This document shows, one piece after another, positions 1 to 64,000 of a stretch of 64,000 nt of DNA. Below the pieces are notes generated by a model. The model saw only the letters and a program-made list of their open reading frames with translations. It searched no databases and was not told the origin of the DNA. The DNA is from Rahnella inusitata (lineage in GTDB: Bacteria; Pseudomonadota; Gammaproteobacteria; Enterobacterales; Enterobacteriaceae), in contig NZ_JYDE01000017.1 of the NCBI RefSeq assembly GCF_003263515.1, positions 248,001-312,000 of the forward strand. Direction: 5' to 3'. The first letter of the stretch is position 1. Every line of letters begins with the position of its first letter. The translations under genes and the position numbers were made by a program.

Positions 1-1390
1 TGCCGTGGCGGGCCATCTCGGTCATCAGAAAATGCGCAGCGTCCAGATCGTCATTGATCGCCATATCGTGCGCCAGCGTGACCAGATCTTTAGCGGGTTT
101 TTCGTCGCCGGATTGCTGCATCAGCGACCACGCGTGATCCATCAATCCGCTGCACAACTCCGGTTTTGCCGGTAATCCATATAAACCCGAGTGAAGCGCA
201 GCGGCGGCAAAGGCCACCAGCGTCGGGTTATTGGCCTGACTGAGCGCGCGGGTGAGAAGCTGCGTAAGAACCGGCAAACCTTCTTCATTACCGTTCGCCA
301 GCACCGCGCGGGAGATAAACATCGTGGCGAAATGCCCCGGCATGGCCTGCGCTGAAACGGCAAACAGATCGTGATAAACGGCTAATCCGGCCTGATCGTC
401 ATCCTGCCAGTAGGCGATGCAAATACCTGCCAGATCCAGCAAACGGATGCGTGTGTCGGGGTCGAGAGATTGCGAGAGTAAATCAGCCAGACGTTGTTGT
501 AATTCGAGGGCACGCGGCGATTCACGATCGGCAATATCGCCAGACAGCGCATCGCAAAGGGCATTCGCGCGAAACTGATTGCGTTCTTCTTCGCTGAATT
601 CCGCACACAGCGGGCTGTCGATAATCAGCATCTGTTGCTCGTCGCTGCCGCCCCAGAAGGCGGAATGGAACAACAAATAGGATTCCATGGTGCCGACGTC
701 GGCATGACGTACCGACATCGCCATGCGCAGCCAGTGATCCACCGCTTCTTCACCGGCTTTGCGGGTATCGTGTAAAGCGGCGGGCAAGTTTTGCGGCCAG
801 TGCGTGGCGGGTTCAAACCCGAGGGCGTGGAGGTGAGCGACACCAGCCTGCCAGATTTCACTGCCCTGAATCGAAAACTTTTCATGCAAGGGTAATGGGA
901 TTTCACCGGCGAACAGGGATTTCAGCCAGTAGGGTTCGCCGAAGCCGCCGCTGAGATTCATCATATGGCGGTAGGCGTGTGTCGGGCGCTGATGCAATTT
1001 AATTGCGCGTAAAAAAGCCAGAACGGCGTAGTCGCAGCACAACTGCGCGCCCAGCCACTGGTGATCCTCCACTTCCCGACCGGCCTGCGTCTGGCGGATA
1101 AGCCATGCATTTTCATGCCAGACCATACCGAGTAAGACGTGGGCGTGATAACTCTGCGGGCATTGCTGCGCCCAGTCGCTGAGAATTTCCAGCGGATTGA
1201 GCGGAGGGGATTCGGTACCGGTAAACAGCGTCGCCGGGTGCATCAGCAGGCCGTAAACGCTGAGATCGTCAGTCTGGTTCTGCCAGCCACGCATCAGTGA
1301 CAACAGCCACTCGTCGAGTTTTAGAAAACGGCGGGTTGCCAGCAGCATTCTGGCTTTGGATATGTTGTCGGACTGATCCTGTTGTGGCAT
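1..1390 (-). CDS. DUF4034-like protein, C-terminus cut by window edge
   Basis: An open frame runs from an ATG at 1390 leftwards to the window edge without a stop (at least 463 codons). A GGGA ribosome site precedes the ATG. The product is soluble, rich in Trp, Leu and Ala, with no signal peptide or membrane segment, and has an alpha-helical, TPR-like character in its second half. The N-terminal part (a Trp-rich stretch around residues 60-100 with the motif HAHVLLG) resembles the DUF4034 family as I remember it; function unknown. In E. coli rcsD lies on this side of micF/ompC, so this gene marks a different neighbourhood. Gene reality is very likely; the family name is tentative. Confidence 0.7.
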   Translation of the reverse strand, partial: MPQQDQSDNISKARMLLATRRFLKLDEWLLSLMRGWQNQTDDLSVYGLLMHPATLFTGTESPPLNPLEILSDWAQQCPQSYHAHVLLGMVWHENAWLIRQTQAGREVEDHQWLGAQLCCDYAVLAFLRAIKLHQRPTHAYRHMMNLSGGFGEPYWLKSLFAGEIPLPLHEKFSIQGSEIWQAGVAHLHALGFEPATHWPQNLPAALHDTRKAGEEAVDHWLRMAMSVRHADVGTMESYLLFHSAFWGGSDEQQMLIIDSPLCAEFSEEERNQFRANALCDALSGDIADRESPRALELQQRLADLLSQSLDPDTRIRLLDLAGICIAYWQDDDQAGLAVYHDLFAVSAQAMPGHFATMFISRAVLANGNEEGLPVLTQLLTRALSQANNPTLVAFAAAALHSGLYGLPAKPELCSGLMDHAWSLMQQSGDEKPAKDLVTLAHDMAINDDLDAAHFLMTEMARHG

Positions 1391-1728
1391 GAGTTTCCCT
1401 GAACGGTTATGAAGCCTGAACTGTCGGATAATGAAGGTATAACGTGGCAACGCAGTCTAACGTTGTTGAGTGCGCAGATCAGCGAGATTGCTCTGACTTT
1501 GCTTATACTACCGGATCCGTTCCTGAGTGACGAACAAACCCTGCATAATTTATCGGTTAATAATCAGGCTTTATTTCCTTTCTAATTCCGCCATTTAGAT
1601 ATCAGATATTAATAAAATGCGGGTGTGAAATAAGGAGAAAGCGTGAATTAATTGTGGAGGAGTAATGTCGATATGTGTAATAACCACTGCGAAGTAATAT
1701 CACCTGTCGTAATCATATTTTAAAAAGC
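1391..1728. other. Intergenic region between the DUF4034-like gene and micF
   Basis: AT-rich gap with no recognised gene. It contains a strong Shine-Dalgarno-like GGAGGAG at about 1656-1662 followed by an ATG at 1665 that opens a frame of only ten codons ending at 1697. This is not called as a gene. No terminator is evident apart from the micF hairpin at the right edge. Confidence 0.5.
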
Positions 1729-1813
1729 AAAAAAAAACCGACCACAATGGGTCGGCTGTTGTTTCCACAAAACGGGGAATGAGGGTAATTCAATAACAAA
1801 TAATGATGATAGC
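1729..1813 (-). ncRNA. micF: MicF antisense RNA
   Basis: Divergent from ompC, as in E. coli. On the minus strand the RNA would start GCTATCATCATTA (1813-1801), identical to the E. coli MicF 5' end that pairs with ompF mRNA. It ends in a rho-independent terminator: stem CCGACC/GGTCGG (1738-1743 with 1750-1755) followed by nine U. The predicted length is about 85 nt against 93 nt in E. coli. MicF represses the translation of ompF and other mRNAs with Hfq. Sequence between the seed and the terminator is diverged. Identification rests on the seed, the terminator and the position beside ompC. Confidence 0.88.
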
Positions 1814-1960
1814 GAGATGAAGTATATATTAATGCTGAGGATTTGCTTTATCAGTTAGTGCGGTAACTATCTGAGTTATTTTATTGATTTTAAACGTAAT
1901 TGTATAAAATTAGCTTTGCGTGCTTTATTTTAACATAGATAAATAGAGGTAAATTTACTG

Positions 1961-1985
1961 TTTTTAAATATCTTGTTACATCTTA
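1961..1985 (+). promoter_or_regulatory. Probable OmpR-binding box upstream of ompC
   Basis: The stretch TTTAAATATCTTGTTACATC (1963-1982) matches the general OmpR/C1 pattern of the E. coli ompC and ompF promoters (TTTAC-n5-TGnnACAT). It lies between the divergent micF and ompC starts, about 185 bp before the ompC ATG, where OmpR sites are found in E. coli. This is pattern matching by eye; further C2/C3 boxes were not resolved. Confidence 0.5.
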
Positions 1986-2168
1986 CTGTATATAGGAAAT
2001 GTCTTAACTAACTTGGTAGCATTTTCTCTCTGGATTAATAGTAATTATAACCAGAGAATGAATTTGCCATGTCGGGCCAAAAATTAAAAAAGTTTTACCT
2101 CAGTAAAAAAGTAAAAAAGATACTTTACATTCAGTGGCACGGCTCGACACCTATCGAGGATAAATAAA

Positions 2169-3296
2169 ATGAAACTCCGTGTTCTCTCGCTCATGATCCC
2201 AGCATTAGTAGTGGCGGGCTCAGCAAGTGCGGCAGAAGTCTATAATAAAGATGGCAACAAACTGGACCTTTACGGTCTGGTTGACGGTTTACACTATTTT
2301 TCCAACAACGCCGGTTCTGACGGCGATCAGAGCTACATTCGTTTAGGTTTCAAAGGTGAAACGCAGATAACCGACCAACTGACCGGCTATGGACAGTGGG
2401 AATATCAGGTTCAGGCCAACCAGGCTGAGAGCTCTGACGACGGCGATCGCGCCTTCACCCGTTATGGGTTTGCCGGTCTGAAATTTGGTGATATGGGCTC
2501 ATTTGACTATGGTCGTAACAACGGCGTGCTGTACGACGTCGCGGCGTGGACCGACATGCAGCCAGAGTTCGATGGATCCACTTATGGCGCGGACCAGTTC
2601 CTCTTCCAGCGTACCAACGGCGTAGCGACCTACCGTAACGATAACTTCTTCGGCATGGTTGATGGCCTGCACTTTGCCCTGCAATATCAGGGTAAAAACG
2701 ACAGCGGCGGCGGTGAACCGGGTACGCGTGATGTGCTGACCCAGAACGGTGATGGTTACGGGATGTCCCTGAGCTACGATATTGGCGCTGGCGTCAGCGT
2801 GGCGGGTGCCTTCTTCAACTCTGACCGTACTGACGAGCAAAACTCTGCACCGGGGATCATGGGCGACGGCAAAAAAGCCGAAGGCTATACCGGTGGCCTG
2901 AAATATGACGCCAACAACGTCTATCTGGCCGCAATGTTCACTCAGGCGTACAACGCTTCCCGCTTCGGTTCTACCGATTCAGAAGCTTACGGTTATGCGA
3001 ATGAGTCTCAGGCATTCGAAGCCTACGCCAGCTACCAGTTCGACTTCGGTCTGCGTCCGTTCGTGGCGTATAACCAGACTCGCGGTAAAGATTTAGGCAC
3101 AGACCGTCTGGGTAATAACTACCAGGATCAGGATCTGGTCAAATTCGTCGATCTGGGTGCGACCTATTACTTCAACAAAAACATGTCGGCCTACGTTGAC
3201 TACAAAATCAACCTGATCGACAGCAGCACCTTCACCGACAACGCTGGTATCAATACCGATGACGTGACGGCGGTGGGTCTGGTTTACCAGTTCTAA
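2169..3296 (+). CDS. ompC: Outer membrane porin OmpC
   Basis: Trimeric general diffusion porin of 375 aa. The signal peptide ends ...GSASA (residue 21), and the mature protein begins [15 protein letters not shown], as in E. coli OmpC. Typical features are the [10 protein letters not shown] strand, the loop-3 constriction segment around [26 protein letters not shown] near the end, and a C-terminal Phe (GLVYQF) needed for BAM-dependent assembly. The start is fixed by a GAGG site at 2156-2159 and the signal peptide. Assignment to OmpC rather than OmpF rests on sequence and on the adjacent divergent micF. Expression is expected to be EnvZ/OmpR controlled. It is monocistronic, with its own terminator. 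Confidence 0.95.
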
Positions 3297-3360
3297 GCGT
3301 GCCTTTCTCAGACACAGAATGCGTTTAGAATTGTGCAGTAAAGAATGAGCAGTAAAAGAG

Positions 3361-3387
3361 CGCGGCCATCAGTGGCCGCGTTTTTTT
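3361..3387 (+). terminator. ompC rho-independent terminator
   Basis: A GC-rich perfect stem GCGGCCA/TGGCCGC (within 3361-3380) is followed by seven T (3381-3387), about 65 bp after the ompC stop. Confidence 0.9.
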
Positions 3388-3466
3388 ATGGGCACGATTT
3401 GGCGTGAGAACCCCGCTAAACGCCGCTATTGTGTCGGGAGTATTTTCTTCTACAGCCGAGGTCAGT

Positions 3467-3934
3467 ATGTCAATCAAACCACCGTTACCGCCATTCACCC
3501 GCGAAAGCGCCATCGAAAAAATCCGTCTGGCCGAAGATGCGTGGAACAGCCGCGATCCACAGCGGGTCAGTCAGGTTTATTCAGCCGATACCCGCTGGCG
3601 CAACCGCAGCGAATTCGTTGAGGGGCAGGAAGCCGTCGTCGCATTTTTACAACGCAAATGGGCGAAAGAACTGGAATACCGTTTGATTAAAGAACTTTGG
3701 GCCTTTGACGGCGCGCGGATTGCGGTGCGCTTTGCCTATGAATGGAAAGATGATTCCGGCAACTGGTTCCGCAGCTTTGGTAACGAAAACTGGGAGTTTA
3801 ACGAACAGGGGCAGATGTTTGCGCGTCACGCCTGTATCAACGATTTACCGATTCAGGAAAGTGAACGCCAGTTCCACTGGCCGCTGGGGCGCAGGCCGGA
3901 TACGCATCCCGGCCTGAGTGACATGGGGTTCTGA
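3467..3934 (+). CDS. DUF1348 / SnoaL-like NTF2-fold protein
   Basis: 155-aa soluble protein of the DUF1348 family within the NTF2-like superfamily. Recognisable segments are [10 protein letters not shown] near residue 22, [13 protein letters not shown] near 38-50, [23 protein letters not shown] near 90-112, and the terminal arginine-histidine-rich [15 protein letters not shown]. The biochemical role of the family is not established. I chose the ATG at 3467 because it has a GAG-G site five bases upstream; an in-frame upstream ATG at 3404 lacks one. The gene ends six bases before the convergent AraC-type gene. Confidence 0.85.
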
Positions 3935-3939
3935 CAGCC

Positions 3940-4326
3940 TCAGGCTGATTTCTGGTGGATCAAATGCAGCGGGGGAGAAACATCGAGTTTGATGTCGGGG
4001 TTTTGGCGGAATTCATGGGGCGTAATGTTGAAACGCTTGCGGAACATGTAGGTGAAATGCGACTGCGAGCCGAATCCGAAATCCATCGCAATATCAAAAA
4101 TCGGTGTTTCACTGCTGCTCAGCTGATAGACAGCGCTCGCCAGACGACGTTCTCTGATGTACTTCCCCAGAGAAATGCCTGTCGATTCCTTGAACAGTTT
4201 TTGCATGTGCCAGAGCGAATAGCCTGAGTACTCAGCCAGTTCTTCGAGGTGGATCACGCGGCCAAGGTGGCCTTCGATCCATTTGCTGAGTGCGCTGACG
4301 ATTGCGAGATGAATGTCTTGAGCCAT
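3940..4326 (-). CDS. AraC-family regulator, MarA/SoxS/Rob type
   Basis: 128 aa consisting only of the AraC DNA-binding domain with its two helix-turn-helix motifs (first around residues 28-50, EELAEYSGYSLWHMQKLF; second around 78-100, IFDIAMDFGFGSQSHFTYMF). The pattern LGKYIRERRL matches the linker of MarA, SoxS and Rob. There is no effector domain, so activity would be set by expression level. The family activates multidrug efflux, redox and envelope genes. Its length is close to MarA (127 aa), but no marR or soxR is adjacent, so I do not assign a symbol. The start ATG at 4326 has only a weak ribosome site. Confidence 0.88.
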   Translation of the reverse strand: MAQDIHLAIVSALSKWIEGHLGRVIHLEELAEYSGYSLWHMQKLFKESTGISLGKYIRERRLASAVYQLSSSETPIFDIAMDFGFGSQSHFTYMFRKRFNITPHEFRQNPDIKLDVSPPLHLIHQKSA

Positions 4327-4413
4327 AACCAGTCTGTATTAATGTCGAATATCGCTATTATACACGACTTCGCTCTGATGGCGTTGCAGGTGTTGCTCAG
4401 GAAAGTGGGGAAC

Positions 4414-4459
4414 AAAATGGCCCGCAGAGCAGAACTGCGCGTGCAGCCTGGGGGGCCAT
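4414..4459 (-). terminator. Possible terminator after the small-protein pair
   Basis: On the minus strand ATGGCCC (4459-4453) can pair with GGGCCAT (4423-4417) around a GC-rich 29-nt loop, followed by TTTTGTT. It sits directly after the stop of the 35-aa protein. The large loop makes it a moderate candidate. Confidence 0.45.
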
Positions 4460-4462
4460 GAT

Positions 4463-4570
4463 TTAGCGTAACAGGATCCAGTGAATTAACCGGGCAATGC
4501 CATCGTCCAGAAGTACCATTCCGGCGAGAATAAGAACGATCAGAATGATAAAGTTCTTACGCGTTGGCAT
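4463..4570 (-). CDS. Small membrane protein, 35 aa
   Basis: A 35-codon frame starting at an ATG (4570) with a well-placed TGAGGTAG ribosome site. It encodes a basic N-terminus (MPTRKN), one hydrophobic helix (about residues 7-21, FIILIVLILAGMVLL), and a short tail DDGIARLIHWILLR. The layout is that of single-pass inner-membrane small proteins of Enterobacterales. I do not recognise the family. It lies 12 nt after the stop of another small membrane protein (29 aa), so the two are probably co-transcribed. The good ribosome site, basic-hydrophobic design and pairing support a real gene; no homologue check was possible. Confidence 0.65.
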   Translation of the reverse strand: MPTRKNFIILIVLILAGMVLLDDGIARLIHWILLR

Positions 4571-4582
4571 AAGCTACCTCAG

Positions 4583-4672
4583 TTACCAGGGGCCACTGCC
4601 CTGCATATTCAGTGCAATAACAGCCAGACACACCACAACAAAGACCAGCAAAACGATAAAAAGGCGTTTCAT
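4583..4672 (-). CDS. Small membrane protein, 29 aa
   Basis: A 29-codon frame: MKRLF followed by a continuous hydrophobic segment (IVLLVFVVVCLAVIALNM, about residues 6-23) and a short polar tail QGSGPW. It is predicted to span the inner membrane once with the N-terminus inside. The ribosome site is weak (AGGCTC, about 12 nt upstream). It directly precedes the 35-aa small protein on the same strand. A perfect 23-bp palindrome (4728-4750) lies about 56 bp before its start and may control the pair. The family is not recognised. Confidence 0.58.
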   Translation of the reverse strand: MKRLFIVLLVFVVVCLAVIALNMQGSGPW

Positions 4673-4727
4673 TGTTTTTTATCAGAGCCTGAGCTCTTCC
4701 TCCAGCATAGGGAAATCATCTGCAAGT

Positions 4728-4750
4728 TTCCTGAAACTGAGTTTCAGGAA
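4728..4750. promoter_or_regulatory. Perfect 23-bp palindrome upstream of the small-protein pair
   Basis: TTCCTGAAACT (4728-4738) and AGTTTCAGGAA (4740-4750) are exact inverted repeats around a single G. It lies between the end of the PBP3-like gene and the start of the 29-aa gene. No U-run follows on either strand, so an operator is more likely than a terminator. The cognate regulator is unknown; the half-site resembles but does not match a Cra site. Confidence 0.5.
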
Positions 4751-4811
4751 TCAAATCACGCGAACGTTAACCCTATTTCCCCCACAAATCCAGTGAACTT
4801 GTGACGCAGAT

Positions 4812-6584
4812 CTACCCTTCAGTCGCCGGACGCCTCACCAGATCGGTCTTCTGCCCGCCGTTGATGATGGTGGTTGGCGGCGTTTCAGGCACCAGCGCGT
4901 CAGGGGCGATGTTCATGTGGTTGAGCACTTCACCCATGATTTGTCCGAAGATAGGGCCTGCCACCGAGCCACCGAAGTGTTTACCTGCCTGCGGATTGTT
5001 GACCATGACCACCAGCGCCACGCGCGGATTACTCGCCGGTGCGACGCCAGCCGTGTAGTTGATATAACCGCCGTCGTATTTGCCGCTGGCGCCCATTTTT
5101 TCTGCGGTACCGGTTTTGATAGCCAGCCGATAACCGGGAACCGCCGCACTCAGGCCAGAGCCGCCGGGCAGGGCGTCACTTTCCATCATGTGAATCACGG
5201 TGCGCACTACATCAGCGGACATAATGCGGGTGCCGAGAACCGGAGGCGTCACTTTGGTGATCGACAGCGGGCGATAAATACCTTCAGAACCGATGGTGGC
5301 GTATTCGCGGGCGATTTGCAGCGGCGTGACGCGCAGGCCGTAGCCGAAGGAGAACGTGGCGCGTTCGATATCCGCCCAGCGCTCACGGTGCGCCGGGAAG
5401 TAACCGCTGCTCTCGCCGCCGATGCCTAAATCTGTGGCTTTGCCTAAACCGAAGGACTGATAGAGCTGCACCAGCACGTTGGCTGGCATCGCCAGCGCGA
5501 TGTGCGAGACGGCAATATCACTGGATTTCTGCAAAATGCCGGTGATGGTTAACGCAGGCCAGTGGCCGACGTCTCTTATCAGGTGCCCGTTGACGGTGTA
5601 CGGATGGGTATCAAGTACGGAGTCAGGACGGATCATCTTACGTGCCAGACCGGCCATCACCACCAGCGGTTTCACGGTTGAACCCGGCTCGAAGCTGTCG
5701 CTGATGGCGACGTTGCGCATGTCTTTGACCGCCACGCCAGCGTAGTTGTTCGGGTTATAGGACGGGAACGACGCCATGCCTAAAATTTCACCGGTGTTCA
5801 CATCCACCAGTACCGCTGCGCCAGATTCAGCCTGATTGAGCAATACGCCGGTGCGCAGTCGCGAGTACAAAACGTACTGCATAAAGCTGTCGATGCTCAG
5901 GTTGATGGTCGGTGGCTGCTGTGGCGCGACTTCTTTCAATACGCCGATGACGTTACCGTGGCGATCCTGACGGTATTCGCGCATGCCCGGTTTACCTTCT
6001 AGCAGCGCGTTGAAGCCTTTTTCGATACCGTTCAGACCTTCGTTATCGGTGCCCACCACGCCGACCAGATTGGCCGCCGCTTCGCTCATCGGATAGTAAC
6101 GGCTGTCGTCATGGATGCTGCTGATGCCACCCAGATGCAACTGACCGATATCATCGGCAATGCCTTCTTCAATTTTTCGGCCCAGATACACAAAGCGGCG
6201 CTGCGGATCGCTGTTAATGGTTTGCTGTAATTGTGACAGCGGCATATTTAGCGCGGAGGCCAGATACTGCCATTTCGGGCTGTTCAGATCGCTGTGCAAT
6301 TCGAGAATGCGAAAGGGGTCGGCGACAATATCTTTGGAAGCGACGCTTAACGCCAGCGGATGGCCGTTACGGTCGGATATCGTCCCGCGCACGGCGGGAA
6401 TAACGTTGGAACGCAGCGAGCGCGAGTCGGCTTCTTTTTCCAGCATCGGCTGATTGAGCAGTTGCAAATAGCCCACCCGGCCAAGCAAAAGCGCCATGCA
6501 ACAGACAATGCCGAGGCAAATCAGCGCAAAGCGCTTGGCGTAAAAATGGGGTTGGGCGCTGGATTTTTTTGAGCTCGGTGGCAT
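4812..6584 (-). CDS. FtsI/PBP3-like class B penicillin-binding protein (second copy type)
   Basis: 590-aa peptidoglycan transpeptidase with a short cytoplasmic tail, one membrane helix (about residues 18-38), the PBP dimerisation/pedestal domain starting near VRGTISDRNG (66-75), and a C-terminal transpeptidase domain. The active-site motifs are STVK (302-305), SSD (354-356) and KTGT (490-493). E. coli FtsI has SSN at the second motif, so this protein carries Asp for Asn. It is not in a dcw cluster, so it is probably a paralogue comparable to PBP3SAL of Salmonella rather than the essential FtsI. Its C-terminus lacks obvious extensions. The start was chosen at the first ATG that gives the full tail; the ribosome site is weak. 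Confidence 0.9.
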   Translation of the reverse strand: MPPSSKKSSAQPHFYAKRFALICLGIVCCMALLLGRVGYLQLLNQPMLEKEADSRSLRSNVIPAVRGTISDRNGHPLALSVASKDIVADPFRILELHSDLNSPKWQYLASALNMPLSQLQQTINSDPQRRFVYLGRKIEEGIADDIGQLHLGGISSIHDDSRYYPMSEAAANLVGVVGTDNEGLNGIEKGFNALLEGKPGMREYRQDRHGNVIGVLKEVAPQQPPTINLSIDSFMQYVLYSRLRTGVLLNQAESGAAVLVDVNTGEILGMASFPSYNPNNYAGVAVKDMRNVAISDSFEPGSTVKPLVVMAGLARKMIRPDSVLDTHPYTVNGHLIRDVGHWPALTITGILQKSSDIAVSHIALAMPANVLVQLYQSFGLGKATDLGIGGESSGYFPAHRERWADIERATFSFGYGLRVTPLQIAREYATIGSEGIYRPLSITKVTPPVLGTRIMSADVVRTVIHMMESDALPGGSGLSAAVPGYRLAIKTGTAEKMGASGKYDGGYINYTAGVAPASNPRVALVVMVNNPQAGKHFGGSVAGPIFGQIMGEVLNHMNIAPDALVPETPPTTIINGGQKTDLVRRPATEG

Positions 6585-6806
6585 GGCGGTTTCGCAAAGT
6601 CATTGACGCATTTGAAGCGAAAAGCGAAGGTGCGCGGGAACACTAAAACCGGACAAAATCAATCCAGTGTGTACCCATTATATTGCGACTCATCGCTCTG
6701 ATTGATAATGAATTTCGTATATCACCAATATCTTATATTAAGCCCAAGCTATGGATTGTTTATTTCAATTGCGCTTTGTAAGCAAGTGCAACCACAACGC
6801 CGTTTT

Positions 6807-7049
6807 TTATTCGACTGACAGCCATTCGTCGGCTTCTTCGAACATTTCCTCTAGCATTTGGTTTAATTGTGAACGTTCCTGCTTGCTGGCACCGTGGGTG
6901 TTCAGCCCGTTAGCCTGCATCGGCTTCACTTTCACGTCAGCATCCGGGAACATCCGGTGAACGCGTTTGGCCAGCTCGGCTTCAATTTTTTCACTGGCAT
7001 TAGGGATGCCGGACACGTTCCGTTTGTCAAAAATCAGTTCAACCCGCAT
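6807..7049 (-). CDS. dinI: DNA-damage-inducible protein DinI
   Basis: 80-aa acidic protein that binds RecA filaments and modulates the SOS response. The conserved C-terminal acidic helix (NQMLEEMFEEADEWL) and the beta strand with VKVKPMQANGL fit DinI. I chose the ATG at 7049 because GAGGAAAG lies directly upstream and the length then equals E. coli DinI (81 aa); an upstream in-frame start at 7070 would add seven residues with no ribosome site. A LexA box lies about 30 bp upstream of this start. Confidence 0.92.
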   Translation of the reverse strand: MRVELIFDKRNVSGIPNASEKIEAELAKRVHRMFPDADVKVKPMQANGLNTHGASKQERSQLNQMLEEMFEEADEWLSVE

Positions 7050-7077
7050 AACTTTCCTCGTTATTATCAATGTTATT

Positions 7078-7097
7078 AACTGGCTAAATATACAGTA
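7078..7097. promoter_or_regulatory. LexA (SOS) box of dinI
   Basis: CTG at 7080-7082 and CAG at 7093-7095 are separated by exactly ten AT-rich bases (GCTAAATATA), the canonical CTG-N10-CAG LexA operator, continuing into CAGTA like the TACTGT...ACAGTA consensus. It lies just upstream of the dinI start. Confidence 0.88.
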
Positions 7098-7243
7098 ACT
7101 GACCGGGGCGCTCTAGCTGTTTTTCACCGATGGACTGGAATCAGTTTCACCTTTTTGAGCGTAAATTCATGTAATTCGCGGCCCCTGGCTCTTGTGAATG
7201 TTTTGTTGCCAGTTAGAATGGCGCGGATATAGATGAGGGAACT

Positions 7244-7621
7244 GTGAATACACAACGGCGTTCAGCACTGATTTTTTTCTGCCTGGCATGTCTTGTCATA
7301 CTAACTTGTATGACGCAGCGCATCGCCGGGCTGAACGCGTTGACTGCCATTTTGAAGCAGGACGCTGTGACGCAATCAGGTTCACCCGCGCTCAATGAAC
7401 TGCCTTCTGACCTCTCGTCTATTCCCACCCCCTGCGAACTGGCCAGCAAATCGCTGCTGTCTGTGCCGCCATTACTCTTAGAATTTGCATTTCTGGCGCT
7501 GAGCCTGCTGCTGGCCTTTTTGTCACGGGGCAACATGGCGGCCATTCGCTGTCTTCTGCCCGAGGCCGTGCCTGTACCGCGATTGCGGGTACATCTGCGG
7601 CTGTGCGTTTTCCGGGAATAA
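7244..7621 (+). CDS. scsA: ScsA, suppressor of copper sensitivity protein
   Basis: 125-aa membrane protein with a hydrophobic N-terminal segment (about residues 8-24, with three Cys) and a second hydrophobic helix (about 74-92, PPLLLEFAFLALSLLLAFL). It is the first gene of a block that continues with ScsB, ScsC and ScsD, the order of the Salmonella scs locus. Its molecular function is unknown; in Salmonella the locus contributes to copper and peroxide tolerance. It starts with GTG, supported by GAGGGA seven bases upstream. The identification is mostly by context and length. Confidence 0.75.
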   Translation: MNTQRRSALIFFCLACLVILTCMTQRIAGLNALTAILKQDAVTQSGSPALNELPSDLSSIPTPCELASKSLLSVPPLLLEFAFLALSLLLAFLSRGNMAAIRCLLPEAVPVPRLRVHLRLCVFRE

Positions 7622-7675
7622 AAATACGTCTGCGTTGTTCAACAGGACGTGATCTTTTATTTTTGGAGAAAATCT

Positions 7676-9715
7676 ATGCGAAGTTTATTCAGGGCGGCGT
7701 TCGGCTGCTTTCTGATGCTCTGGCTGAATACCGGGACAGCGGCCGATTCCGGCTGGCTGCAAAGTCCGCAAAATACCCATGCGAAGGTGCGTTTGCAGGC
7801 TCAGCCTGCGGACGCTAATGCGCAACACACCCGGCTGCTGCTGTCTGTCAGTCTGGAAAAGGGCTGGAAAACCTACTGGCGATCGCCGGGCGAGGGCGGT
7901 ATTGCACCCTCGATCAGCTGGCAGAATGCCGCCGTGGGCAAATCAGCCACCTGGTTCTGGCCGACGCCGTCGCGGTTTGATGTCGCCGGTATCACCACCC
8001 AGGGCTATCACGACGAAGTGAGTTTGCCGCTGGTGTTCGCTGGTAAAACGCCGGAAACGCTCTCCGGCACGCTGACGTTACCGGTGTGCAGCAACGTCTG
8101 CATCCTGACCGATTATCCTTTCAGTCTGGATCTGCGTAAATCCACGGAAAGCGAGGATTTTTCCCGTGAGTTTGCTGTGGCGATGGGCAAGGTACCGATT
8201 GCGCAGGGGCTGACGGATAAGGCTTCAGCGGGTTATCGCAGCGGAAGTTTGCAGATTGACGCTCACCGCGCTCAGGGCTGGCAAAAACCTGAACTGTTTA
8301 TTGATACGCTGGAAGGCAGCGCGTTTGGTAAACCGGTGGTGAAGGTTGAGGGTGAGCAGCTGCGGGTGACGCTGCCGGTGACCGATGAGTGGGGCGATGA
8401 TGCCGGTGAACTCAGCGGTAAAACCGTCAGTGTCGTGCTGAGCGACAATGGTCTTGCGCAGCAGATGAGCCTGAAGGTCGGCGCACTTCCTGCGCAGTCC
8501 GTAAAGGGGATCGCGTTGTGGCAGGTTGCGCTGATGGCGCTGGCGGGAGGATTTATTCTCAATCTGATGCCGTGCGTGCTGCCGGTCCTGGGTATGAAAC
8601 TTGGTAGTATTTTGCAGGTGGCAGAGCGTGACCGGCAACGCGTCCGCGTACAATTTCTGGCATCTTCCGCCGGAATTATTACCTCGTTACTCGCGCTGGC
8701 TTTGCTGATGACGGTATTACGCCTGACTCATCAGACGCTGGGATGGGGAATTCAGTTTCAGAACCCGTGGTTTATCGGGCTGATGGTGCTGGTCACCGCG
8801 CTGTTTACCGCCAATTTGCTTGGCCTGTTTGAAATCAATCTGCCTTCTCGCATGACTACCCGCTTAGCGACGCAAAAACGCGGCGGATTAGCCGGTCACT
8901 TTGCCGAGGGCGCGTTTGCGACCCTGCTGGCGACGCCCTGCTCTGCGCCGTTTCTCGGTACCGCCGTGGCCTTTGCGCTGGCGGCTTCACTGCCGGTGCT
9001 GTGGGGCGTCTTCCTGATGTTAGGGGCAGGCATGAGCCTGCCGTGGCTGATGATTGCGCTGTGGCCGGGTCTGGCGCTGCGTCTGCCGCGCCCTGGCCGC
9101 TGGATGCTGCGACTACGGCTGACGCTCGGGTTCCTGATGCTCGCCGCCTGCCTGTGGTTGCTTAGCTTGATGCAAAATCACCTTTCTGTTCAGACGGTTA
9201 TTATCATCGCCGCCTTATTATTGCTGGTACTGACAGTTGCTTCTGCCCGTCACTACGGTGTGCGCAGCACGGCCGCGGTGACCGGGGGCGGGCTTATTGT
9301 CGCGGTGATCATTTTCTTTGGTCTGACTTTCAGCTCAGGCAAGCCATCTGGCCGGGATGAAATTCGCTGGCAACCGTTGTCCGAACAGGCAATTGAGGAC
9401 GCGCTGGCGCAGAACAAAGTGGTATTTGTGGATGTCACCGCTGACTGGTGTGTCACCTGTAAAGCCAATAAATATAACGTTCTGATGCGTGAAGACGTGC
9501 AAAAAGCGCTAACGGAAAATCACGTTGTCGCCCTGCGCGGTGACTGGAGTTTGCCGTCGAGAAACATCACCGAATTTCTGCAAAAACGCGGCAGCGTCGC
9601 TGTGCCTTTCAATCAAATTTATGGCCCGTCCCAGCCGGAAGGCGAAATTTTATCGCCACTGCTGACCCGTGAAGCCGTTTTACAAGGGCTGAAAAAAGCC
9701 CGCGGAGCTGAATAA
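7676..9715 (+). CDS. scsB: ScsB, DsbD-like thiol:disulfide transmembrane reductase
   Basis: 679 aa. A signal peptide is followed by a periplasmic DsbD-alpha-like domain with Cys138 and Cys142 (PVCSNVC). An eight-helix membrane core carries the paired Cys-Pro motifs (LMPCVLPVLG and TPCSAPFLG). A C-terminal periplasmic thioredoxin domain has the CxxC motif ADWCVTCK. It relays electrons from cytoplasmic thioredoxin to periplasmic partners, chiefly ScsC. The ATG at 7676 is preferred over an upstream in-frame GTG (7649), because GGAGAAAA precedes it and the signal peptide starts there. The stop overlaps the scsC start by one base (TAATG). Confidence 0.93.
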   Translation: MRSLFRAAFGCFLMLWLNTGTAADSGWLQSPQNTHAKVRLQAQPADANAQHTRLLLSVSLEKGWKTYWRSPGEGGIAPSISWQNAAVGKSATWFWPTPSRFDVAGITTQGYHDEVSLPLVFAGKTPETLSGTLTLPVCSNVCILTDYPFSLDLRKSTESEDFSREFAVAMGKVPIAQGLTDKASAGYRSGSLQIDAHRAQGWQKPELFIDTLEGSAFGKPVVKVEGEQLRVTLPVTDEWGDDAGELSGKTVSVVLSDNGLAQQMSLKVGALPAQSVKGIALWQVALMALAGGFILNLMPCVLPVLGMKLGSILQVAERDRQRVRVQFLASSAGIITSLLALALLMTVLRLTHQTLGWGIQFQNPWFIGLMVLVTALFTANLLGLFEINLPSRMTTRLATQKRGGLAGHFAEGAFATLLATPCSAPFLGTAVAFALAASLPVLWGVFLMLGAGMSLPWLMIALWPGLALRLPRPGRWMLRLRLTLGFLMLAACLWLLSLMQNHLSVQTVIIIAALLLLVLTVASARHYGVRSTAAVTGGGLIVAVIIFFGLTFSSGKPSGRDEIRWQPLSEQAIEDALAQNKVVFVDVTADWCVTCKANKYNVLMREDVQKALTENHVVALRGDWSLPSRNITEFLQKRGSVAVPFNQIYGPSQPEGEILSPLLTREAVLQGLKKARGAE

Positions 9716-10299
9716 TGAAAATGTTAATGCTGATATTAATGATGGTAATTTCCCCGGCTGTGCTGGCGATGACGCCGGAGGAAACGCTGTTCAACAACCC
9801 CGCTACGCCGCACTTTGGCGCGAAAAATCCGCGGCTGACCATTGTGTCGTTTACCGATTATAACTGCCCGTATTGCAAACAGTTCGACCCGCTGCTGGAG
9901 CGGGTGGTGAAGGAAAATCCGGACGTATCCGTGGTCATCAAACTGCTGCCGTTTCGCGGGGCCAGTTCGATCATTGCCGGTCGCGCGGCGATGACCGTCT
10001 GGGAGCAGCATCCCGAAAAGTTTCAGGCGGTGCATCAGCGTCTTATGTCCAAAAAGGGGCCACATGACGAGGCCAGCGCGGTGGAAGCAGTGAAAAGCGT
10101 GGGACTTGCGCCAATCACGGTCACGCCCGCCAGTTATCTTGAACTGAAAACCAATGTGGAAATCGCCGAAGTGCTGGGTATTCAGGGCACACCGGCCACC
10201 ATTATTGGCGATCAGCTGGTGGCAGGCGCGATCAGCTGGGACGATCTCAATAAACTTGTGAAGGAGCAGCTGGCAAAGGTGAAGCATGACAAAGCTTAA
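9715..10299 (+). CDS. scsC: ScsC, periplasmic DsbA/DsbG-like thioredoxin-fold protein
   Basis: 194 aa. A signal peptide (MKMLMLILMMVISPAVLA) is followed by a thioredoxin fold with the active site CPYC (Cys51-Cys54, TDYNCPYCKQF) and the cis-Pro loop GTPATI near residue 160. In Salmonella ScsC is kept reduced by ScsB and protects or isomerises periplasmic proteins under copper stress. The insertion of helices between the CxxC and the cis-Pro is as in DsbA-family proteins. It is translationally coupled to scsB and overlaps scsD by 14 bases. Confidence 0.92.
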   Translation: MKMLMLILMMVISPAVLAMTPEETLFNNPATPHFGAKNPRLTIVSFTDYNCPYCKQFDPLLERVVKENPDVSVVIKLLPFRGASSIIAGRAAMTVWEQHPEKFQAVHQRLMSKKGPHDEASAVEAVKSVGLAPITVTPASYLELKTNVEIAEVLGIQGTPATIIGDQLVAGAISWDDLNKLVKEQLAKVKHDKA

Positions 10300-10786
10300 A
10301 CGCTGGGCGCGTGAGCTGGGCATTCTGGTGCTGATTATTGTGGCCGTAATGTTCGCCATGGATTTCCTGCGCGGACCTCAGGCACCGGCTAATTTCGGCA
10401 GTCAGCCATTACAATTACTCGAAGGTCAGAAAATCACTTTGCTTGAACAAAGCCAGCAGCGACCGCTGCTGGTGTACTTCTGGGCAACGTGGTGCGGGGT
10501 ATGCAAAATGACCACGCCAGACGTGGCGGCGCTGGCAGAAGAGGGTGGTAACGTTCTCTCCGTGGCGCTGCGTTCTGGCGATGAAGTGAAAATCCGGCAG
10601 TATCTGGCGGCGAAAAATATCGCGATGCCGGTGGTGAATGACCCGCTCGGCGAGCTTTCCGCCCAGTGGGACGTTGGCGTGACGCCGACGTTCGTCATTA
10701 TTGATAAAGGCAGAGTGGTCAGCACGACCACCGGCTGGACATCGTACTGGGGGATGAAAGCCAGGCTGTGGTGGGCGGGGTTCTAA
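10286..10786 (+). CDS. scsD: ScsD, membrane-anchored thioredoxin-like protein
   Basis: 166 aa. One N-terminal membrane anchor (about residues 11-28) is followed by a periplasmic TlpA/ResA-like thioredoxin domain with CGVC (Cys70-Cys73, FWATWCGVCKM) and the cis-Pro segment VGVTPTFVII. It is probably another periplasmic reductase of the Scs system; its partner is not established. The start overlaps the end of scsC, which suggests coupled translation. It is the last gene of the operon, ahead of a terminator shared with the convergent yejM. Confidence 0.9.
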   Translation: MTKLKRWARELGILVLIIVAVMFAMDFLRGPQAPANFGSQPLQLLEGQKITLLEQSQQRPLLVYFWATWCGVCKMTTPDVAALAEEGGNVLSVALRSGDEVKIRQYLAAKNIAMPVVNDPLGELSAQWDVGVTPTFVIIDKGRVVSTTTGWTSYWGMKARLWWAGF

Positions 10787-10805
10787 TCCACATACTGACA
10801 AAACA

Positions 10806-10843
10806 AAAAGGCCTTCACTGACAGATCGGTGAAGGCCTTTTTT
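10806..10843. terminator. Bidirectional terminator between scsD and yejM
   Basis: AAAAAGGCCTTCAC and GTGAAGGCCTTTTTT form a perfect stem around a ten-base loop, with A- and T-runs at both ends. It lies between convergent scsD and yejM. Confidence 0.92.
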
Positions 10844-10867
10844 AACGATGTACTTTATGCAAAAAAA

Positions 10868-12649
10868 TCAGTTGGCGAGGAAGCGTTTCTCGTCGGTCAG
10901 CACCTGAAGCAGAAGGCTCAGCTCAGGTTTTTGATCTTTAATGCGCTTACCGTTCTCATCGAACGCACGGTAATCGCCGTCGCTTTCCAGTTCCAGCGTC
11001 TGAGTTGGCGTGGTGATGACCAGCGTACCCTCATCGCTGGTGGTGACCCAGTTGTGACGGCGTTTGGCGGCAAACAAATCTTCGCCCTGCGAGTAATCTG
11101 CGGGGGAGGTTGTCACGTGGAGCAGGCGTTGCATGAGCGTGGTCATCACATCCGCATGCGCCGTCAGCTTGTCAATATTCTGCGCCGGGGTGCCCGGCCA
11201 GTGAATGATCAGCGGAACCTGCATTTGCTGGCGGTTCATTGTGTTGCCTGAACCCCATGTGCCGTTCTCGTTGAATTCAATGCCGTGCGAGGCGGTGATG
11301 ACCACCACGGTTTTATCCAGTTCTCCGCGCTCTTTCAGCGATTGCAGGATAGTCGTGATTTGCTGATCAACGTTTTGCGCGCCGCGCTGATAACGATGAA
11401 TAAAGGTGTTGCCCACCGGAACGCTGTCGCCGTTCTGACGCAGCGCGGAACTGATACCGTTGAGATTGACGTAAGAGAACCACGGGCCGTTGCCGCGTAC
11501 GTTCAACCACTGCCTCCACTGGGCGACCGTCTGTTCATCAGTCTGTTTGACCGGTGCGGGCAGCGTAAAGTCGGTCAGCAGTGCCTGACGATACAGCGGA
11601 TTATCAAAGCCGTCAGAGGCAAACAAACCAAATTCGTAGCCCTGATGTTCCAGAGAAGTGACCAGCGCCGAAGGTTTTCGCGCCGCCAGAATGCCCGGCA
11701 TATAAGTCGGAGATATACCGTAGAACAGACCAAACTGGCCGGTATCTTCACGGTTGCCGGAACTGAAATGCTGGCCGAAACGGACATTCTCTCTGGCGAA
11801 TTCTGTCAGCGCAGGCATATCCTGGTTTAGCGTGGACGTGTGAACGCCGTCGAGTACGACCATCAGCAGGTTGTATTTGGTACCGGTGGCGTTGAACGTG
11901 ATGTTGTTCAGCGGATACTCTACGGCCAGTGCTTCCGGATTCCCTTGCTCAACAAGACGCTTCTGGTACTCCGCAGCATTTAGCAGACCGTGCTTCTCAA
12001 GGAATTTACGCGCCGTCATTGGATAAGACAGTGGCAGATTCGAGCGCTGCATGGTGATCGGACGATAAAAATTGGCATCCGCCCAGATATACATCAGGTG
12101 CGAAGCAAAGAAGCTGACGATAAACAGTACGACGATGGGTTTGGCGAAATTGCGGCGGTTCAGGCTGCGCAACTTCTGCCACGCCCAGGTACCAAAGAGC
12201 ATTTCAAGCAGGAAAATCACCGGCAAGGCGATAAACATCAGCTGCCAGTCGCGCGCCATCTCACCCTGTCCGGGATTGACGACCAGCTCCCACACCACAG
12301 GATTAATGTGCAGGTGGAAGCGGGTAAAGACTTCGGTATCAACCAGCAGGAGCGTGAGCCCGGCGGTTGCCAGTATCGCTGAAAGGAATCGCAACAAACG
12401 TTGCGACATCACCACAAAGGTCAGTGGGAAGATGATCAGCAGATAGGCGGAGAAACCGATAAAACTGAAATGCCCAAGCCAGCTGACGAACGCGTAAATG
12501 CGACCTTGCAGCGAGGAAGGCCAGTCAGAAACAAACAGGTAGCGGCTGCCTAGCCCAAGAATGAGCAGGATATTAAACAGGGCGAACCAGTGGCCCCAGC
12601 TGATCATCTGGGAAACTTTTTCGCGATAGCGCTGACTATTTGTCACCAT
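10868..12649 (-). CDS. yejM: YejM/PbgA/LapC inner-membrane regulator of lipopolysaccharide
   Basis: 593 aa. Five N-terminal transmembrane helices fill roughly residues 15-190, followed by a linker and a periplasmic alkaline-phosphatase/sulfatase-fold domain (NLLMVVLDGVHTSTL, SSGNREDTGQFGLFYG, TASHGIEF). In E. coli this essential protein senses periplasmic LPS and controls LpxC stability through LapB (YciM) and FtsH. Neighbouring yejL, 24 bp upstream on the same strand, is the usual partner. In E. coli the next gene on the far side is tRNA-Pro (proL); here scsABCD is found instead. Confidence 0.95.
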   Translation of the reverse strand: MVTNSQRYREKVSQMISWGHWFALFNILLILGLGSRYLFVSDWPSSLQGRIYAFVSWLGHFSFIGFSAYLLIIFPLTFVVMSQRLLRFLSAILATAGLTLLLVDTEVFTRFHLHINPVVWELVVNPGQGEMARDWQLMFIALPVIFLLEMLFGTWAWQKLRSLNRRNFAKPIVVLFIVSFFASHLMYIWADANFYRPITMQRSNLPLSYPMTARKFLEKHGLLNAAEYQKRLVEQGNPEALAVEYPLNNITFNATGTKYNLLMVVLDGVHTSTLNQDMPALTEFARENVRFGQHFSSGNREDTGQFGLFYGISPTYMPGILAARKPSALVTSLEHQGYEFGLFASDGFDNPLYRQALLTDFTLPAPVKQTDEQTVAQWRQWLNVRGNGPWFSYVNLNGISSALRQNGDSVPVGNTFIHRYQRGAQNVDQQITTILQSLKERGELDKTVVVITASHGIEFNENGTWGSGNTMNRQQMQVPLIIHWPGTPAQNIDKLTAHADVMTTLMQRLLHVTTSPADYSQGEDLFAAKRRHNWVTTSDEGTLVITTPTQTLELESDGDYRAFDENGKRIKDQKPELSLLLQVLTDEKRFLAN

Positions 12650-12673
12650 GAGAGGGTTTGGGCAAGTAAAGGA

Positions 12674-12901
12674 TTAATGGGCTTTATCTTCTCTTATCGA
12701 CGCTTGCAGAGCACTGGCGAAAGACTGAGATAACGCTTTGCGCTGTGCAGGAGCGACGCTGGTATTGATAAGGTTAGTCACCATATTGCCCAGAACCATC
12801 AAAGAAAGATCGGTTGGGGCGCGGTGCTTTTCCAGAACAGTTGCCAGCTCGGAAAGGAGTTGTTCAACGTGTTCGTCACTGTAACGGGATGATTGTGCCA
12901 T
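12674..12901 (-). CDS. yejL: YejL family protein (UPF0352)
   Basis: 75-aa conserved small protein. The segment [18 protein letters not shown] and the terminal EDKAH are nearly identical to E. coli YejL. Function is unknown. The start was chosen at ATG 12901 to match the E. coli length of 75 aa; an upstream TTG at 12928 would add nine residues without family support. It is in an operon with yejM and divergent from yejK. Confidence 0.9.
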
Positions 12902-13122
12902 AGAGTAATGTGCTTCTTGATCTGACAAAGTCCAATATCTTAACGTAACGCGCCCCCATTTTCCGCATTTTTATAACGAAGATAACGTTGCGTTATTGAT
13001 CGCATCTATTAATCGGTATTTCCGCAGTGGGAGTGGTTGCGGCTTTGGCGCTTCAGTGTTTGAATACGCTCCGCAGGCAAACCCCTCTTACACGGCTGCA
13101 TTTCAAACAGGAGAAAGTCCCC

Positions 13123-14124
13123 ATGAGTCTGGATATCGAGCAGATCGCTCTGCACCAGTTGAACAAGCGCGATGAGCAAACGCTGGATGTTGTGCTGCGC
13201 GATACGCTTTTGACGCCTAATGCTGCCGTTGACGAAATGATGGCTGAACTGCACCGCGTTTATAGCGCAAAAAGCAAAGCCTATGGTCTGTTCAACGAAG
13301 ACAGCGAGCTGAAAGAGGCGTTACGCAGCTGCCGCAAAGGGGACGATGATTTCCTGTCATTCAGCCGCGCCGCCACCGGCCGCCTGCGTGATGAACTGGC
13401 GAAGTATCCGTTCGCCGAAGGCGGCGTGGTGCTGTTCTGCCATTATCGCTTCTTAGCCGTTGAATATTTGCTGGTCGCAGTGCTCAGCAGCCGCAGCAGT
13501 ATGCGCGTCAACGAACAGCTGGACGTTAGCAGCATTCATTATCTCGACATCAACCATGCGGATATCGTGGCGCGTATCGATTTGACCGAATGGGAAACCA
13601 ATCCGGAATCCACCCGCTATCTGACCTTCCTGAAAGGCCGGGTAGGGCGCAAGGTCTCTGATTTCTTCATGGATTTCCTTGGCGCCGGGGTCGGGCTTGA
13701 CACCAAAGCGCAGAACCGTGGCTTATTGCAGGCGGTCGATGATTTCTGTACGGAAGCGCAGCTCGATAAAAACGAGCGTCAGAATTACCGTCAGCAGGTT
13801 TATACCTATTGCAACGAGCAGTTGCAGGCGGGCGAAGAGATCGCGCTGGATGATTTGTCTGAAGAACTGCCGCCGTGGAATGACAAGAAATTCAAAGAAT
13901 TTACCCAGGAGCAGGGCTATCAGCTGGAAGAAACTTTCCCGGCAGATCGCAGTACGCTGCGTCAGCTGACCAAATTCGCTGGCAGCGGCGGCGGTCTTAC
14001 TATCAACTTTGATGCGATGCTGATGGGCGAACGTATTTTCTGGGATCCGGCGACCGACACACTGACCATCAAAGGCACACCGCCGAATCTGCGGGATCAG
14101 TTGCAGCGAAAATCCGGCAAATAA
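13123..14124 (+). CDS. yejK: Nucleoid-associated protein YejK (NdpA)
   Basis: 333-aa nucleoid-associated protein (37-kDa NdpA family). It is highly conserved: [19 protein letters not shown] around residues 75-95, [19 protein letters not shown] around 145-163, and [18 protein letters not shown] near the C-terminus. It binds DNA and interacts with topoisomerases in E. coli. The start at 13123 has a CAGGAGAAAG ribosome site and matches the E. coli N-terminus MSLDI; a longer frame from 13027 is not supported. It is divergent from yejL. Confidence 0.94.
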
Positions 14125-14140
14125 ATAATGAGAAAATAGC

Positions 14141-14188
14141 CAGGTCGACTCCCTCCTCTGCGAAGGGGAGGAGCACAGCGCGAACCTG
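14141..14188. repeat. GC-rich palindromic intergenic repeat, copy A
   Basis: CTCCCTCCTCTGCGAAGGGG and the following AGGAGC (14149-14174) form a hairpin, enclosed by the outer inverted repeat CAGGT/ACCTG. It shares the core CTGCGAAGGGG with copies at 18782-18862 and 49302-49399. It is a REP-like dispersed element situated after yejK. Confidence 0.7.
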
Positions 14189-14201
14189 GATCGCAGCCAA
14201 T

Positions 14202-14228
14202 AAAAAACACCGCCTGGGCGGTGTTTTT
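14202..14228. terminator. Bidirectional terminator between yejK and rplY
   Basis: AAAAAACACCGCC and GGCGGTGTTTTTT form a perfect stem with a very short loop between two convergent genes. Confidence 0.92.
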
Positions 14229-14275
14229 TATTTGTTCTCGCACGGCGTCCCGATGCGCAACAACCCGATCAGCGA

Positions 14276-14566
14276 TTAAACGCGAACGAAGTCGATGTGA
14301 GCCAGTTTTGGCTTGAACGGGTGACGCTGTACAGCCTGAACTTTAACCAGGGTATCTTTACCGTCGATAACCAAAGTAATAGTTTCAGAGTAGAACTCCG
14401 CTTTAACTTCCATGTTCTTTACAGAATCATGGTCCAGTTTGATGGAAACTGGAGCAGCTGAGCCACCGTAAACGATAGCTGGGAATTTGTTTTCTGTACG
14501 CAGGCGGCGGCTCGCACCTTTGCCCTGCTCTGCTTCTGGACGTAATTCAACATTGATAGTGAACAT
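14276..14566 (-). CDS. rplY: 50S ribosomal protein L25
   Basis: 96 aa, single-domain bacterial L25 that binds 5S rRNA (E. coli 94 aa). Conserved segments are GKGASRRLR near residue 15, KFPAIVYGG, and the C-terminus [16 protein letters not shown]. The ATG at 14566 matches the E. coli start (MFTIN); the 30-residue upstream extension of the open frame is unlikely to be translated. The gene has its own upstream region and a terminator shared with yejK. Confidence 0.96.
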
Positions 14567-14715
14567 TGTATGTTTCTCTATAAGAAATACTTCTTTATAA
14601 ATTTGCCCCGCCACCTGCGACCGAGTGACGAGTTGAGTATTGCTGCTCCCACACATGGCGAAAGCGGGCGGTATGATACCGGAATACCCGTGGGACTAAA
14701 AGTCCTATCTGGATA

Positions 14716-16479
14716 TTATCCGCGCAGCTCGTTGGCACGCCGGTATCGCCCCTCGTAATCAAACATCTTTTCCCGCACCTGCCAGAACTGACCTTTCATG
14801 CGTGCAACCACAAAATCCGGGTGCCGCAACAAAACCAGCTGCGCGACGATATCCGCCGCGGTGTTCCATTCGAGCGGTACACCCGGCGCGCGCTGATGCG
14901 GTCGCAGGAAATTATGCAAAAACGCCATTCGCTGGGCAGGCGTGCTAAGCCGGTAACGTTCGGACACGTCTGCGCCATCTTCATCGTAGTAGGTGATTTT
15001 CAGCCATTCGCCTTTATCGTCGCGCCCGTGTTCAAGATTCATGCCGCCGCAGCGTAGTACCAGTGCATCCTTCAGGCGCAGTGCGGCTTTGAGCATATCG
15101 TCAGGATCGACCAGAATTTCCTGACACTGATGGCAGCGGCGCGCGGCGATGTCGTTCTCTGCGCCGCAGTGCGGGCAGCTTTTGAAGCGAAAGCGGAAAT
15201 CACACTGCTCGCGGTTGCCGTCGTCATCTTCCAGCACACCCTGACAGCGGCGGCCAAAATGCTCGATAATCGTGCCGTCTTCAGTGGTTTTCCCCCAAAA
15301 GATATTGGCGAAGCCGCAGGCCGGGCAGAACACCTGCACCGGTTTGTTATCGCCCGCAGGCTTATGGCTGCCGACTTCCGGTGTAAAGAGGTCATGCGGA
15401 TTTCCGGCGTAATCGAGGATCAGACAGTCAGTTTTTCCCGGCGCGAGACGCAGCCCGCGTCCGACAATTTGCTGGTACAGGCTGACGGATTCGGTTGGCC
15501 GCAAAATGGCTATCAGGTCGACGTGCGGCGCATCGAAGCCGGTGGTCAGCACTGAAACGTTCACCAGATAGCGTAACTGCTGCTGTTTAAAGGCGGTGAT
15601 CAGCCGGTCACGCTCGACCGCATGGGTTTGTGCGCTGATAAGCGCCGCTTCGCCTTTTGGCAGCAGACCGAAAATCTCCCCTGCGTGTTCGACAGTGGAG
15701 GCAAAGATCATGACGCCTTTGCGATCCTGCGAGAATTCGACAATCTGGCTGATGATGTGCGGCGTGATGCGTTTTTGCTGGCGCAGTTCGTTGTTGAGAT
15801 CCGCTTCACTGAACAGCCCGTTGTTGTTGGCCTGTAAACGGCTGAAATCGTAGCTGACCACCGGCATGTCCAGCCGCTCCGGCGGCACCAGAAAGCCATT
15901 TTTGATCATGTAACGCAGCGGGAGTTCATAAATACAGTCGCGGAACAGGCTGTTGGCGTCGCCGCGCACAATGCCCTGATGGTGATACTGATAAATCCAG
16001 CCTTTGCCGAGACGATAGGGCGTGGCCGTCAGCCCGAGCAGCCGCAGGCGCGGGTTCTGCGCTTTCAGGTGGGTGATGATTTGCTGGTACTGGCTGGTAT
16101 CGTCGTCGGAAATCCGGTGGCATTCATCGACAATCAGCAGGGAAAACTCGCCGCTGAATGCCGCCAGATTGGGGGCGACGGACTGCACGCTACCAAACAC
16201 CACTTTGCCGCTGCTTTGTTTAAGATTCAGCCCGGCGGCGAAGATGTCCGCCTCCAGACCGTAGGAAAGATATTTGCTGTGATTTTGCGCGACCAGTTCT
16301 TTGACGTGCGCCAGCACCAGCACGCGGCCACGCGCCACGCGGGCCAGTTCGGCAATCACCAGACTTTTTCCGGCGCCTGTGGGCAGCACAATCACCGCCG
16401 GTTCATCGTGCTGACGGAAATGACGCAGCGTGGCATCCACGGCATCTTGCTGATAGGGGCGGAGTGTAAAAGCAGTCAC
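14716..16479 (-). CDS. radD: RadD (YejH) superfamily-2 ATPase in DNA repair
   Basis: 587 aa. Walker A PTGAGKS (33-39), DECH box (118-121), motif VI around [13 protein letters not shown], and a C-terminal zinc region with four Cys pairs (CPACG, CQ...EQC, CPHCG, CHQC). RadD is an ATPase that interacts with SSB and stimulates RecA-mediated strand exchange; mutants are radiation sensitive. The length equals the E. coli protein (586 aa). It is adjacent to rplY and divergent from rsuA, as in E. coli. Confidence 0.95.
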
Positions 16480-16832
16480 GGTTTACCAGTCACCTTTTGG
16501 TTTTTTCCTGTAAATAACCACAGTGGTGAAGTATGCCAAGAAATCCGCCGGATGGCGATGAGCAATCAAATCACCCGACGTGAATGTTTAGCCTGCTTAT
16601 TTTTATGTTTTCCTTCTAGGATGCTCCGCTAAGCGCGGCTATACTCTCTGTCTCAATGCGGCAGTGCGTCTGCCCCCTCGAAGTAATAATCACGTTTTGC
16701 AGTTATTGCGAATTGAAAGTATTACGAACCGAACAACCCTGAACCCTGTCAGTTGCTTAAATGCGGCGGCGGGGTCTTGTGTTTTATCAGTAACGCGGTC
16801 ACTCAGATCGCCATGTAAGGCAAGCCGATCCA
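16480..16832. other. radD-rsuA divergent intergenic region
   Basis: About 350 bp between the two divergent starts. It should hold both promoters. I see no gene, hairpin with a U-run or recognisable operator. The rsuA ribosome site is AAGGCAAG at about 16816-16823. Confidence 0.4.
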
Positions 16833-17540
16833 ATGCGTCTGGACAAGTTTCTATCTCAGCAATTAGGTGTAAGCCGCGCGCTCGTGCTGCGCGAGCTTCG
16901 CAATAAACGTGTCACCGTTGACGGTGACATCGTCAAAACCGGCGCGATGAAAATCAGCCCCGAGCAGGTCGTCGCCTTCGACGGCAATGTGCTGGATCAA
17001 ATCACCGGTCCACGTTATTTCATGCTCAACAAACCGCAGGGCTACGTATGTTCTACGGACGATCCCGATCATCCGACCGTGCTGTATTTTCTCGAAGAGC
17101 CAGTAGCGTACAAACTGCATGCGGCAGGACGCCTGGATATCGACACCACTGGTCTGGTGTTGATGACCGACGACGGCCAGTGGTCGCACCGTGTTACCTC
17201 GCCTCGCCATCAGTGCGAAAAAACCTATCTGGTGACGCTCGAGAATCCGCTGGCTGATGACACCGCCGCGCAGTTCGAAGCGGGCGTGCAACTGCACAAC
17301 GAAGATTCTCTGACCAAACCGGCGCAGCTCGAGCAAATCGATGAGCGTGTTGTGCGACTGACCATCAGCGAAGGCCGTTACCATCAGGTGAAACGCATGT
17401 TTGCTGCGGTGGGCAACCACGTGGTGGCGCTGCATCGTGAGCGTATCGGCGAGATCGTGATGGATGAAGATTTAGAGCCGGGTCAGTACCGTCGTTTAAC
17501 TGAGCAGGAAATTGCCAGCGTTGGCATGCCTGGGCGATAG
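16833..17540 (+). CDS. rsuA: 16S rRNA pseudouridine(516) synthase RsuA
   Basis: 235 aa. An N-terminal S4 RNA-binding domain (residues 1-60) is followed by the RsuA-type catalytic domain with [10 protein letters not shown] (99-108) that carries the nucleophile Asp102, the same number as in E. coli. KPQGYVCS near residue 67 and [16 protein letters not shown] near 185 are typical. It modifies U516 of 16S rRNA. It precedes bcr, as in E. coli, with 23 bp between them. Confidence 0.95.
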
Positions 17541-17563
17541 TTTTACTTTGTCTTATTAATTGG

Positions 17564-18772
17564 GTGGTGAACGTGCAGGAAAAACCGGTATCCCATATTG
17601 GATTGATTTTCATTCTGGGATTGATATCGATGCTGATGCCTTTAGCTATCGATATGTATCTGCCAAGTATGCCCGTGATCGCGCAGGAATATGGTGTTCC
17701 GGCGGGCAGTGTGCAAATGACCCTCAGCGCGTACGTGCTGGGTTTTGCGATAGGGCAGCTGTTTTACGGGCCGATGGCGGACAGCCTCGGACGTAAGCCG
17801 GTCATTTTCTGGGGCGTAATGATCTTTGCGGTAGCGGCCGGTGCCTGTGCGATGGCGCAGTCGGTCGAGCAACTGGTCTGGATGCGCTTCCTGCACGGGT
17901 TAGCTGCTGCGGCTGCCAGCGTGGTGATCAACGCGCTGATGCGCGATATGTTCACCAAAGACGAGTTCTCGCGAATGATGTCTTTCGTGGTGCTGGTGAT
18001 GACCGTCGCGCCGTTGCTCGCTCCAATGCTGGGCGGCGTGCTGATGGTGCTGTTTAGCTGGCACGCGATTTTCTGGGCGATGGCCATTGCTGCCCTGATT
18101 GCCGCTACGTTGGTGGCGGTATACATCAAAGAAACGTTGCCCAAAGAGCGAAGACAAAAATTCCATCTGCGCACCAGTATCGGCAACTTCGTGTCGCTGT
18201 TTCGCCATAAGCGCGTGCTGAGTTATATGCTGGCGAGTGGTTTCTCGTTCGCCGGGATGTTCTCCTTCCTCAGCGCCGGTCCGTTCGTGTATATCGAACT
18301 TAACGGTGTTTCGCCGCAGCACTTCGGCTTTTACTTTGCGCTGAACATCGTGGCGCTGGTTATCCTGACTATCATAAACAGCCGCAACGTCCGCCGCGCG
18401 GGCGCGGTGAAAATGTTCCGCTTCGGCCTGTTCGTACAGCTGGTGATGGGCATCTGGCTGGTGGTGGTCTGTTTGCTCGGGTTACCGTTCTGGGCGATGG
18501 TGATGGGCGTGGCAGGTTACGTCGGCGTAATTGCGATGGTGACGTCCAATGCGATGGCGGTGATCATGGATGATTTCCCGCATATGGCAGGCACCGCAGC
18601 GTCGCTGGCGGGAACGATTCGTTTCGGTACAGGTGCGGCGATCGGTTCAATCCTCTCGTTGTTTACCGCGAAAAGCGCCTGGCCGATGGTGGGCTCGATG
18701 GCGTTTTGCGTGATTGCGGCCACCTTGCTGTATCTGTATGCCAGCCGTCCGGCGAAAGTGACGGTTAACTGA
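17564..18772 (+). CDS. bcr: Bcr/CflA multidrug efflux MFS transporter
   Basis: 402 aa, twelve transmembrane helices, DHA1 drug:proton antiporter. The family motif A is present in [16 protein letters not shown], followed by [20 protein letters not shown] and the segment [21 protein letters not shown], almost identical to E. coli Bcr (bicyclomycin and sulfonamide export). Start choice is uncertain: GTG at 17564 and GTG at 17573 are both possible. It probably shares a transcript with rsuA. Confidence 0.93.
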
Positions 18773-18781
18773 GCCCGTACA

Positions 18782-18862
18782 GCCCCTCCCTGCGAAGGGG
18801 AGGGGCGTTAACTCAGATTTTGCCTGCTCTGCCCCTCCCGACCTCTCCCATCGCAGAGGGAT
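18782..18862. repeat. GC-rich palindromic intergenic repeat, copy B (two inverted units)
   Basis: Unit 1 (18782-18806) is GCCCCTCCCTGCGAAGGGG followed by AGGGGC, a perfect hairpin. Unit 2 (about 18831-18862) is in the opposite orientation, with CTCTCCCATCGCAGAGGGA. Both share the CTGCGAAGGGG-type core with copies A and C. They fill the gap between convergent bcr and the MFS transporter gene, where they could also act as a terminator. Confidence 0.7.
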
Positions 18863-18872
18863 GCGTTAATAG

Positions 18873-20228
18873 TTAACCCACTATCTCCGCTTTAACTCCC
18901 TGAACCCTGCGTGCCGCTTTGGCTCTGGCATATTCATCGGCCATCGCTTTGGCTTTAGCGCCGGGGATCAGCGCCATATCACACTCTTTCGGCAGTAGCG
19001 TGGTGACCGCAGCTGCAATCAGCAGCGAGGCGACCAGGGCGTAAATCGCCGTGCTCTGACCGTACAGACTGACCAGCACGCCGACCAGATATGGGCCGCA
19101 GAAACCGCCCAGATTTCCCAGACCGTTAATCACACCGCGCGCACTGCCGGCCACTTCCGGCGTGGTGACTTTGCCCGGAATGGTCCAGAAGGCGCTGGTG
19201 GCGGCCTGCAGGAAGAAACCGGCACCGACCAGGAAACCGTAGGCCGCCATGATGTTGTGGCCAAAAGCCACCGACGCCGCCAGACAGGCCGCGAATCCAC
19301 ACAGCGGCAGGGCGATGAACATGCGGCGTTTACCGGTTTTATCGGACAACACCGACATCGCCAGGATCCCCAGCATCGTGCCCACGTAAGGAATGATGGC
19401 CAGCATGCCGACTGAACTCATGTCGCCGCCGGTCAGGTTTTTCAGGATGGTGGGCAGCCACAGCGTGTAGCCGTAAATCCCGGTCTGATAGAAGAAGTTA
19501 ATGATGATCAGTTTGACGATAGAACCGTTGCGAAATACCTCTTTCAGCGGCGCATTATTCACCGGCGCCAGTGCGCGCAGGGCGTCGCGTTCGCGGTTCA
19601 GCTCCGTCACCAGATAATCGCGTTCGCGTTCAGACAGCCATTTGGCTTCTTCAGGACGATCGCTGATGGTGAACCACCAGAACAGCATCACTACAAAGGA
19701 CAATGCTCCTTCGATGATGAATAACCAGCGCCAGTCGAGCGTGTCCAGAATCAGGCCAGACAGCGGAGCCGTGATCATCCCGCCCAACGGTGCGAACATC
19801 AGTACATAGGCATTGGCGCGGCCACGTTCTTTGTCCGGGAACCAGTTGCTGACCATGGTCAGCACCACCGGCAGCATCCCGCCTTCCGCCACGCCCAGCG
19901 CAAAGCGCAGGAACAGCAGCTGGTACTGGTTAGTGATAAAGCCGGTGAGGATGGAAATGATTGCCCAGGCAATCAGCGAGCAGGCGATAAATTTGCGACC
20001 GCTGCCGTGAACGGCGAGGCTGCCGCCGGGGACTTGCAGGAATAAATAACCGATAAAGAAAATACCCGCAGCCAGTCCGGCCATCGAGGCGGTAATGCCT
20101 AATTCGGCATCCATTCCGCCGGGCATGGCGAAACTAATATTCACCCTGTCCATGAACGAAATAATGCAGGCGATAAGAATGGGAGCAATGACGCGTAACC
20201 AGCGGGCCTTAGGAATCTTATTATTCAT
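18873..20228 (-). CDS. MFS transporter, anion:cation symporter family
   Basis: 451 aa, twelve predicted transmembrane helices, with the MFS pattern FLRFALGVAEGGMLPVVLTMVSNWFP around residues 110-135 that is typical of the ACS family of sugar-acid transporters (glucarate, galactonate, hexuronate, phthalate carriers). I chose the ATG at 20228, which has an AGAGGAAAG ribosome site; 24 more upstream codons are open but unsupported. The substrate cannot be read from sequence. The adjacent GntR/IdnR-type regulator and idnO suggest gluconate or a keto-gluconate. The promoter gap holds CRP-like and GntR-like sites. Confidence 0.85.
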   Translation of the reverse strand: MNNKIPKARWLRVIAPILIACIISFMDRVNISFAMPGGMDAELGITASMAGLAAGIFFIGYLFLQVPGGSLAVHGSGRKFIACSLIAWAIISILTGFITNQYQLLFLRFALGVAEGGMLPVVLTMVSNWFPDKERGRANAYVLMFAPLGGMITAPLSGLILDTLDWRWLFIIEGALSFVVMLFWWFTISDRPEEAKWLSERERDYLVTELNRERDALRALAPVNNAPLKEVFRNGSIVKLIIINFFYQTGIYGYTLWLPTILKNLTGGDMSSVGMLAIIPYVGTMLGILAMSVLSDKTGKRRMFIALPLCGFAACLAASVAFGHNIMAAYGFLVGAGFFLQAATSAFWTIPGKVTTPEVAGSARGVINGLGNLGGFCGPYLVGVLVSLYGQSTAIYALVASLLIAAAVTTLLPKECDMALIPGAKAKAMADEYARAKAARRVQGVKAEIVG

Positions 20229-20291
20229 ATTCTTTCCTCTGTGTACTTGTATCCGGCGATGACCTAATAAAAGCATTTTGAGGAAAGTATT

Positions 20292-20309
20292 TCGTGACAT
20301 GAGTCACGT
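20292..20309. promoter_or_regulatory. CRP-like site upstream of the MFS transporter gene
   Basis: GTGA (20294-20297), six bases, then TCAC (20304-20307), within the dyad CGTGACATGAGTCACG. It lies about 70 bp upstream of the transporter start. It matches the CRP core GTGA-N6-TCAC but lacks the outer T/A. Confidence 0.45.
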
Positions 20310-20330
20310 TGAATTATGTTAAGAAAAGGT

Positions 20331-20342
20331 GTTACCCGTAAC
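20331..20342. promoter_or_regulatory. GntR/IdnR-type operator
   Basis: GTTACCCGTAAC is a perfect 12-bp palindrome and matches the core of the E. coli gluconate operators (ATGTTACCCGTAACAT type). It sits about 100 bp upstream of the MFS transporter, just downstream of the regulator gene that would bind it. Confidence 0.6.
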
Positions 20343-20412
20343 GTGATCCTGCGCCACACTTCGGGCAGGGGACAAGGGATGTTTACCCCTGAAGAGAAGG
20401 GCGCAGGCCGCG

Positions 20413-21396
20413 TTAAATGGTGCCGCCAAGAGAGATCCGGTAATGTAAATCGACGCGTTCGATGGTCGGCAGGTTTTTGATTTTCTTAAGCAATATCTCG
20501 GCCACCACTTTGCCCATTTCGAAGCGCGGGGTAATAACACTGGCCAGCAGTGGCGTGGTCGCCAGGCCGATATCCAGCCCGTGGAAGCCGGAAATTGCCA
20601 TATCCTGCGGGACACGGATCCCGAGTTTTAGGCATTCCTGTAACACGCCTACCGCAATATCATCGTTGGTACATAAAATCGCGTTAGTCTGCGGATCCAG
20701 CTGACGCGCCATCGCTAACATGCCTGCGCCAATCGACACTGAAGAGACTTTATTGGGTGTGATGTGCAGCGGCGTGAGTCCGCGTTCATCCATCGCACGG
20801 CGGTAACCCTGATAGCGTTTCTGGTCGCGCGCGTCAGACATCGACCCGAAATACACCACATGTTCTTTGCCGCTGGCGAGCAGGGTATTTGCCATATCGT
20901 AACCGGCCTGCTGATTGTCAAAACCGACGGCGATGCGGCCATGTGTATCATCCAGATCCATCACCTGCGCGACGGGAATTTCGGCGGCATTGAGGTATTT
21001 ATCGGCTTTCAGCGTGTGGACGCAATCGGTGAGGATCAGCCCCGCCAGCTGATAACCCAGCAGGTTGATGATGTGTTCTTCTTCGCGCTCTTTACTGTAA
21101 TCGTAATTAACGACCAGCGTCTGGTAGCCCTGCGCGGCGGTGACGGATTCAATACCGGCCAGCAAATCGGAAAAAATCTGGTTATTGAACGAGGGTACCA
21201 GGATGCCGATGCGCGGCGCTTTGGCAGGCCCGCGCGCTTCTTCCAGCGGATACCCGACTTCTTCCATGACTTTGGTGATGCGTTCGCGGGTTTCAGGAGA
21301 CACTTTTTCCGGCGTGCGCAGAAAACGGCTGACCGTCATCTTGGTAACATCCGCCAGTTGGGCGATGTCCTGTAGTGTCACGCGCTGGTTTCTCAT
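20413..21396 (-). CDS. LacI-family regulator, GntR/IdnR type
   Basis: 327 aa. The N-terminal LacI helix-turn-helix (LQDIAQLADVTKMTVSRFLRTPEKVS, residues 6-31) is close to E. coli GntR and IdnR, followed by a periplasmic-binding-protein-like effector domain. ILCTNDDIAVGVLQECLKLG and MAISGFHGLDIG match the GntR effector core. It probably responds to gluconate or a keto-gluconate and controls the flanking transporter and idnO. The start at 21396 has an AGGA site; the 42-codon upstream extension is not supported. It is divergent from idnO. Confidence 0.88.
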   Translation of the reverse strand: MRNQRVTLQDIAQLADVTKMTVSRFLRTPEKVSPETRERITKVMEEVGYPLEEARGPAKAPRIGILVPSFNNQIFSDLLAGIESVTAAQGYQTLVVNYDYSKEREEEHIINLLGYQLAGLILTDCVHTLKADKYLNAAEIPVAQVMDLDDTHGRIAVGFDNQQAGYDMANTLLASGKEHVVYFGSMSDARDQKRYQGYRRAMDERGLTPLHITPNKVSSVSIGAGMLAMARQLDPQTNAILCTNDDIAVGVLQECLKLGIRVPQDMAISGFHGLDIGLATTPLLASVITPRFEMGKVVAEILLKKIKNLPTIERVDLHYRISLGGTI

Positions 21397-21527
21397 GCTT
21401 TTTGTCCTGGTTTTCCTGACTGCTTTGCTCAATAACGTTACCTGAATATTGAAACAGAAAGCGCCGGAGATTGTTATCAAAATGATGATGATCACATCAG
21501 GGGTAACAGGGTTTTTTAACATCCTTC

Positions 21528-21548
21528 AAAGTGATCTGCATCACGGTT
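21528..21548. promoter_or_regulatory. CRP-like site upstream of idnO
   Basis: AAAGTGATCTGCATCACGG contains GTGA-N6-TCAC (21531-21544), a good CRP core, about 72 bp before the idnO start. It suggests catabolite control of gluconate metabolism. Confidence 0.5.
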
Positions 21549-21615
21549 TGCCCGCGCCTAAAACGTTGTAGTGTGGCTAACTTCCTGGAACCGCTTCCCT
21601 CATAAGGCCAACGCT

Positions 21616-22380
21616 ATGACAAATCTCTTCTCACTGGATAATAAAAAGATACTGGTTACCGGCTCCACGCGCGGTCTGGGTTTCCTGCTGGCGAAAGGGC
21701 TGGCGCAGCACGGTGCCGAAATTATCGTCAACGGCACACAGACTGAATCTACACAGAAAGCGGCGGAAGCACTGCGCGCCGAAGGATTTATCGCTCACGC
21801 CGTCTCGTTTGATGTCACCAACAGTCAGGCGGTAAATCAGGCGATTGACCATATCGAAAGCAAAATCGGACCGATTGACGTGCTGATTAATAACGCCGGG
21901 ATCCAGCGCCGTCACAAGTTTACCGAGTTTCCGGAAAAAGACTGGGACGACGTGATCGCCGTGAACCAGAAATCAGTGTTCCTCGTTTCGCAGGCCGTGG
22001 CGCGGTATATGATCCAACGTGAGCGTGGCAAAATCATCAACATCGGTTCAATGCAAAGTGAGTTGGGCCGCGACACCATCACGCCTTACGCTGCGTCTAA
22101 AGGCGCGGTGAAAATGCTGACGCGCGGGATGTGCGTGGAGCTGGCGCGCTACAATATTCAGGTGAACGGCATTGCGCCGGGCTATTTCAAAACCGACATG
22201 ACGCAGGCGCTGGTGGATAACAAAGAGTTCTCCGACTGGCTGTGCAAACGTACGCCGGCTGCGCGCTGGGGAAATCCGGAAGAGCTGGTAGGCGGTGCGG
22301 TGTATCTGTCTTCCAAGGCCTCGGACTTCGTCAATGGGCATCTTCTTTTCATTGATGGCGGCATGTTAGCGGCTGTTTAA
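21616..22380 (+). CDS. idnO: Gluconate 5-dehydrogenase (5-keto-D-gluconate reductase)
   Basis: 254 aa, the same length as E. coli IdnO and very similar to it. It is a short-chain dehydrogenase with the cofactor motif TGSTRGLG (15-22), NNAG (92-95) and the catalytic triad Ser145, Tyr158, Lys162. The signatures MQSELGRDTITPYAASKGAVK and APGYFKTDMTQALV are diagnostic. It interconverts 5-keto-D-gluconate and D-gluconate with NAD(P)H. I chose ATG 21616 (N-terminus MTNLFSL); 15 upstream codons are open but do not match the family. The next SDR gene follows 12 bp downstream. Confidence 0.92.
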   Translation: MTNLFSLDNKKILVTGSTRGLGFLLAKGLAQHGAEIIVNGTQTESTQKAAEALRAEGFIAHAVSFDVTNSQAVNQAIDHIESKIGPIDVLINNAGIQRRHKFTEFPEKDWDDVIAVNQKSVFLVSQAVARYMIQRERGKIINIGSMQSELGRDTITPYAASKGAVKMLTRGMCVELARYNIQVNGIAPGYFKTDMTQALVDNKEFSDWLCKRTPAARWGNPEELVGGAVYLSSKASDFVNGHLLFIDGGMLAAV

Positions 22381-22392
22381 TAAGGAGTTACG

Positions 22393-23136
22393 ATGAATAA
22401 GACTGCACTCATCACCGGCGGTGGCAGCGGCATCGGGTTAAGCGCCGCGAAGGCGCTGGCCGCCACCGGATTCACAGTGATCCTGGCCGGACGGAATATC
22501 CAAAAACTGGAGCAGGCCGTCGCACAGTTCGCGCAAGGGCAGGCGGTGGCGCGGCAGCTTGACGTTACCAACCCGCAGTCCGTGGCGGCGCTGTTTACGG
22601 AAATTCAGCAAACTTTCGGCAGGCTGGATCTGTTGTTCAATAACGCCGGTAATAACGTGAAAGATGTGCCAATCGAAGAGCTTGCGGTAGAAGACTGGCT
22701 GTCAGTGATTAATACCAATCTGACAGGCACTTTTTTGTGTACTCAGGCGGCGGTAAAACTGATGAAACAGCAGTCGCCGCAGGGAGGGCGCATTATCAAT
22801 AATGGATCGATTTCGGCGCAGTCTCCGCGCCCGAATTCTGCCCCATACACCGCCAGCAAACATGCGATCACTGGCTTGACCAAATCCACGGCGCTTGATG
22901 GCCGCGCGTTTAATATCGCCTGCGGTCAAATCGACGTGGGAAATGCGGCGACTGACATGGGTAACAAGGCGTTGGCGGGCAGAATGCAGGCCGACGGGCA
23001 AATCGCTGAGGAGCCGGTGATCCCGGTGGAACGCGTCGGGGAAGCGGTGGCGTTTATGGGCGGATTACCGCTCGATACCAACGTTCTGACAATGACCGTA
23101 ATGGCGAGTGCCATGCCACTGGTCGGACGGGGATAA
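22393..23136 (+). CDS. SDR family oxidoreductase
   Basis: 247-aa classical short-chain dehydrogenase: TGGGSGIG (8-15), NNAG around residue 80, catalytic Ser in NNGSISAQ, and YTASK. An AAGGAG ribosome site precedes the ATG. It is co-transcribed with idnO. The pairing suggests a second carbonyl or polyol step in the same sugar-acid route, but the substrate is unknown. The C-terminal segment (LTMTVMASAMPLVGRG) is typical of this subfamily of proteobacterial SDRs. Confidence 0.85.
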   Translation: MNKTALITGGGSGIGLSAAKALAATGFTVILAGRNIQKLEQAVAQFAQGQAVARQLDVTNPQSVAALFTEIQQTFGRLDLLFNNAGNNVKDVPIEELAVEDWLSVINTNLTGTFLCTQAAVKLMKQQSPQGGRIINNGSISAQSPRPNSAPYTASKHAITGLTKSTALDGRAFNIACGQIDVGNAATDMGNKALAGRMQADGQIAEEPVIPVERVGEAVAFMGGLPLDTNVLTMTVMASAMPLVGRG

Positions 23137-23357
23137 TGACTGGAAACGGGGATTGATGGTTTATATATCATTCCCGTTCAGTTATATATTTATTGAATGA
23201 ATGAAAATTATTAAAATATATTTATTTCAAATGGTTTTGTCTCAGTAATGACACGTCTCTGACCTAATTATTCCTCTTTTTGATTATGTTACTTTGAAAA
23301 TCTAACAGAGAACGCGCTGTTAGATGTGAAATAACTTAAGTCAACCGGAGGGTTAAT

Positions 23358-24275
23358 ATGTTCATTAAAAATAAACTACTGCCTTTTTTACTTTTAACTA
23401 TCAGCAGTTCACTGTATTCATGTTGGAGTCTGGCCACTGAAGTGGTGAATGTCCCCGATGATAAATTTCGTGCTTGCCTGAATGATCATCTTGGTAAACT
23501 CCCTGCTATGCCTCTGACAGATACCGAGCTCGCGGGTTTAACGGGTCAGATTAGCTGTGCGGAAATGGGTATTGCGGATATTACAGGTGCAGAAAATCTT
23601 ATTAATGTCACTTATTTAAATGTTGAATATAATCAGTTAACGTCTTTACAGCCTTTGGTGAACATGACGCAACTTACGCGCCTTGCTGCAGGAGGAAACC
23701 ACATTACCACGGGCTCTCCTCTGAAAAATCTTACTCATCTTAACGATCTGGATCTGAATAATAATAGTTTAACCTACGGTGATTTCATTTCAGAAATGAC
23801 TTCTTTAGAAAGCCTTAATCTGAGCAGTAATAATATCCGCACATGTCCCGGCATTGAAAATTTGGTAATCTTAAAAAATCTATATCTTCAGGGTTCGAGA
23901 ATGACAGATATATCGAACTTTTCGGGTCTTATGCAGTTAGAGCAACTTGAGTTATCGGATAATGGCATTAGTGATTTATCTGCATTATCTGGAATGAAGT
24001 CTTTAACATTTTTGGATGTAAATTCACAGGATGTACAGATAGACCCTGTGCCAAATACCGGTTCACTTACCCTTAATGATCCTGTGATAAATGTTGATGG
24101 TTCGCCAATTCCTGTCACCTCTGTCAGTAATGGAGGGATATATAATAATGGCCAGATTATCTGGTCTGCTATTCCTGAAAATACTGAAGAAGTGACGTTT
24201 GAGTTTAATCAATCAATAAGTATTGATGGCCTGGAAGTCCCCTTTAGTGGTCAGGTGACTCAGTATCTTGAATAA
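23358..24275 (+). CDS. Secreted internalin-like leucine-rich-repeat protein
   Basis: 305 aa. A signal peptide (about residues 1-26) leads to an N-cap with VVNVPDDKFRACLNDHLG (29-46). About seven 22-residue LRRs follow (79-228, e.g. LTHLNDLDLNNNSL, MTSLESLNLSSNNI, MQLEQLELSDNGI). The C-terminal Ig-like inter-repeat domain (about 235-305, GSLTLNDPVINVDG ... FSGQVTQYLE) is of the kind found after the LRRs of Listeria internalins. No membrane anchor, LPXTG motif or autotransporter domain is present, so it is probably periplasmic or released. Codon use is clearly AT-richer than its neighbours (many AAT, TTA, GAT), which suggests recent transfer. It has a strong CGGAGGG ribosome site. Function is unknown. 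Confidence 0.85.
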   Translation: MFIKNKLLPFLLLTISSSLYSCWSLATEVVNVPDDKFRACLNDHLGKLPAMPLTDTELAGLTGQISCAEMGIADITGAENLINVTYLNVEYNQLTSLQPLVNMTQLTRLAAGGNHITTGSPLKNLTHLNDLDLNNNSLTYGDFISEMTSLESLNLSSNNIRTCPGIENLVILKNLYLQGSRMTDISNFSGLMQLEQLELSDNGISDLSALSGMKSLTFLDVNSQDVQIDPVPNTGSLTLNDPVINVDGSPIPVTSVSNGGIYNNGQIIWSAIPENTEEVTFEFNQSISIDGLEVPFSGQVTQYLE

Positions 24276-24291
24276 ACGTAGAAAACTAAGA

Positions 24292-24316
24292 AAAACGGCC
24301 CAGACAGGGCCGTTTT
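24292..24316. terminator. Bidirectional terminator after the LRR gene
   Basis: AAAACGGCCC/GGGCCGTTTT is a perfect ten-bp stem with a five-base loop. It separates the LRR gene from the convergent dehydrogenase operon. Confidence 0.88.
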
Positions 24317-24342
24317 GCATTGCATTTCACAGCGGCGGAAGA

Positions 24343-25746
24343 TTACGCCGCTTTGTGTTTACGCCTTCTGCCGAGCCAGAAAATCAGCACCAACAGAATC
24401 ACTACGCCCGCGACCATCGCCGGAGCCATGAACGGTTGCAGCTGTGCCAGCAGGGTGACCGGTCCCCCTGCACGTAACACCGCGACATCCTGCGCGTTGA
24501 CCTCAATGGTCGGGTTGCCGTAATTCTTCAACACATAGTTGGAGATGTCAGCGATTTGCTGATCGTCGAGCTGGCCGACGTACGAACCCACACCAAATTT
24601 CGGCATCAGCACGTGATGGTCACCGACCTGACGATCTACGCCGTAAAGGATGGCGGAAATCAGGTTGGAGGCATTACCCATGCCGGTGGCGGTGTTGTTG
24701 AACAACGACGGATACGCCTGATTTTTGCTGCCTGAGCCGTCCGGCTGGTGGCAACTGGCGCAGTAGCCGCTAAACAACGCGGCACCGTTATCAATGGTGT
24801 GATTGGCGTTGTACGGATGCGCGCCGCGCAGACCGTCTTCCACATTGACCGGTTTACCAAAGGTATCCGCTGCCTGCGTATCACGCGGGTCACGTACCGG
24901 CGTGCTGTTTTTCAGGTAGAAGGCGATGGCATTGAGATCGGTATCAGACATATATTGCAGACTGTTTTGCACGGCTTCTGCCATGCCACCGGCGGCCTGA
25001 TTTTTCCCGGCAGTTTTGCCGGTTTTCAGGTATTCCACCAGCTGCGGCTGCGACCAGTTACCGATGCCGCTCACCGGATCAGAACTGATGTTCGGTGCAT
25101 ACCACGGACCGACCATGCCGCCCGCCAGTGGTTTATCCGTCACGGAACCCATCATCAGGTTACGCGGAGTGTGGCAGGTATCACAGTGACCGGCGCCGTT
25201 CACCAGATACGCACCACGGTTCCATTGCTCGCTTTTGGTCGGATCCGGTTTAAACGGCGTGCTGTCGAGATACATCATGTTCCAGCCGGCCATCGCAATA
25301 CGCATGTTGAACGGGAACGGCAGGGCGGTTTCAGTATTTGGCTGCTCGACCGGCTTCACACCTTCTTTGAAATAGACATAGAGCGCATGCATGTCGGCAT
25401 CGCTCATATGGCTGTAAGAGGTGTAAGGCATGGCAGGATAGAGGTTTGCGCCGTCCGGACGCACCCCTTCGCGCACCGCACGGACAAACTGCTCTTCGGT
25501 GTAGTTACCGATACCAAACTGTTTCGACGGCGTGATATTGGTGGTGTAAATCGTGCCCATCGGAGAGTGGATTTCATACCCACCGGCAAAGGCTTTACCG
25601 CCTTCCGGCGCGGTGTGACAGGCCTGACAGTCGGCCGCAGTCGCCACCTCTTGCCCTTGGCGGATAAGCTCCGCCTGATTATCCTGCGCGAGTGCGAATC
25701 CGCTCAGTGAGGCACTTAACAGGCAGGCAACAAGGATTTTCTTCAT
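24343..25746 (-). CDS. Triheme cytochrome c subunit of membrane sugar/sugar-acid dehydrogenase
   Basis: 467 aa. A Sec signal peptide (MKKILVACLLSASLSGFALA) precedes three c-type haem motifs: CQACH (40-44), CDTCH (near 190) and CASCH (near 325). One C-terminal membrane anchor (MVAGVVILLVLIFWLG) with a basic tail (RRRKHK) completes it. This is the electron-transfer subunit of gluconate, 2-ketogluconate, sorbitol or alcohol dehydrogenase complexes; it passes electrons from the flavoprotein to ubiquinone on the periplasmic side. It overlaps the flavoprotein gene by four bases and is last in the operon. Confidence 0.92.
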   Translation of the reverse strand: MKKILVACLLSASLSGFALAQDNQAELIRQGQEVATAADCQACHTAPEGGKAFAGGYEIHSPMGTIYTTNITPSKQFGIGNYTEEQFVRAVREGVRPDGANLYPAMPYTSYSHMSDADMHALYVYFKEGVKPVEQPNTETALPFPFNMRIAMAGWNMMYLDSTPFKPDPTKSEQWNRGAYLVNGAGHCDTCHTPRNLMMGSVTDKPLAGGMVGPWYAPNISSDPVSGIGNWSQPQLVEYLKTGKTAGKNQAAGGMAEAVQNSLQYMSDTDLNAIAFYLKNSTPVRDPRDTQAADTFGKPVNVEDGLRGAHPYNANHTIDNGAALFSGYCASCHQPDGSGSKNQAYPSLFNNTATGMGNASNLISAILYGVDRQVGDHHVLMPKFGVGSYVGQLDDQQIADISNYVLKNYGNPTIEVNAQDVAVLRAGGPVTLLAQLQPFMAPAMVAGVVILLVLIFWLGRRRKHKAA

Positions 25747-27398
25747 GCTGCACCCGCCAGTTTTTTCGCCATATCATCCGCTGCTTTCAGACCGAGCGCG
25801 GCCATGGTCAGCGTACTGTTCACCACGCTGGAGGACGGGATCGCCCCGCCGCCCGGCAGCCACAGGTTGGCATGGTCGTGCGCACGGCATTCGCCGTTGA
25901 CCACGGAATCCTTTGGATCATTGCCCATGATGGTGCCGCCCATGATGTGGTTGTTGGCGTTCAGGCTGGTGGTGATGTTGAATTCTTCTGCCATAAACAG
26001 CGAGCCGATATGTTCCAGCTGCTTGTGCGCCGCTTCCGCACCTTTACGTACATAATCGCCGACGTCGTAATGAATATCCGGGCACGGCAGGCCGTGTGGA
26101 TCTTTGCGCGTGGTGCTAAGCGTCAGGCGGTTGTTTGGATCCGGCAAAGGCTCCAGGCTGATGGATAAATCCACGCCGAAGATAGAACGGCGGCGGATTT
26201 CTTCATCCAGCTCTTTGCCCACCAGACCCATCTGCAACGCTTTGGACGTTGCCGGGATCACGCGGCTTATGTTGTTGAGGATCATCTTGTTGGCGGAATA
26301 ATCCTTGCGGAAATCCCCGTCGCGCGGGCCGACCAGACAGCTGCTCTGCGCCGGGCCACGGCCAATCCACAGCGGCTCTTTAGCGATGAAAGTACAGTGA
26401 AAGCCGGAGTGATCCATCATGTTACGGCCAACGTGATCGGATGAGTTGGCGATACCGTTCGGGTTCTTTTCGTTAGCAGCCATTAGCAGCAGACGCGGGG
26501 TTTCGATGCCGTTACAGGCCAGTGCAAAGACTTTGCCGGTCGCCTTATGTGATTTCTTCTGATTATCCAGCCAGTGAACCGCCGTCACATTGTTGTTTTC
26601 GTCGGTATCAATCTTGTAAACCACGGCTTCGGCCAGTACCACGGCGCCTTTGTTTTCGGCACGTTCGACGTGGGCGATACCATTATACATCGCACCGATC
26701 GGGCAAATTGGCTGGCAGTTATTGTTACCACAACAGGTCGGGCGACCGTTCCACGGACGCGTGCTGCGGCCCTGCGGGATCGGCACCGAGCGGTAACCAT
26801 GCGGGTTAACGATTTCGGCAAAGCGGGTATCGCCGTAACCGTAAGGCACCTGTTCCATCGGGTAAGGTTTGCTGCGCTCCACGGGGGATTGCAATGCAGG
26901 ATCGTTCGGACCTGCTACGCCGATTTCTTCTTCCGCGCGACAGTAATAGGGTTCGAGTTCCTCGTAGGAAATCGGCCAGTCTCGACCCACGCCGTACAAC
27001 GTCTTCATTTTGAAATCGTTAGGGACGTGACGCCAGCAGGACGCCGCCCAGTGCCAGGTGGTGCCGCCGACGGTGCGCAGATAACCCTGTTTAAAGCTGC
27101 TCGCGCTCGGGCCTGTCAGATGCACATAGTTATTTTCAGGGAAGTACAACGGTGCGGGGGCGTTCTCTGACTGCGGATAAAGCCCCTGAAAATCAGAGCC
27201 GGCGCGGTTTTCAAACGGCATATTGCGCCAGTTTTCTACTGCCTGCGCGCGTTCGATACGCAAACCTGCTTCCAGCACCAATACAGAATATCCCTGGCTG
27301 ACCAGTTGATCGGCAATCATGCCGCCCACGACGCCGGAACCGACAACGATCACATCAGCAGACGCATCGCCGTCTGCGGTAAATTCGGGTTTTTTCAT
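25743..27398 (-). CDS. FAD-dependent GMC oxidoreductase, large subunit of sugar/sugar-acid dehydrogenase
   Basis: 551 aa. N-terminal FAD-binding VVGSGVVGG (18-26). The GMC C-terminal region has GGTIMGNDPKDSVV and the substrate-domain motif LWLPGGGAIPSSSVVNSTLT. Cys222, Cys223, Cys228 and Cys232 (TCCGNNNCQPIC) have the spacing of the [3Fe-4S] ligands known in bacterial FAD-glucose dehydrogenase. It oxidises a sugar, polyol or sugar acid in the periplasm and passes electrons through the cluster to the triheme cytochrome. Export would depend on the Tat signal of the small subunit, as it has none itself. Substrate (gluconate, 2-ketogluconate, sorbitol or glucose) is undecided. Confidence 0.9.
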   Translation of the reverse strand: MKKPEFTADGDASADVIVVGSGVVGGMIADQLVSQGYSVLVLEAGLRIERAQAVENWRNMPFENRAGSDFQGLYPQSENAPAPLYFPENNYVHLTGPSASSFKQGYLRTVGGTTWHWAASCWRHVPNDFKMKTLYGVGRDWPISYEELEPYYCRAEEEIGVAGPNDPALQSPVERSKPYPMEQVPYGYGDTRFAEIVNPHGYRSVPIPQGRSTRPWNGRPTCCGNNNCQPICPIGAMYNGIAHVERAENKGAVVLAEAVVYKIDTDENNNVTAVHWLDNQKKSHKATGKVFALACNGIETPRLLLMAANEKNPNGIANSSDHVGRNMMDHSGFHCTFIAKEPLWIGRGPAQSSCLVGPRDGDFRKDYSANKMILNNISRVIPATSKALQMGLVGKELDEEIRRRSIFGVDLSISLEPLPDPNNRLTLSTTRKDPHGLPCPDIHYDVGDYVRKGAEAAHKQLEHIGSLFMAEEFNITTSLNANNHIMGGTIMGNDPKDSVVNGECRAHDHANLWLPGGGAIPSSSVVNSTLTMAALGLKAADDMAKKLAGAA

Positions 27399-28015
27399 CA
27401 GGCTTTGCTCACATCAGCAGATTCAGAAGTATTGGTGAAACGGTCAGCGTTCATTGATTCAGGCATCGCGGCGTCGGGTGGCGCGGCGGTGAAGTACAGC
27501 GGACCGTTGCCGCAGTAGGTCGGCACAATCAGGCCGTCGCTTACCGGGCGGTACATCAGGGCATCTTTATAAGAAATTAGAATGGAATCGGTACCATGAC
27601 CGACAGTGCCGGTGTACCACGCGGTGACGATGCTGGTCACCAGTTCACCCAGGCCGTTTTGCTTCGCGGCTTCCTGCAAGGCTTTGGCGGATTGCCCCGG
27701 CCTGACCAGCGCGTGGAGTTTACTGACCTGTGCGGCGAAATCCGGCTGCGAGCGGTGGAATGCGTTAAAAATCTGGGCTGAAGAGCCTTCGCTGATATTT
27801 TTATGTTCGGTGATGGCCTGTGAGACCAGATAGAACTGCCCGAAGATCACCGGCGACTGCGTGGCGGTTTCTTTTTCGGCCTGACTCAGGAAGGGAAAGC
27901 CGAGCAGGGTGGTGGCGACCATCGCTGAGGTTAAACCTTTCAGCAGTTCGCGACGACTGAAACCGGTTCCATTCGCGGTCGCATTGTTTCCATTGATTGA
28001 AGGATCGTTTTCCAT
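27398..28015 (-). CDS. Small (Tat-signal) subunit of FAD-dependent sugar dehydrogenase
   Basis: 205 aa. The twin-arginine motif FSRRELLKG (residues 19-27) is followed by a hydrophobic stretch, a Tat export signal that would carry the folded flavoprotein across as a hitchhiker. The C-terminal half (HGTDSILISYKDALMYRP ... VPTYCGNGPLYFTAAP) fits the FAD-SLDH small-subunit family of sorbitol, fructose and keto-gluconate dehydrogenases. It is first in the three-gene operon; its stop overlaps the flavoprotein start by one base. Confidence 0.85.
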   Translation of the reverse strand: MENDPSINGNNATANGTGFSRRELLKGLTSAMVATTLLGFPFLSQAEKETATQSPVIFGQFYLVSQAITEHKNISEGSSAQIFNAFHRSQPDFAAQVSKLHALVRPGQSAKALQEAAKQNGLGELVTSIVTAWYTGTVGHGTDSILISYKDALMYRPVSDGLIVPTYCGNGPLYFTAAPPDAAMPESMNADRFTNTSESADVSKA

Positions 28016-28661
28016 CTCATTTCTCGCTGGGTTGGGTGTGAGCCAAATGACTCAGGAATGCGTAATTCAACGACTCATTATGATATTTATCAGAAGGTTA
28101 AGGCGGGTGTCTTTCATCCTGACAGGTTATATCAGTAATAACGATGCGGATGATAAGCCAAAAATGAGGGTTTTGTGCAAACAAATTGTGCGGATTTATT
28201 AACATTAGATCCAGATTTTAACGTATGATGCGGCGCGATAAAAAGTGTAACCAACCGGTTCATTTCACTATGAAATTAGTGACGCGGTCAGGGGATATGC
28301 CGTCGGTTAAAAGGAGCACTTTCCTGATTTTTATGGGTTTTTAGGTGTGAAGGTTTTTTCACCCCCCTGTAATTTGTATATTAATTGTAAAGAAATAGAA
28401 GTTAAAAAGTAGCCGCTAATGATGAAAATGGTTGTTAAATAAGGCTGAAAAGGTTACAAAGAAGCCAAAATGAGATCTGGCTCTCAGAACCATTGGGAGC
28501 GGACTAAAAAGGGTTACAGATTACGGATGTATGACTGATTGCGTTAATTTAATGTTAATTATTTGAGCGTAAATTGGGAAAAGCACATTCCGTCGTCTAT
28601 AACTGGTATAGATGTAACGAATTTGTAGATGATTTGTTTGAATCATTGTCTGGGGAATCCC
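28016..28661. other. Long AT-rich divergent region, dehydrogenase operon / yejG
   Basis: About 645 bp without a convincing gene. It should contain the promoters of the dehydrogenase operon (leftwards) and yejG (rightwards). Visible elements are the palindrome AACCGGTT (near 28253), an AAAGGAG followed by a three-codon ATG frame near 28310-28350, and a hairpin GCTCTCA...TGGGAGC (28480-28500) with no U-run. I see no recognised RNA family. Confidence 0.4.
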
Positions 28662-29006
28662 GTGAATAATATCCAACTTTCGGTAGTACATCGTTTGCCG
28701 CAAAGTTATCGCTGGATGTCAGGTTTTGCCGGTATCAAAGTTGAACCGATTCCGCTGCCTGGCAACGAAGAAGATAACAATCTGATTGGCCTGAAATTGT
28801 TGAGCCATGAGGGTGAGTTTGCCTGGCAGGTGATGCATCAGCTGACCAACGCGCTGGAAGATATCCAGGTGAAAGCGGCGATCGTCGAAATCGACGGCGA
28901 GCCTTGTCTGTTTGTGCGTCGCGAAGATGAAAGCGCCACGCTCTGCTGCCTGAAGAATATCGGGGCGGCCATTGCCGAATCGATCACCGCGCTTTATCCG
29001 TTCTGA
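28662..29006 (+). CDS. yejG: YejG family protein
   Basis: 114 aa, the same length as E. coli YejG, with the matching N-terminus LQLSVVHRLPQSYRW-like segment, FAGIKVEPIP near residue 25, GEPCLFVRR and CLKNIGAAIAE. It is associated with aminoglycoside sensitivity in E. coli, but the molecular role is unclear. The GTG start at 28662 is chosen for its TGGGGAA ribosome site and the family length. It is convergent with yejF. Confidence 0.9.
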   Translation: MNNIQLSVVHRLPQSYRWMSGFAGIKVEPIPLPGNEEDNNLIGLKLLSHEGEFAWQVMHQLTNALEDIQVKAAIVEIDGEPCLFVRREDESATLCCLKNIGAAIAESITALYPF

Positions 29007-29009
29007 CAG

Positions 29010-29030
29010 CCTGACGATCACTGCGTCAGG
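29010..29030. terminator. Hairpin between yejG and yejF
   Basis: CCTGACG (29010-29016) pairs with CGTCAGG (29024-29030) around a seven-base loop, just after the yejG stop. The T-tract that follows is poor (CGTCTCGTTTC), so termination may be weak. Confidence 0.5.
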
Positions 29031-29039
29031 CGTCTCGTT

Positions 29040-30653
29040 TCATTCCTTCTGCGTATCAAATGCATCAGACGCGGCCAGTAATTCGCGGGTGTAAGCCTGT
29101 TGCGGCGCGGTGAAAATTTGCTCACAATCCCCTTGTTCAACGACTTCTCCGTTTTGTAACACCATCAGCTGGTGGCACAGCGCCCGCACGACGTGCAAAT
29201 CATGACTGATAAACAAATAGGTCAGGCTGCGACGTTGTTGCAGTTCGCTCAGGATCGCCAGAATTTGCGCTTGCACCGATTTATCCAGCGACGACGTCGG
29301 CTCATCAAGGATCAGCATTTCCGGCTCTAAAATCAGGGCGCGGGCGATGGCGATGCGCTGACGCTGGCCGCCTGAAAACTCGGTCGGATAACGCTGCCGG
29401 GTTTGCGGATCCAACCCCACGTCCTGCATGGCGCGGATCACCGCCTGTTCGCGCTCTTTTTGCGTCACTTTACGATGAACCAGCAGGCCTTCGGCGATGA
29501 TTTGTTCGACGGTAAATCGCGGGTTCAGCGCCGAGAACGGATCCTGAAACACCACCTGAATCCGGCTGCGGAAGGGCAGCATTTGCTGGCGTGAAAAAGT
29601 GTGCAACGGCTGGCCGTCAAACCAGATTTCGCCTTGTGATTTCAGCAGGCGCAGCAACGCCAGCCCGGTAGTGCTTTTCCCCGAACCGGATTCCCCTACC
29701 ACGCCGAGGCTTTCCCCGCGACGCAGCTGGAAACTCATCTGATTCACCGCGTGTTTGACGCTGACCGTGCGGCGCAGAAAGCCGCGTCTGACCGGAAACC
29801 CGACGTTCAGATTCTTCACTTCAAGCAATATCGGCGGTTCGCCCGTAAGCGGCTGCGGACGCCCCTGTGGCTCGGCCAGCAATAACTGGCGCGTATACGG
29901 GTGCTGCGGCTGGCTAAACAGCGTGGTGCGCGGTTGCTGCTCCACCAGACGCCCGTGCTGCATCACCGCGACATTATCTGCCAGACGGCGCACGATGCGC
30001 AGGTTGTGAGTGATAAACAGCATTGCCATGCCCATCTCCTGCTTCAGTTCGTCGAGCAAGGAGAGGATCTGCGCCTGCACTGAAACATCCAGCGCGGTGG
30101 TAGGCTCGTCGGCAATCAGCAGTTTGGGTTGGGTCAGGACGGCCATGGCGATCATCACGCGCTGGCGTTCTCCGCCGGAGAGCTGATGCGGAAAATCTTT
30201 CAGCCGCGCGGCAGCCTGGCGAATACCCACGCGATCGAGACAGCGGATAATCTCGCCGCGCGCCGCCTCACCGCGCAGACCGCGGTGTAACATCAGCACT
30301 TCGGCCAGCTGTTTTTCAAGAGTGTGCAGCGGGTTCAGTGAAACCATCGGCTCCTGAAATATCATCGAAATCTGGTTGCCGCGAATACCGCGCAGCGTGG
30401 TTTCATCGGCGTGCAGCAAGGATTTTCCGTTGAACAGAATTTCGCCCTGCGGATAACTCACCGGCGGCGAGGGCAGCAGGCGCAGCACCGACAGCGCGGT
30501 GACACTTTTGCCTGAGCCGGATTCACCCACCAGCGCCAGTGTTTCCCCGGCGCGGATATCCAGCGTGACGTCGCTCACCACCTCGCGCAGCTGATTTCCC
30601 TGGCGGAAAGCCACGCTGAGATTTTTGATCTGTAAAAGAGGAGTGTCTGTCAT
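29040..30653 (-). CDS. yejF: YejF, double ATPase of the YejABEF peptide importer
   Basis: 537 aa with two ABC ATPase halves. Each has a Walker A (ESGSGKS near 43-49 and again in the second half), a signature (LSGGERQRV and FSGGQRQRI) and a Walker B (LLIADEPTT and LILDEPTS). It powers import of oligopeptides, including microcin C, through YejB/YejE. The ATG at 30653 matches E. coli YejF (529 aa) and follows the yejE stop by one base. The C-terminal QQAYTRELL segment is as in DppD/OppD-type ATPases. Confidence 0.94.
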
Positions 30654-30654
30654 T

Positions 30655-31698
30655 TCAGCGCGCCTCATGGTGTTGAGCCGACGGATTAAAGGCGTCGCGA
30701 ACCGCTTCACCAATGAAAATCAGCAGTGACAGCAGCGAGGCCAGCACCACAAAGGCGCTGATGCCCAGCCACGGCGCCTGCAAATTGTTTTTACCTTCCA
30801 TCAGCAACGTGCCGAGCGAAGGCGAACCGAGCGGCAGTCCAAAGCCGAGGAAATCCAGCGAGGCAAGCGTGGTAATCGAGCCGCACAAAATAAACGGCAG
30901 ATAGGTCAGCGTGGCGACCATCGCGTTCGGCAGCATATGTCGCAGCATAATGGCGCGATCGCTGACGCCCATTGCCTGCGCCGCGCGGATGTAATCAAAG
31001 TTTCGGGTACGCAGGAACTCCGCGCGCACCACGCCGACCAGAATCATCCAGCCGGAAAGTACGCTTATCAGCAACAACCACCAGAAATTGGGCTGCACGA
31101 CGCTCGCCAGCATGATGATGAGAAACAGCGTAGGCATGCCTGACCACACTTCGATAAAGCGCTGTCCAATGAGATCAATTCGCCCGCCGTAATAGCCCTG
31201 CGCGGCACCGGCCGTCACACCAATCAGCGATGAGAATAACGTCAGCAAAATGCCGAAAAACAGCGAGATCCGCAGGCCGTAAAGGATTTGTGCCAGCACG
31301 TCGTGCCCGTTGCTGTCGGTGCCCAGCCAGTTTTGCGCGGAAGGTGGAGAGGGGAAGGGCTGCGTGGTGGCAAAGTTGATGGAGTTAAAGCTGCTGCGAA
31401 TCGGTGCCCAAAGAACCCAGCCGTGGTCTTCCAGCTGGTTGAGCACAAAGGGATCCTGATAATCGGCAGGCGTTTCCAGTTCGCCGCCAAAGGTGGTTTC
31501 GCTGTAGTTAACCATGAAAGGCACAAACCAGTGGCCCTGATAGCGTGCCAGAATCGGCTTATCGTTGGCCAGTACGTTGGAGAGCAGCGCCAGAACGAAG
31601 ATCACCAGGAAAATCCACAGCGACCAGAAACCGCGCCGGTTATGGCAAAAACGCGCCCAGCGCGCCTGATTCACAGTGCTTACTTTAAGTAAGGGCAT
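30655..31698 (-). CDS. yejE: YejE, permease of peptide ABC importer
   Basis: 347 aa. An N-terminal membrane helix, a roughly 80-residue periplasmic domain (NYSETTFGGELETPADYQDPFVLNQLE) characteristic of YejE, then five more helices with the permease EAA-type loop (DYIRAAQAMGVSDRAIMLRHMLPNAM). It forms the inner-membrane channel with YejB. The start codon overlaps the yejB stop (TGATG), so translation is likely coupled. Confidence 0.94.
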   Translation of the reverse strand: MPLLKVSTVNQARWARFCHNRRGFWSLWIFLVIFVLALLSNVLANDKPILARYQGHWFVPFMVNYSETTFGGELETPADYQDPFVLNQLEDHGWVLWAPIRSSFNSINFATTQPFPSPPSAQNWLGTDSNGHDVLAQILYGLRISLFFGILLTLFSSLIGVTAGAAQGYYGGRIDLIGQRFIEVWSGMPTLFLIIMLASVVQPNFWWLLLISVLSGWMILVGVVRAEFLRTRNFDYIRAAQAMGVSDRAIMLRHMLPNAMVATLTYLPFILCGSITTLASLDFLGFGLPLGSPSLGTLLMEGKNNLQAPWLGISAFVVLASLLSLLIFIGEAVRDAFNPSAQHHEAR

Positions 31699-32792
31699 CA
31701 GTGGCGTCCCTCGAAGTCGATACGCGGGTCAACCAGCGTGTAGGTGATATCGCTGATGATGTTGAGCAGCAGGCCAATCAGCGTGAAGACATATAACGTG
31801 CCAAACATCACCGGGAAATCGCGCTGCACAATGGCGTCGTAGCCTAGCAATCCCAGGCCCTGCAAGGAGAACATCACTTCAATCAGCAACGAACCGGTGA
31901 AAAACATGCTGATAAACGTGGCCGGAAAACCGGCGATTACCAACAGCATGGCGTTACGGAAAACGTGGCGGTACAGAATCTGTTTCTCGTTGAGGCCTTT
32001 GGCGCGCGCCGTCACTACGTACTGTTTGCCGACTTCATCCATAAACGAGTTTTTGGTCAGCATGGTGAGCGTCGCGAAGCCGCCAATCACCGTGGCCAGC
32101 ACTGGCAGCGTGATATGCCAGAGATAATCGGTGACTTTACCGTACCACGGCAGGGTATCGAAATTGGGTGATGTGAGGCCGCGCAGCGGGAACCAATCGA
32201 GGTAGCTGCCGCCGGTGAATAACACGATCAGTAAAATGGCGAACAGGAATGACGGCACGGCATAGCCGATAATGATGAAGGTGCTGCTCCACATATCAAA
32301 TTTGGTGCCGTTTCGCACCGCTTTGCGGATACCCAGTGGGATCGACACCAGATAGATGATAAGCGTGCTCCATAAGCCGATGCTTACCGACACCGGCAGC
32401 GCGCTTTTCACCAGCCCCATCACCGACGAGCCACGAAACAGACTGTCGCCAAAATCAAAGCGCACATAGCTCGACAGCATCTCGAAATAGCGGACGTGGA
32501 GCGGTTTATCGAAACCGAAGCGATGGGTTATTTCAGCAATGACTTCCGGATCCAGGCCGCGAGCGCCGCGGTACTGGCCTTCACCAAACTGTGCAACGCC
32601 CGGCGAGGCTTTGCCGTTACCAGAGTTACCGCCCGCGCCGGGCAGGCCGCTGGAATGTCCCATCTCAATGGCCGCAATGGCCTGATCAACCGGGCCACCG
32701 GGTGCTATCTGCACGATAAAAAAGTTGATGGTGATGATAGCCCACAGGGTCGGGATCACCAGAAGCAGTCGTCGTAATAAATAGGCGGCCAC
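31698..32792 (-). CDS. yejB: YejB, permease of peptide ABC importer
   Basis: 364 aa. DppB/OppB-type permease with six predicted helices, the long periplasmic loop after helix 1 (Gly-rich [14 protein letters not shown] near residue 52) that is typical of YejB, and the EAA-like loop ([26 protein letters not shown]). It starts with GTG at 32792 with a GAGGAGAAC ribosome site, 10 bp after yejA. Confidence 0.94.
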
Positions 32793-32802
32793 GGCGTTCT
32801 CC

Positions 32803-34608
32803 TCAGCGGCGTTCCGCAGGTAAGCGGGCGGCCCGGTTCATGTCATACCACCAGGTATCCAGCTCCATCCCGTTAGACGGCGCAACGGCAGGCATCGAGA
32901 ATTTATCCCAATAAGCATAACGCTCGTGGTTGGTGTACCACATCGGGATCATCACCATATTCCACGTCAGTACGCGATCAAGCGCATGGCCAAGGGAAAG
33001 CAGTGCATCAGGATTGCCCTGATTAGCGGCGATCTCTTCGGTCAGTTTGTCGATGGCCGGATCGCTGATACCCGATTTGTTGTAGGTCGAATCGAGATAT
33101 TTGGTGTTCCAGTAAATCTGTAAATCGCTGCTCGGATAAGAATTGGCAGGATAAACAGCCGGGATCATGTCGTAATCGCGCTGGCGCATACGGCGTACGA
33201 ACTGGGAACTGTCGACTTCGCGAATCGACATTTTAATGCCCAGACGTTGCAGATTATGCTGGAACGGCAGAACGTACTGCGAATTTCCACCACTGGGTAG
33301 CAGCAGTTCGAAGGTAAAAGGCTTGCCGGTTTTACCGTTCACCAGCACCTGATTTTTCACTTCCCAGCCTGCTTCTTTGAGAAGTTGCGTCGCTTTTAAC
33401 AGATTAATCCGGTCGTTACCGCTGCCGTCGGAGCGCGGCGGCTGATACAGTTTGCTGAACACTTCAGCCGGTACTTTACCTTTCAGCGGCCCCAGCCACG
33501 CCAGTTCGGCTGAGTCAGGGTAGTCTTTCGCGGCGTACTGCGTGTTTTGGAAATAACTGTCAACGCGCTGATAGGCGCCGAAATAGAGTGCTTTGTTCAT
33601 CCAGTCAAAATCGAAAGCCAGCGTTATGGCCTCGCGGACTTTGCGGTCGGCAAACTGCGGACGATGCAAATTGAACGCCAGCCAGCGGGTATCCTGTGCT
33701 GCCTGATTTTCCTCATCGGCCTTCACAATAAAGTTTTTGCTGAAATTACCGCCCTGATACTGCGTTGACCAGTTCTTCGGTGAGGTTTCCATGCGGAAAT
33801 CAAACGCGCCGGACTTAAAGGCTTCAAGCGCCACATTGTCGTCGAGGTAATAGTCGTAGCGGATGGTATCGAAATTATACCGGCCACGGTTGACCGGCAA
33901 ATTAGCTGCCCAGTAATCGGGCACGCGGGAATAGGTAATGTACTGGCCAAGTTTGTAATCGCTGATGCGATAAGGCCCGCTGCCCAACGGTGGGGTATTG
34001 AGCGGTTCGTTGAATTTGTGTTTTTCCCAAAACGCCTGCGGCAGGATCGGCAAACCGAGCAGCCCGAGCATCATGTCTTTGTCCGGCTTCGGCAGTTCGA
34101 TGCGCACGGTGAGGCGCGAAATGGCTTTCACTTCGACGCCTTTGTACACCACGCGAAACTGCGATACGCCTTCGGTCATGAATTTTTTAAACGAGAAGGC
34201 AACATCGCTGGCGGTGATCGGGCTGTTGTCGTTAAAACGGGCACGCGGATTGATATCCACTTCCACCCAGCGGTACTGGCTGTCGTAACGCGCAGAATCG
34301 GCGATCAGCGGATAATAACTGCCAATCTCATCGCTGGAGGTGGTGAAAAGGCTGTCGTAGAGCGATCCGCTACGCACGGCCGGATTGCCGCGGGAGGCGA
34401 AGCGGTTGAAGTTGTCATAGGTGCCGATGGCCGCGAGAGTCACCTGGCCGCCCTTAGGCGCGGCAGGATTGACGTAGTCAAAACTACTGAAGTTGGACAC
34501 GTATTTCGGTTCGCCTAAAATCGCGAACGCATAGCTGTCCTGAATAACTTCAGCCTGAGCCCCGAGGCTCAGCAGGCACAATGCTGCGGCAATCACGCGA
34601 GAAAACAT
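32803..34608 (-). CDS. yejA: YejA, periplasmic peptide-binding protein
   Basis: 601 aa. A signal peptide ([19 protein letters not shown]) is followed by an SBP_bac_5 fold. [38 protein letters not shown] and [17 protein letters not shown] match E. coli YejA (604 aa). It captures oligopeptides and microcin C for YejBEF. I chose the ATG at 34608, which starts the signal peptide; the frame stays open 11 codons further upstream. Confidence 0.93.
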
Positions 34609-34804
34609 CCTGAATCTGCACTCCTGTGATGACAACAGCAAGTTGCGGCTTAGGCGCGGGCTGTCGTTCAGTGATGAATAAATTATGGCTAAGGCCTTGT
34701 AACGCGCCCGTTTTCGGCGACTTCCCTGATTTCGGCCTTTTTATCATATTCAGCTGCAGACGCCTAAAAGAAAAATAGCGCCGCAAAGGGCAGCAGTTGG
34801 CGGC

Positions 34805-36388
34805 TCAGATGTGATAGCACGCCTCTTTTTCGTTGAAGTCGCGAATGAAGTCCATCAGAACGGTGATGCCCAGCGGTTTGCTGTACAAAAAACCCTGGAG
34901 GTAGGTGACGCCGTGATTGCGCAGATAGTCGGCCTGTTGGTGCGTTTCCACGCCTTCGGCCACGGTTTTCAGCTTCAGCTCTTCGGTCAGCCTGAGAACG
35001 GTATCCAGTACGGGTGCGATCAGGGTTTTCTGGTCAATCGACATGACGAAACCCCGGTCGATTTTGAGATAATCGAGCGTGAATTTTTCCAGATAAATTA
35101 ACGCGCTGTGGCCGGTGCCAAAATCATCAATGGCGATTTCAATTTTATGCCGACGCAGCCAGTTAAACTCGCGTATCGCCGCCTCGGTATCAATCATTCC
35201 CCGTTCGGTGATTTCGAAAACCACCTGAAACGCGTTTTCCGGCAGCGCTTCGACAAAGTTCAGGACATCATCATGAAAGCTGACTTTGTTCATGTGATGC
35301 GGGGAAATATTGATGCTCAGCTTGGCTTTATCGGAAAATGCGCGTTGCAGCTCATGCGCATCGGCAGCCACTAACGCCATCATATGTTGGGTCAGCTGGA
35401 CTATCAGCCCCTGGGTTTCCGCATAGGCAATAAACAGGTCAGGAGGAATGCGACCTTCAATCGGATGCTGCCAGCGTAACAATGCCTCGACGCCGGTAAT
35501 CTTCATGCTGCGTGATTCAATCACCGGCTGATATTCCACAAAAAATTCTTTGTTTTTCAGCCCGCGCAGGATCTCTTTTTCCACGTTGTGGCGATTGAGG
35601 TAACTGTGATAAATCAGCGTGCAGACGAATATGCTCAGCAGCAGACCGCCCAGCAGCGTAAAACGAAGATTGTCGGCGGTGAGGGAAGGGGAGTAGAGGC
35701 GGATGGTAAAAGGATAGTCGCCTGCTTTGATCTCGGTGTAATTGCTGCGCGGCAACTCGTTGAGTGAGACTAATCCTTCTTCTGTCGATAACAGCGCCGC
35801 GTTGCCGACCAGCAGGGCAAATCCGCGATATCCCGTACCGGGCTGGGAAAATAGCATGTATGGCGATAACGTCAGTTCGAGCGTGGCGATCACGCCGTCG
35901 TCAGGGGAGCCAGGATTACGTTGCCAGACGATGATCACCGGGCGGTTCGGCACCGCGGCCGTCCCCATCTGCAAACTGACGGCCATCGGTTGGGTGAAAT
36001 CTATTTCACGCAGCGTGGTATTGGCTGGAACGTTCTGATTACCTGAGGCTGACGAGCAGAACACCATGCCATCACGCACCAGCTGGAAGTCCCGCACACC
36101 GACGCTGAACGCTGCGTCCCGGTTAATTTCGCGGGCAACGGACGCGCAGGGTTCGGCGGTGAGCAAGCCCAGCCTGCGCATACTGTCGGTTAACTGATGA
36201 AAATAGCGGGCGCTGAATTGCTCTGTTCTTTTAGCAATCTCATTTTGTTCGCGGATATTATTGGCTTTGATGACGCTGAGAGTGATGAGGGTAAATAAAA
36301 TAAAAAATAAGACGGAGAAAAAAAGGCTTCTTTTTAAATAACGGCGTTTGGGCAATACGCTGTGCGTCAGCGCCGCTTTTAAACCCAT
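34805..36388 (-). CDS. pdeN: CSS-motif EAL-domain cyclic-di-GMP phosphodiesterase (PdeN/Rtn position)
   Basis: 527 aa. A membrane helix (about 20-42), a periplasmic CSS domain (Cys82 in AEPCASVA and the CSS triplet in VFCSSASG near 111), a second helix, and a C-terminal EAL domain with ALLRW (EVL variant), NISPHHM, ITERGM, DDFGTGHSAL and AEGVET. The metal and catalytic residues are intact, so phosphodiesterase activity is likely. In CSS-EAL proteins of E. coli, periplasmic thiol redox (DsbA/DsbB) controls activity. The symbol is by synteny: rtn/pdeN lies beside yejA in E. coli. Confidence 0.88.
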   Translation of the reverse strand: MGLKAALTHSVLPKRRYLKRSLFFSVLFFILFTLITLSVIKANNIREQNEIAKRTEQFSARYFHQLTDSMRRLGLLTAEPCASVAREINRDAAFSVGVRDFQLVRDGMVFCSSASGNQNVPANTTLREIDFTQPMAVSLQMGTAAVPNRPVIIVWQRNPGSPDDGVIATLELTLSPYMLFSQPGTGYRGFALLVGNAALLSTEEGLVSLNELPRSNYTEIKAGDYPFTIRLYSPSLTADNLRFTLLGGLLLSIFVCTLIYHSYLNRHNVEKEILRGLKNKEFFVEYQPVIESRSMKITGVEALLRWQHPIEGRIPPDLFIAYAETQGLIVQLTQHMMALVAADAHELQRAFSDKAKLSINISPHHMNKVSFHDDVLNFVEALPENAFQVVFEITERGMIDTEAAIREFNWLRRHKIEIAIDDFGTGHSALIYLEKFTLDYLKIDRGFVMSIDQKTLIAPVLDTVLRLTEELKLKTVAEGVETHQQADYLRNHGVTYLQGFLYSKPLGITVLMDFIRDFNEKEACYHI

Positions 36389-36488
36389 GGGAGTTAACCT
36401 TTATCTGACTGATGAAATCAAAGTATAACTCAGCCAAAAAAACATCAGTCTTTTATTACGGGCAGTGATAAAGGGAAAATCGGAGCAT

Positions 36489-36520
36489 AAAAAAACGCCA
36501 TCCGAAGATGACGTTTTTTT
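36489..36520. terminator. Terminator after mepS
   Basis: AAAAAACGCCATC/GATGACGTTTTTTT forms a hairpin with a CGAA loop and long flanking A/T runs, 45 bp after the mepS stop on the minus strand. Confidence 0.82.
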
Positions 36521-36565
36521 ATTCGCTTGGCATAGAACAACAAGAGCTAAATCATGGGGTAACGG

Positions 36566-37141
36566 TTAACCGTTAGCCAATACGCGTCTTGCTTCACGAT
36601 AACGTGCATTCCAGTAAGTTTCTTTCAGATTTGAAATCATCACACCATTGCTGGTGGAGGCATGAACAAACTGATCGTTACCTAAATAAATGCCGACGTG
36701 ACGGCCTGTTGAGCCGGCGCGGAACAGAACCAGATCACCCGGACGCAGTTTCGTGCGCTGGATTTTCTTGCCCTTTTCTTCCTGTTCATACGTTGAACGA
36801 GGCAAATCCATACCAAATTGTTCGCGGAATGTTACCTGAACGAAGGCTGAGCAATCGATACCACGCTTGCTGTCACCACCTAAACGATAACGAACGCCTT
36901 TCCAGTCAGCATACTGATCCATAATTTTGGATTTTACGTTGACGCTGCGAACCATTGCTTCGAATTCATCCTGAGAGGCTTGCAGTAGAAGACCGTCTTT
37001 GTCATTTACTGCACGCATATCAGTTTGCGCGTTTTCTGTGTTCGAAGAATGTGTACCACTACACGCAGTGAGAATAATTGCTGCGCCAATCGCGGGAATT
37101 ATCCGCGTGATATATCTCAGAAACGGTTGAGACTTGACCAT
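36566..37141 (-). CDS. mepS: MepS (Spr), murein DD-endopeptidase lipoprotein
   Basis: 191 aa. Lipobox LTAC (Cys27) and an NlpC/P60 domain with catalytic Cys97 (GIDCSAF), His148 (GRHVGIYLG) and His160. It cleaves D-Ala-mDap crosslinks to allow peptidoglycan growth; in E. coli it is degraded by NlpI-Prc. The length matches E. coli (188 aa). It has its own terminator and a long upstream region. Its position between the EAL gene and lpxT is the same as in E. coli. Confidence 0.95.
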
Positions 37142-37504
37142 TATTGTTGTTATCCCTTGCTGTCCTTAACGATGAAATCGTTACTAAAATTGCCAAACGA
37201 AGCGAGACTACCCGCCGCGCACAGTTGGGACAAACACCTGAATGATAAAATGTGCGTCAGAGCACGTTTTTATCGTCAAACCGGGTGTTTTTGCCACATT
37301 TCTATGCAGGCGAATTGGAGATTACCGTAATGAATAGGGGATTGCGAGAGGTATTATGAGATTTTTTATAAGAAATTGTGATGTAAGCTTATGTAAGTAA
37401 AGATGTAAAAAAGATGGTTTATTTTTATGCTAATTTGGATTAAAACCGCATCGCAGGCGGGTTTCTGATTAACATTTCAGCTAAGTATATCTGGGATTTG
37501 TCTT
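37142..37504. other. mepS upstream region
   Basis: About 360 bp between the mepS start and the lpxT terminator. It should hold the mepS promoter. An imperfect hairpin AAACCGC...GCGGGTTT lies near 37442-37465 without a U-run. I see no gene. Confidence 0.4.
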
Positions 37505-37542
37505 AAAAAAAGACCCGCCAGACAGCAAAACGTCGACGGGTC
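37505..37542 (-). terminator. lpxT terminator
   Basis: On the minus strand GACCCGTC pairs with GGCGGGTC (one G-U) around a roughly 15-base loop, followed by seven T. It is about 27 bp after the lpxT stop. Confidence 0.8.
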
Positions 37543-37568
37543 ATAATAAAATGATATGTATCAGTAGA

Positions 37569-38282
37569 TCACGCTTTCTGAATGGGATTTTTATTACCGG
37601 GTAATTTTCTTTCCAGCCAGTTAATCAGCATGTCGCTGGCGGGTGTCATCAGCCACCAGCTGGCGCCGACCAGCACAACGGACATTGAACCGACCGCGAT
37701 ATCCGTGAACCAGTGCGCACCAATCATCACGCGTGGCAACGAGAAGATAATCGTAATAAGCACCGCAACGGCAAACGCGCCTTTGCTTAAATAGCGCAGC
37801 ATAAAGCACGAGAAAATAATCAGCATCATGCCGTGGTCGCCTGGGAAACTGTCCGAAGACGCATCTTTGGTCGGAATGCCGGTCAGTTTACTCACGCGGT
37901 TAACATCCGGGAAACTCAGCGACGGGCTTTTATGACTAACGGGCAGTAAATGGCCGAGTTGGTTAAGCACCACAGCGGTCAGCAGCATGACAAAACCAAT
38001 AATGACCAGACGACGGCGCCCCAGCGAATCTTGTTTGAGGAAGAAACACAAATACAGCGCACCCATCGCCAGCAGTGAAATGCTGTCAAAAGCCCGGTTA
38101 TTGGTCACGGCTACCAGATGCAGGAACCAGTGGTCCGTTGCCAGATGCTGATTGAAGAAGAAGAAAATCGACTTATCAATCGGGAACCAGAAACCGTGAT
38201 TCGCTGGCAGGTAATAGGATAAAAACAGGGCAACGCCTAATACATTGAGTATTAGGATTGCGGGTATATTTCGGCGCCACAT
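37569..38282 (-). CDS. lpxT: LpxT (YeiU), lipid A 1-diphosphate synthase
   Basis: 237 aa, a six-helix PAP2 phosphatase-like membrane enzyme. Active-site motifs are KDASSDSFPGDHG (near residues 140-152) and RVMIGAHWFTD (near 185-195). It transfers the distal phosphate of undecaprenyl diphosphate to lipid A at position 1 and recycles the carrier. Its neighbours mepS and yeiR are the E. coli ones. It starts 51 bp after yeiR and may be co-transcribed with it. Confidence 0.93.
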   Translation of the reverse strand: MWRRNIPAILILNVLGVALFLSYYLPANHGFWFPIDKSIFFFFNQHLATDHWFLHLVAVTNNRAFDSISLLAMGALYLCFFLKQDSLGRRRLVIIGFVMLLTAVVLNQLGHLLPVSHKSPSLSFPDVNRVSKLTGIPTKDASSDSFPGDHGMMLIIFSCFMLRYLSKGAFAVAVLITIIFSLPRVMIGAHWFTDIAVGSMSVVLVGASWWLMTPASDMLINWLERKLPGNKNPIQKA

Positions 38283-38333
38283 AAATGAAAACCTATACTT
38301 AGCAGGGTAATGAATAAATTAGTCAGCGTTAAC

Positions 38334-39317
38334 TTAATCCTTACAACTTAAACGAACCTTCAACAAGAGTGATTGGAGTTCATTCCATTGCGCAACATCT
38401 CGTGTAATCAGCTCGATTCTGCTGTCCAAGGGTGCCACCGGTTTTGTCTCAATATGCAGATCGTTTCCCTGGCGGTTAATCAACAGCGTCCCTTCCTTTA
38501 TGCGCAAAATGCCTTTCACCCGGTCAACCGGTGCCATACGCGCCCAGTCGAGAATGCCTGCGGTATCAAACTGCGTGTCGCCATCAAAAATCCAGCCACA
38601 GCTGGTATAGCCGTCACCCTGATTCACTGCGCGACGCCAGCGCTGCGTTCCCGGCAGGCTCAGTGCTGCCAGTCCGCGTTTTTCCGCGTGTGCATGATGA
38701 TGTTTGCCATCCGGCAGTTGTGCCTGATTAAGGCGCGGCAAATCGAGCAGGGCAGGGTCGACAGCACCCTGTGACGCAATCACCAACTGACGTCCGCCGC
38801 CGTTCAGCCGATACCACGTCTCCAGCGCCTGCTGATCCTGCGGCTGTGCCACGTCGGCTTTATTGGCGACGATCACATCCGCACAAGCCAGCTGGTCGCG
38901 GAAGTTTTCATTGTCGATAACGCGTTGATCGCTGAGCTGGCGTGGATCCAGTAAACACAGCGTGGCATTGAGCGTTATCCAGTTGTGGTAAACCTCTGAC
39001 GTCAACAGGGACAGAATTTGCTTCGGATGACCGAGCCCGGTTGGCTCGATCAGCAAGCGATCGGGTTTTGCCTGCTGCAACAGCATGTTCAATCCCACCT
39101 GCATCGGCAAACCATTTACACAGCACATGCATCCGCCGGGTATTTCTTTGAGGACTGCACCGCTGTCGGCCAGCAAGGCGCCATCAATACCGATTTCGCC
39201 GAATTCATTGACCAAAATTGCCCATTTCTCACCTTCAGGCTTCTGAGCCAGTAAATGGCGCAGCGTGGTGGTTTTCCCGCTGCCGAGAAAGCCGGTGATC
39301 AGGTTAGTTTTGGTCAT
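38334..39317 (-). CDS. yeiR: YeiR, zinc-binding CobW/COG0523-family GTPase
   Basis: 327 aa. P-loop GFLGSGKT (9-16), the metal-binding CxCC motif GGCMCC (Cys63, Cys65, Cys66), the guanine motif NKAD near residue 152, and a His-rich patch (KHHHAHAEK, near 203-211). COG0523 GTPases are putative zinc metallochaperones; E. coli YeiR binds Zn and has Zn-stimulated GTPase activity. An AGGATAGG site lies before the ATG. Confidence 0.92.
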   Translation of the reverse strand: MTKTNLITGFLGSGKTTTLRHLLAQKPEGEKWAILVNEFGEIGIDGALLADSGAVLKEIPGGCMCCVNGLPMQVGLNMLLQQAKPDRLLIEPTGLGHPKQILSLLTSEVYHNWITLNATLCLLDPRQLSDQRVIDNENFRDQLACADVIVANKADVAQPQDQQALETWYRLNGGGRQLVIASQGAVDPALLDLPRLNQAQLPDGKHHHAHAEKRGLAALSLPGTQRWRRAVNQGDGYTSCGWIFDGDTQFDTAGILDWARMAPVDRVKGILRIKEGTLLINRQGNDLHIETKPVAPLDSRIELITRDVAQWNELQSLLLKVRLSCKD

Positions 39318-39534
39318 GACTGCCTATCCTTATTTGAAAAATTCACCCGACAATGTGCAACGGGCATTAAAGAAAATCCAGCGCTGTGCCGATGTTTGTT
39401 CCTGAAGGCTTGAATCTGACGTGCATTATCCCCAATTTTTTTCGCCCGCACAGTGCGAATTCGGTTAGGTGTATTAATGTTAAATTGACGTTAGCTAAAT
39501 ATTAAAAAATCTATTTTCATATGAGGGTGTAACC

Positions 39535-39843
39535 ATGAACAGAATCATGTGGGTGCTGTTTTTGGGATTGTTAGCCTCAGGGATGACCCAGTTTGCGACG
39601 GCCGGCAGCACCGGGACGATCCACTTCTACGGTGCGATTGTTGACGGCGGATGTACCTTTGATACCGGCAGTAAGCAGGTTACCAGCAATTGCGAGCGGG
39701 GGAGTAAGAGCGTCAAACAGGTTCACGCTGTCGACCCACAAAACCCGCAGGCATTTAATTTGCCGCTATCGCTTGGAACTGTCACCACACAGTCTGTTAA
39801 CAACGATCCGCATCTGGCGGTGATGACAGTCACGTATAACTAA
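39535..39843 (+). CDS. Short secreted fimbrial-subunit-like protein
   Basis: 102 aa. A signal peptide ends near residue 23 (QFATA), followed by GTIHFYGAIVDGGCTF, the typical first strand of FimA-type pilins. Cys40 and Cys53 could form the usual pilin disulfide. The C-terminus MTVTYN resembles the last strand of chaperone-usher subunits. Ordinary pilins are 150-180 aa, so the protein is short by about one third. No usher or chaperone gene is nearby. A good GAGGGT ribosome site supports expression. It could be a stand-alone periplasmic protein derived from a pilin. Confidence 0.7.
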   Translation: MNRIMWVLFLGLLASGMTQFATAGSTGTIHFYGAIVDGGCTFDTGSKQVTSNCERGSKSVKQVHAVDPQNPQAFNLPLSLGTVTTQSVNNDPHLAVMTVTYN

Positions 39844-39919
39844 ATTGATAAATATTTCTTAATATTTTGTTGTGAAGTTTTGCCGCCAGAGACGCCTTTC
39901 GCATTTCTGGCCGGACAAC

Positions 39920-39964
39920 CTGAAAACTGGCTGGCCCAATTTTGATCGGACCGTCAGTTTTCAG
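39920..39964. other. Hairpin between the fimbrial-like gene and the GntR-type gene
   Basis: CTGAAAACTG (39920-39929) and CAGTTTTCAG (39955-39964) are exact inverted repeats around 25 bases. A pyrimidine-rich, imperfect T-tract follows (CTCTCCTTCTTTT), so it may be a terminator for the fimbrial-like gene. Confidence 0.5.
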
Positions 39965-40081
39965 CTCTCCTTCTTTTACGATTATCCCCGCATGTTATAA
40001 TTTCCCCTGTTAATGCAGGCATCGTGTCAGCGAATCACTCGCTTACAGATGTCAGACCAATTGAACGGCAGAGGCAACCTT

Positions 40082-40813
40082 ATGCGACTTTATCAGGAGA
40101 TTGGCGGGCACTTACGTCGTGATATACATGGCGGAAAATATGCCCCCGGTGACCGTTTGCCGCCGGAACGCGATATCGCTGAATCTTTCTCCGTAAGCCG
40201 CAGCGTAGTGCGTGAAGCACTGATCATGCTGGAACTGGAAAAAGTGGTGGATGTGCGCAAAGGCTCCGGCGTGTATGTGCTGCCGCCGCCTGAAAATAGC
40301 CAGCCAGAAGGCGCCGACAGCGGTTACGGCCCGTTTGAACTGCTTCAGGCGCGGCAGCTGCTGGAGAGCGAAGTTGCCGCCTTTGCTGCGATGCAAGCCA
40401 CCAAAACCGATATTCTGCAAATGCGTGACGCCATTGACGCGCAGCGCGATTGTATTGAGCGCGGCGTTTCTGATGACGCCGAGGATCAGCGTTTCCACGG
40501 TTTGCTGGCGCAGGCGTCGCAGAACAGCGTACTGGTCAAACTGGTGGATGATTTGTGGGTGATCCGTCAGCGCAGCCCGATGTGGCAGGGGATCCATCAG
40601 CACGTCGGCGATAAAAATCACAGCCAGATCTGGTTGCAGGATCATCAGACCATTTTGCAGGCGGTGCTGCGCCGTGATCCGAAAGCAGCCAAGCTGGCGA
40701 TGTGGCAGCATCTGGAGAACGTCAAAGATATGTTATTGCAGGTGTCGGACGCGGATGATCCCTCATTTGATGGATTCTTATTTTCCTCAGTGCCTTCTGA
40801 ACTCAATGACTGA
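40082..40813 (+). CDS. GntR/FadR-family regulator, UxuR/ExuR-like
   Basis: 243 aa. N-terminal winged helix (LPPERDIAESFSVSRSVVREALIMLELEKVVDVRKGSG split across about residues 24-60) and a C-terminal FCD effector domain. GPFELLQARQLLES and AAKLAMWQHLENVK are shared with E. coli UxuR and ExuR, the hexuronate repressors. It faces the convergent yeiQ, a fructuronate-reductase relative, so it probably controls that gene. I chose ATG 40082 with its AGAGGC site; the 23 extra codons from 40013 do not match the family. Confidence 0.88.
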   Translation: MRLYQEIGGHLRRDIHGGKYAPGDRLPPERDIAESFSVSRSVVREALIMLELEKVVDVRKGSGVYVLPPPENSQPEGADSGYGPFELLQARQLLESEVAAFAAMQATKTDILQMRDAIDAQRDCIERGVSDDAEDQRFHGLLAQASQNSVLVKLVDDLWVIRQRSPMWQGIHQHVGDKNHSQIWLQDHQTILQAVLRRDPKAAKLAMWQHLENVKDMLLQVSDADDPSFDGFLFSSVPSELND

Positions 40814-40828
40814 TGAATCAGTGCCAAC

Positions 40829-40859
40829 AAAAACGGCTGCCGCAGCAGCCGTTGCTTTT
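40829..40859. terminator. Terminator between the GntR-type gene and yeiQ
   Basis: AACGGCTGC/GCAGCCGTT with a CGCA loop, flanked by AAAA and a broken T-tract, lies between two convergent genes. Confidence 0.8.
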
Positions 40860-40878
40860 CATTTCATCACGCCAAATG

Positions 40879-42348
40879 TTAACCGACGTACTTCGCCACC
40901 GCTTTCTTCGCGCCGACGCGTTGCAAATCTGAATATGCCGCCAGAATTGCCTGCACTACTTTCTCTTCGTGCGGCAGTTGCTCACCAAATACGGCATTGA
41001 GCGCCAGCAGGGCTTTTACGCGTTCTTCGCCGTCTGCGGTAGATGCCACGATTTGAGCGAGCTGCTCAGCCATCGGATCTTTGATTTCAATTGGCTCACC
41101 GGCATCATCTTTCCCACCGATATAGCGCATCCAGCCCGCGACACCCAGCGCCAGCAGCTCATAAGAACCGCCGTTTTTCACATGCCAGCGGATAGAATCC
41201 AGCATACGTTGCGGAAGCTTCTGCGTGCCGTCCATGGCGATTTGCCAGGTGCGGTGTTTCAGTGCCGGGTTGCTGTAGCGTGCGATAAGACTGTCGGCGT
41301 AGGCGTTCAGATCTACGCCTTCCACGCTCAGCGTCGGCGCTTGTTCTTTCAGCATCAGACGATGGGCGGCGGTTTTGTAATGCTCATCTTCCATGCAATC
41401 GTTGATGTGCTGATATCCCGCCAGATAGCCCAGATAGGCCAGGAAAGAATGGCTGCCGTTGAGCATGCGCAGTTTCATCTGCTCGAAAGGCAAAACGTCA
41501 GAAACCATCTGCGCACCGGCCTTTTCCCAGTCCGGACGACCGGCGACAAAGTGGTCTTCCACCACCCACTGGATGAACGGTTCGCAGGCGATACCGCAAG
41601 GGTCAGCCACGCCACCCAGCGCCTGGGTGATTTCTTCCAGCGTATTTTCGGTCGCTGCCGGAACGATGCGATCCACCATGGTGCTCGGGAAGGAGACGTT
41701 TTCAGTGATCCACTGAGTCAGTTCTGCGGAACGCGCTTTTGCCATCCCCAGAACAGCGTTTTTGACCACCCGACCGTTTTCTGGAATGTTGTCACAGCAA
41801 AGCACGGTAAAGCCCGGCAGGCCGCGCTCATGGCGCAGGCGTAGCGCTTCAACCAGCACGCCTGGTGCGGTGCAAGGCGCTTGTCCGCCTGCCAGATCCT
41901 GCTGAATTTTCGGATTTTGCAGATCCAGTTCACCGCTGCCTGGCTCGATGCAATATCCTTTTTCAGTGATGGTCAGCGAGACAATGGCCACCTGCGCTTC
42001 GGTCAGTTTTTCGAGAACCGCATCCAGCCCGTCAATCAAGCCGTGCACCGAATCATGGGCCGAGCCGACAATAATCGGCTGATTACCCTCTGCGCCTTTT
42101 TCCAGCACGGTGAAAAGGTGGTTTTGCTCGCGTAACGTTTTGATCAACGTCTCGTTGCCGAAGAGGCTGATTTCACAGATGCCCCAGTCGCCGCCCTGTA
42201 AATTCAACACCCGGTTGGTCAGCAGCGCCTGATGCGCGCGGTGGAAGGCACCAAATCCAAGGTGAACAATCCGGCTTTTCAATGCATCGCGATCGTAAGC
42301 AGGCAATGACACGGCTGCGGGCAGGGACGCTGTGGCAATAGTTTTCAT
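40879..42348 (-). CDS. yeiQ: YeiQ, mannitol dehydrogenase / fructuronate reductase family
   Basis: 489 aa (E. coli YeiQ 488). A polyol-specific long-chain dehydrogenase: NAD-binding VHLGFGAFHRAHQA near residues 30-43, the catalytic Lys-Asn-His region KLRMLNGSHSFLAYLGYLAG near 290-310, and SCDNIPENG-type segment (CCDNIPENG). It is related to UxuB, MtlD and UxaB; the substrate of YeiQ is not established but is probably a hexuronate or its reduced form. The UxuR/ExuR-like regulator next to it supports that. A possible operator lies at 42380-42395. Confidence 0.9.
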   Translation of the reverse strand: MKTIATASLPAAVSLPAYDRDALKSRIVHLGFGAFHRAHQALLTNRVLNLQGGDWGICEISLFGNETLIKTLREQNHLFTVLEKGAEGNQPIIVGSAHDSVHGLIDGLDAVLEKLTEAQVAIVSLTITEKGYCIEPGSGELDLQNPKIQQDLAGGQAPCTAPGVLVEALRLRHERGLPGFTVLCCDNIPENGRVVKNAVLGMAKARSAELTQWITENVSFPSTMVDRIVPAATENTLEEITQALGGVADPCGIACEPFIQWVVEDHFVAGRPDWEKAGAQMVSDVLPFEQMKLRMLNGSHSFLAYLGYLAGYQHINDCMEDEHYKTAAHRLMLKEQAPTLSVEGVDLNAYADSLIARYSNPALKHRTWQIAMDGTQKLPQRMLDSIRWHVKNGGSYELLALGVAGWMRYIGGKDDAGEPIEIKDPMAEQLAQIVASTADGEERVKALLALNAVFGEQLPHEEKVVQAILAAYSDLQRVGAKKAVAKYVG

Positions 42349-42379
42349 GCAATACTCCAGGCAAGTCAGAAAATAAATA

Positions 42380-42395
42380 ATTGGTCAGGCCAAAT
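42380..42395. promoter_or_regulatory. Possible UxuR/ExuR-type operator upstream of yeiQ
   Basis: ATTGGTCAGGCCAAAT is an imperfect dyad (TTGGTC-A-GGCCAA) about 30 bp upstream of the yeiQ start. It resembles the UxuR operator core TTGGTATACCAA but with a one-base longer centre. Visual match only. Confidence 0.35.
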
Positions 42396-42571
42396 AGGGG
42401 CTGTTTACCCGTCAGTTCAATTTCATGCTGGATAAAGCGACGATTTAAGCCGAAATCAGGGCTTTGAGTGTAAAGTCATATGATAGAAAGGGGAATTGGT
42501 AAGTCCGGAAGGCCTCTCGTTTTGTGAAGTAGATCGAGAGTCTGGCGCATTTCTGGCAAAGTTTAGGTAAT

Positions 42572-42597
42572 AAAAAAGGAACGCCGCAGCGTTCCTT
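42572..42597 (-). terminator. efpL terminator
   Basis: On the minus strand AAGGAACGC/GCGTTCCTT with a four-base loop is followed by TTTTTTA, about 20 bp after the efpL stop. Confidence 0.88.
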
Positions 42598-42618
42598 CAA
42601 TTTCAGAGGGAGCAGGAA

Positions 42619-43191
42619 TTAATCTGCGCGTCCCATGTAACGACGTTCAGCGATATGGATGCGGATTTTATCGCCGGTGCTCAGGTATTCTGGCACCTGA
42701 ATGTTCAGACCGGTGGCCATCACAGCCGGTTTCGTGCGTGAACTGGCGGACGCGCCTTTGATGCCCGGTGCCGTTTCCATAATTTCCAGATCGACGGTCT
42801 GCGGCATTTCCAGCGCCAGCAGCTGGCTGTCCAGCGTCAGAACCTGCATACCCTGCAAACCTTCTTCTGGAATAAACAGCAGTTCTTCTTCGATCTGCGA
42901 TTTATTGAAGGTGTAAGGCGTGAAGTCTTCGTCATCCATAAAGATGTATTCGTCGCCGTCGACGTAGGAGAAGTTCACCTTACGGCGGGTAAGGCTGACG
43001 GTATCGAGAATGTCGTCACCCTTGAAGCGCTCTTCCACTTTGCCACCGGTACGCACGTCCGCGAAACGCATTTTGTACAAGGTGCTTGCACCACGGGCAC
43101 TTGGGCTTTGAACATCAATATCTTTTACCAGCAGCAATTTGCCGTCGTAGTTCACAACGAAGCCGCGTTTAATTTCGTTAGCACGAGCCAT
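42619..43191 (-). CDS. efpL: EfpL (YeiP), elongation factor P-like protein
   Basis: 190 aa, the same as E. coli YeiP/EfpL. Three OB/KOW-type domains. The loop that carries the modified lysine in EF-P reads SPSARGAS here, with Arg33 at the tip, the EfpL hallmark that works without modification. It relieves ribosome stalling at proline and other difficult motifs. ATG 43191 follows an AGGTAT site and matches the family N-terminus [10 protein letters not shown]; the open frame to 43482 is not used. Confidence 0.95.
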
Positions 43192-43436
43192 ATAAATACC
43201 TGTCGAGATAAAGAGGAAAATAATTTGCGACACGTTACCCGCGGCGCCGGTTTCAGGCAAGCAGATAGCGCAAAAAGAGTCGGGAAAGTCCGCATTATTA
43301 CGCATTTTTTCAGGCCAGCCCGTTGACGTTAAAAATGGGCCGTCAACTGTGTTAAAGAGTAGTAAATATTTCGCTGGTGGCGCAGTAAAGCGCCTGCTAT
43401 TGTCGCGCCTCAAAACCAGACCTGAGGAGGCTGTTG

Positions 43437-43691
43437 ATGGACTGTCGTACTGATTGCGGAGCCTGTTGCATAGCGCCTTCAATTTCCAGCCCGATCCCCG
43501 GAATGCCGGACGGCAAGCCTGCGAATACGCGTTGCGTTCAGCTGGCGGATAATTTCCTGTGCAAGATTTTTACCTCGCCGCTGCGCCCGAAAGTTTGCGC
43601 CAGTTTGCAGGCCAGCCGCGAGATGTGTTTCACCCATCGCGATCAGGCCCTGACCTATCTGATTAAACTGGAAGCAGACACCGCCCCCTAA
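43437..43691 (+). CDS. yeiW: YeiW/YkgJ-family cysteine-cluster protein
   Basis: 84 aa with conserved cysteines Cys3, Cys7, Cys10, Cys11, Cys33, Cys42, Cys54 and Cys64, in the UPF0153/YkgJ arrangement (CxxxCxxCC ... C). It probably binds zinc or an Fe-S cluster; function unknown. [18 protein letters not shown] is nearly invariant with E. coli YeiW. ATG 43437 with a GAGGAGG ribosome site is preferred to the TTG directly before it. The stop overlaps the end of convergent setB by four bases. Confidence 0.9.
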
Positions 43692-44902
43692 GCTTGCGGA
43701 GCGACAGTTTCCGTGATCGGATTTTCCACGTTTTTCACGTTCCAGATACACAGCAGCGAGCCCACCACCATCACCAGCGCGGCGTAAAACACGGCATGAT
43801 AATTCCAGAACTGTGCAATCACTCCGGCCAGCGATCCAGCGAGGATCCAGCCCGCGCGCGTGGAGTTAGTGAACAGCGTAGTAGCCGCGCCCGCCTGACC
43901 TGGCATCAGATCCTGAAAATACAACATCCCGATACCGGCCAGAATGCCGATGAAAACCGCGTTCAGCAGCTGTAAAGCAATCAGCATGACCGCGCCGGTA
44001 GTGAACAACAGACACCCGTAGAAAATCACACCGGCGACAACCGCCAGACGCATCAGGAAGCGCTTACCGAGTTGTCTTGCCAGATAACCGGCAATCAGCA
44101 TCGTAGGGATTTCCAGACAGGCTGCGCTGCCCATCAGCACGCCCGCCAGCTTCTCCGGCAGACCCAGCTCGCGCACCACGTACAACGGCATACTGATCAG
44201 ATAAATACTGTTGGCCGCCCACATCAGCGAGCATGCGATGAACAGCATCAGCGTGTCACGACGGTTACGGCGCGGCGCTTCGAGTGTTGCTGAAGTCTTC
44301 ATCCGCGCTTTCGGCATTGACGGTAAAAACACGTACACCATCACGCCGCACACCAAAAATGCCAGCGTCGCCGCGCAGTACATAAAGGTAAAACCAAAGC
44401 CCATGGAGAGCGCGAACGCCAGCGGCGGGCCTACGACCCAAGCCAAAGAAACCTGCGCGCGCAAAATAGAGCTGAACATTACCGCTTCACGCCCGGTTTT
44501 CTCAGCATGTTCACGCGCCAGCGCGAACATCTGGGGGTTGGCGGTGGAGCCGAAGCTCGATAACAACACACCGATAAACAGCAAAATAAAGTAGTTGCGG
44601 TTGAAGGCGAACAGCACGCACGCCAGCGCACCGAGCAGGCAGCAATAGAGGATAAGCGTTTTGCGATCGCCGCGTTTATCCGACCACGTTGCCAGCAGCT
44701 GGCTGACAAAAATGCCGATCACCGCGCTGCCGGTAAAGAAGATGCCGACCATGAACGGGCTGACGTAAACCTGAGAAGTCAGAAACAGGCTGAGTGTCGG
44801 CGTTTGTAACGCGCCCGCGATGCCGGTGAGAAAGGCGATGATCAGAAAGGCCGTCGAGGTCATGTCGGGCAGGCGGCGGGCTGACGCTGTAGATGTTCGC
44901 AT
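43688..44902 (-). CDS. setB: SetB sugar efflux MFS transporter
   Basis: 404 aa, twelve helices. [20 protein letters not shown] near residue 26, the motif-A-like [44 protein letters not shown] near 118-148, and [19 protein letters not shown] match E. coli SetB, which exports lactose and glucose-type sugars and influences chromosome segregation. The upstream region is shared with divergent fruB. The start ATG at 44902 has a poor ribosome site. Confidence 0.92.
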
Positions 44903-45272
44903 TGAGATAACTGTGCCAGAAGTAGGGAAGGGACGAAATTTGCGCGAATGTTACGACAGTTTAAAAAAAACAAAAACAGGTTTTGATCATCAAAAATGTA
45001 AACCCGGATGAATTTGCCATACTGAATAATAAAACCGCACTTTGTGTTAAAAATAGCCGAAAGACAGTGCCCGACAGCATCATCAGAAACCGTCAGCTGA
45101 CGTCAGCTTTTGACGTTTAAGACTCAATACAACCGCGTCAGCCTGACTTCAGCATTTGTGTTAAGTGATTCGTTCCGAACGTTCTGAATAAAGGAAACTG
45201 TGCGTAGCATCAAAAATTCATCACGTAGAATCAGGGAAAACTTGCTTTAAAAGCGAGGCCGATTAAGACTTC

Positions 45273-45286
45273 CTGAAACGTTTCAG
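45273..45286. promoter_or_regulatory. Cra (FruR) operator 1 of fruBKA
   Basis: CTGAAACGTTTCAG is a perfect palindrome equal to the strongest Cra consensus (GCTGAAACGTTTCAGC). It lies about 90 bp upstream of the fruB start. Confidence 0.9.
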
Positions 45287-45339
45287 CGTTATCAGTTTCA
45301 ACAACGAAATCTGGTGACGCTCCTTTTTTCTCAGTAAAG

Positions 45340-45353
45340 CTGAAACGATTCAA
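45340..45353. promoter_or_regulatory. Cra (FruR) operator 2 of fruBKA
   Basis: CTGAAACGATTCAA matches the Cra consensus with one changed half-site. It lies about 22 bp before the fruB start and 67 bp downstream of operator 1, so it is a repressing position. E. coli fruB also has two Cra sites. Confidence 0.85.
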
Positions 45354-45374
45354 TTTCAGCAGGAGAGGAGAATT

Positions 45375-46505
45375 ATGTTCCAACTGTCACAGCAAGATAT
45401 TCACCTCGGTGCAGCTGCCAGCGACAAGCAGGAGGCCATTCGTCAGGTCGCCGCTGCGCTGACTCAGGCTGGCCGTGTCAGCGAAGGTTATGTAGACGGC
45501 ATGTTAGCCCGTGAACTGCAAACTTCCACTTACCTCGGTAATGGCATCGCTATCCCTCATGGCACCACCGATACGCGTGATCTGGTGCTCGATACTGGCG
45601 TTCAGGTTTATCAGTTCCCACAGGGCATTGCCTGGGGCGAAGATCAGACCGCTTACATCGTTATTGGCATCGCAGCCCGTTCTGATGAACACCTCAGCCT
45701 GCTGCGTCAGCTGACGCACGTCTTAAGTGATGACAGCGTGGCAGAACGCATGGCGAAAACAGATTCAGCTGAAGAGTTGCGCAGTCTGCTGATGGGCGAG
45801 AAGAACGCCGCTGAATTCTTGTTTGATACTCAATTGATTGCGGTAGATGTTGCGGCAGAAAATTTGATCACCCTGCAGGCACTGAACGCCGGTCGTCTGC
45901 AACAGGTTGGCGCGGTCGATACGGCCTTCGTCAGTGACGTGATCAGCCGTAAACCGCTGAATCTGGGACAGGGCATCTGGCTGAGCGACAGCACCGAAGG
46001 CAATCTGAAAAGCGCGGCGACGGTCAGTCGTGCTCAACAGGCCTTCGAACTGGACGGTGAGAAGGTGGCGTTGCTGCTGACTATTTCCGTCGCCGACGAT
46101 CAGCCTCTGAACGTGCTGAACTACTTAAGCGATCTGCTGATTGCCAACAAAGCTGAACGCCTGCTGACGGCTGACGCCGTGGGTGTGCTGGCCTTGCTGA
46201 CCAGTGAAGTCGCAGAAGAAGCCAACGTGCTGACGGCTGAATACGTGATCCGCAACGAACACGGTCTGCATGCGCGTCCGGGTACGGCGCTGGTCAACGT
46301 GATCAAACAGTTCACCAGCGAAATCACCGTCACCAATCTTGATGGCAGCGGTAAACCTGCCAATGGCCGCAGCCTGATGAAAGTCGTCGCGCTGGGCGTG
46401 AAAAAAGGTCATCACCTGCGCTTTACCGCCAGCGGTGAAGATGCCGAACTGGCATTGAAAACCATCGGTGAAGCCATTTCCGAAGGTCTTGGGGAGGGCG
46501 CATGA
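45375..46505 (+). CDS. fruB: FruB, fructose PTS multiphosphoryl transfer protein (EIIA-FPr)
   Basis: 376 aa. N-terminal EIIA-Fru with phospho-His62 ([10 protein letters not shown]), a central receiver-like linker domain, and a C-terminal HPr domain with its phospho-His in [10 protein letters not shown] (near residue 298) and the Ser region GRSLMKVV. It takes phosphate from enzyme I and gives it to FruA. It is the first gene of fruBKA, with an AGGAGAGGAG ribosome site. Cra repression is expected from the two operators upstream. Confidence 0.96.
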
Positions 46506-47437
46506 GCCGCAGAGTCGCCACAATTACCCTTAACCCGGCGTACGATTTAGTGGGCTATGTGCCTGAAATCGAACGCGGTGAAGTGAATCTGGTGCAGACC
46601 ACTGGCCTGCATGCTGCAGGTAAAGGCATCAACGTTGCGAAAGTGCTGAAAGATCTCGGCATCGACGTCACTGTGGGTGGTTTCCTCGGTAAAGAAAATC
46701 AGGACGGCTTCCAGCTGCTGTTTAGCGATCTGGGCATCGCCAACCGCTTTCAGGTGGTCAATGGCCGTACCCGCATCAACGTCAAACTGACCGAAAAAGA
46801 CGGCGAAGTCAGCGACTTCAATTTCTCCGGTTTTAACGTGACGCCTGCGGACTGGGAACGTTTCGTGACGGATTCTCTGTCATGGCTAGGCCAGTTCGAC
46901 ATGGTCTGCGTGAGCGGCAGTCTGCCTGCCGGCGTCGATCCTGACGCATTCACCGACTGGATGAAACGTCTGCGCGCGCAGTGCCCGTGCATCATTTTCG
47001 ACAGCAGCCGTGAAGCACTGGTTGCTGGCCTGAAAGCTGCGCCGTGGTTGGTTAAACCAAACCGCCGTGAGCTGGAAATTTGGGCTGGCCGTAAATTGCC
47101 AGAACTGAGTGACGTGGTAGAAGCCGCGCACGCCTTGCGTGACCAGGGTATCGCCCATGTGGTGATTTCTCTGGGTGCAGAAGGTGCCTTGTGGGTTAAC
47201 GCATCCGGTGCGTGGATCGCCAAACCGCCAGCTTGTGAAGTTGTCAGCACCGTCGGTGCCGGTGACTCCATGGTCGGTGGCCTGATCTACGGTTTACTGA
47301 TGCGTGAATCCAGTGAACATACGCTACGACTGGCAACCGCCGTTGCCGCCCTGGCTGTCAGCCAGAGTAATGTCGGTGTCACCGATCGTCCGCAGCTCGC
47401 GGCGATGATGGCCCGTGTTGATCTGAAACCCTTTTAA
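46502..47437 (+). CDS. fruK: FruK, 1-phosphofructokinase
   Basis: 311 aa, PfkB family. [19 protein letters not shown] near residues 36-54 and the ATP/catalytic motif [13 protein letters not shown] near 243-255 with the catalytic Asp. It converts fructose 1-phosphate to fructose 1,6-bisphosphate. Its start overlaps the fruB stop by four bases (ATGA). Confidence 0.96.
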
Positions 47438-47452
47438 TCCGCAGGAGGCAGA

Positions 47453-49156
47453 ATGAAAACGCTGCTGATGATAGACAGTTCGCTGGGACAGGCTCGCAGC
47501 CATCTGGCGAAAAATTTGCTCGCTGCTGCCGTAGCGAAAGCCGGGCACCAGCTGGTTGAGCAGGCTGCTGACGCTGAACTCGTGATCGTCGCCGGTGAAA
47601 CCGTGCCAAACGATGCGACGCTGACCGGCAAGAATATTTATACCGGCGATGTGGCTGCTGCGGTTCGCGAACCTGAAGCTTTCGTGCAACGCGCACTGGC
47701 TGAAGCGAAACCTTACGTTGCTCCCGCCGCGGTGGCTGCTGTTTCAGCACCGGCTGTTAACGGTCCAAAACGTATTGTGGCGATCACCGCGTGCCCGACC
47801 GGCGTAGCGCACACTTTCATGGCGGCTGAAGCTATCGAAAGTGAAGCTAAAAAACGCGGCTGGGGGGTGAAAGTTGAAACCCGTGGTTCCGTGGGTGCCG
47901 GTAACGCCATCACGCCTGAAGAAGTTGCAGCAGCCGATTTGGTGATTGTTGCGGCTGACATCGAAGTGGATCTGGCGAAATTTGCCGGTAAGCCGATGTA
48001 CCGTACCTCTACGGGTCTGGCACTGAAAAAGACCAAGCAGGAACTGGATAAAGCGCTGGTTGAAGCTGAAGTGTATGCCCCTAACGCACAGGGCGCAGCT
48101 TCAGCAACGAAGAAGAAAGAAGTGGGCGGTTCAGGCCCATACCGTCACCTCCTGACCGGCGTGTCTTACATGCTGCCGATGGTTGTTGCGGGTGGTCTGT
48201 GTATCGCGCTTTCCTTCGTATTCGGTATCAAAGCCTTTGAAGTGAAGGGCACGCTGGCGGCTGCACTGATGCAAATCGGTGGCGCTTCCGCCTTCGCGCT
48301 GATGGTGCCGGTTCTGGCTGGTTTCATTGCTTTCTCCATCGCAGACCGTCCGGGTCTGACGCCGGGTCTTATCGGCGGTATGCTGGCTGTCAGCACCGGT
48401 GCGGGTTTCCTGGGCGGTATCATTGCCGGTTTCCTGGCGGGTTACGTGGCGAAAGCCATCAGCGGCAAGCTGAAGTTACCGCAAAGTATGGAAGCCCTGA
48501 AGCCTATCCTGATTATTCCGCTGGTGGCGAGTCTGATTACCGGCCTGGTCATGATTTACGTGGTCGGTACGCCGGTTGCTAAAATCATGGCGGGTCTGAC
48601 TGCCTGGCTACAATCTTTGGGTACAGCGAATGCGGTACTGCTGGGTGCAATCCTGGGTGCGATGATGTGTACCGATATGGGTGGCCCGGTGAACAAAGCC
48701 GCTTACGCGTTCGGCGTGGCACTGCTGAGTTCTTCCGTCTACGCACCAATGGCTGCCATCATGGCTGCCGGTATGGTGCCACCGCTGGCGATGGGTCTGG
48801 CAACGCTGCTGGCGCGTAATAAGTTCGAGCAGAGTGAACGTGAGGGCGGTAAAGCGGCGCTGGTTCTGGGCCTGTGCTTTATCTCCGAAGGTGCGATTCC
48901 TTTCGCCGCCCGTGACCCGATGCGCGTACTGCCTTGCTGTATCGTAGGGGGCGCCGTAACAGGTGCTCTGTCGATGGCCTTCCACGCACAGCTGATGGCA
49001 CCGCACGGCGGTCTGTTCGTTCTGCTGATCCCTGGCGCAATCACACCTGTTCTCGGTTATCTGATTTCGATCATTGTGGGTACCGTGCTGGCCGGTGGTG
49101 CTTACGCGATTCTGAAACGTTCAGATGCGGCGGTAGCGGCTAAAGCCGTCATCTAA
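47453..49156 (+). CDS. fruA: FruA, fructose-specific PTS EIIB'BC permease
   Basis: 567 aa. A degenerate IIB' domain (about 1-90), a IIB domain with phospho-Cys114 (ITACPTGVAHTFMAAE), and the membrane IIC domain from about residue 230 (GVSYMLPMVVAGGL, SEGAIPFAARDP near 475). It imports fructose as fructose 1-phosphate. It follows fruK by 15 bp with a GCAGGAGG ribosome site, and a terminator follows. Confidence 0.96.
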   Translation: MKTLLMIDSSLGQARSHLAKNLLAAAVAKAGHQLVEQAADAELVIVAGETVPNDATLTGKNIYTGDVAAAVREPEAFVQRALAEAKPYVAPAAVAAVSAPAVNGPKRIVAITACPTGVAHTFMAAEAIESEAKKRGWGVKVETRGSVGAGNAITPEEVAAADLVIVAADIEVDLAKFAGKPMYRTSTGLALKKTKQELDKALVEAEVYAPNAQGAASATKKKEVGGSGPYRHLLTGVSYMLPMVVAGGLCIALSFVFGIKAFEVKGTLAAALMQIGGASAFALMVPVLAGFIAFSIADRPGLTPGLIGGMLAVSTGAGFLGGIIAGFLAGYVAKAISGKLKLPQSMEALKPILIIPLVASLITGLVMIYVVGTPVAKIMAGLTAWLQSLGTANAVLLGAILGAMMCTDMGGPVNKAAYAFGVALLSSSVYAPMAAIMAAGMVPPLAMGLATLLARNKFEQSEREGGKAALVLGLCFISEGAIPFAARDPMRVLPCCIVGGAVTGALSMAFHAQLMAPHGGLFVLLIPGAITPVLGYLISIIVGTVLAGGAYAILKRSDAAVAAKAVI

Positions 49157-49174
49157 AAGTGTTTAAGCTTGTTG

Positions 49175-49207
49175 AAAGGCGCGACGTGAAAATGTCGCGC
49201 CTTTTTT
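49175..49207 (+). terminator. fruBKA terminator
   Basis: AAGGCGCGAC/GTCGCGCCTTTTTT with a loop of about eight bases, 19 bp after the fruA stop. Confidence 0.93.
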
Positions 49208-49301
49208 ATTGCAGTGATTGATGCAATGAGGGGGTTTTGAGTTGCTACTTAAGTTGGCCTTGAGTACGCCTAAACGCACGCCCTGCGGACTCCCGCGAAC
49301 T

Positions 49302-49399
49302 GCTCCTTCCTCTGCGTGGGGTATTAACGTTAAATCCAAAGTTTAAAGTGTGCTTTAACACGTTTATTGCCAGCTCTCCCCCTTCGCAGAGGGAGGAGC
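49302..49399. repeat. GC-rich palindromic intergenic repeat, copy C (two units)
   Basis: A degenerate unit GCTCCTTCCTCTGCGTGGGG (49302-49321) is followed, after about 50 AT-rich bases, by a full unit in inverse orientation (49373-49399: GCTCTCCCCCTTCGCAGAGG and on). The core is the same CTGCGAAGGGG as in copies A and B. It lies between fruA and the convergent VOC gene, so it may also terminate the left-running operon. Confidence 0.7.
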
Positions 49400-49429
49400 A
49401 AACCGGCCAGATTTTGGCTGATCTTGAAT

Positions 49430-50275
49430 TTATTCTTCCCGAAACGCCAACGCGACGCCCAGTGCGTCCGCCGCGCGAACCAAAACCAGACGGGTTAAGT
49501 CATTAAACGGTATTTCCCCCACCCGCAAACTATTACGCACTGCCTCAAGCGACCGCGTCGCAAACTCCAACCCGACCATCCGCGCGCTGCCGCCATCACC
49601 TTCGGGCACAATGCCGAATTCTGCCGTGGCCTGCTTTGGTGTCACAAACCGGACGGCAGCGCGCCCGGCGCGCAGAATCACGCCATCGGCACCACTTTGT
49701 AAGGCTTCAGCACCAAATAACTCCTCGTACACCCTTGCCGCAGCCTGCGGGTCAGCGGCGGAAATCACAAAGCCGGTGATGTCAGCGACACCATTAGGGT
49801 GGTGCTGCCATTCGTTGCGCCATACCAGCTCCGGTGTCAGGTGATGACAGAAGAAACTGCGGCCATTGGGTACGCGATCGGCGGCCAGCGGAACGGTGCG
49901 GAACCGCGCATTTGGCGAGGTGCCGTCGTTGAGTGCCACCGGGCGGAAGAATTCAGCGGGAGGCGATCCGGCGATATTTTGATTTTGCAGATGCTGGTAA
50001 ACCGCCGCTGAATTCTGCGTTTTCCACACCAGACCGGTCAGACCGAGCGGAGCCTGCCATAAGTCGGTGCGGGTGTGGGCATTACCCGGCTCATAACCGA
50101 GCAGTTCGAGATAGTTTTCGCCGAAAATCGCCAGGTGATTGCTCGATCCCAGAGAGTGGTGGCCGCGCGCGGTGAGATGAAATCCTAACCGGCGGAACTG
50201 TTGTTCGGAATGATTGAGCTGTTCGGCGACGTTGATCACCACGTGGTCGAGCTGCGGGCGAAGAGACTCAGTCAT
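49430..50275 (-). CDS. VOC/glyoxalase-like protein
   Basis: 281 aa. It begins LDHVVINVAEQLNHSEQQFRRLGFHLTARG, the glyoxalase_3-like VOC start, with a second VOC-like half (ADITGFVISAADPQAAARVYEELFGAEAL, near residue 165). Possible metal ligands are His11 and Glu near residue 57 (ENYLELLGYE), but they are not verified. It is the last gene of the seven-gene ABC/monooxygenase operon and overlaps the AhpD-like gene by eight bases. Such VOC proteins recur next to KPN_01858-type monooxygenases. The reaction is unknown. Confidence 0.8.
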   Translation of the reverse strand: MTESLRPQLDHVVINVAEQLNHSEQQFRRLGFHLTARGHHSLGSSNHLAIFGENYLELLGYEPGNAHTRTDLWQAPLGLTGLVWKTQNSAAVYQHLQNQNIAGSPPAEFFRPVALNDGTSPNARFRTVPLAADRVPNGRSFFCHHLTPELVWRNEWQHHPNGVADITGFVISAADPQAAARVYEELFGAEALQSGADGVILRAGRAAVRFVTPKQATAEFGIVPEGDGGSARMVGLEFATRSLEAVRNSLRVGEIPFNDLTRLVLVRAADALGVALAFREE

Positions 50276-51377
50276 TGAACGGTTCTCCCAGCGTTAACAT
50301 CAGACGGTTTGCCCAGGCGAAAAACGCCGTGGACTGCGCTAAATCGACGATCTCCAGTTCGCTCAGACCCTGATCGCGCAGGGCGGCGATGTGCTGAGCA
50401 GTGGCGACCGGCGGGGTAGCGGAGAGCGCGGCGGCGAAGTCGATTTCAGCCTGCCAGCGCGGGGACTGGTCTTTGCTGAGAATGCCACCCGGTGCGGTGT
50501 CGATCAGACGCTGAACATCGTCGGTTTGCTTTGACAGCTGGCTGGCTTTGCGCGAATGCACCGACGCGCAGAAGATACAGCCGTTGATTTTACTGGCCAC
50601 GGTGGCGGCCAGTTCACGCTCTTTACGCGGCAGGCCGCCGGAGGTGAAGAAAATGCCTTTGTCGGTCAGAGTGCGCTGTTCCAGCACCGGCAAATTGCGG
50701 CCTAACAGACGGAAATAGTCGGAATCGGTATGGCCGAATTTTGCCAAAATCGCCTGCTGGGCTTCATCAAATTCTTCCAGCTTTTTCGCCGGGATCCACG
50801 GCTCCCAGCCGAGCTCTTCCTGGGTGAACGCTTGCGGTGCGTCACGGCCATTATGTGTGTTGGGATCGGTGCGCCAGAACGCCGCGCCGACCGGTTTATT
50901 GCTGCCGTTTTCCACCGGCTTACCGCCGATCAGCCGGTAGCTGCGCAACGCGCGGCTCTGGAAACTGACGAAGGAAATCAGCTGCGACAGCGTGACAATC
51001 GCATCCACCGACCATCCGGCTTTTCTCAGCGCCTGCAAATGTGCGGGCGTGGCACTGGCGGGTTTGAAACTCAGACGTTCACCGTGCGTCAGCGCCGCGT
51101 CGAGGCGGGCGGTTTCATCGATATCGGGCAAATCCTGCAAACGCTCGGAATAGTGATTAGTCAGCTGGGAATCACCGTGCCAGCGCGCCACGTTTTGCGC
51201 CAAACGCAGACGCTCCGCCAGCGTGAAATCCACGCCATCCTGTTCGGTAAATAACGCGTCGTAGCTGCCCTGCGCATGGCGGGTGGCGGCCTCACGCGTG
51301 TCGCGCGCCTGTTTCAGTTCAGACGCCGGGGCGATCTCGGCCAGTTTTTCCAGCAGGTCGGTCGAATAGTCGGTCAT
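50268..51377 (-). CDS. Fused CMD-domain / alkylhydroperoxidase AhpD-like protein
   Basis: 369 aa. The N-terminal half (about 1-165) is a carboxymuconolactone-decarboxylase-like helical domain without CxxC. The C-terminal half (about 180-369) is an AhpD-like domain with the active-site CIFCASVH (Cys267, Cys270, His274). The two halves correspond to families I know as separate proteins (Avi_7170 CMD and Avi_7169 alkylhydroperoxidase types) from similar ABC clusters. It probably gives peroxide protection to, or works together with, the monooxygenase. It overlaps the monooxygenase gene by four bases. Confidence 0.82.
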   Translation of the reverse strand: MTDYSTDLLEKLAEIAPASELKQARDTREAATRHAQGSYDALFTEQDGVDFTLAERLRLAQNVARWHGDSQLTNHYSERLQDLPDIDETARLDAALTHGERLSFKPASATPAHLQALRKAGWSVDAIVTLSQLISFVSFQSRALRSYRLIGGKPVENGSNKPVGAAFWRTDPNTHNGRDAPQAFTQEELGWEPWIPAKKLEEFDEAQQAILAKFGHTDSDYFRLLGRNLPVLEQRTLTDKGIFFTSGGLPRKERELAATVASKINGCIFCASVHSRKASQLSKQTDDVQRLIDTAPGGILSKDQSPRWQAEIDFAAALSATPPVATAQHIAALRDQGLSELEIVDLAQSTAFFAWANRLMLTLGEPFND

Positions 51378-52435
51378 TGGATTTCCTTGGAGAAAGTGGT
51401 ATCGGAGGAAAACGTGGAAACGGCGCGTGACGGCGTGCGGCGAACCCAGCCGAGGGCCGGTGCGACGTGACGGGCGATCAGTTCGATAGAACGCAAAATG
51501 TACGGATGTGGCGGATCGATGGAGTGCACCTGAAACGCCAAATCGGTGACGCGGGCCAGCGCGGTATCGGCCTGCAATGAGGCGGTCACCTGCGCTGCCG
51601 TGCCGAGATGGACGTCGAACGCGCGGATGTAATCATCGAGCGTATCGCCTTGTACGATTTGCCCGCTGGCACGGTGATTTTCGGCCTGACGGCGCAGGCC
51701 TTTTTGCGCCAGCTCACGGGCGTCTTCGCCATTTCCGGTGACGAACGCGGTGCGCGATCCCATGATGCGGGGCGCAACACCGTCAGGCAGTGCGTCGAGA
51801 TAGGCATCAATGATCGGGTTTTGCAGTTCGTCGAGGCGCAGATCCGGTGCATCCGCCGGTCGTGGCTGGGTGCGCGACAGCATCAGGCCATCGCCGGATT
51901 TACCCGCTCGCGCACCACCGTCCACGGAGAATGTCGCCTGCCAGACGCGGTGCGCCAGATGAGGTGCTGCCGGATACAGGCGATTATCGGTGCCCGCCAG
52001 TTTTTCACCGCGCCATGCGGTGAGCAGGGTGTGCAGATTACGGGCAAACGCCGCGCCGCGATCCTGACTTTCCAGCCCGAACGGCGGGAAGGACGTTGGC
52101 GTGCCGCCGGAACCGAGACCGATCTCCAGCCTCCCGCCACTGAGCAAATCCAGCACGGCGGTGTCTTCGGCCACGCGCAGCGCATTCTCCATCGGCAGCG
52201 TAATCACGCCGGTACCGAGGCGAATAAAACGGGTATTTGCCGCCACCTGCGCAAGAAACACCAGCGGCGCGGGCAGGCCGCCTTCGGCTTCGTGGAAATG
52301 GTGCTGCGCGACCCACGCGGAATCAAAACCCAGCTGCTCGGCATGAATGATTTGCTCGGTCGCCAGCCGGTAGCGCTCCTGTGCGCTGGTGTTGTCCAAA
52401 AGGCGGGTAAAAAATCCAAGACGTTTACTGCTCAT
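51374..52435 (-). CDS. Luciferase-like FMN-dependent monooxygenase (KPN_01858 type)
   Basis: 353 aa, bacterial luciferase/LLM (beta/alpha)8 fold. GFFTRLLDNTSAQERYRLATEQIIHAEQLGFDSAWVAQHHF-type start (residues 6-46), RLGTGVITLPMENALRVAEDTAVLDLLSGGRLEIGLGSG near 75-113. It needs reduced FMN from a separate reductase. Genes of this subfamily sit with dipeptide-type ABC importers in Klebsiella and relatives. ATG 52435 has a GAGAGGAAAA site; the frame is open 15 codons further upstream. The substrate is unknown. Confidence 0.86.
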   Translation of the reverse strand: MSSKRLGFFTRLLDNTSAQERYRLATEQIIHAEQLGFDSAWVAQHHFHEAEGGLPAPLVFLAQVAANTRFIRLGTGVITLPMENALRVAEDTAVLDLLSGGRLEIGLGSGGTPTSFPPFGLESQDRGAAFARNLHTLLTAWRGEKLAGTDNRLYPAAPHLAHRVWQATFSVDGGARAGKSGDGLMLSRTQPRPADAPDLRLDELQNPIIDAYLDALPDGVAPRIMGSRTAFVTGNGEDARELAQKGLRRQAENHRASGQIVQGDTLDDYIRAFDVHLGTAAQVTASLQADTALARVTDLAFQVHSIDPPHPYILRSIELIARHVAPALGWVRRTPSRAVSTFSSDTTFSKEIQ

Positions 52436-52445
52436 AATTTTCCTC

Positions 52446-54065
52446 TCAGGCGGCGCGATGGCGGCCAGGAATAGCATCAATCAGCTGGCGGGTGTAATCG
52501 CTGGATGGCAGCGCAAATACTGCTTCCACTTCGCCGGAATCCACCTGTTGCCCGCGGTTTAACACCGAGACGCTGTGGGAGATTTGCCGGACGGTCGCCA
52601 GATCGTGCGAGATAAATAAATAGGTCAGGCCAAGCGAATCCTGAAGTTGTGAAAGCAGCGTGAGGATCTGCGCCTGTACCGTGACATCAAGCGCCGAGGT
52701 GGCTTCATCGAGGATCAGCACCTTCGGTTCGAGGATCAGGGCGCGCGCAATGGCCACGCGCTGACGCTGACCGCCGGACAGTTCACGCGGTTTGCGGCTG
52801 AGCAATTCCTCCGGCAGCGCCACGCGGCGGGCGATATCCAGCACGCGCTGACGGCGTTCGGCGGACGGAATTTTTTCGAAATTCAGCAACGGCTCTTCGA
52901 TCACGCTGAATAGCGTTTGTGACGGATCCAGTGAAGCAAACGGATTCTGATACACCAGCTGAATTTTCTTGCGCAGCTGGCGCAGCGGTTCCCCTTTGAG
53001 GCGGGTGATGTCTTCGCCGTCGATCAGCACGCGGCCTTTATCCGGTTTCTGAAAACCGAGCAGAATGCGCGCCAGCGTGGTTTTTCCTGAGCCTGATTCG
53101 CCGACCAGCGAATGCGTCGTCCCGCGCGGAATGCTGAACGAGACGTTATCCACCGCGCGAAAGGCGGCATGATTTTTACCGCCCAGTGTGAAGTCGTGCG
53201 TCACGCCTTCGACCACTAATACCGGTTCGGTGCTCGCTTTACTTTGTGCGCGGTGGCGGCCTGAAAGGGCAGGAACGTCTGCAAACAACTGGCGGGTGTA
53301 GTCGCTTTTCGGTGCGCTCAGCACCCCGGCGGTGATGCCCTGTTCCTGCACTTTGCCATGACGGAAAACCAGCAGCCGGTCGGCGCGTTCGGCAGCGATC
53401 GCCAGATCGTGCGTGACCAGCAACACGGCGGTGCCGAACTCGCGACGCAGATCGTCGATCAGGTCCAGAATGCGCTTTTGTACCGTCACGTCCAGTGCGC
53501 TAGTCGGTTCATCCGCGATGATCAGCGCCGGTTGTAATGCGATGGCAATCGCAATCAGCACGCGCTGTTTCATGCCGCCGGACAGTTCGTGCGGATACTG
53601 CTTCGCGCGTTGTTCGGGGTGCGTAAGGCCAACGCGGCTCAGCAGTTCAACCACGCGCTCATCGCGCTGTTTGCGTGGCAGGCGCTGATGGATGTCGAGA
53701 ATTTCCGCCACCTGTGAGCCGATGGTTTTCACCGGATCGAGTGAACTGGTCGGATCCTGTGGGATCAGGCTGATGCGTGCGCCGCGCAGAGCGTCGAGAC
53801 GGCGCTGCGACCACTGGCTGATGTCGGTGCCGTTGAGGCGGATTTCGCCCTGATCGATATGGCCGTTTTCCGCCAGCAGGCCGATGATCGCCTGCGCAGT
53901 GGTGGTTTTACCGGAGCCCGATTCGCCCACCAGCGCCAGTACTTCTCCGGCGTGAATGGAAAACGACACGTTGTGCACCACCGGTTTGCCATCGTAGGCA
54001 ATCGACACATTTTCCAGTTCGAGGACGGGCGGGGCGTCATGTTTAAACGTGGCCTGAGCGTTCAT
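52446..54065 (-). CDS. Double ATPase of dipeptide/oligopeptide-type ABC importer
   Basis: 539 aa, two ABC domains. Each has a Walker A (GESGSGKTT near residues 42-50 and again near 340), signatures LSGGMKQRV and LSGGQRQRV, and Walker B LIIADEPTS and LILDEATS. The layout is as in YejF and GsiA. It energises import by the two adjacent permeases. ATG 54065 has a GCAGGAGA site and overlaps the permease stop by four bases (ATGA). Confidence 0.9.
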   Translation of the reverse strand: MNAQATFKHDAPPVLELENVSIAYDGKPVVHNVSFSIHAGEVLALVGESGSGKTTTAQAIIGLLAENGHIDQGEIRLNGTDISQWSQRRLDALRGARISLIPQDPTSSLDPVKTIGSQVAEILDIHQRLPRKQRDERVVELLSRVGLTHPEQRAKQYPHELSGGMKQRVLIAIAIALQPALIIADEPTSALDVTVQKRILDLIDDLRREFGTAVLLVTHDLAIAAERADRLLVFRHGKVQEQGITAGVLSAPKSDYTRQLFADVPALSGRHRAQSKASTEPVLVVEGVTHDFTLGGKNHAAFRAVDNVSFSIPRGTTHSLVGESGSGKTTLARILLGFQKPDKGRVLIDGEDITRLKGEPLRQLRKKIQLVYQNPFASLDPSQTLFSVIEEPLLNFEKIPSAERRQRVLDIARRVALPEELLSRKPRELSGGQRQRVAIARALILEPKVLILDEATSALDVTVQAQILTLLSQLQDSLGLTYLFISHDLATVRQISHSVSVLNRGQQVDSGEVEAVFALPSSDYTRQLIDAIPGRHRAA

Positions 54066-54925
54066 CGCGTTCTCCTGCGTAATGACTGGCTGATGCGGTT
54101 GGCGGAAAGCACTACCAGCACCACGACGATGCCCGGAAAGGTGGTCAGCCACCAGGCGGTAGAAATGTAGTTACGGCCTTCGGCTATCAGCAGACCCCAT
54201 TCCGGCGTCGGCGGTGGTGTGCCGTAGCCGAGGAAACTCAGGGTGGAAATTGCCAGTATCGCGCTGCCGAACTGCAACGCCGAGAAGGCGATTACCGAGG
54301 TCAGCGAGTTAGGCAAAATATGTCGCCAGAGAATCGAGAAGAATGTGCCGCCGCTGCCATAGGCGGCTTCGACGTAATCGCTGTGGCGCACCAGCACCAC
54401 TTCGGCGCGGGCAAGGCGGGCGAAGTTGGCGACCGAAGTGACGCCGACGGCAATCGCCGCATGCACCGTGCCGAAGCCGAGCAGGATGATCACGCTCAGC
54501 GAGAGCAACAGGCCGGGAATCGAGAGAAGCACGTCATTAATACGCATGACGATGGCGTCAATCACGCCGCCGCTGGCACCGGCCGCCAGCCCTAAGGCGG
54601 TGCCGAACACCAGCCCCAGCGCCACTGCGACCAGCGCGCCGGACAGCGAATGCGATGCGCCGTAAACAATGCGCGCGTAGACGTCGCGGCCAAGCTGATC
54701 GGTGCCGAGCCAGTGTCCGGCCTGTGGCGCCAGACGTTGCGCACCGGCGATGCCTTCGGTGCCGCTGTAATCGGTAAACCAGCCGGGCGCAATCGCCCAG
54801 AGAATGACGGTCGCCATCACCAGCCAGGCTAAAATCAGCGCCGGTTGCAGACGGGCGGTTTTCCAGCGGCGGCGCTGCGTGAGGGGCAAAGACAGGACGC
54901 TTTTGCCAAGCGGTAAACTGCTCAT
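54062..54925 (-). CDS. DppC-type ABC permease
   Basis: 287 aa. An N-terminal helix, a periplasmic segment with HWLGTDQLGRDVYARIVYGA (near residues 70-90), the typical OppC/DppC signature, then five helices. The EAA-like loop is SDYVEAAYGSGGTFFSILWRHILPN. It partners the DppB-type permease next to it, with a four-base overlap at each end. Confidence 0.9.
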   Translation of the reverse strand: MSSLPLGKSVLSLPLTQRRRWKTARLQPALILAWLVMATVILWAIAPGWFTDYSGTEGIAGAQRLAPQAGHWLGTDQLGRDVYARIVYGASHSLSGALVAVALGLVFGTALGLAAGASGGVIDAIVMRINDVLLSIPGLLLSLSVIILLGFGTVHAAIAVGVTSVANFARLARAEVVLVRHSDYVEAAYGSGGTFFSILWRHILPNSLTSVIAFSALQFGSAILAISTLSFLGYGTPPPTPEWGLLIAEGRNYISTAWWLTTFPGIVVVLVVLSANRISQSLRRRTR

Positions 54926-55881
54926 GAGGTGGCTCCGGCGGAACGTTTAGCGGATGTTTTCAGACGTGGGTCGAGCAGCGGATAGAGCAGATCGACCAGT
55001 AAATTGATGCCGACAAAGGCGGCGGCGGAAATCACTACAATCGCCTGCAATACAGCGACGTCCTGATTATTCACCGCCTGTTGCGTCAGCTGACCCAGAC
55101 CGTTAAGACCGAACACGGTTTCGGTGATAAGCGCCCCGGCGATCAGTTCGCCAAACAGCAGGCCGGCGATAGTCAGCGCCGGAAGCAGGGCATTACGCGC
55201 CACGTGACGCCACAGCACGCCGCTGCGGCTCGCGCCTTTGGCACGGGCGACGGCGACAAACGGTTGTGTCTGAACCTGGTCGATACTGCGGATCAGGATT
55301 TGCGCCAGTGGCGCGGAAATCGGCACTGCCAGCGTCGCGATCGGCAAAATCAGCCCGACCCATTCGCCGGGGTTAATCACCGGGATCCAGCGCAGATGGA
55401 AGGAGAAAATCTGGATGAGCACAATACCCAGCCAGAAGGTCGGTATGGAAATAAACAGCGACGGCACTGACTGCAACAGGTTTTTTAGCCAGCCGAAGTG
55501 CAGCAGGCTGGAGAGAAACGCCAGTGCAAAGGCCACTACGGCGGCCAGTGCAAAGCCAATCAGCGCCAGCCGCAGCGTCGGCGGGAAGTTGGTGCTGAGT
55601 AATTCAGTGACCGGTACGCCAGCCTGAATCGAATAACCCAAATCCCCGCGCAGAAAATTGCCCAGAGTGTGCAGATACTGCTGTGGCAGCGGCACATCCG
55701 CACCGTAGGCCGCACGCATATCGGCGATCTGCGCCGGGCTTAATCCCATATCCGGGTTCTGGAATTTAATCAGAATCGCGTCGCCCGGCAGCACCTGCAA
55801 CAGGATGAAGGAGACGGTAAACGCCGCCCACAACACCAGTACAGCCTGACCCAGACGACCGCTCACGTATCGGTTCATCAT
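54922..55881 (-). CDS. DppB-type ABC permease
   Basis: 319 aa, six predicted helices. The N-terminus RYVSGRLGQAVLVLWAAFTVSFILLQVLPGDAI is typical of OppB/DppB. The EAA-like loop is QPFVAVARAKGASRSGVLWRHVARNALLP near residues 190-218. It lies 13 bp after the binding-protein gene. The start is at 55881 or one codon later. Confidence 0.9.
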   Translation of the reverse strand: MMNRYVSGRLGQAVLVLWAAFTVSFILLQVLPGDAILIKFQNPDMGLSPAQIADMRAAYGADVPLPQQYLHTLGNFLRGDLGYSIQAGVPVTELLSTNFPPTLRLALIGFALAAVVAFALAFLSSLLHFGWLKNLLQSVPSLFISIPTFWLGIVLIQIFSFHLRWIPVINPGEWVGLILPIATLAVPISAPLAQILIRSIDQVQTQPFVAVARAKGASRSGVLWRHVARNALLPALTIAGLLFGELIAGALITETVFGLNGLGQLTQQAVNNQDVAVLQAIVVISAAAFVGINLLVDLLYPLLDPRLKTSAKRSAGATS

Positions 55882-55894
55882 TCACTCCTGCCTG

Positions 55895-57535
55895 TTAATG
55901 CTTTTCCAGCCATGCGCCGTAGAAGCTCGGACGGCCAACGGCTTCGAAATTCACGCCTTTCAGATACGGCGCACCGGCAAAGACCTGCGGCTCTTCGAAA
56001 ATTGGAATGATGTAAGCCTGATCGAGCAGGTAGTTCTGCACATCAGCCGTCAGGGCCAGACGTTTTTTCGGATCCACTTCTGCCGAAATAGCGGTCAGCA
56101 GGTCATTAAGCTTGTCGTCGCGGAAGCTTCTCACTTTGCTGCTCAGCCCACCTTTTTGCAGCAGCGCATCGCGGTTGGTCGGGTAGAACGAGCTTTTGAT
56201 GACGTCAGGATCGGCGCGGCCAACTTCGACGACGTTAGCCGGCGTTTTTTCCGGATCCAGGTTATCCGCCACGCGGCTGCCTGCGTCACCGGCCAGAATG
56301 TTCAGCTTCGCGCCGACCTGACTCCACTGCTGGGAAACCAGCTGCAACACTTCTTTGTTCTGCGGCTGCGGCAGGGATTCATAAATTGTCAGCGCCAGCG
56401 TTTTGCCGTCTTTCTGACGGATGCCATTTGCGCCCGGTTTCCAGCCCGCTTCGTCCAGCAGCTTTTTCGCGAGCGTCGGGTCATAGGTCAGCTTGTGGCT
56501 GAGATCGACGTAACCGGCGGCCGTTTTGGCGATGACCGAAGTGGCCTGCGGATAGTTTGGCGAGAAGAGGGTATCGACCACCTGTTTGCTGTTGGTGGCA
56601 TGCAGCAATGCCTGACGCACTTTGAGATCCGACACCAGCGCGTTATCCGGGCGGAAGGCGATGCCGTCGTTCACGCCTTTGGTCGGCGCGGCATAAATCG
56701 GGAAGTTCTGGTCTTTGGCCTGTTTTTCGTCATACGCCTGAACCTGACGGATGAAATCCGCCTGACCTGCCAGCAGCGCGCCGATACGCACGCTGTCTTC
56801 GCCGGTGACAATCACTTTGATGCCGTCAAGATTGGCGCGGCCCTGCTGTTTGAGGTTTTTCGGCCCCCAGTTGTACTCTTTACGCGCAGTCAGATCGACT
56901 TCGCGCCCGAGGGTTTCTTTACTGACCACAAACGGGCCGGAGCCGATGATGTGCGTCGCATCACCCAGCGCATCAAAATTGCGGTTCAGCGTGCTCAGTG
57001 AAACCAGCACCGAGCCAATCGTGGCCGTCCCTTGCAGGAAGCCCGGAGAGGATTTTTTGAAATAGAACTTCACGGTCAGCGGGTCGATCACTTCGCTGTG
57101 GTCGTAGTTGTTGATGACTTCAGAGACCGGCAGATGATGCTCTTTGTTGCCCAGACCGTAGGTATCAAAGTTTTTAGCCACCGCATTGGCGTCGAGCGGC
57201 GTGCCGTCGGAGAAGGTCACGCCCGGACGCAGTTTGAAGGTGTACTCGGTTTTGTCAGCGTTAAACGTCCAGGATTCGGCGATCCAGGGTTCCACTTCCA
57301 GCGTCTGCGGGTTCTGGTAAGTCAGTTTATCGGTGATTTGGTTGAGGATGCCGCCATTCGGGTAGAATCCGCCCGCTGGAGGATAAAGGTTGGTGTGTGC
57401 CTGCTGTTCGAGATAAATCAGTGTTCCGCCCTGAACCGGCGCGCCGTCGGCGGCAAATACGGTGGACGTGCTGGTGAGAATAACCCCTAAAGCCAGTGCG
57501 CGAGCGATGGCGCTTTTCCGGCGAATGTTTTGCAT
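55895..57535 (-). CDS. Extracellular solute-binding protein, KPN_01854-like SBP_bac_5
   Basis: 546 aa. A Sec signal peptide (MQNIRRKSAIARALALGVILTSTSTVFA split, cleavage near 28) is followed by a DppA/OppA-type fold (GGTLIYLEQQAHTNLYPPAGGFYPNGG near 36-60, ESWTFNADKTEYTFKLRPGVTFSDGTPLDA near 90-120). It captures the substrate for the neighbouring importer. ATG 57535 follows an AAGGG site; the 24 codons upstream are unlikely. First gene of the operon. The ligand is unknown; oxidation by the monooxygenase after uptake is plausible. Confidence 0.88.
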   Translation of the reverse strand: MQNIRRKSAIARALALGVILTSTSTVFAADGAPVQGGTLIYLEQQAHTNLYPPAGGFYPNGGILNQITDKLTYQNPQTLEVEPWIAESWTFNADKTEYTFKLRPGVTFSDGTPLDANAVAKNFDTYGLGNKEHHLPVSEVINNYDHSEVIDPLTVKFYFKKSSPGFLQGTATIGSVLVSLSTLNRNFDALGDATHIIGSGPFVVSKETLGREVDLTARKEYNWGPKNLKQQGRANLDGIKVIVTGEDSVRIGALLAGQADFIRQVQAYDEKQAKDQNFPIYAAPTKGVNDGIAFRPDNALVSDLKVRQALLHATNSKQVVDTLFSPNYPQATSVIAKTAAGYVDLSHKLTYDPTLAKKLLDEAGWKPGANGIRQKDGKTLALTIYESLPQPQNKEVLQLVSQQWSQVGAKLNILAGDAGSRVADNLDPEKTPANVVEVGRADPDVIKSSFYPTNRDALLQKGGLSSKVRSFRDDKLNDLLTAISAEVDPKKRLALTADVQNYLLDQAYIIPIFEEPQVFAGAPYLKGVNFEAVGRPSFYGAWLEKH

Positions 57536-57686
57536 AAGACGACCCTTTTTATTATTGGCAAGTGAATGACTCCCGCAGCGCGTATAGAACGAAACTGCTG
57601 GACCCATAACAAACCAATTTAAAGGGCAGGTGAACGAAGGAAATCTGCATTGCTTAGCTGCAAAACAGGAATGGGGAGGGCAGAAA

Positions 57687-57734
57687 GAAAAAAACCAGCG
57701 GCTAATCCGGACGGGTGGACCGGCTAACCGCTGG
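57687..57734 (-). terminator. rutG (rut operon) terminator
   Basis: On the minus strand CCAGCGG (57734-57728) pairs with CCGCTGG (57701-57695) in an extended hairpin with inner CCGG pairs, followed by a run of T. It lies about 40 bp after the rutG stop. Confidence 0.82.
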
Positions 57735-57774
57735 CGATCATCAAAAATGATGAGCTAAGGAGAAACTGAGGTCG

Positions 57775-59121
57775 TCAGTGATCTTTTAATGCAGCTTCTG
57801 TGCCAGTTTCTGAAACAGGCAACGTTTTTTCTTTGTTGCTGCGACTCAGGAAGGCATTGAGCAAGATTGCGCCGAATGTCGCCGTGCCGATGCCGCCCAT
57901 GCTGAAGCCGCCAAGGCTCAGGGTGAAGTTGCCTGCGCCCAGTACCAGCGTCACCGCGACCATGATCAGATTGCCGTTAAGTCCCAGATCCACCTGGTTT
58001 TGTACCCAGATACGCGCACCGGCTACCGCAATCAGACCGAACACCACAATTGATGCGCCGCCGAGCACCGGGCCGGGAATGGTGTGGATCAGTGCACCAA
58101 ATTTGGGCGAGAAGCCCAACACAATGGCAACAACGGCTGCCGCAACGAAAATCAGCGTGGAGTAAATTTTGGTGACCGCCATGACGCCAATGTTTTCTGC
58201 GTAGGTAGTGACGCCCGTGCCGCCTGCTGATGCAGAAAGTAACGTCGCCAGACCATCGCCGACAAACGCGCGGCCCATATACGGGTCGAGGTTTTTGCCG
58301 GTCATACCTGCAACTGCTTTAATGTGGCCGAGGTTTTCTGCCACCAGAATCACCGCCACCGGCGCTATCATCAGCATGGCGTGGGAGCTGAAGACTGGCG
58401 TGGTGATGGTCGGAACGCCGAACCACGGCGCCTGCGCCACGGCGGAGAAATCTACCGGCGCGCCGAGCCCCAGTCCGTTAGTCACCACCATGTAAATCAG
58501 GTACGCAGCGATAAGGCCCAGCAGCAACAACAGGCGTTGCACCAGACCGCGGGTGAATACCGCGACAGAGCCGATGCACAGCACGGTCACCACCGCCATC
58601 CAGCTGTCAAAAGAAGAGGCTGATACGCTGTTGATGGCGATCGGCGCGAGGTTCAGGCCAATCGCCATCACTACCGCACCCGTCACCACCGGTGGCATCA
58701 GACGTTCAATCCAGCGCGTCCCGACGGCCATCACCACAAAGCCTATCAGCGTATAGACCACGCCGCAGGCAATAATCCCGCCGAGTGCCACGCCGATATT
58801 GGGGTTCGCGCCGTGGCCGCTGTAACCGGTCACCGCGATCACCAGCCCGACAAACGCCGCGCTGGAGCCGAGATAGCTGGGGACACGTCCGCCGACCACC
58901 AGGAAGAACAGCAGGGTGCCGATACCGGACATCAGGATCGCCATATTGGCGTCGAAGCCCATCAGCAGCGGCATCAGTACCGTGGCACCAAACATCGCCA
59001 CCGTATGCTGCAGCCCCATGACCAGCGTCGGCCCTAACGGCAGCCGCTCCTCCGGGGCGATCACTGCGCCATCTAAATTGCCTTCTCTTTTACGCCAGGT
59101 TGGAAAGTAAGTGTTTGCCAT
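57775..59121 (-). CDS. rutG: RutG pyrimidine permease
   Basis: 448 aa, NCS2/uracil-xanthine permease with about fourteen hydrophobic segments. LPLGPTLVMGLQHTVAMFGATVLMPLL near residue 27, LVAENLGHIKAVAGMTGKNLDPYMGRAFVGDGLATLLSASAGGTGVTTYAENIG near 255-310 (conserved Glu and the TTYAEN motif). It imports uracil or thymine for the Rut pathway. Last gene of rutABCDEFG, followed by a terminator. The length matches E. coli (442 aa). Confidence 0.95.
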   Translation of the reverse strand: MANTYFPTWRKREGNLDGAVIAPEERLPLGPTLVMGLQHTVAMFGATVLMPLLMGFDANMAILMSGIGTLLFFLVVGGRVPSYLGSSAAFVGLVIAVTGYSGHGANPNIGVALGGIIACGVVYTLIGFVVMAVGTRWIERLMPPVVTGAVVMAIGLNLAPIAINSVSASSFDSWMAVVTVLCIGSVAVFTRGLVQRLLLLLGLIAAYLIYMVVTNGLGLGAPVDFSAVAQAPWFGVPTITTPVFSSHAMLMIAPVAVILVAENLGHIKAVAGMTGKNLDPYMGRAFVGDGLATLLSASAGGTGVTTYAENIGVMAVTKIYSTLIFVAAAVVAIVLGFSPKFGALIHTIPGPVLGGASIVVFGLIAVAGARIWVQNQVDLGLNGNLIMVAVTLVLGAGNFTLSLGGFSMGGIGTATFGAILLNAFLSRSNKEKTLPVSETGTEAALKDH

Positions 59122-59145
59122 GCTGTGTTCCCTAATCAGGTTAAA

Positions 59146-59709
59146 TTAACAGGCAGACTGACGCATCAGCGGGTGATAGCGGCGGTCGAAATACACCAGT
59201 CCGTGGCGTTCGTCGTTTCGTCGCAGCGCGACGGCTTCACAGATAAGAATGTCATGGGTGCCAACGCTGGTGACCTGCGTGACTTTGCAGTCAAACGACA
59301 CCAGTGCGTCGGTGAGGACAGGGGAGCCGGTGGCGAGACGCGCCCATTCGGCAGCGGCAAAACGTTGCTCCATGGGAGTTTTTCCGCCGAACAGGTTGGA
59401 CAACGACTCATGGCAATCTGCCAGCGTATTCACGCACAGCACCTGATTCTCCTTAAACACCGGGTACACCGAGGCCGAGCGGTTGAGGCATACCAGCAGC
59501 GTCGGTGGGGAATCGGTGACGCTGCACACCGCAGAGGCGGTGAATCCGGCACGACCTGCGGGGCCGTCAGTGGTAATGATGTTGACGGCCGAACCGAGGT
59601 GCGCCATTGCATCGCGGTACTCTTTTTTCTCAACGGCAGCGATTTCCTCAACGGCGTTGTTCGCAGCAGGTGCAACGGGTAAATCCACGGCATTCAGGGT
59701 GGTTTGCAT
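59146..59709 (-). CDS. rutF: RutF, NADH:flavin reductase
   Basis: 187 aa, flavin reductase-like domain: [50 protein letters not shown] between residues 31 and 80. It supplies reduced FMN to RutA. A Pro/Ala-rich N-terminal extension of about 20 residues precedes the fold. It lies between rutE and rutG with 24-29 bp gaps. Confidence 0.94.
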
Positions 59710-59738
59710 GATCGGGTCCTCAGAGTTCTGTCAGTGAC

Positions 59739-60329
59739 TTACAGCACGCGGCAGGCGCGGTCGAAATCAAGTCGCGGTGCGCGCGGATACACTTTGCTGG
59801 TATCGCCGTAACCGATGTTTATTAGAAAATTGGATTTCCAGCCGGTATCCGACAGGAAAGTTTCATCCACTTTGGCATTGTCAAAACCAGACATCGGTCC
59901 GGTATCGAGCCCCAGCGAGCGGCAGGCAAGGATCAGATAAGCCGCCTGCAAACTGCTGTTACGAAACGCGGTATCATGCGCCAGCTGCGGGCTGGAGGTG
60001 AACCACGAGCGGGCATCGCCGGAGGGAAACAGCTCTGGCAGCAGCTCGTAAAACTCCGGATCCCAGGCGACGATGGCTGTAACCGGCGCGGTTAGGGTTT
60101 TTTTCAGATTGCCGCCCGATAACGCCGGTGCCAGTTTCTCTTTGGCTTCCTGACTCTGAATAAATACGATGCGCAGCGGGCTGCAGTTGGCGGAGGTCGG
60201 CCCCATGCGCGCCAGATCATAAATTGTTTTCAGCTCTTCGCCGGTGACGGGTTTATTCAGCCAGCCATTGTGGGTGCGGGCTTCGGTGAATAAAGTCGCC
60301 AGTGCGCTGGCGGTTAATGCTTCGGCCAT
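59739..60329 (-). CDS. rutE: RutE, malonic semialdehyde reductase (nitroreductase fold)
   Basis: 196 aa, the same as E. coli Rut[15 protein letters not shown] near residue 52, [65 protein letters not shown] near 103-150. It reduces malonic semialdehyde to 3-hydroxypropionate at the end of the pathway. It overlaps the rutD end by 16 bases. Confidence 0.95.
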
Positions 60330-61153
60330 GATGTCTCCGTGGGCAGGCGGCTGGACGGGGTGGCCGTGTTTTGCGATGAATGCCGTAGCAGCCAGTCCAG
60401 TAAAATAGGGTTAAAGGTATCGGGATCGGTCACGCTCATCGCATGGCCGCCGTACAACATTTGCGTGTGTTCGCCGTTGGGCAGCCGGGCGGCGAGATCG
60501 GCGGAACGCATCCACGGCACCAGCAAATCATCTTTACAGCTAAACGCCAGCGTCGGGGCGATCACCTGCCCGAGCGTATCGGTCAGATCGGATGCCATCA
60601 GCGCCTGCAAGCGGTGCAGCAGGTTTTCCATCCCCTGAAAATGCGCTACCTGGTGCTGGCGCTCCTCTTGCAACAATTCTTCGTTTTCAGAAAGCCAGTC
60701 GCCGGGATACAAAAACAGCGGCTGCGCCTGCACGTAGGCATCGACGCCGCTGTTGAGCAGCAGATTCTGGCGTACTTCAAAGCAGCGGCGGGTCTGGCTG
60801 TCGAGTTTTGTCCAGCCGTTGATCACCACCAGGCTTTGCAGCAGCGCCGGATAACGCAGGGCAAGGTGCAGGCCGATAATGCCGCCGAGCGCGTGACCGA
60901 CCAGATGACAGCGGCTGACGTCCAGCTCGTTGAGCAGCCCGGCCAGTTCGTCCGCCATGTCTTCCATGCGGTAGCCCGCCGGGACGCTGCCCTGACTGAC
61001 GCCGGTGCCGTGCTGGTCATACACTACCACGCGAAAATGCTCATTCAGCATTGACAGTTGTGGCAGCCAGAAACTGCCTGAACCGCCGAGGCCGGAGGAG
61101 AGCACCACGGTTTCGGCATCTGCATTTTTCTTACCTGACACCTTGTAATACAT
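60314..61153 (-). CDS. rutD: RutD, putative aminoacrylate hydrolase
   Basis: 279 aa, alpha/beta hydrolase fold. The nucleophile-elbow position reads GHALGG, with Ala where Ser is usual, as in E. coli Rut[55 protein letters not shown] and [15 protein letters not shown] follow the RutD pattern. It speeds removal of aminoacrylate. It starts nine bp after rutC and overlaps rutE. Confidence 0.93.
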
Positions 61154-61162
61154 AGGGTTACC

Positions 61163-61552
61163 TCACGGCTTTCCGATATGGGCAATCGACGCGATTTCAA
61201 TCAGCGCGCCCGGTTTGACCAGCCCGCACTGAATGCAGAACCGCGCCGGTTTTTCGCCGGGGAAATACTCCGCGTAAACCAGATTCACTGCCGCATAGTT
61301 CGCCCAGTCGGTGATGAAAATCGAGTTCATGGTGACGTCATCCATCGTGCCGCCAGCGGTCTCAATCACGCTTTTAATGATCTCCAGCACATGGCGGGTT
61401 TGCGCGGCGGCGTCTCCCAGATGCACGACGTTATTGTCTTTATCGAACGGCAGCGTGCCGGAGACATACACCACGCCATCGGCCAGGGTGCCCGGAACAA
61501 AGGGCGCCAGCGGAACGCCGGTACCGGCCGGGATAATTGCACTTTTAGGCAT
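61163..61552 (-). CDS. rutC: RutC, RidA/YjgF-family aminoacrylate deaminase
   Basis: 129 aa, RidA fold. The N-terminus [21 protein letters not shown] and the ligand-site segment [25 protein letters not shown] near the C-terminus are typical of RutC. It hydrolyses 3-aminoacrylate to malonic semialdehyde. ATG 61552 has a TAAGGAAAA site; 21 upstream codons are open but are not part of the family. Confidence 0.95.
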
Positions 61553-61577
61553 ACAAATTTTCCTTATCGGCTGTCGG

Positions 61578-62345
61578 TCAGGCTGCGTTTTGTTCAGATT
61601 TATAACCCACCGCATCGCAGAAACTGCGCACGTCAGACACCCAGCCGAAGAAAGTTTCGATGTTATAAATCGCCGCTTTTTGCGCGAATTCCGGGCCTGC
61701 CTGATGGGTGGCGTCTTCCAGCACTACGCCGAAATACTCGAGGAAGAAACCGTCACGCAGCGTGGACTCAACGCACACGTTGGTGGCGATGCCGGTGAAG
61801 ACCAGATGATGAATGCCGTAGCTGCGCAGCAGGCTGTCGAGCTGAGTGTTGAAGAACCCGCTGTAACGCGGTTTTGGCAGCACGATATCGCCCGGCTGCG
61901 GCTGGAGTTCATCCACCAAATCGTAATCCCAGTCGCCTTTCGCCAGCAGTTTGCCCATCAGTTCCGGACGCTTACGCATGGTTTTCAGTGCGTTGGATTT
62001 GTGGAAGTTCGGTGAACCGGCACCGCCCGCTTCGACGTACTGGTTGTCCCAACCGTTCTGGAAGAAAATCACTTTGATGCCGGCGGCACGCGCGGCGGCA
62101 ATCGCCACTTTGATGTTGGCAATCACCGGCGCAGTGGCGGAAACGTCAAAACCCGCCAGATCCAGATAGCCGCCCTGCGAGGCGTAGGCATTCTGCATAT
62201 CCACGACGATGAGCGCCGTTTGCTGCGGCGTGAAGGCGATGGCTTCCGGACGGGCGGTGAGAATGGTTTCATCGCCGCTATTTTTCGGCTCGCGGCGGAC
62301 AACACTCTGATTTTCCACCGCTTTAGGTTTCTCAAAAACAGTCAT
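61578..62345 (-). CDS. rutB: RutB, ureidoacrylate amidohydrolase
   Basis: 255 aa, isochorismatase-like hydrolase. Asp in [21 protein letters not shown], Lys in [12 protein letters not shown] and nucleophile Cys in [11 protein letters not shown] form the catalytic triad. It converts ureidoacrylate to carbamate and aminoacrylate. There is an N-terminal extension of about 25 residues compared with E. coli (230 aa). The start overlaps the rutA stop (TAATG). Confidence 0.95.
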
Positions 62346-63436
62346 TACGCTACCTCTTTCTGTTCTGCCGCGATGTGCTGACGGGTTTTCATTAATGGCT
62401 GAATGTAGCGGCCAAAGTTTTCAATGCCTTCGACGAAATCATCGAAGGTCAGCAGAATGCCTTCTGCGCCCGGCACGGTGTCGATTTCATCGAGCATTTT
62501 GGCGACGCTGGCGTAAGAACCCACCAGCGTACCCATGTTGATATTGACCGCAGAGGTCGGGTCAGCCATCTGGCGGACGTTGGTGTCAGCACCGGATTTG
62601 GTGTCTTTGCTGCTCTGATCGGTGAGCCATGCCAGCGCACCGGCATCGGCGCCGGATTTATACAGCTCCCATTTGGCGCGTGCGGCGGCGTCGGTTTCAT
62701 CGGCGATAATCATAAACAGCACGTAAGACGAGACGTCCCGGCCTTCGGCTTCGGCGGCGGTTTTCATACGTGCGGCGGTCGGCGCGAAAGCGGTCGGCGT
62801 GTTGACGCCTTTGCCGAAGCAGAAGTTGAAGTCAGCGTGTTTAGCAGAGAACGCCATGCCGGCGTCGCTTTGTCCGGCGCAGATGACTTTCATTTCTGCC
62901 TGAGGACGCGGGCTGACGCGGCAGTCGTCCATCTTGAAGAACTCGCCGTCGAGCGTGCAGTGGCCGGTGCCCCACAGGTCGCGCAGGACGCTGACGTATT
63001 CGGTCAGGTAATCATAGCGGCGGCTGAAATAGTCATCGCCCGGCCACATGCCCATCTGCTCGTATTCGGGTTTCTGCCAGCCGGTAACCACGTTGACGCC
63101 GAAACGGCCATTGGAGATGGAGTCAATAGTCGCCGCCATGCGCGCCACGATGGCCGGAGGCATCACCAGCGTCGCGGCGGTGGCGTAGAGCTGGATGCGG
63201 GACGTTACGGCGGCCAGACCGGCCATCAGCGTGAACGACTCCATATTGTGTTCCCAGAACTCGGTTTTGCCGCCAAAGCCGCGCAGTTTGATCATCGACA
63301 GCGCGAAATCGAAATGGTAGTGCTCGGCTTTTTGCACGATGGTTTTGTTCAGTTCGAAAGTCGGTTTGTACTGCGGCGCGGTTTCAGAAATCAACCAGCC
63401 GTTGTTACCGATAGGAATAAAGACGCCGATTTTCAT
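62345..63436 (-). CDS. rutA: RutA, pyrimidine oxygenase
   Basis: 363 aa, luciferase-like FMN-dependent monooxygenase that opens the uracil ring to ureidoacrylate. [25 protein letters not shown] at the start, [39 protein letters not shown] near 48-86, and [28 protein letters not shown] near 130-158 are characteristic. First gene of the rut operon, with an ATGAGGTGAGC site. Nitrogen control is expected from the sigma-54 promoter upstream. Confidence 0.97.
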
Positions 63437-63565
63437 AGCTCACCTCATGACAGATTTTTGAAAATAAGAGATCAAAACAAGGGCTTGCGAAATTCTTTGC
63501 GCGGCTTGAGTGCGTCCTGCGGGTTCCGAATTGCACCGGGCTGAAATTTCCTGACGTGAGGACTA

Positions 63566-63583
63566 TTGCAAAGGGGATGCCAC
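63566..63583 (-). promoter_or_regulatory. Sigma-54 promoter of rutA
   Basis: On the minus strand TGGCATCCCCTTTGCA: the GG (-24) and GC (-12) are separated by exactly ten bases, matching the consensus TGGCAC-N5-TTGCA with one change. The transcript would start near 63554, about 118 bp before the rutA ATG. Confidence 0.82.
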
Positions 63584-63640
63584 TTTTATAATCACCAGGA
63601 TATTCAGTGGGTTGAAAAATGATTTCGATTTCAGGTGGAG

Positions 63641-63670
63641 CAAATGGTCTGTTTCAGACCATTTGGTCAA
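63641..63670. promoter_or_regulatory. RutR-like operator palindrome
   Basis: CAAATGGTCTG (63641-63651) and CAGACCATTTG (63655-63665) are exact inverted repeats. The right part extends to CAGACCATTTGGTCAA (63655-63670), which matches the RutR consensus TTGACCAnnTGGTCAA except for the first two bases. It lies between the sigma-54 promoter and the NtrC-like sites. Confidence 0.7.
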
Positions 63671-63676
63671 AACAAA

Positions 63677-63695
63677 CTGCACGTTAATCAGGCAG
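63677..63695. promoter_or_regulatory. Second, weak NtrC-like site
   Basis: CTGCACGTTAATCAGGCAG keeps about half of the NtrC consensus positions. It begins exactly 21 bp (two helical turns) from the stronger site. Confidence 0.4.
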
Positions 63696-63697
63696 GA

Positions 63698-63716
63698 TTG
63701 AACAGAAATGGTGCAA
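63698..63716. promoter_or_regulatory. NtrC-like enhancer site
   Basis: TTGAACAGAAATGGTGCAA matches the NtrC consensus TTGCACCAnnnTGGTGCAA, with the right half perfect and three changes on the left. It lies roughly 150 bp upstream of the predicted sigma-54 start, the usual enhancer distance. Confidence 0.7.
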
Positions 63717-63854
63717 ATTTGTTAAATTTATAATCCTTTGTGGTTATGTAGTGTTGGATAACATGTTGCTTTCATCATGCAGATGCATAGCGATAGTCGC
63801 TTCTATCCCCATTTGTTATGATTTCCGCCTTGCCGTTTGTCTCAGGGAGACATT

Positions 63855-64000
63855 GTGAAGCCAATGGTTGAACATCCGCAGCCTGCCGACGGGGGAAGTC
63901 ACACCCGCAAAGCCGCAGCGAAAGCCCCGACGCGACGCTCGCGCGCCGTGGCCGCCAAGCGTGGCAATATCATGGCGGCGGCGCTGGAATTTTTTTCGCT
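63855..64000 (+). CDS. rutR: RutR, TetR-family pyrimidine regulator (start only)
   Basis: The first 48 codons are visible before the window ends. GTG start with a CAGGGAGA ribosome site. The N-terminal tail (about 30 residues, rich in Ala, Lys, Arg) leads into RRSRAVAAKRGNIMAAALEFFS, which corresponds to the start of the E. coli RutR DNA-binding domain (KRSRAVSAKKKAILSAALDTFS). It is divergent from rutA, as in E. coli. RutR senses uracil and represses rut. Confidence 0.85.
   Translation, partial: MKPMVEHPQPADGGSHTRKAAAKAPTRRSRAVAAKRGNIMAAALEFFS

Follow-up and report, generated by a model that had tools for sequence, protein, structure and literature searches.

Gene callers easily overlook tiny membrane proteins, yet some of those that have been studied tune sensor kinases, pumps or membrane physiology. 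MgrB (PF13998), an inhibitor of PhoQ, is a tiny protein with a basic N-terminus, one helix with a Cys, two periplasmic Cys residues and a sequence that ends in PW. AcrZ, a small single-helix protein of about 49 aa, is a partner of the AcrB pump and is tied to MarA-type regulation and efflux. YohP is a 27-aa E. coli membrane protein (PMC12719787).

Here we analyse two consecutive frames, A and B, in 64,000 nucleotides of the Rahnella inusitata genome (hereafter the window). A is like MgrB in being tiny, with a basic N-terminus, one Cys-bearing helix and a PW end, but it has no pair of periplasmic Cys residues, and its one Cys lies at position 15, in the hydrophobic stretch. Homology with MgrB, which the pattern MK...C...NM...PW had suggested, was rejected: A gave no PF13998 match at E up to 1, and the genome encodes its own MgrB elsewhere (Table 1). 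MgrB was found elsewhere in 13 of the 14 genus genomes, and G207 gave no match. With AcrZ, A and B have in common the small size, the single helix and a suggested link to MarA-type regulation and efflux, but they match no family and are shorter. YohP falls in the same size class. A weak match to the YmiA family (NF000536; 17.9 bits, E 0.0018, cut-off 30) was given by a third tiny frame found next to the pair in g103, but A and B themselves have no YmiA match. A and B would be MgrB- or AcrZ-like in manner, and not members of either family.

Results

The original prediction had described two consecutive frames of 29 and 35 aa, 12 bp apart, and both lie, on the minus strand, exactly where it placed them (Table 1). 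It had also set the pair between a MarA-type regulator and a PBP3 paralogue, and both neighbours are matched by models. The AraC regulator matches the Rob, SoxS, RamA and MarA models, every one under its cut-off, and the PBP3 paralogue scores 735.3 bits against the PRK15105 subfamily, just below the cut-off of 737. A second FtsI-like gene, 55% identical to this paralogue, lies elsewhere in the same genome, and the gene beside A is extra to the canonical one. The best matches of the paralogue in other genomes show 67-90% identity in 10 of the 11 tested, the exception being G373 (54%). On the far side of the locus, the order of the porin, DUF1348 and MarA-type genes is kept in several genera.

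Table 1. Features of the A-B locus and of related loci.
Feature	Location	Strand	Description
Window	G000:C9		64,000 nucleotides
Gene order		-	DinI-type gene, PBP3/FtsI paralogue, 139 bp, A, B, hairpin, MarA-type AraC regulator
DUF1348/SnoaL-like protein	3464-3934	+	convergent with the MarA-type gene
MarA/SoxS/Rob-type AraC regulator	3940..4326	-	128 aa; downstream of the hairpin
Hairpin after B	4411..4459	-	T-rich tail; likely intrinsic terminator
Frame B	4570-4463	-	MPTRKNFIILIVLILAGMVLLDDGIARLIHWILLR, 35 aa
Frame A	4672-4583	-	MKRLFIVLLVFVVVCLAVIALNMQGSGPW, 29 aa
Leader hairpin AGAGC-TCAG-GCTCT	4697-4684	-	5 bp; directly after GGAGGA, 11 nt ahead of the ATG of A
GGAGGA	4703-4698	-	sole good Shine-Dalgarno of A, 25 nt short of the ATG
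Block CTGGAT(t/c)T...GGnTAAC	4760..4793	-	between the PBP3-paralogue stop and A; candidate promoter/operator
FtsI/PBP3 paralogue	4812..6584	-	PRK15105 subfamily; stop 139 bp before A
MgrB	G000:C31:20054-20140	+	the genome's own MgrB
Third tiny membrane frame	L066:6222-6323	+	33 aa; after A and B
CvrA-type locus	L137, about 4056-4285		B-like frame of about 35 aa and a further membrane frame, after a CvrA-type K+/H+ antiporter gene; also L138-L140

A and B are genuine genes, coding and conserved. Both frames are intact in 14 of the 14 Rahnella genomes (g1, the genus of the window), with one match per genome at a fixed locus and lengths that are always 29 and 35 aa, and these lengths are kept in all 19 genomes of g1 and g25. 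Five of the 19 belong to g25, which includes Hafnia psychrotolerans (G330) and, going by the identical frames of L030 and L045, Ewingella americana. Over 91 pairs, dN/dS was 0.124 for A and 0.141 for B. The pN/pS of each was lower than in 300 of 300 column shuffles, and the two other forward frames gave pN/pS above 1. Variable columns at the first, second and third codon positions number 8, 4 and 20 in the 28 codons of A, and 13, 3 and 26 in the 34 codons of B. The earlier reading of the pair as unmodelled tiny single-helix membrane genes under purifying selection is well supported by the dN/dS values and by the model searches described below, and none of the 14 genomes carries a stop or indel that breaks either frame. 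The start codon of B in these genomes is ATG in two, GTG in three and TTG in nine, with a purine-rich Shine-Dalgarno upstream; non-ATG starts and small size could cause gene callers to overlook it.

A consists of a basic N-terminus and a single hydrophobic helix, with MxGxxPW at the C-terminus. Its Cys is invariant over the 15 relatives aligned, and nine positions (M1, R3, V7, F11, C15, M23, G25, P28 and W29) are invariant in 15 distinct sequences. Several of these positions lie within the helix, as a specific partner contact would require. The mean Kyte-Doolittle value over 15 residues is 3.7 for A and 3.4 for B, and both N-termini are basic. AlphaFold2, run with no alignment, modelled B as one helix over residues 2-34 (pLDDT 94), and the protein ends in DDGIARLIHWILLR; the tail of A is short and ends in GxxPW, and the end of B is amphipathic. 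A single conserved helix face was not significant in either protein (the observed value was reached in 375 of 5000 shuffles of A and in 1648 of 5000 shuffles of B). Of the features of small regulatory membrane proteins (<50 aa), we found coding, conservation and one helix, the last from hydropathy for both proteins and from a structural model for B only. In anatomy, A and B resemble small inner-membrane modulators.

Searches of the window's A and B against Pfam, NCBIfam, PHROGs and PADLOC found no credible family (best E 0.097), and neither profile matched any sequence in the PDB at E 1 or below. One B-alone relative matched SieB with E 0.019, at 15 bits against a cut-off of 26. Rfam gave no match at gathering scores in the window and one chance-level match (E 0.13) in 4327-4811. 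Plasmid relatives of A or B were not found at E 0.1. A literature search by text terms, not by sequence, gave no description of A or B in the titles and abstract openings of the matches listed.

Profiles from the genus and its near relatives found B in 24 of the 392 genomes of the taxonomic family (8 of 154 genera), and a wider profile found it in 34 of the 392, in 12 genera, six of the 34 being weak. Matches to A at E up to 0.05 occur in 45 of the 392 genomes, of which 26, in eight genera, cover the full model with no stop codon. The remaining 19 are partial and were taken as chance; the four that we read (L100-L103) contain a stop or miss the GxxPW end. In 275 genomes from the order, no credible relative was found outside the family: 2 of 11 matches for A and 3 of 3 for B were credible, all within the family, and nine of the 11 for A cover model positions 1-25 or fewer and were taken as chance. 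Matches of B in G056 and G047 were dropped as partial, and that in G084 has no suitable frame. A B-profile match with E 0.026 lies near the MarA-type gene of g17 (L143). The rsmF-pphA stretch of one E. coli strain contains yebV and yebW and gave no B-profile match below E 7. Because A and B are each found alone elsewhere, they form two separate tiny families, paired in this locus. Proteins of this kind are known (MgrB, AcrZ, YohP and others), and both families appear to be new.

Where A and B occur together, they adjoin a MarA-type regulator, and at the loci examined in g1, g25 and g115 they also lie behind the PBP3 paralogue. Hafnia psychrotolerans departs from this in having its MarA-type gene about 7 kb away from the pair. 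A adjoins the regulator in g1, g25, g115 and g103, and in the g103 genomes G103, G224 and G356 it sits between DinI-type and MarA-type genes. Four g103 genomes have A, and it is intact in all four, while B is good in two, diverged in G296 and absent in G356, so A can act alone. The third tiny membrane frame, which follows A and B in L066, is found at the same place in L089, L091 and L092 (g103) and is kept in G356 though B is gone.

A alone, at 30 aa, lies downstream of a nitroreductase gene and convergent with an MdtG-like efflux gene in 7 of 7 loci (the MdtG model gives the latter 523 bits against a cut-off of 571). All seven carry AGGAG, and in all seven a CTAYAGT(T/A)A element followed by an A-run is aligned upstream of A, about 115 nt before A (4039) in L132 and 45 to 121 nt before it in the six similar loci. 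We take this element to resemble a sigma-S type -10; locus by locus, between 2 and 89 of 200 shuffles do equally well.

B alone lies near rsmF in 11 of 11 loci, in eight of them divergent from a pphA-like gene that is 50-53% identical to E. coli pphA. In these eight (L068, L069, L071-L073, L121, L124 and L127) B is head to head with the phosphatase gene at a distance of about 100 bp, so the two may share one control region. In four further genomes, a frame that matches B with E 1e-4 to 4e-3 follows a CvrA-type gene (Table 1) and may tentatively be placed with B. The next frame at these loci, about 36 aa long and also a membrane frame, stands head to tail with the B-like one, and a GC-rich hairpin with a run of T comes after both; we tentatively regard these loci as holding another pair of tiny membrane genes.

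Upstream of A, its Shine-Dalgarno is separated from the start codon by a short hairpin (Table 1) which, if formed, would put it at a normal distance. Phage T4 gene 38 has a hairpin that acts in this way. The stem is present in 15 of 15 distinct sequences (representing the 19 genomes of g1 and g25), with 97.3% of cells paired, one compensatory pair and the last pair broken in two rows. Four of the five pairs never vary, so covariation cannot prove the hairpin (39 of 500 shuffles score at least as high). The folding energy is not exceptional, as 22 of 200 shuffles fold at least as well in the window and 12, 92, 6 and 75 of 200 do so in four relatives, and the hairpin was not seen in the g115 and g103 leaders that were read.

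Further upstream, the CTGGAT(t/c)T...GGnTAAC block is kept with small departures across 19 aligned genomes, and the rest of the spacer varies in length and sequence, which suggests that the block serves A-B as promoter or operator, but the sigma-70 consensus gave no match. As a repeated operator in the window, GGTTAACGTNCGC gave 5 matches vs 6.0 expected; CAGACTGGATYTC gave 5 vs 2.0 expected, none of them at the A-B locus. A MarA box upstream of A showed no excess over block shuffles in 17 of the 19 genomes. Scores were high in G200 (reached by 2 of 60 shuffles) and G208 (0 of 60), at sites outside the conserved block. Ten scans, spread over five of the nitroreductase-A loci, gave scores that 16 to 60 of 60 shuffles reached, and the strict MarA-box pattern has 0 matches in the window vs 2.9 expected.

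The original prediction had further noted a strong Shine-Dalgarno for the second frame and a hairpin after the pair. Both are present, as GAGG 6 nt ahead of the ATG of B and as a TGGCCC...GGGCCA stem with TTTT beyond it. This stem has an MFE of -20.4 kcal/mol (z -1.6), a modest gain over shuffles, of which 15 in 200 fold equally well or better, and a terminator scan returned 1 site vs 0.7 in shuffles. Of the 16 sequences that were aligned (out of 19), most carry its arms; in the g25 genomes G024, G330 and G386, outside that alignment, no such stem was seen after B by eye. The hairpin is likely an intrinsic terminator.

Discussion

We consider it probable that A (MxRxxxVxxxFxxxCxxxxxxxMxGxxPW) and B (KxFx15[DE]xxARxxH) are unmodelled, exchangeable modules that stand alone elsewhere, A by a nitroreductase and an MdtG-like gene and B by rsmF and a pphA-like gene, and that are joined here beside a MarA-type regulator, with the Shine-Dalgarno of A spaced by a hairpin. 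Two things are unusual here: the modular way in which A and B occur, and the possible structured spacer in the leader of A.

What the two proteins do is a more tentative matter. At the level of class, it is fair to suppose that they would modulate a kinase, transporter or pump. The reading that we prefer, for which we claim somewhat less than an even chance, takes A and B as stress-linked modulators of larger inner-membrane proteins. Building on the coding, the conservation and the modular contexts observed, the pair would be read as a short bicistronic unit, beginning in the gap between the PBP3 paralogue and A and running to the hairpin behind B, and we infer that it has a promoter of its own. 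Each protein would span the membrane as a single helix whose basic N-terminus faces the cytoplasm, and would pack against one larger inner-membrane protein, altering its activity or stability, presumably during envelope or chemical stress. The target of A would most likely lie within the stress and efflux response under MarA-type regulators. Both homes of A touch MarA-type biology, with either the regulator or an MdtG-like gene adjacent, which is suggestive only; E. coli mdtG is a member of the marA-soxS-rob regulon (PMC12046405). B, which is found with A or opposite a pphA-like gene, has homes that point to stress in a broader sense. Against this reading we count that the rsmF and pphA homes of B do not indicate efflux, that the regulator of Hafnia psychrotolerans is distant, that MarA boxes show no excess in 17 of the 19 genomes, that no promoter consensus was matched and that a conserved helix face was not significant.

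Among the other explanations, the main one is that A, B or both are membrane-damaging peptides of type I toxin-antitoxin systems or membrane-silencing peptides like YohP, which is unlikely in our view. Size and hydrophobicity fit, a DinI-type gene is nearby, and in E. coli YohP reportedly reduces the potential and the fluidity of the membrane (PMC12719787). Set against this are the single copy at a fixed locus in all 14 genus genomes, the missing plasmid relatives, the strong constraint on polar positions, the strong Shine-Dalgarno of B and the lack of an Rfam antisense-RNA match, a search that would miss undescribed antisense RNAs. It is improbable that A and B act like CydX of cytochrome bd, as small subunits that stabilise a constitutive membrane enzyme or transporter. 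Fixed lengths, invariant residues and pairing in four genera would suit such subunits, but both families are patchy (B in 34 and full-length A in 26 of 392 genomes), and the loci read show no membrane-enzyme gene constantly beside both.

A partnership with the PBP3 paralogue, in which A and B would be accessory proteins tuning this second division transpeptidase in the membrane, was demoted from main reading because the paralogue stands at another locus in G103, G224 and G356, where A keeps its place between the DinI- and MarA-type genes; we now hold it to be quite improbable. The order PBP3 paralogue-A-B is kept in g1, g25 and g115, and also in Hafnia psychrotolerans, where the MarA-type gene is far off. 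However, no match to A or B occurs at the paralogue loci read in one genome each of g5, g119, g103, g78 and g17, and the neighbourhood of A is different in g5, g104, g112 and g141. Of the two neighbours that the original prediction named, the MarA-type one gains some support from the recurrence of A relatives beside an MdtG-like gene, while the PBP3 paralogue is not required. That the locus encodes a conserved RNA, with the frames fortuitous, is scarcely credible. Two hairpins and a conserved upstream block are present, but synonymous-biased change confined to exactly these frames speaks strongly against it, the frames persist in genomes whose flanking DNA differs, and no Rfam family is matched.

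For the stress-linked modulators that we favour, the MarA-type regulator, MdtG-like pump, nitroreductase and PphA-like phosphatase that accompany A and B are concrete places in which to seek function. By strict sequence tests the genes of both families are real, yet the libraries searched contain no model for either, and the Rahnella pair is small enough for easy tagging, mutation and deletion.
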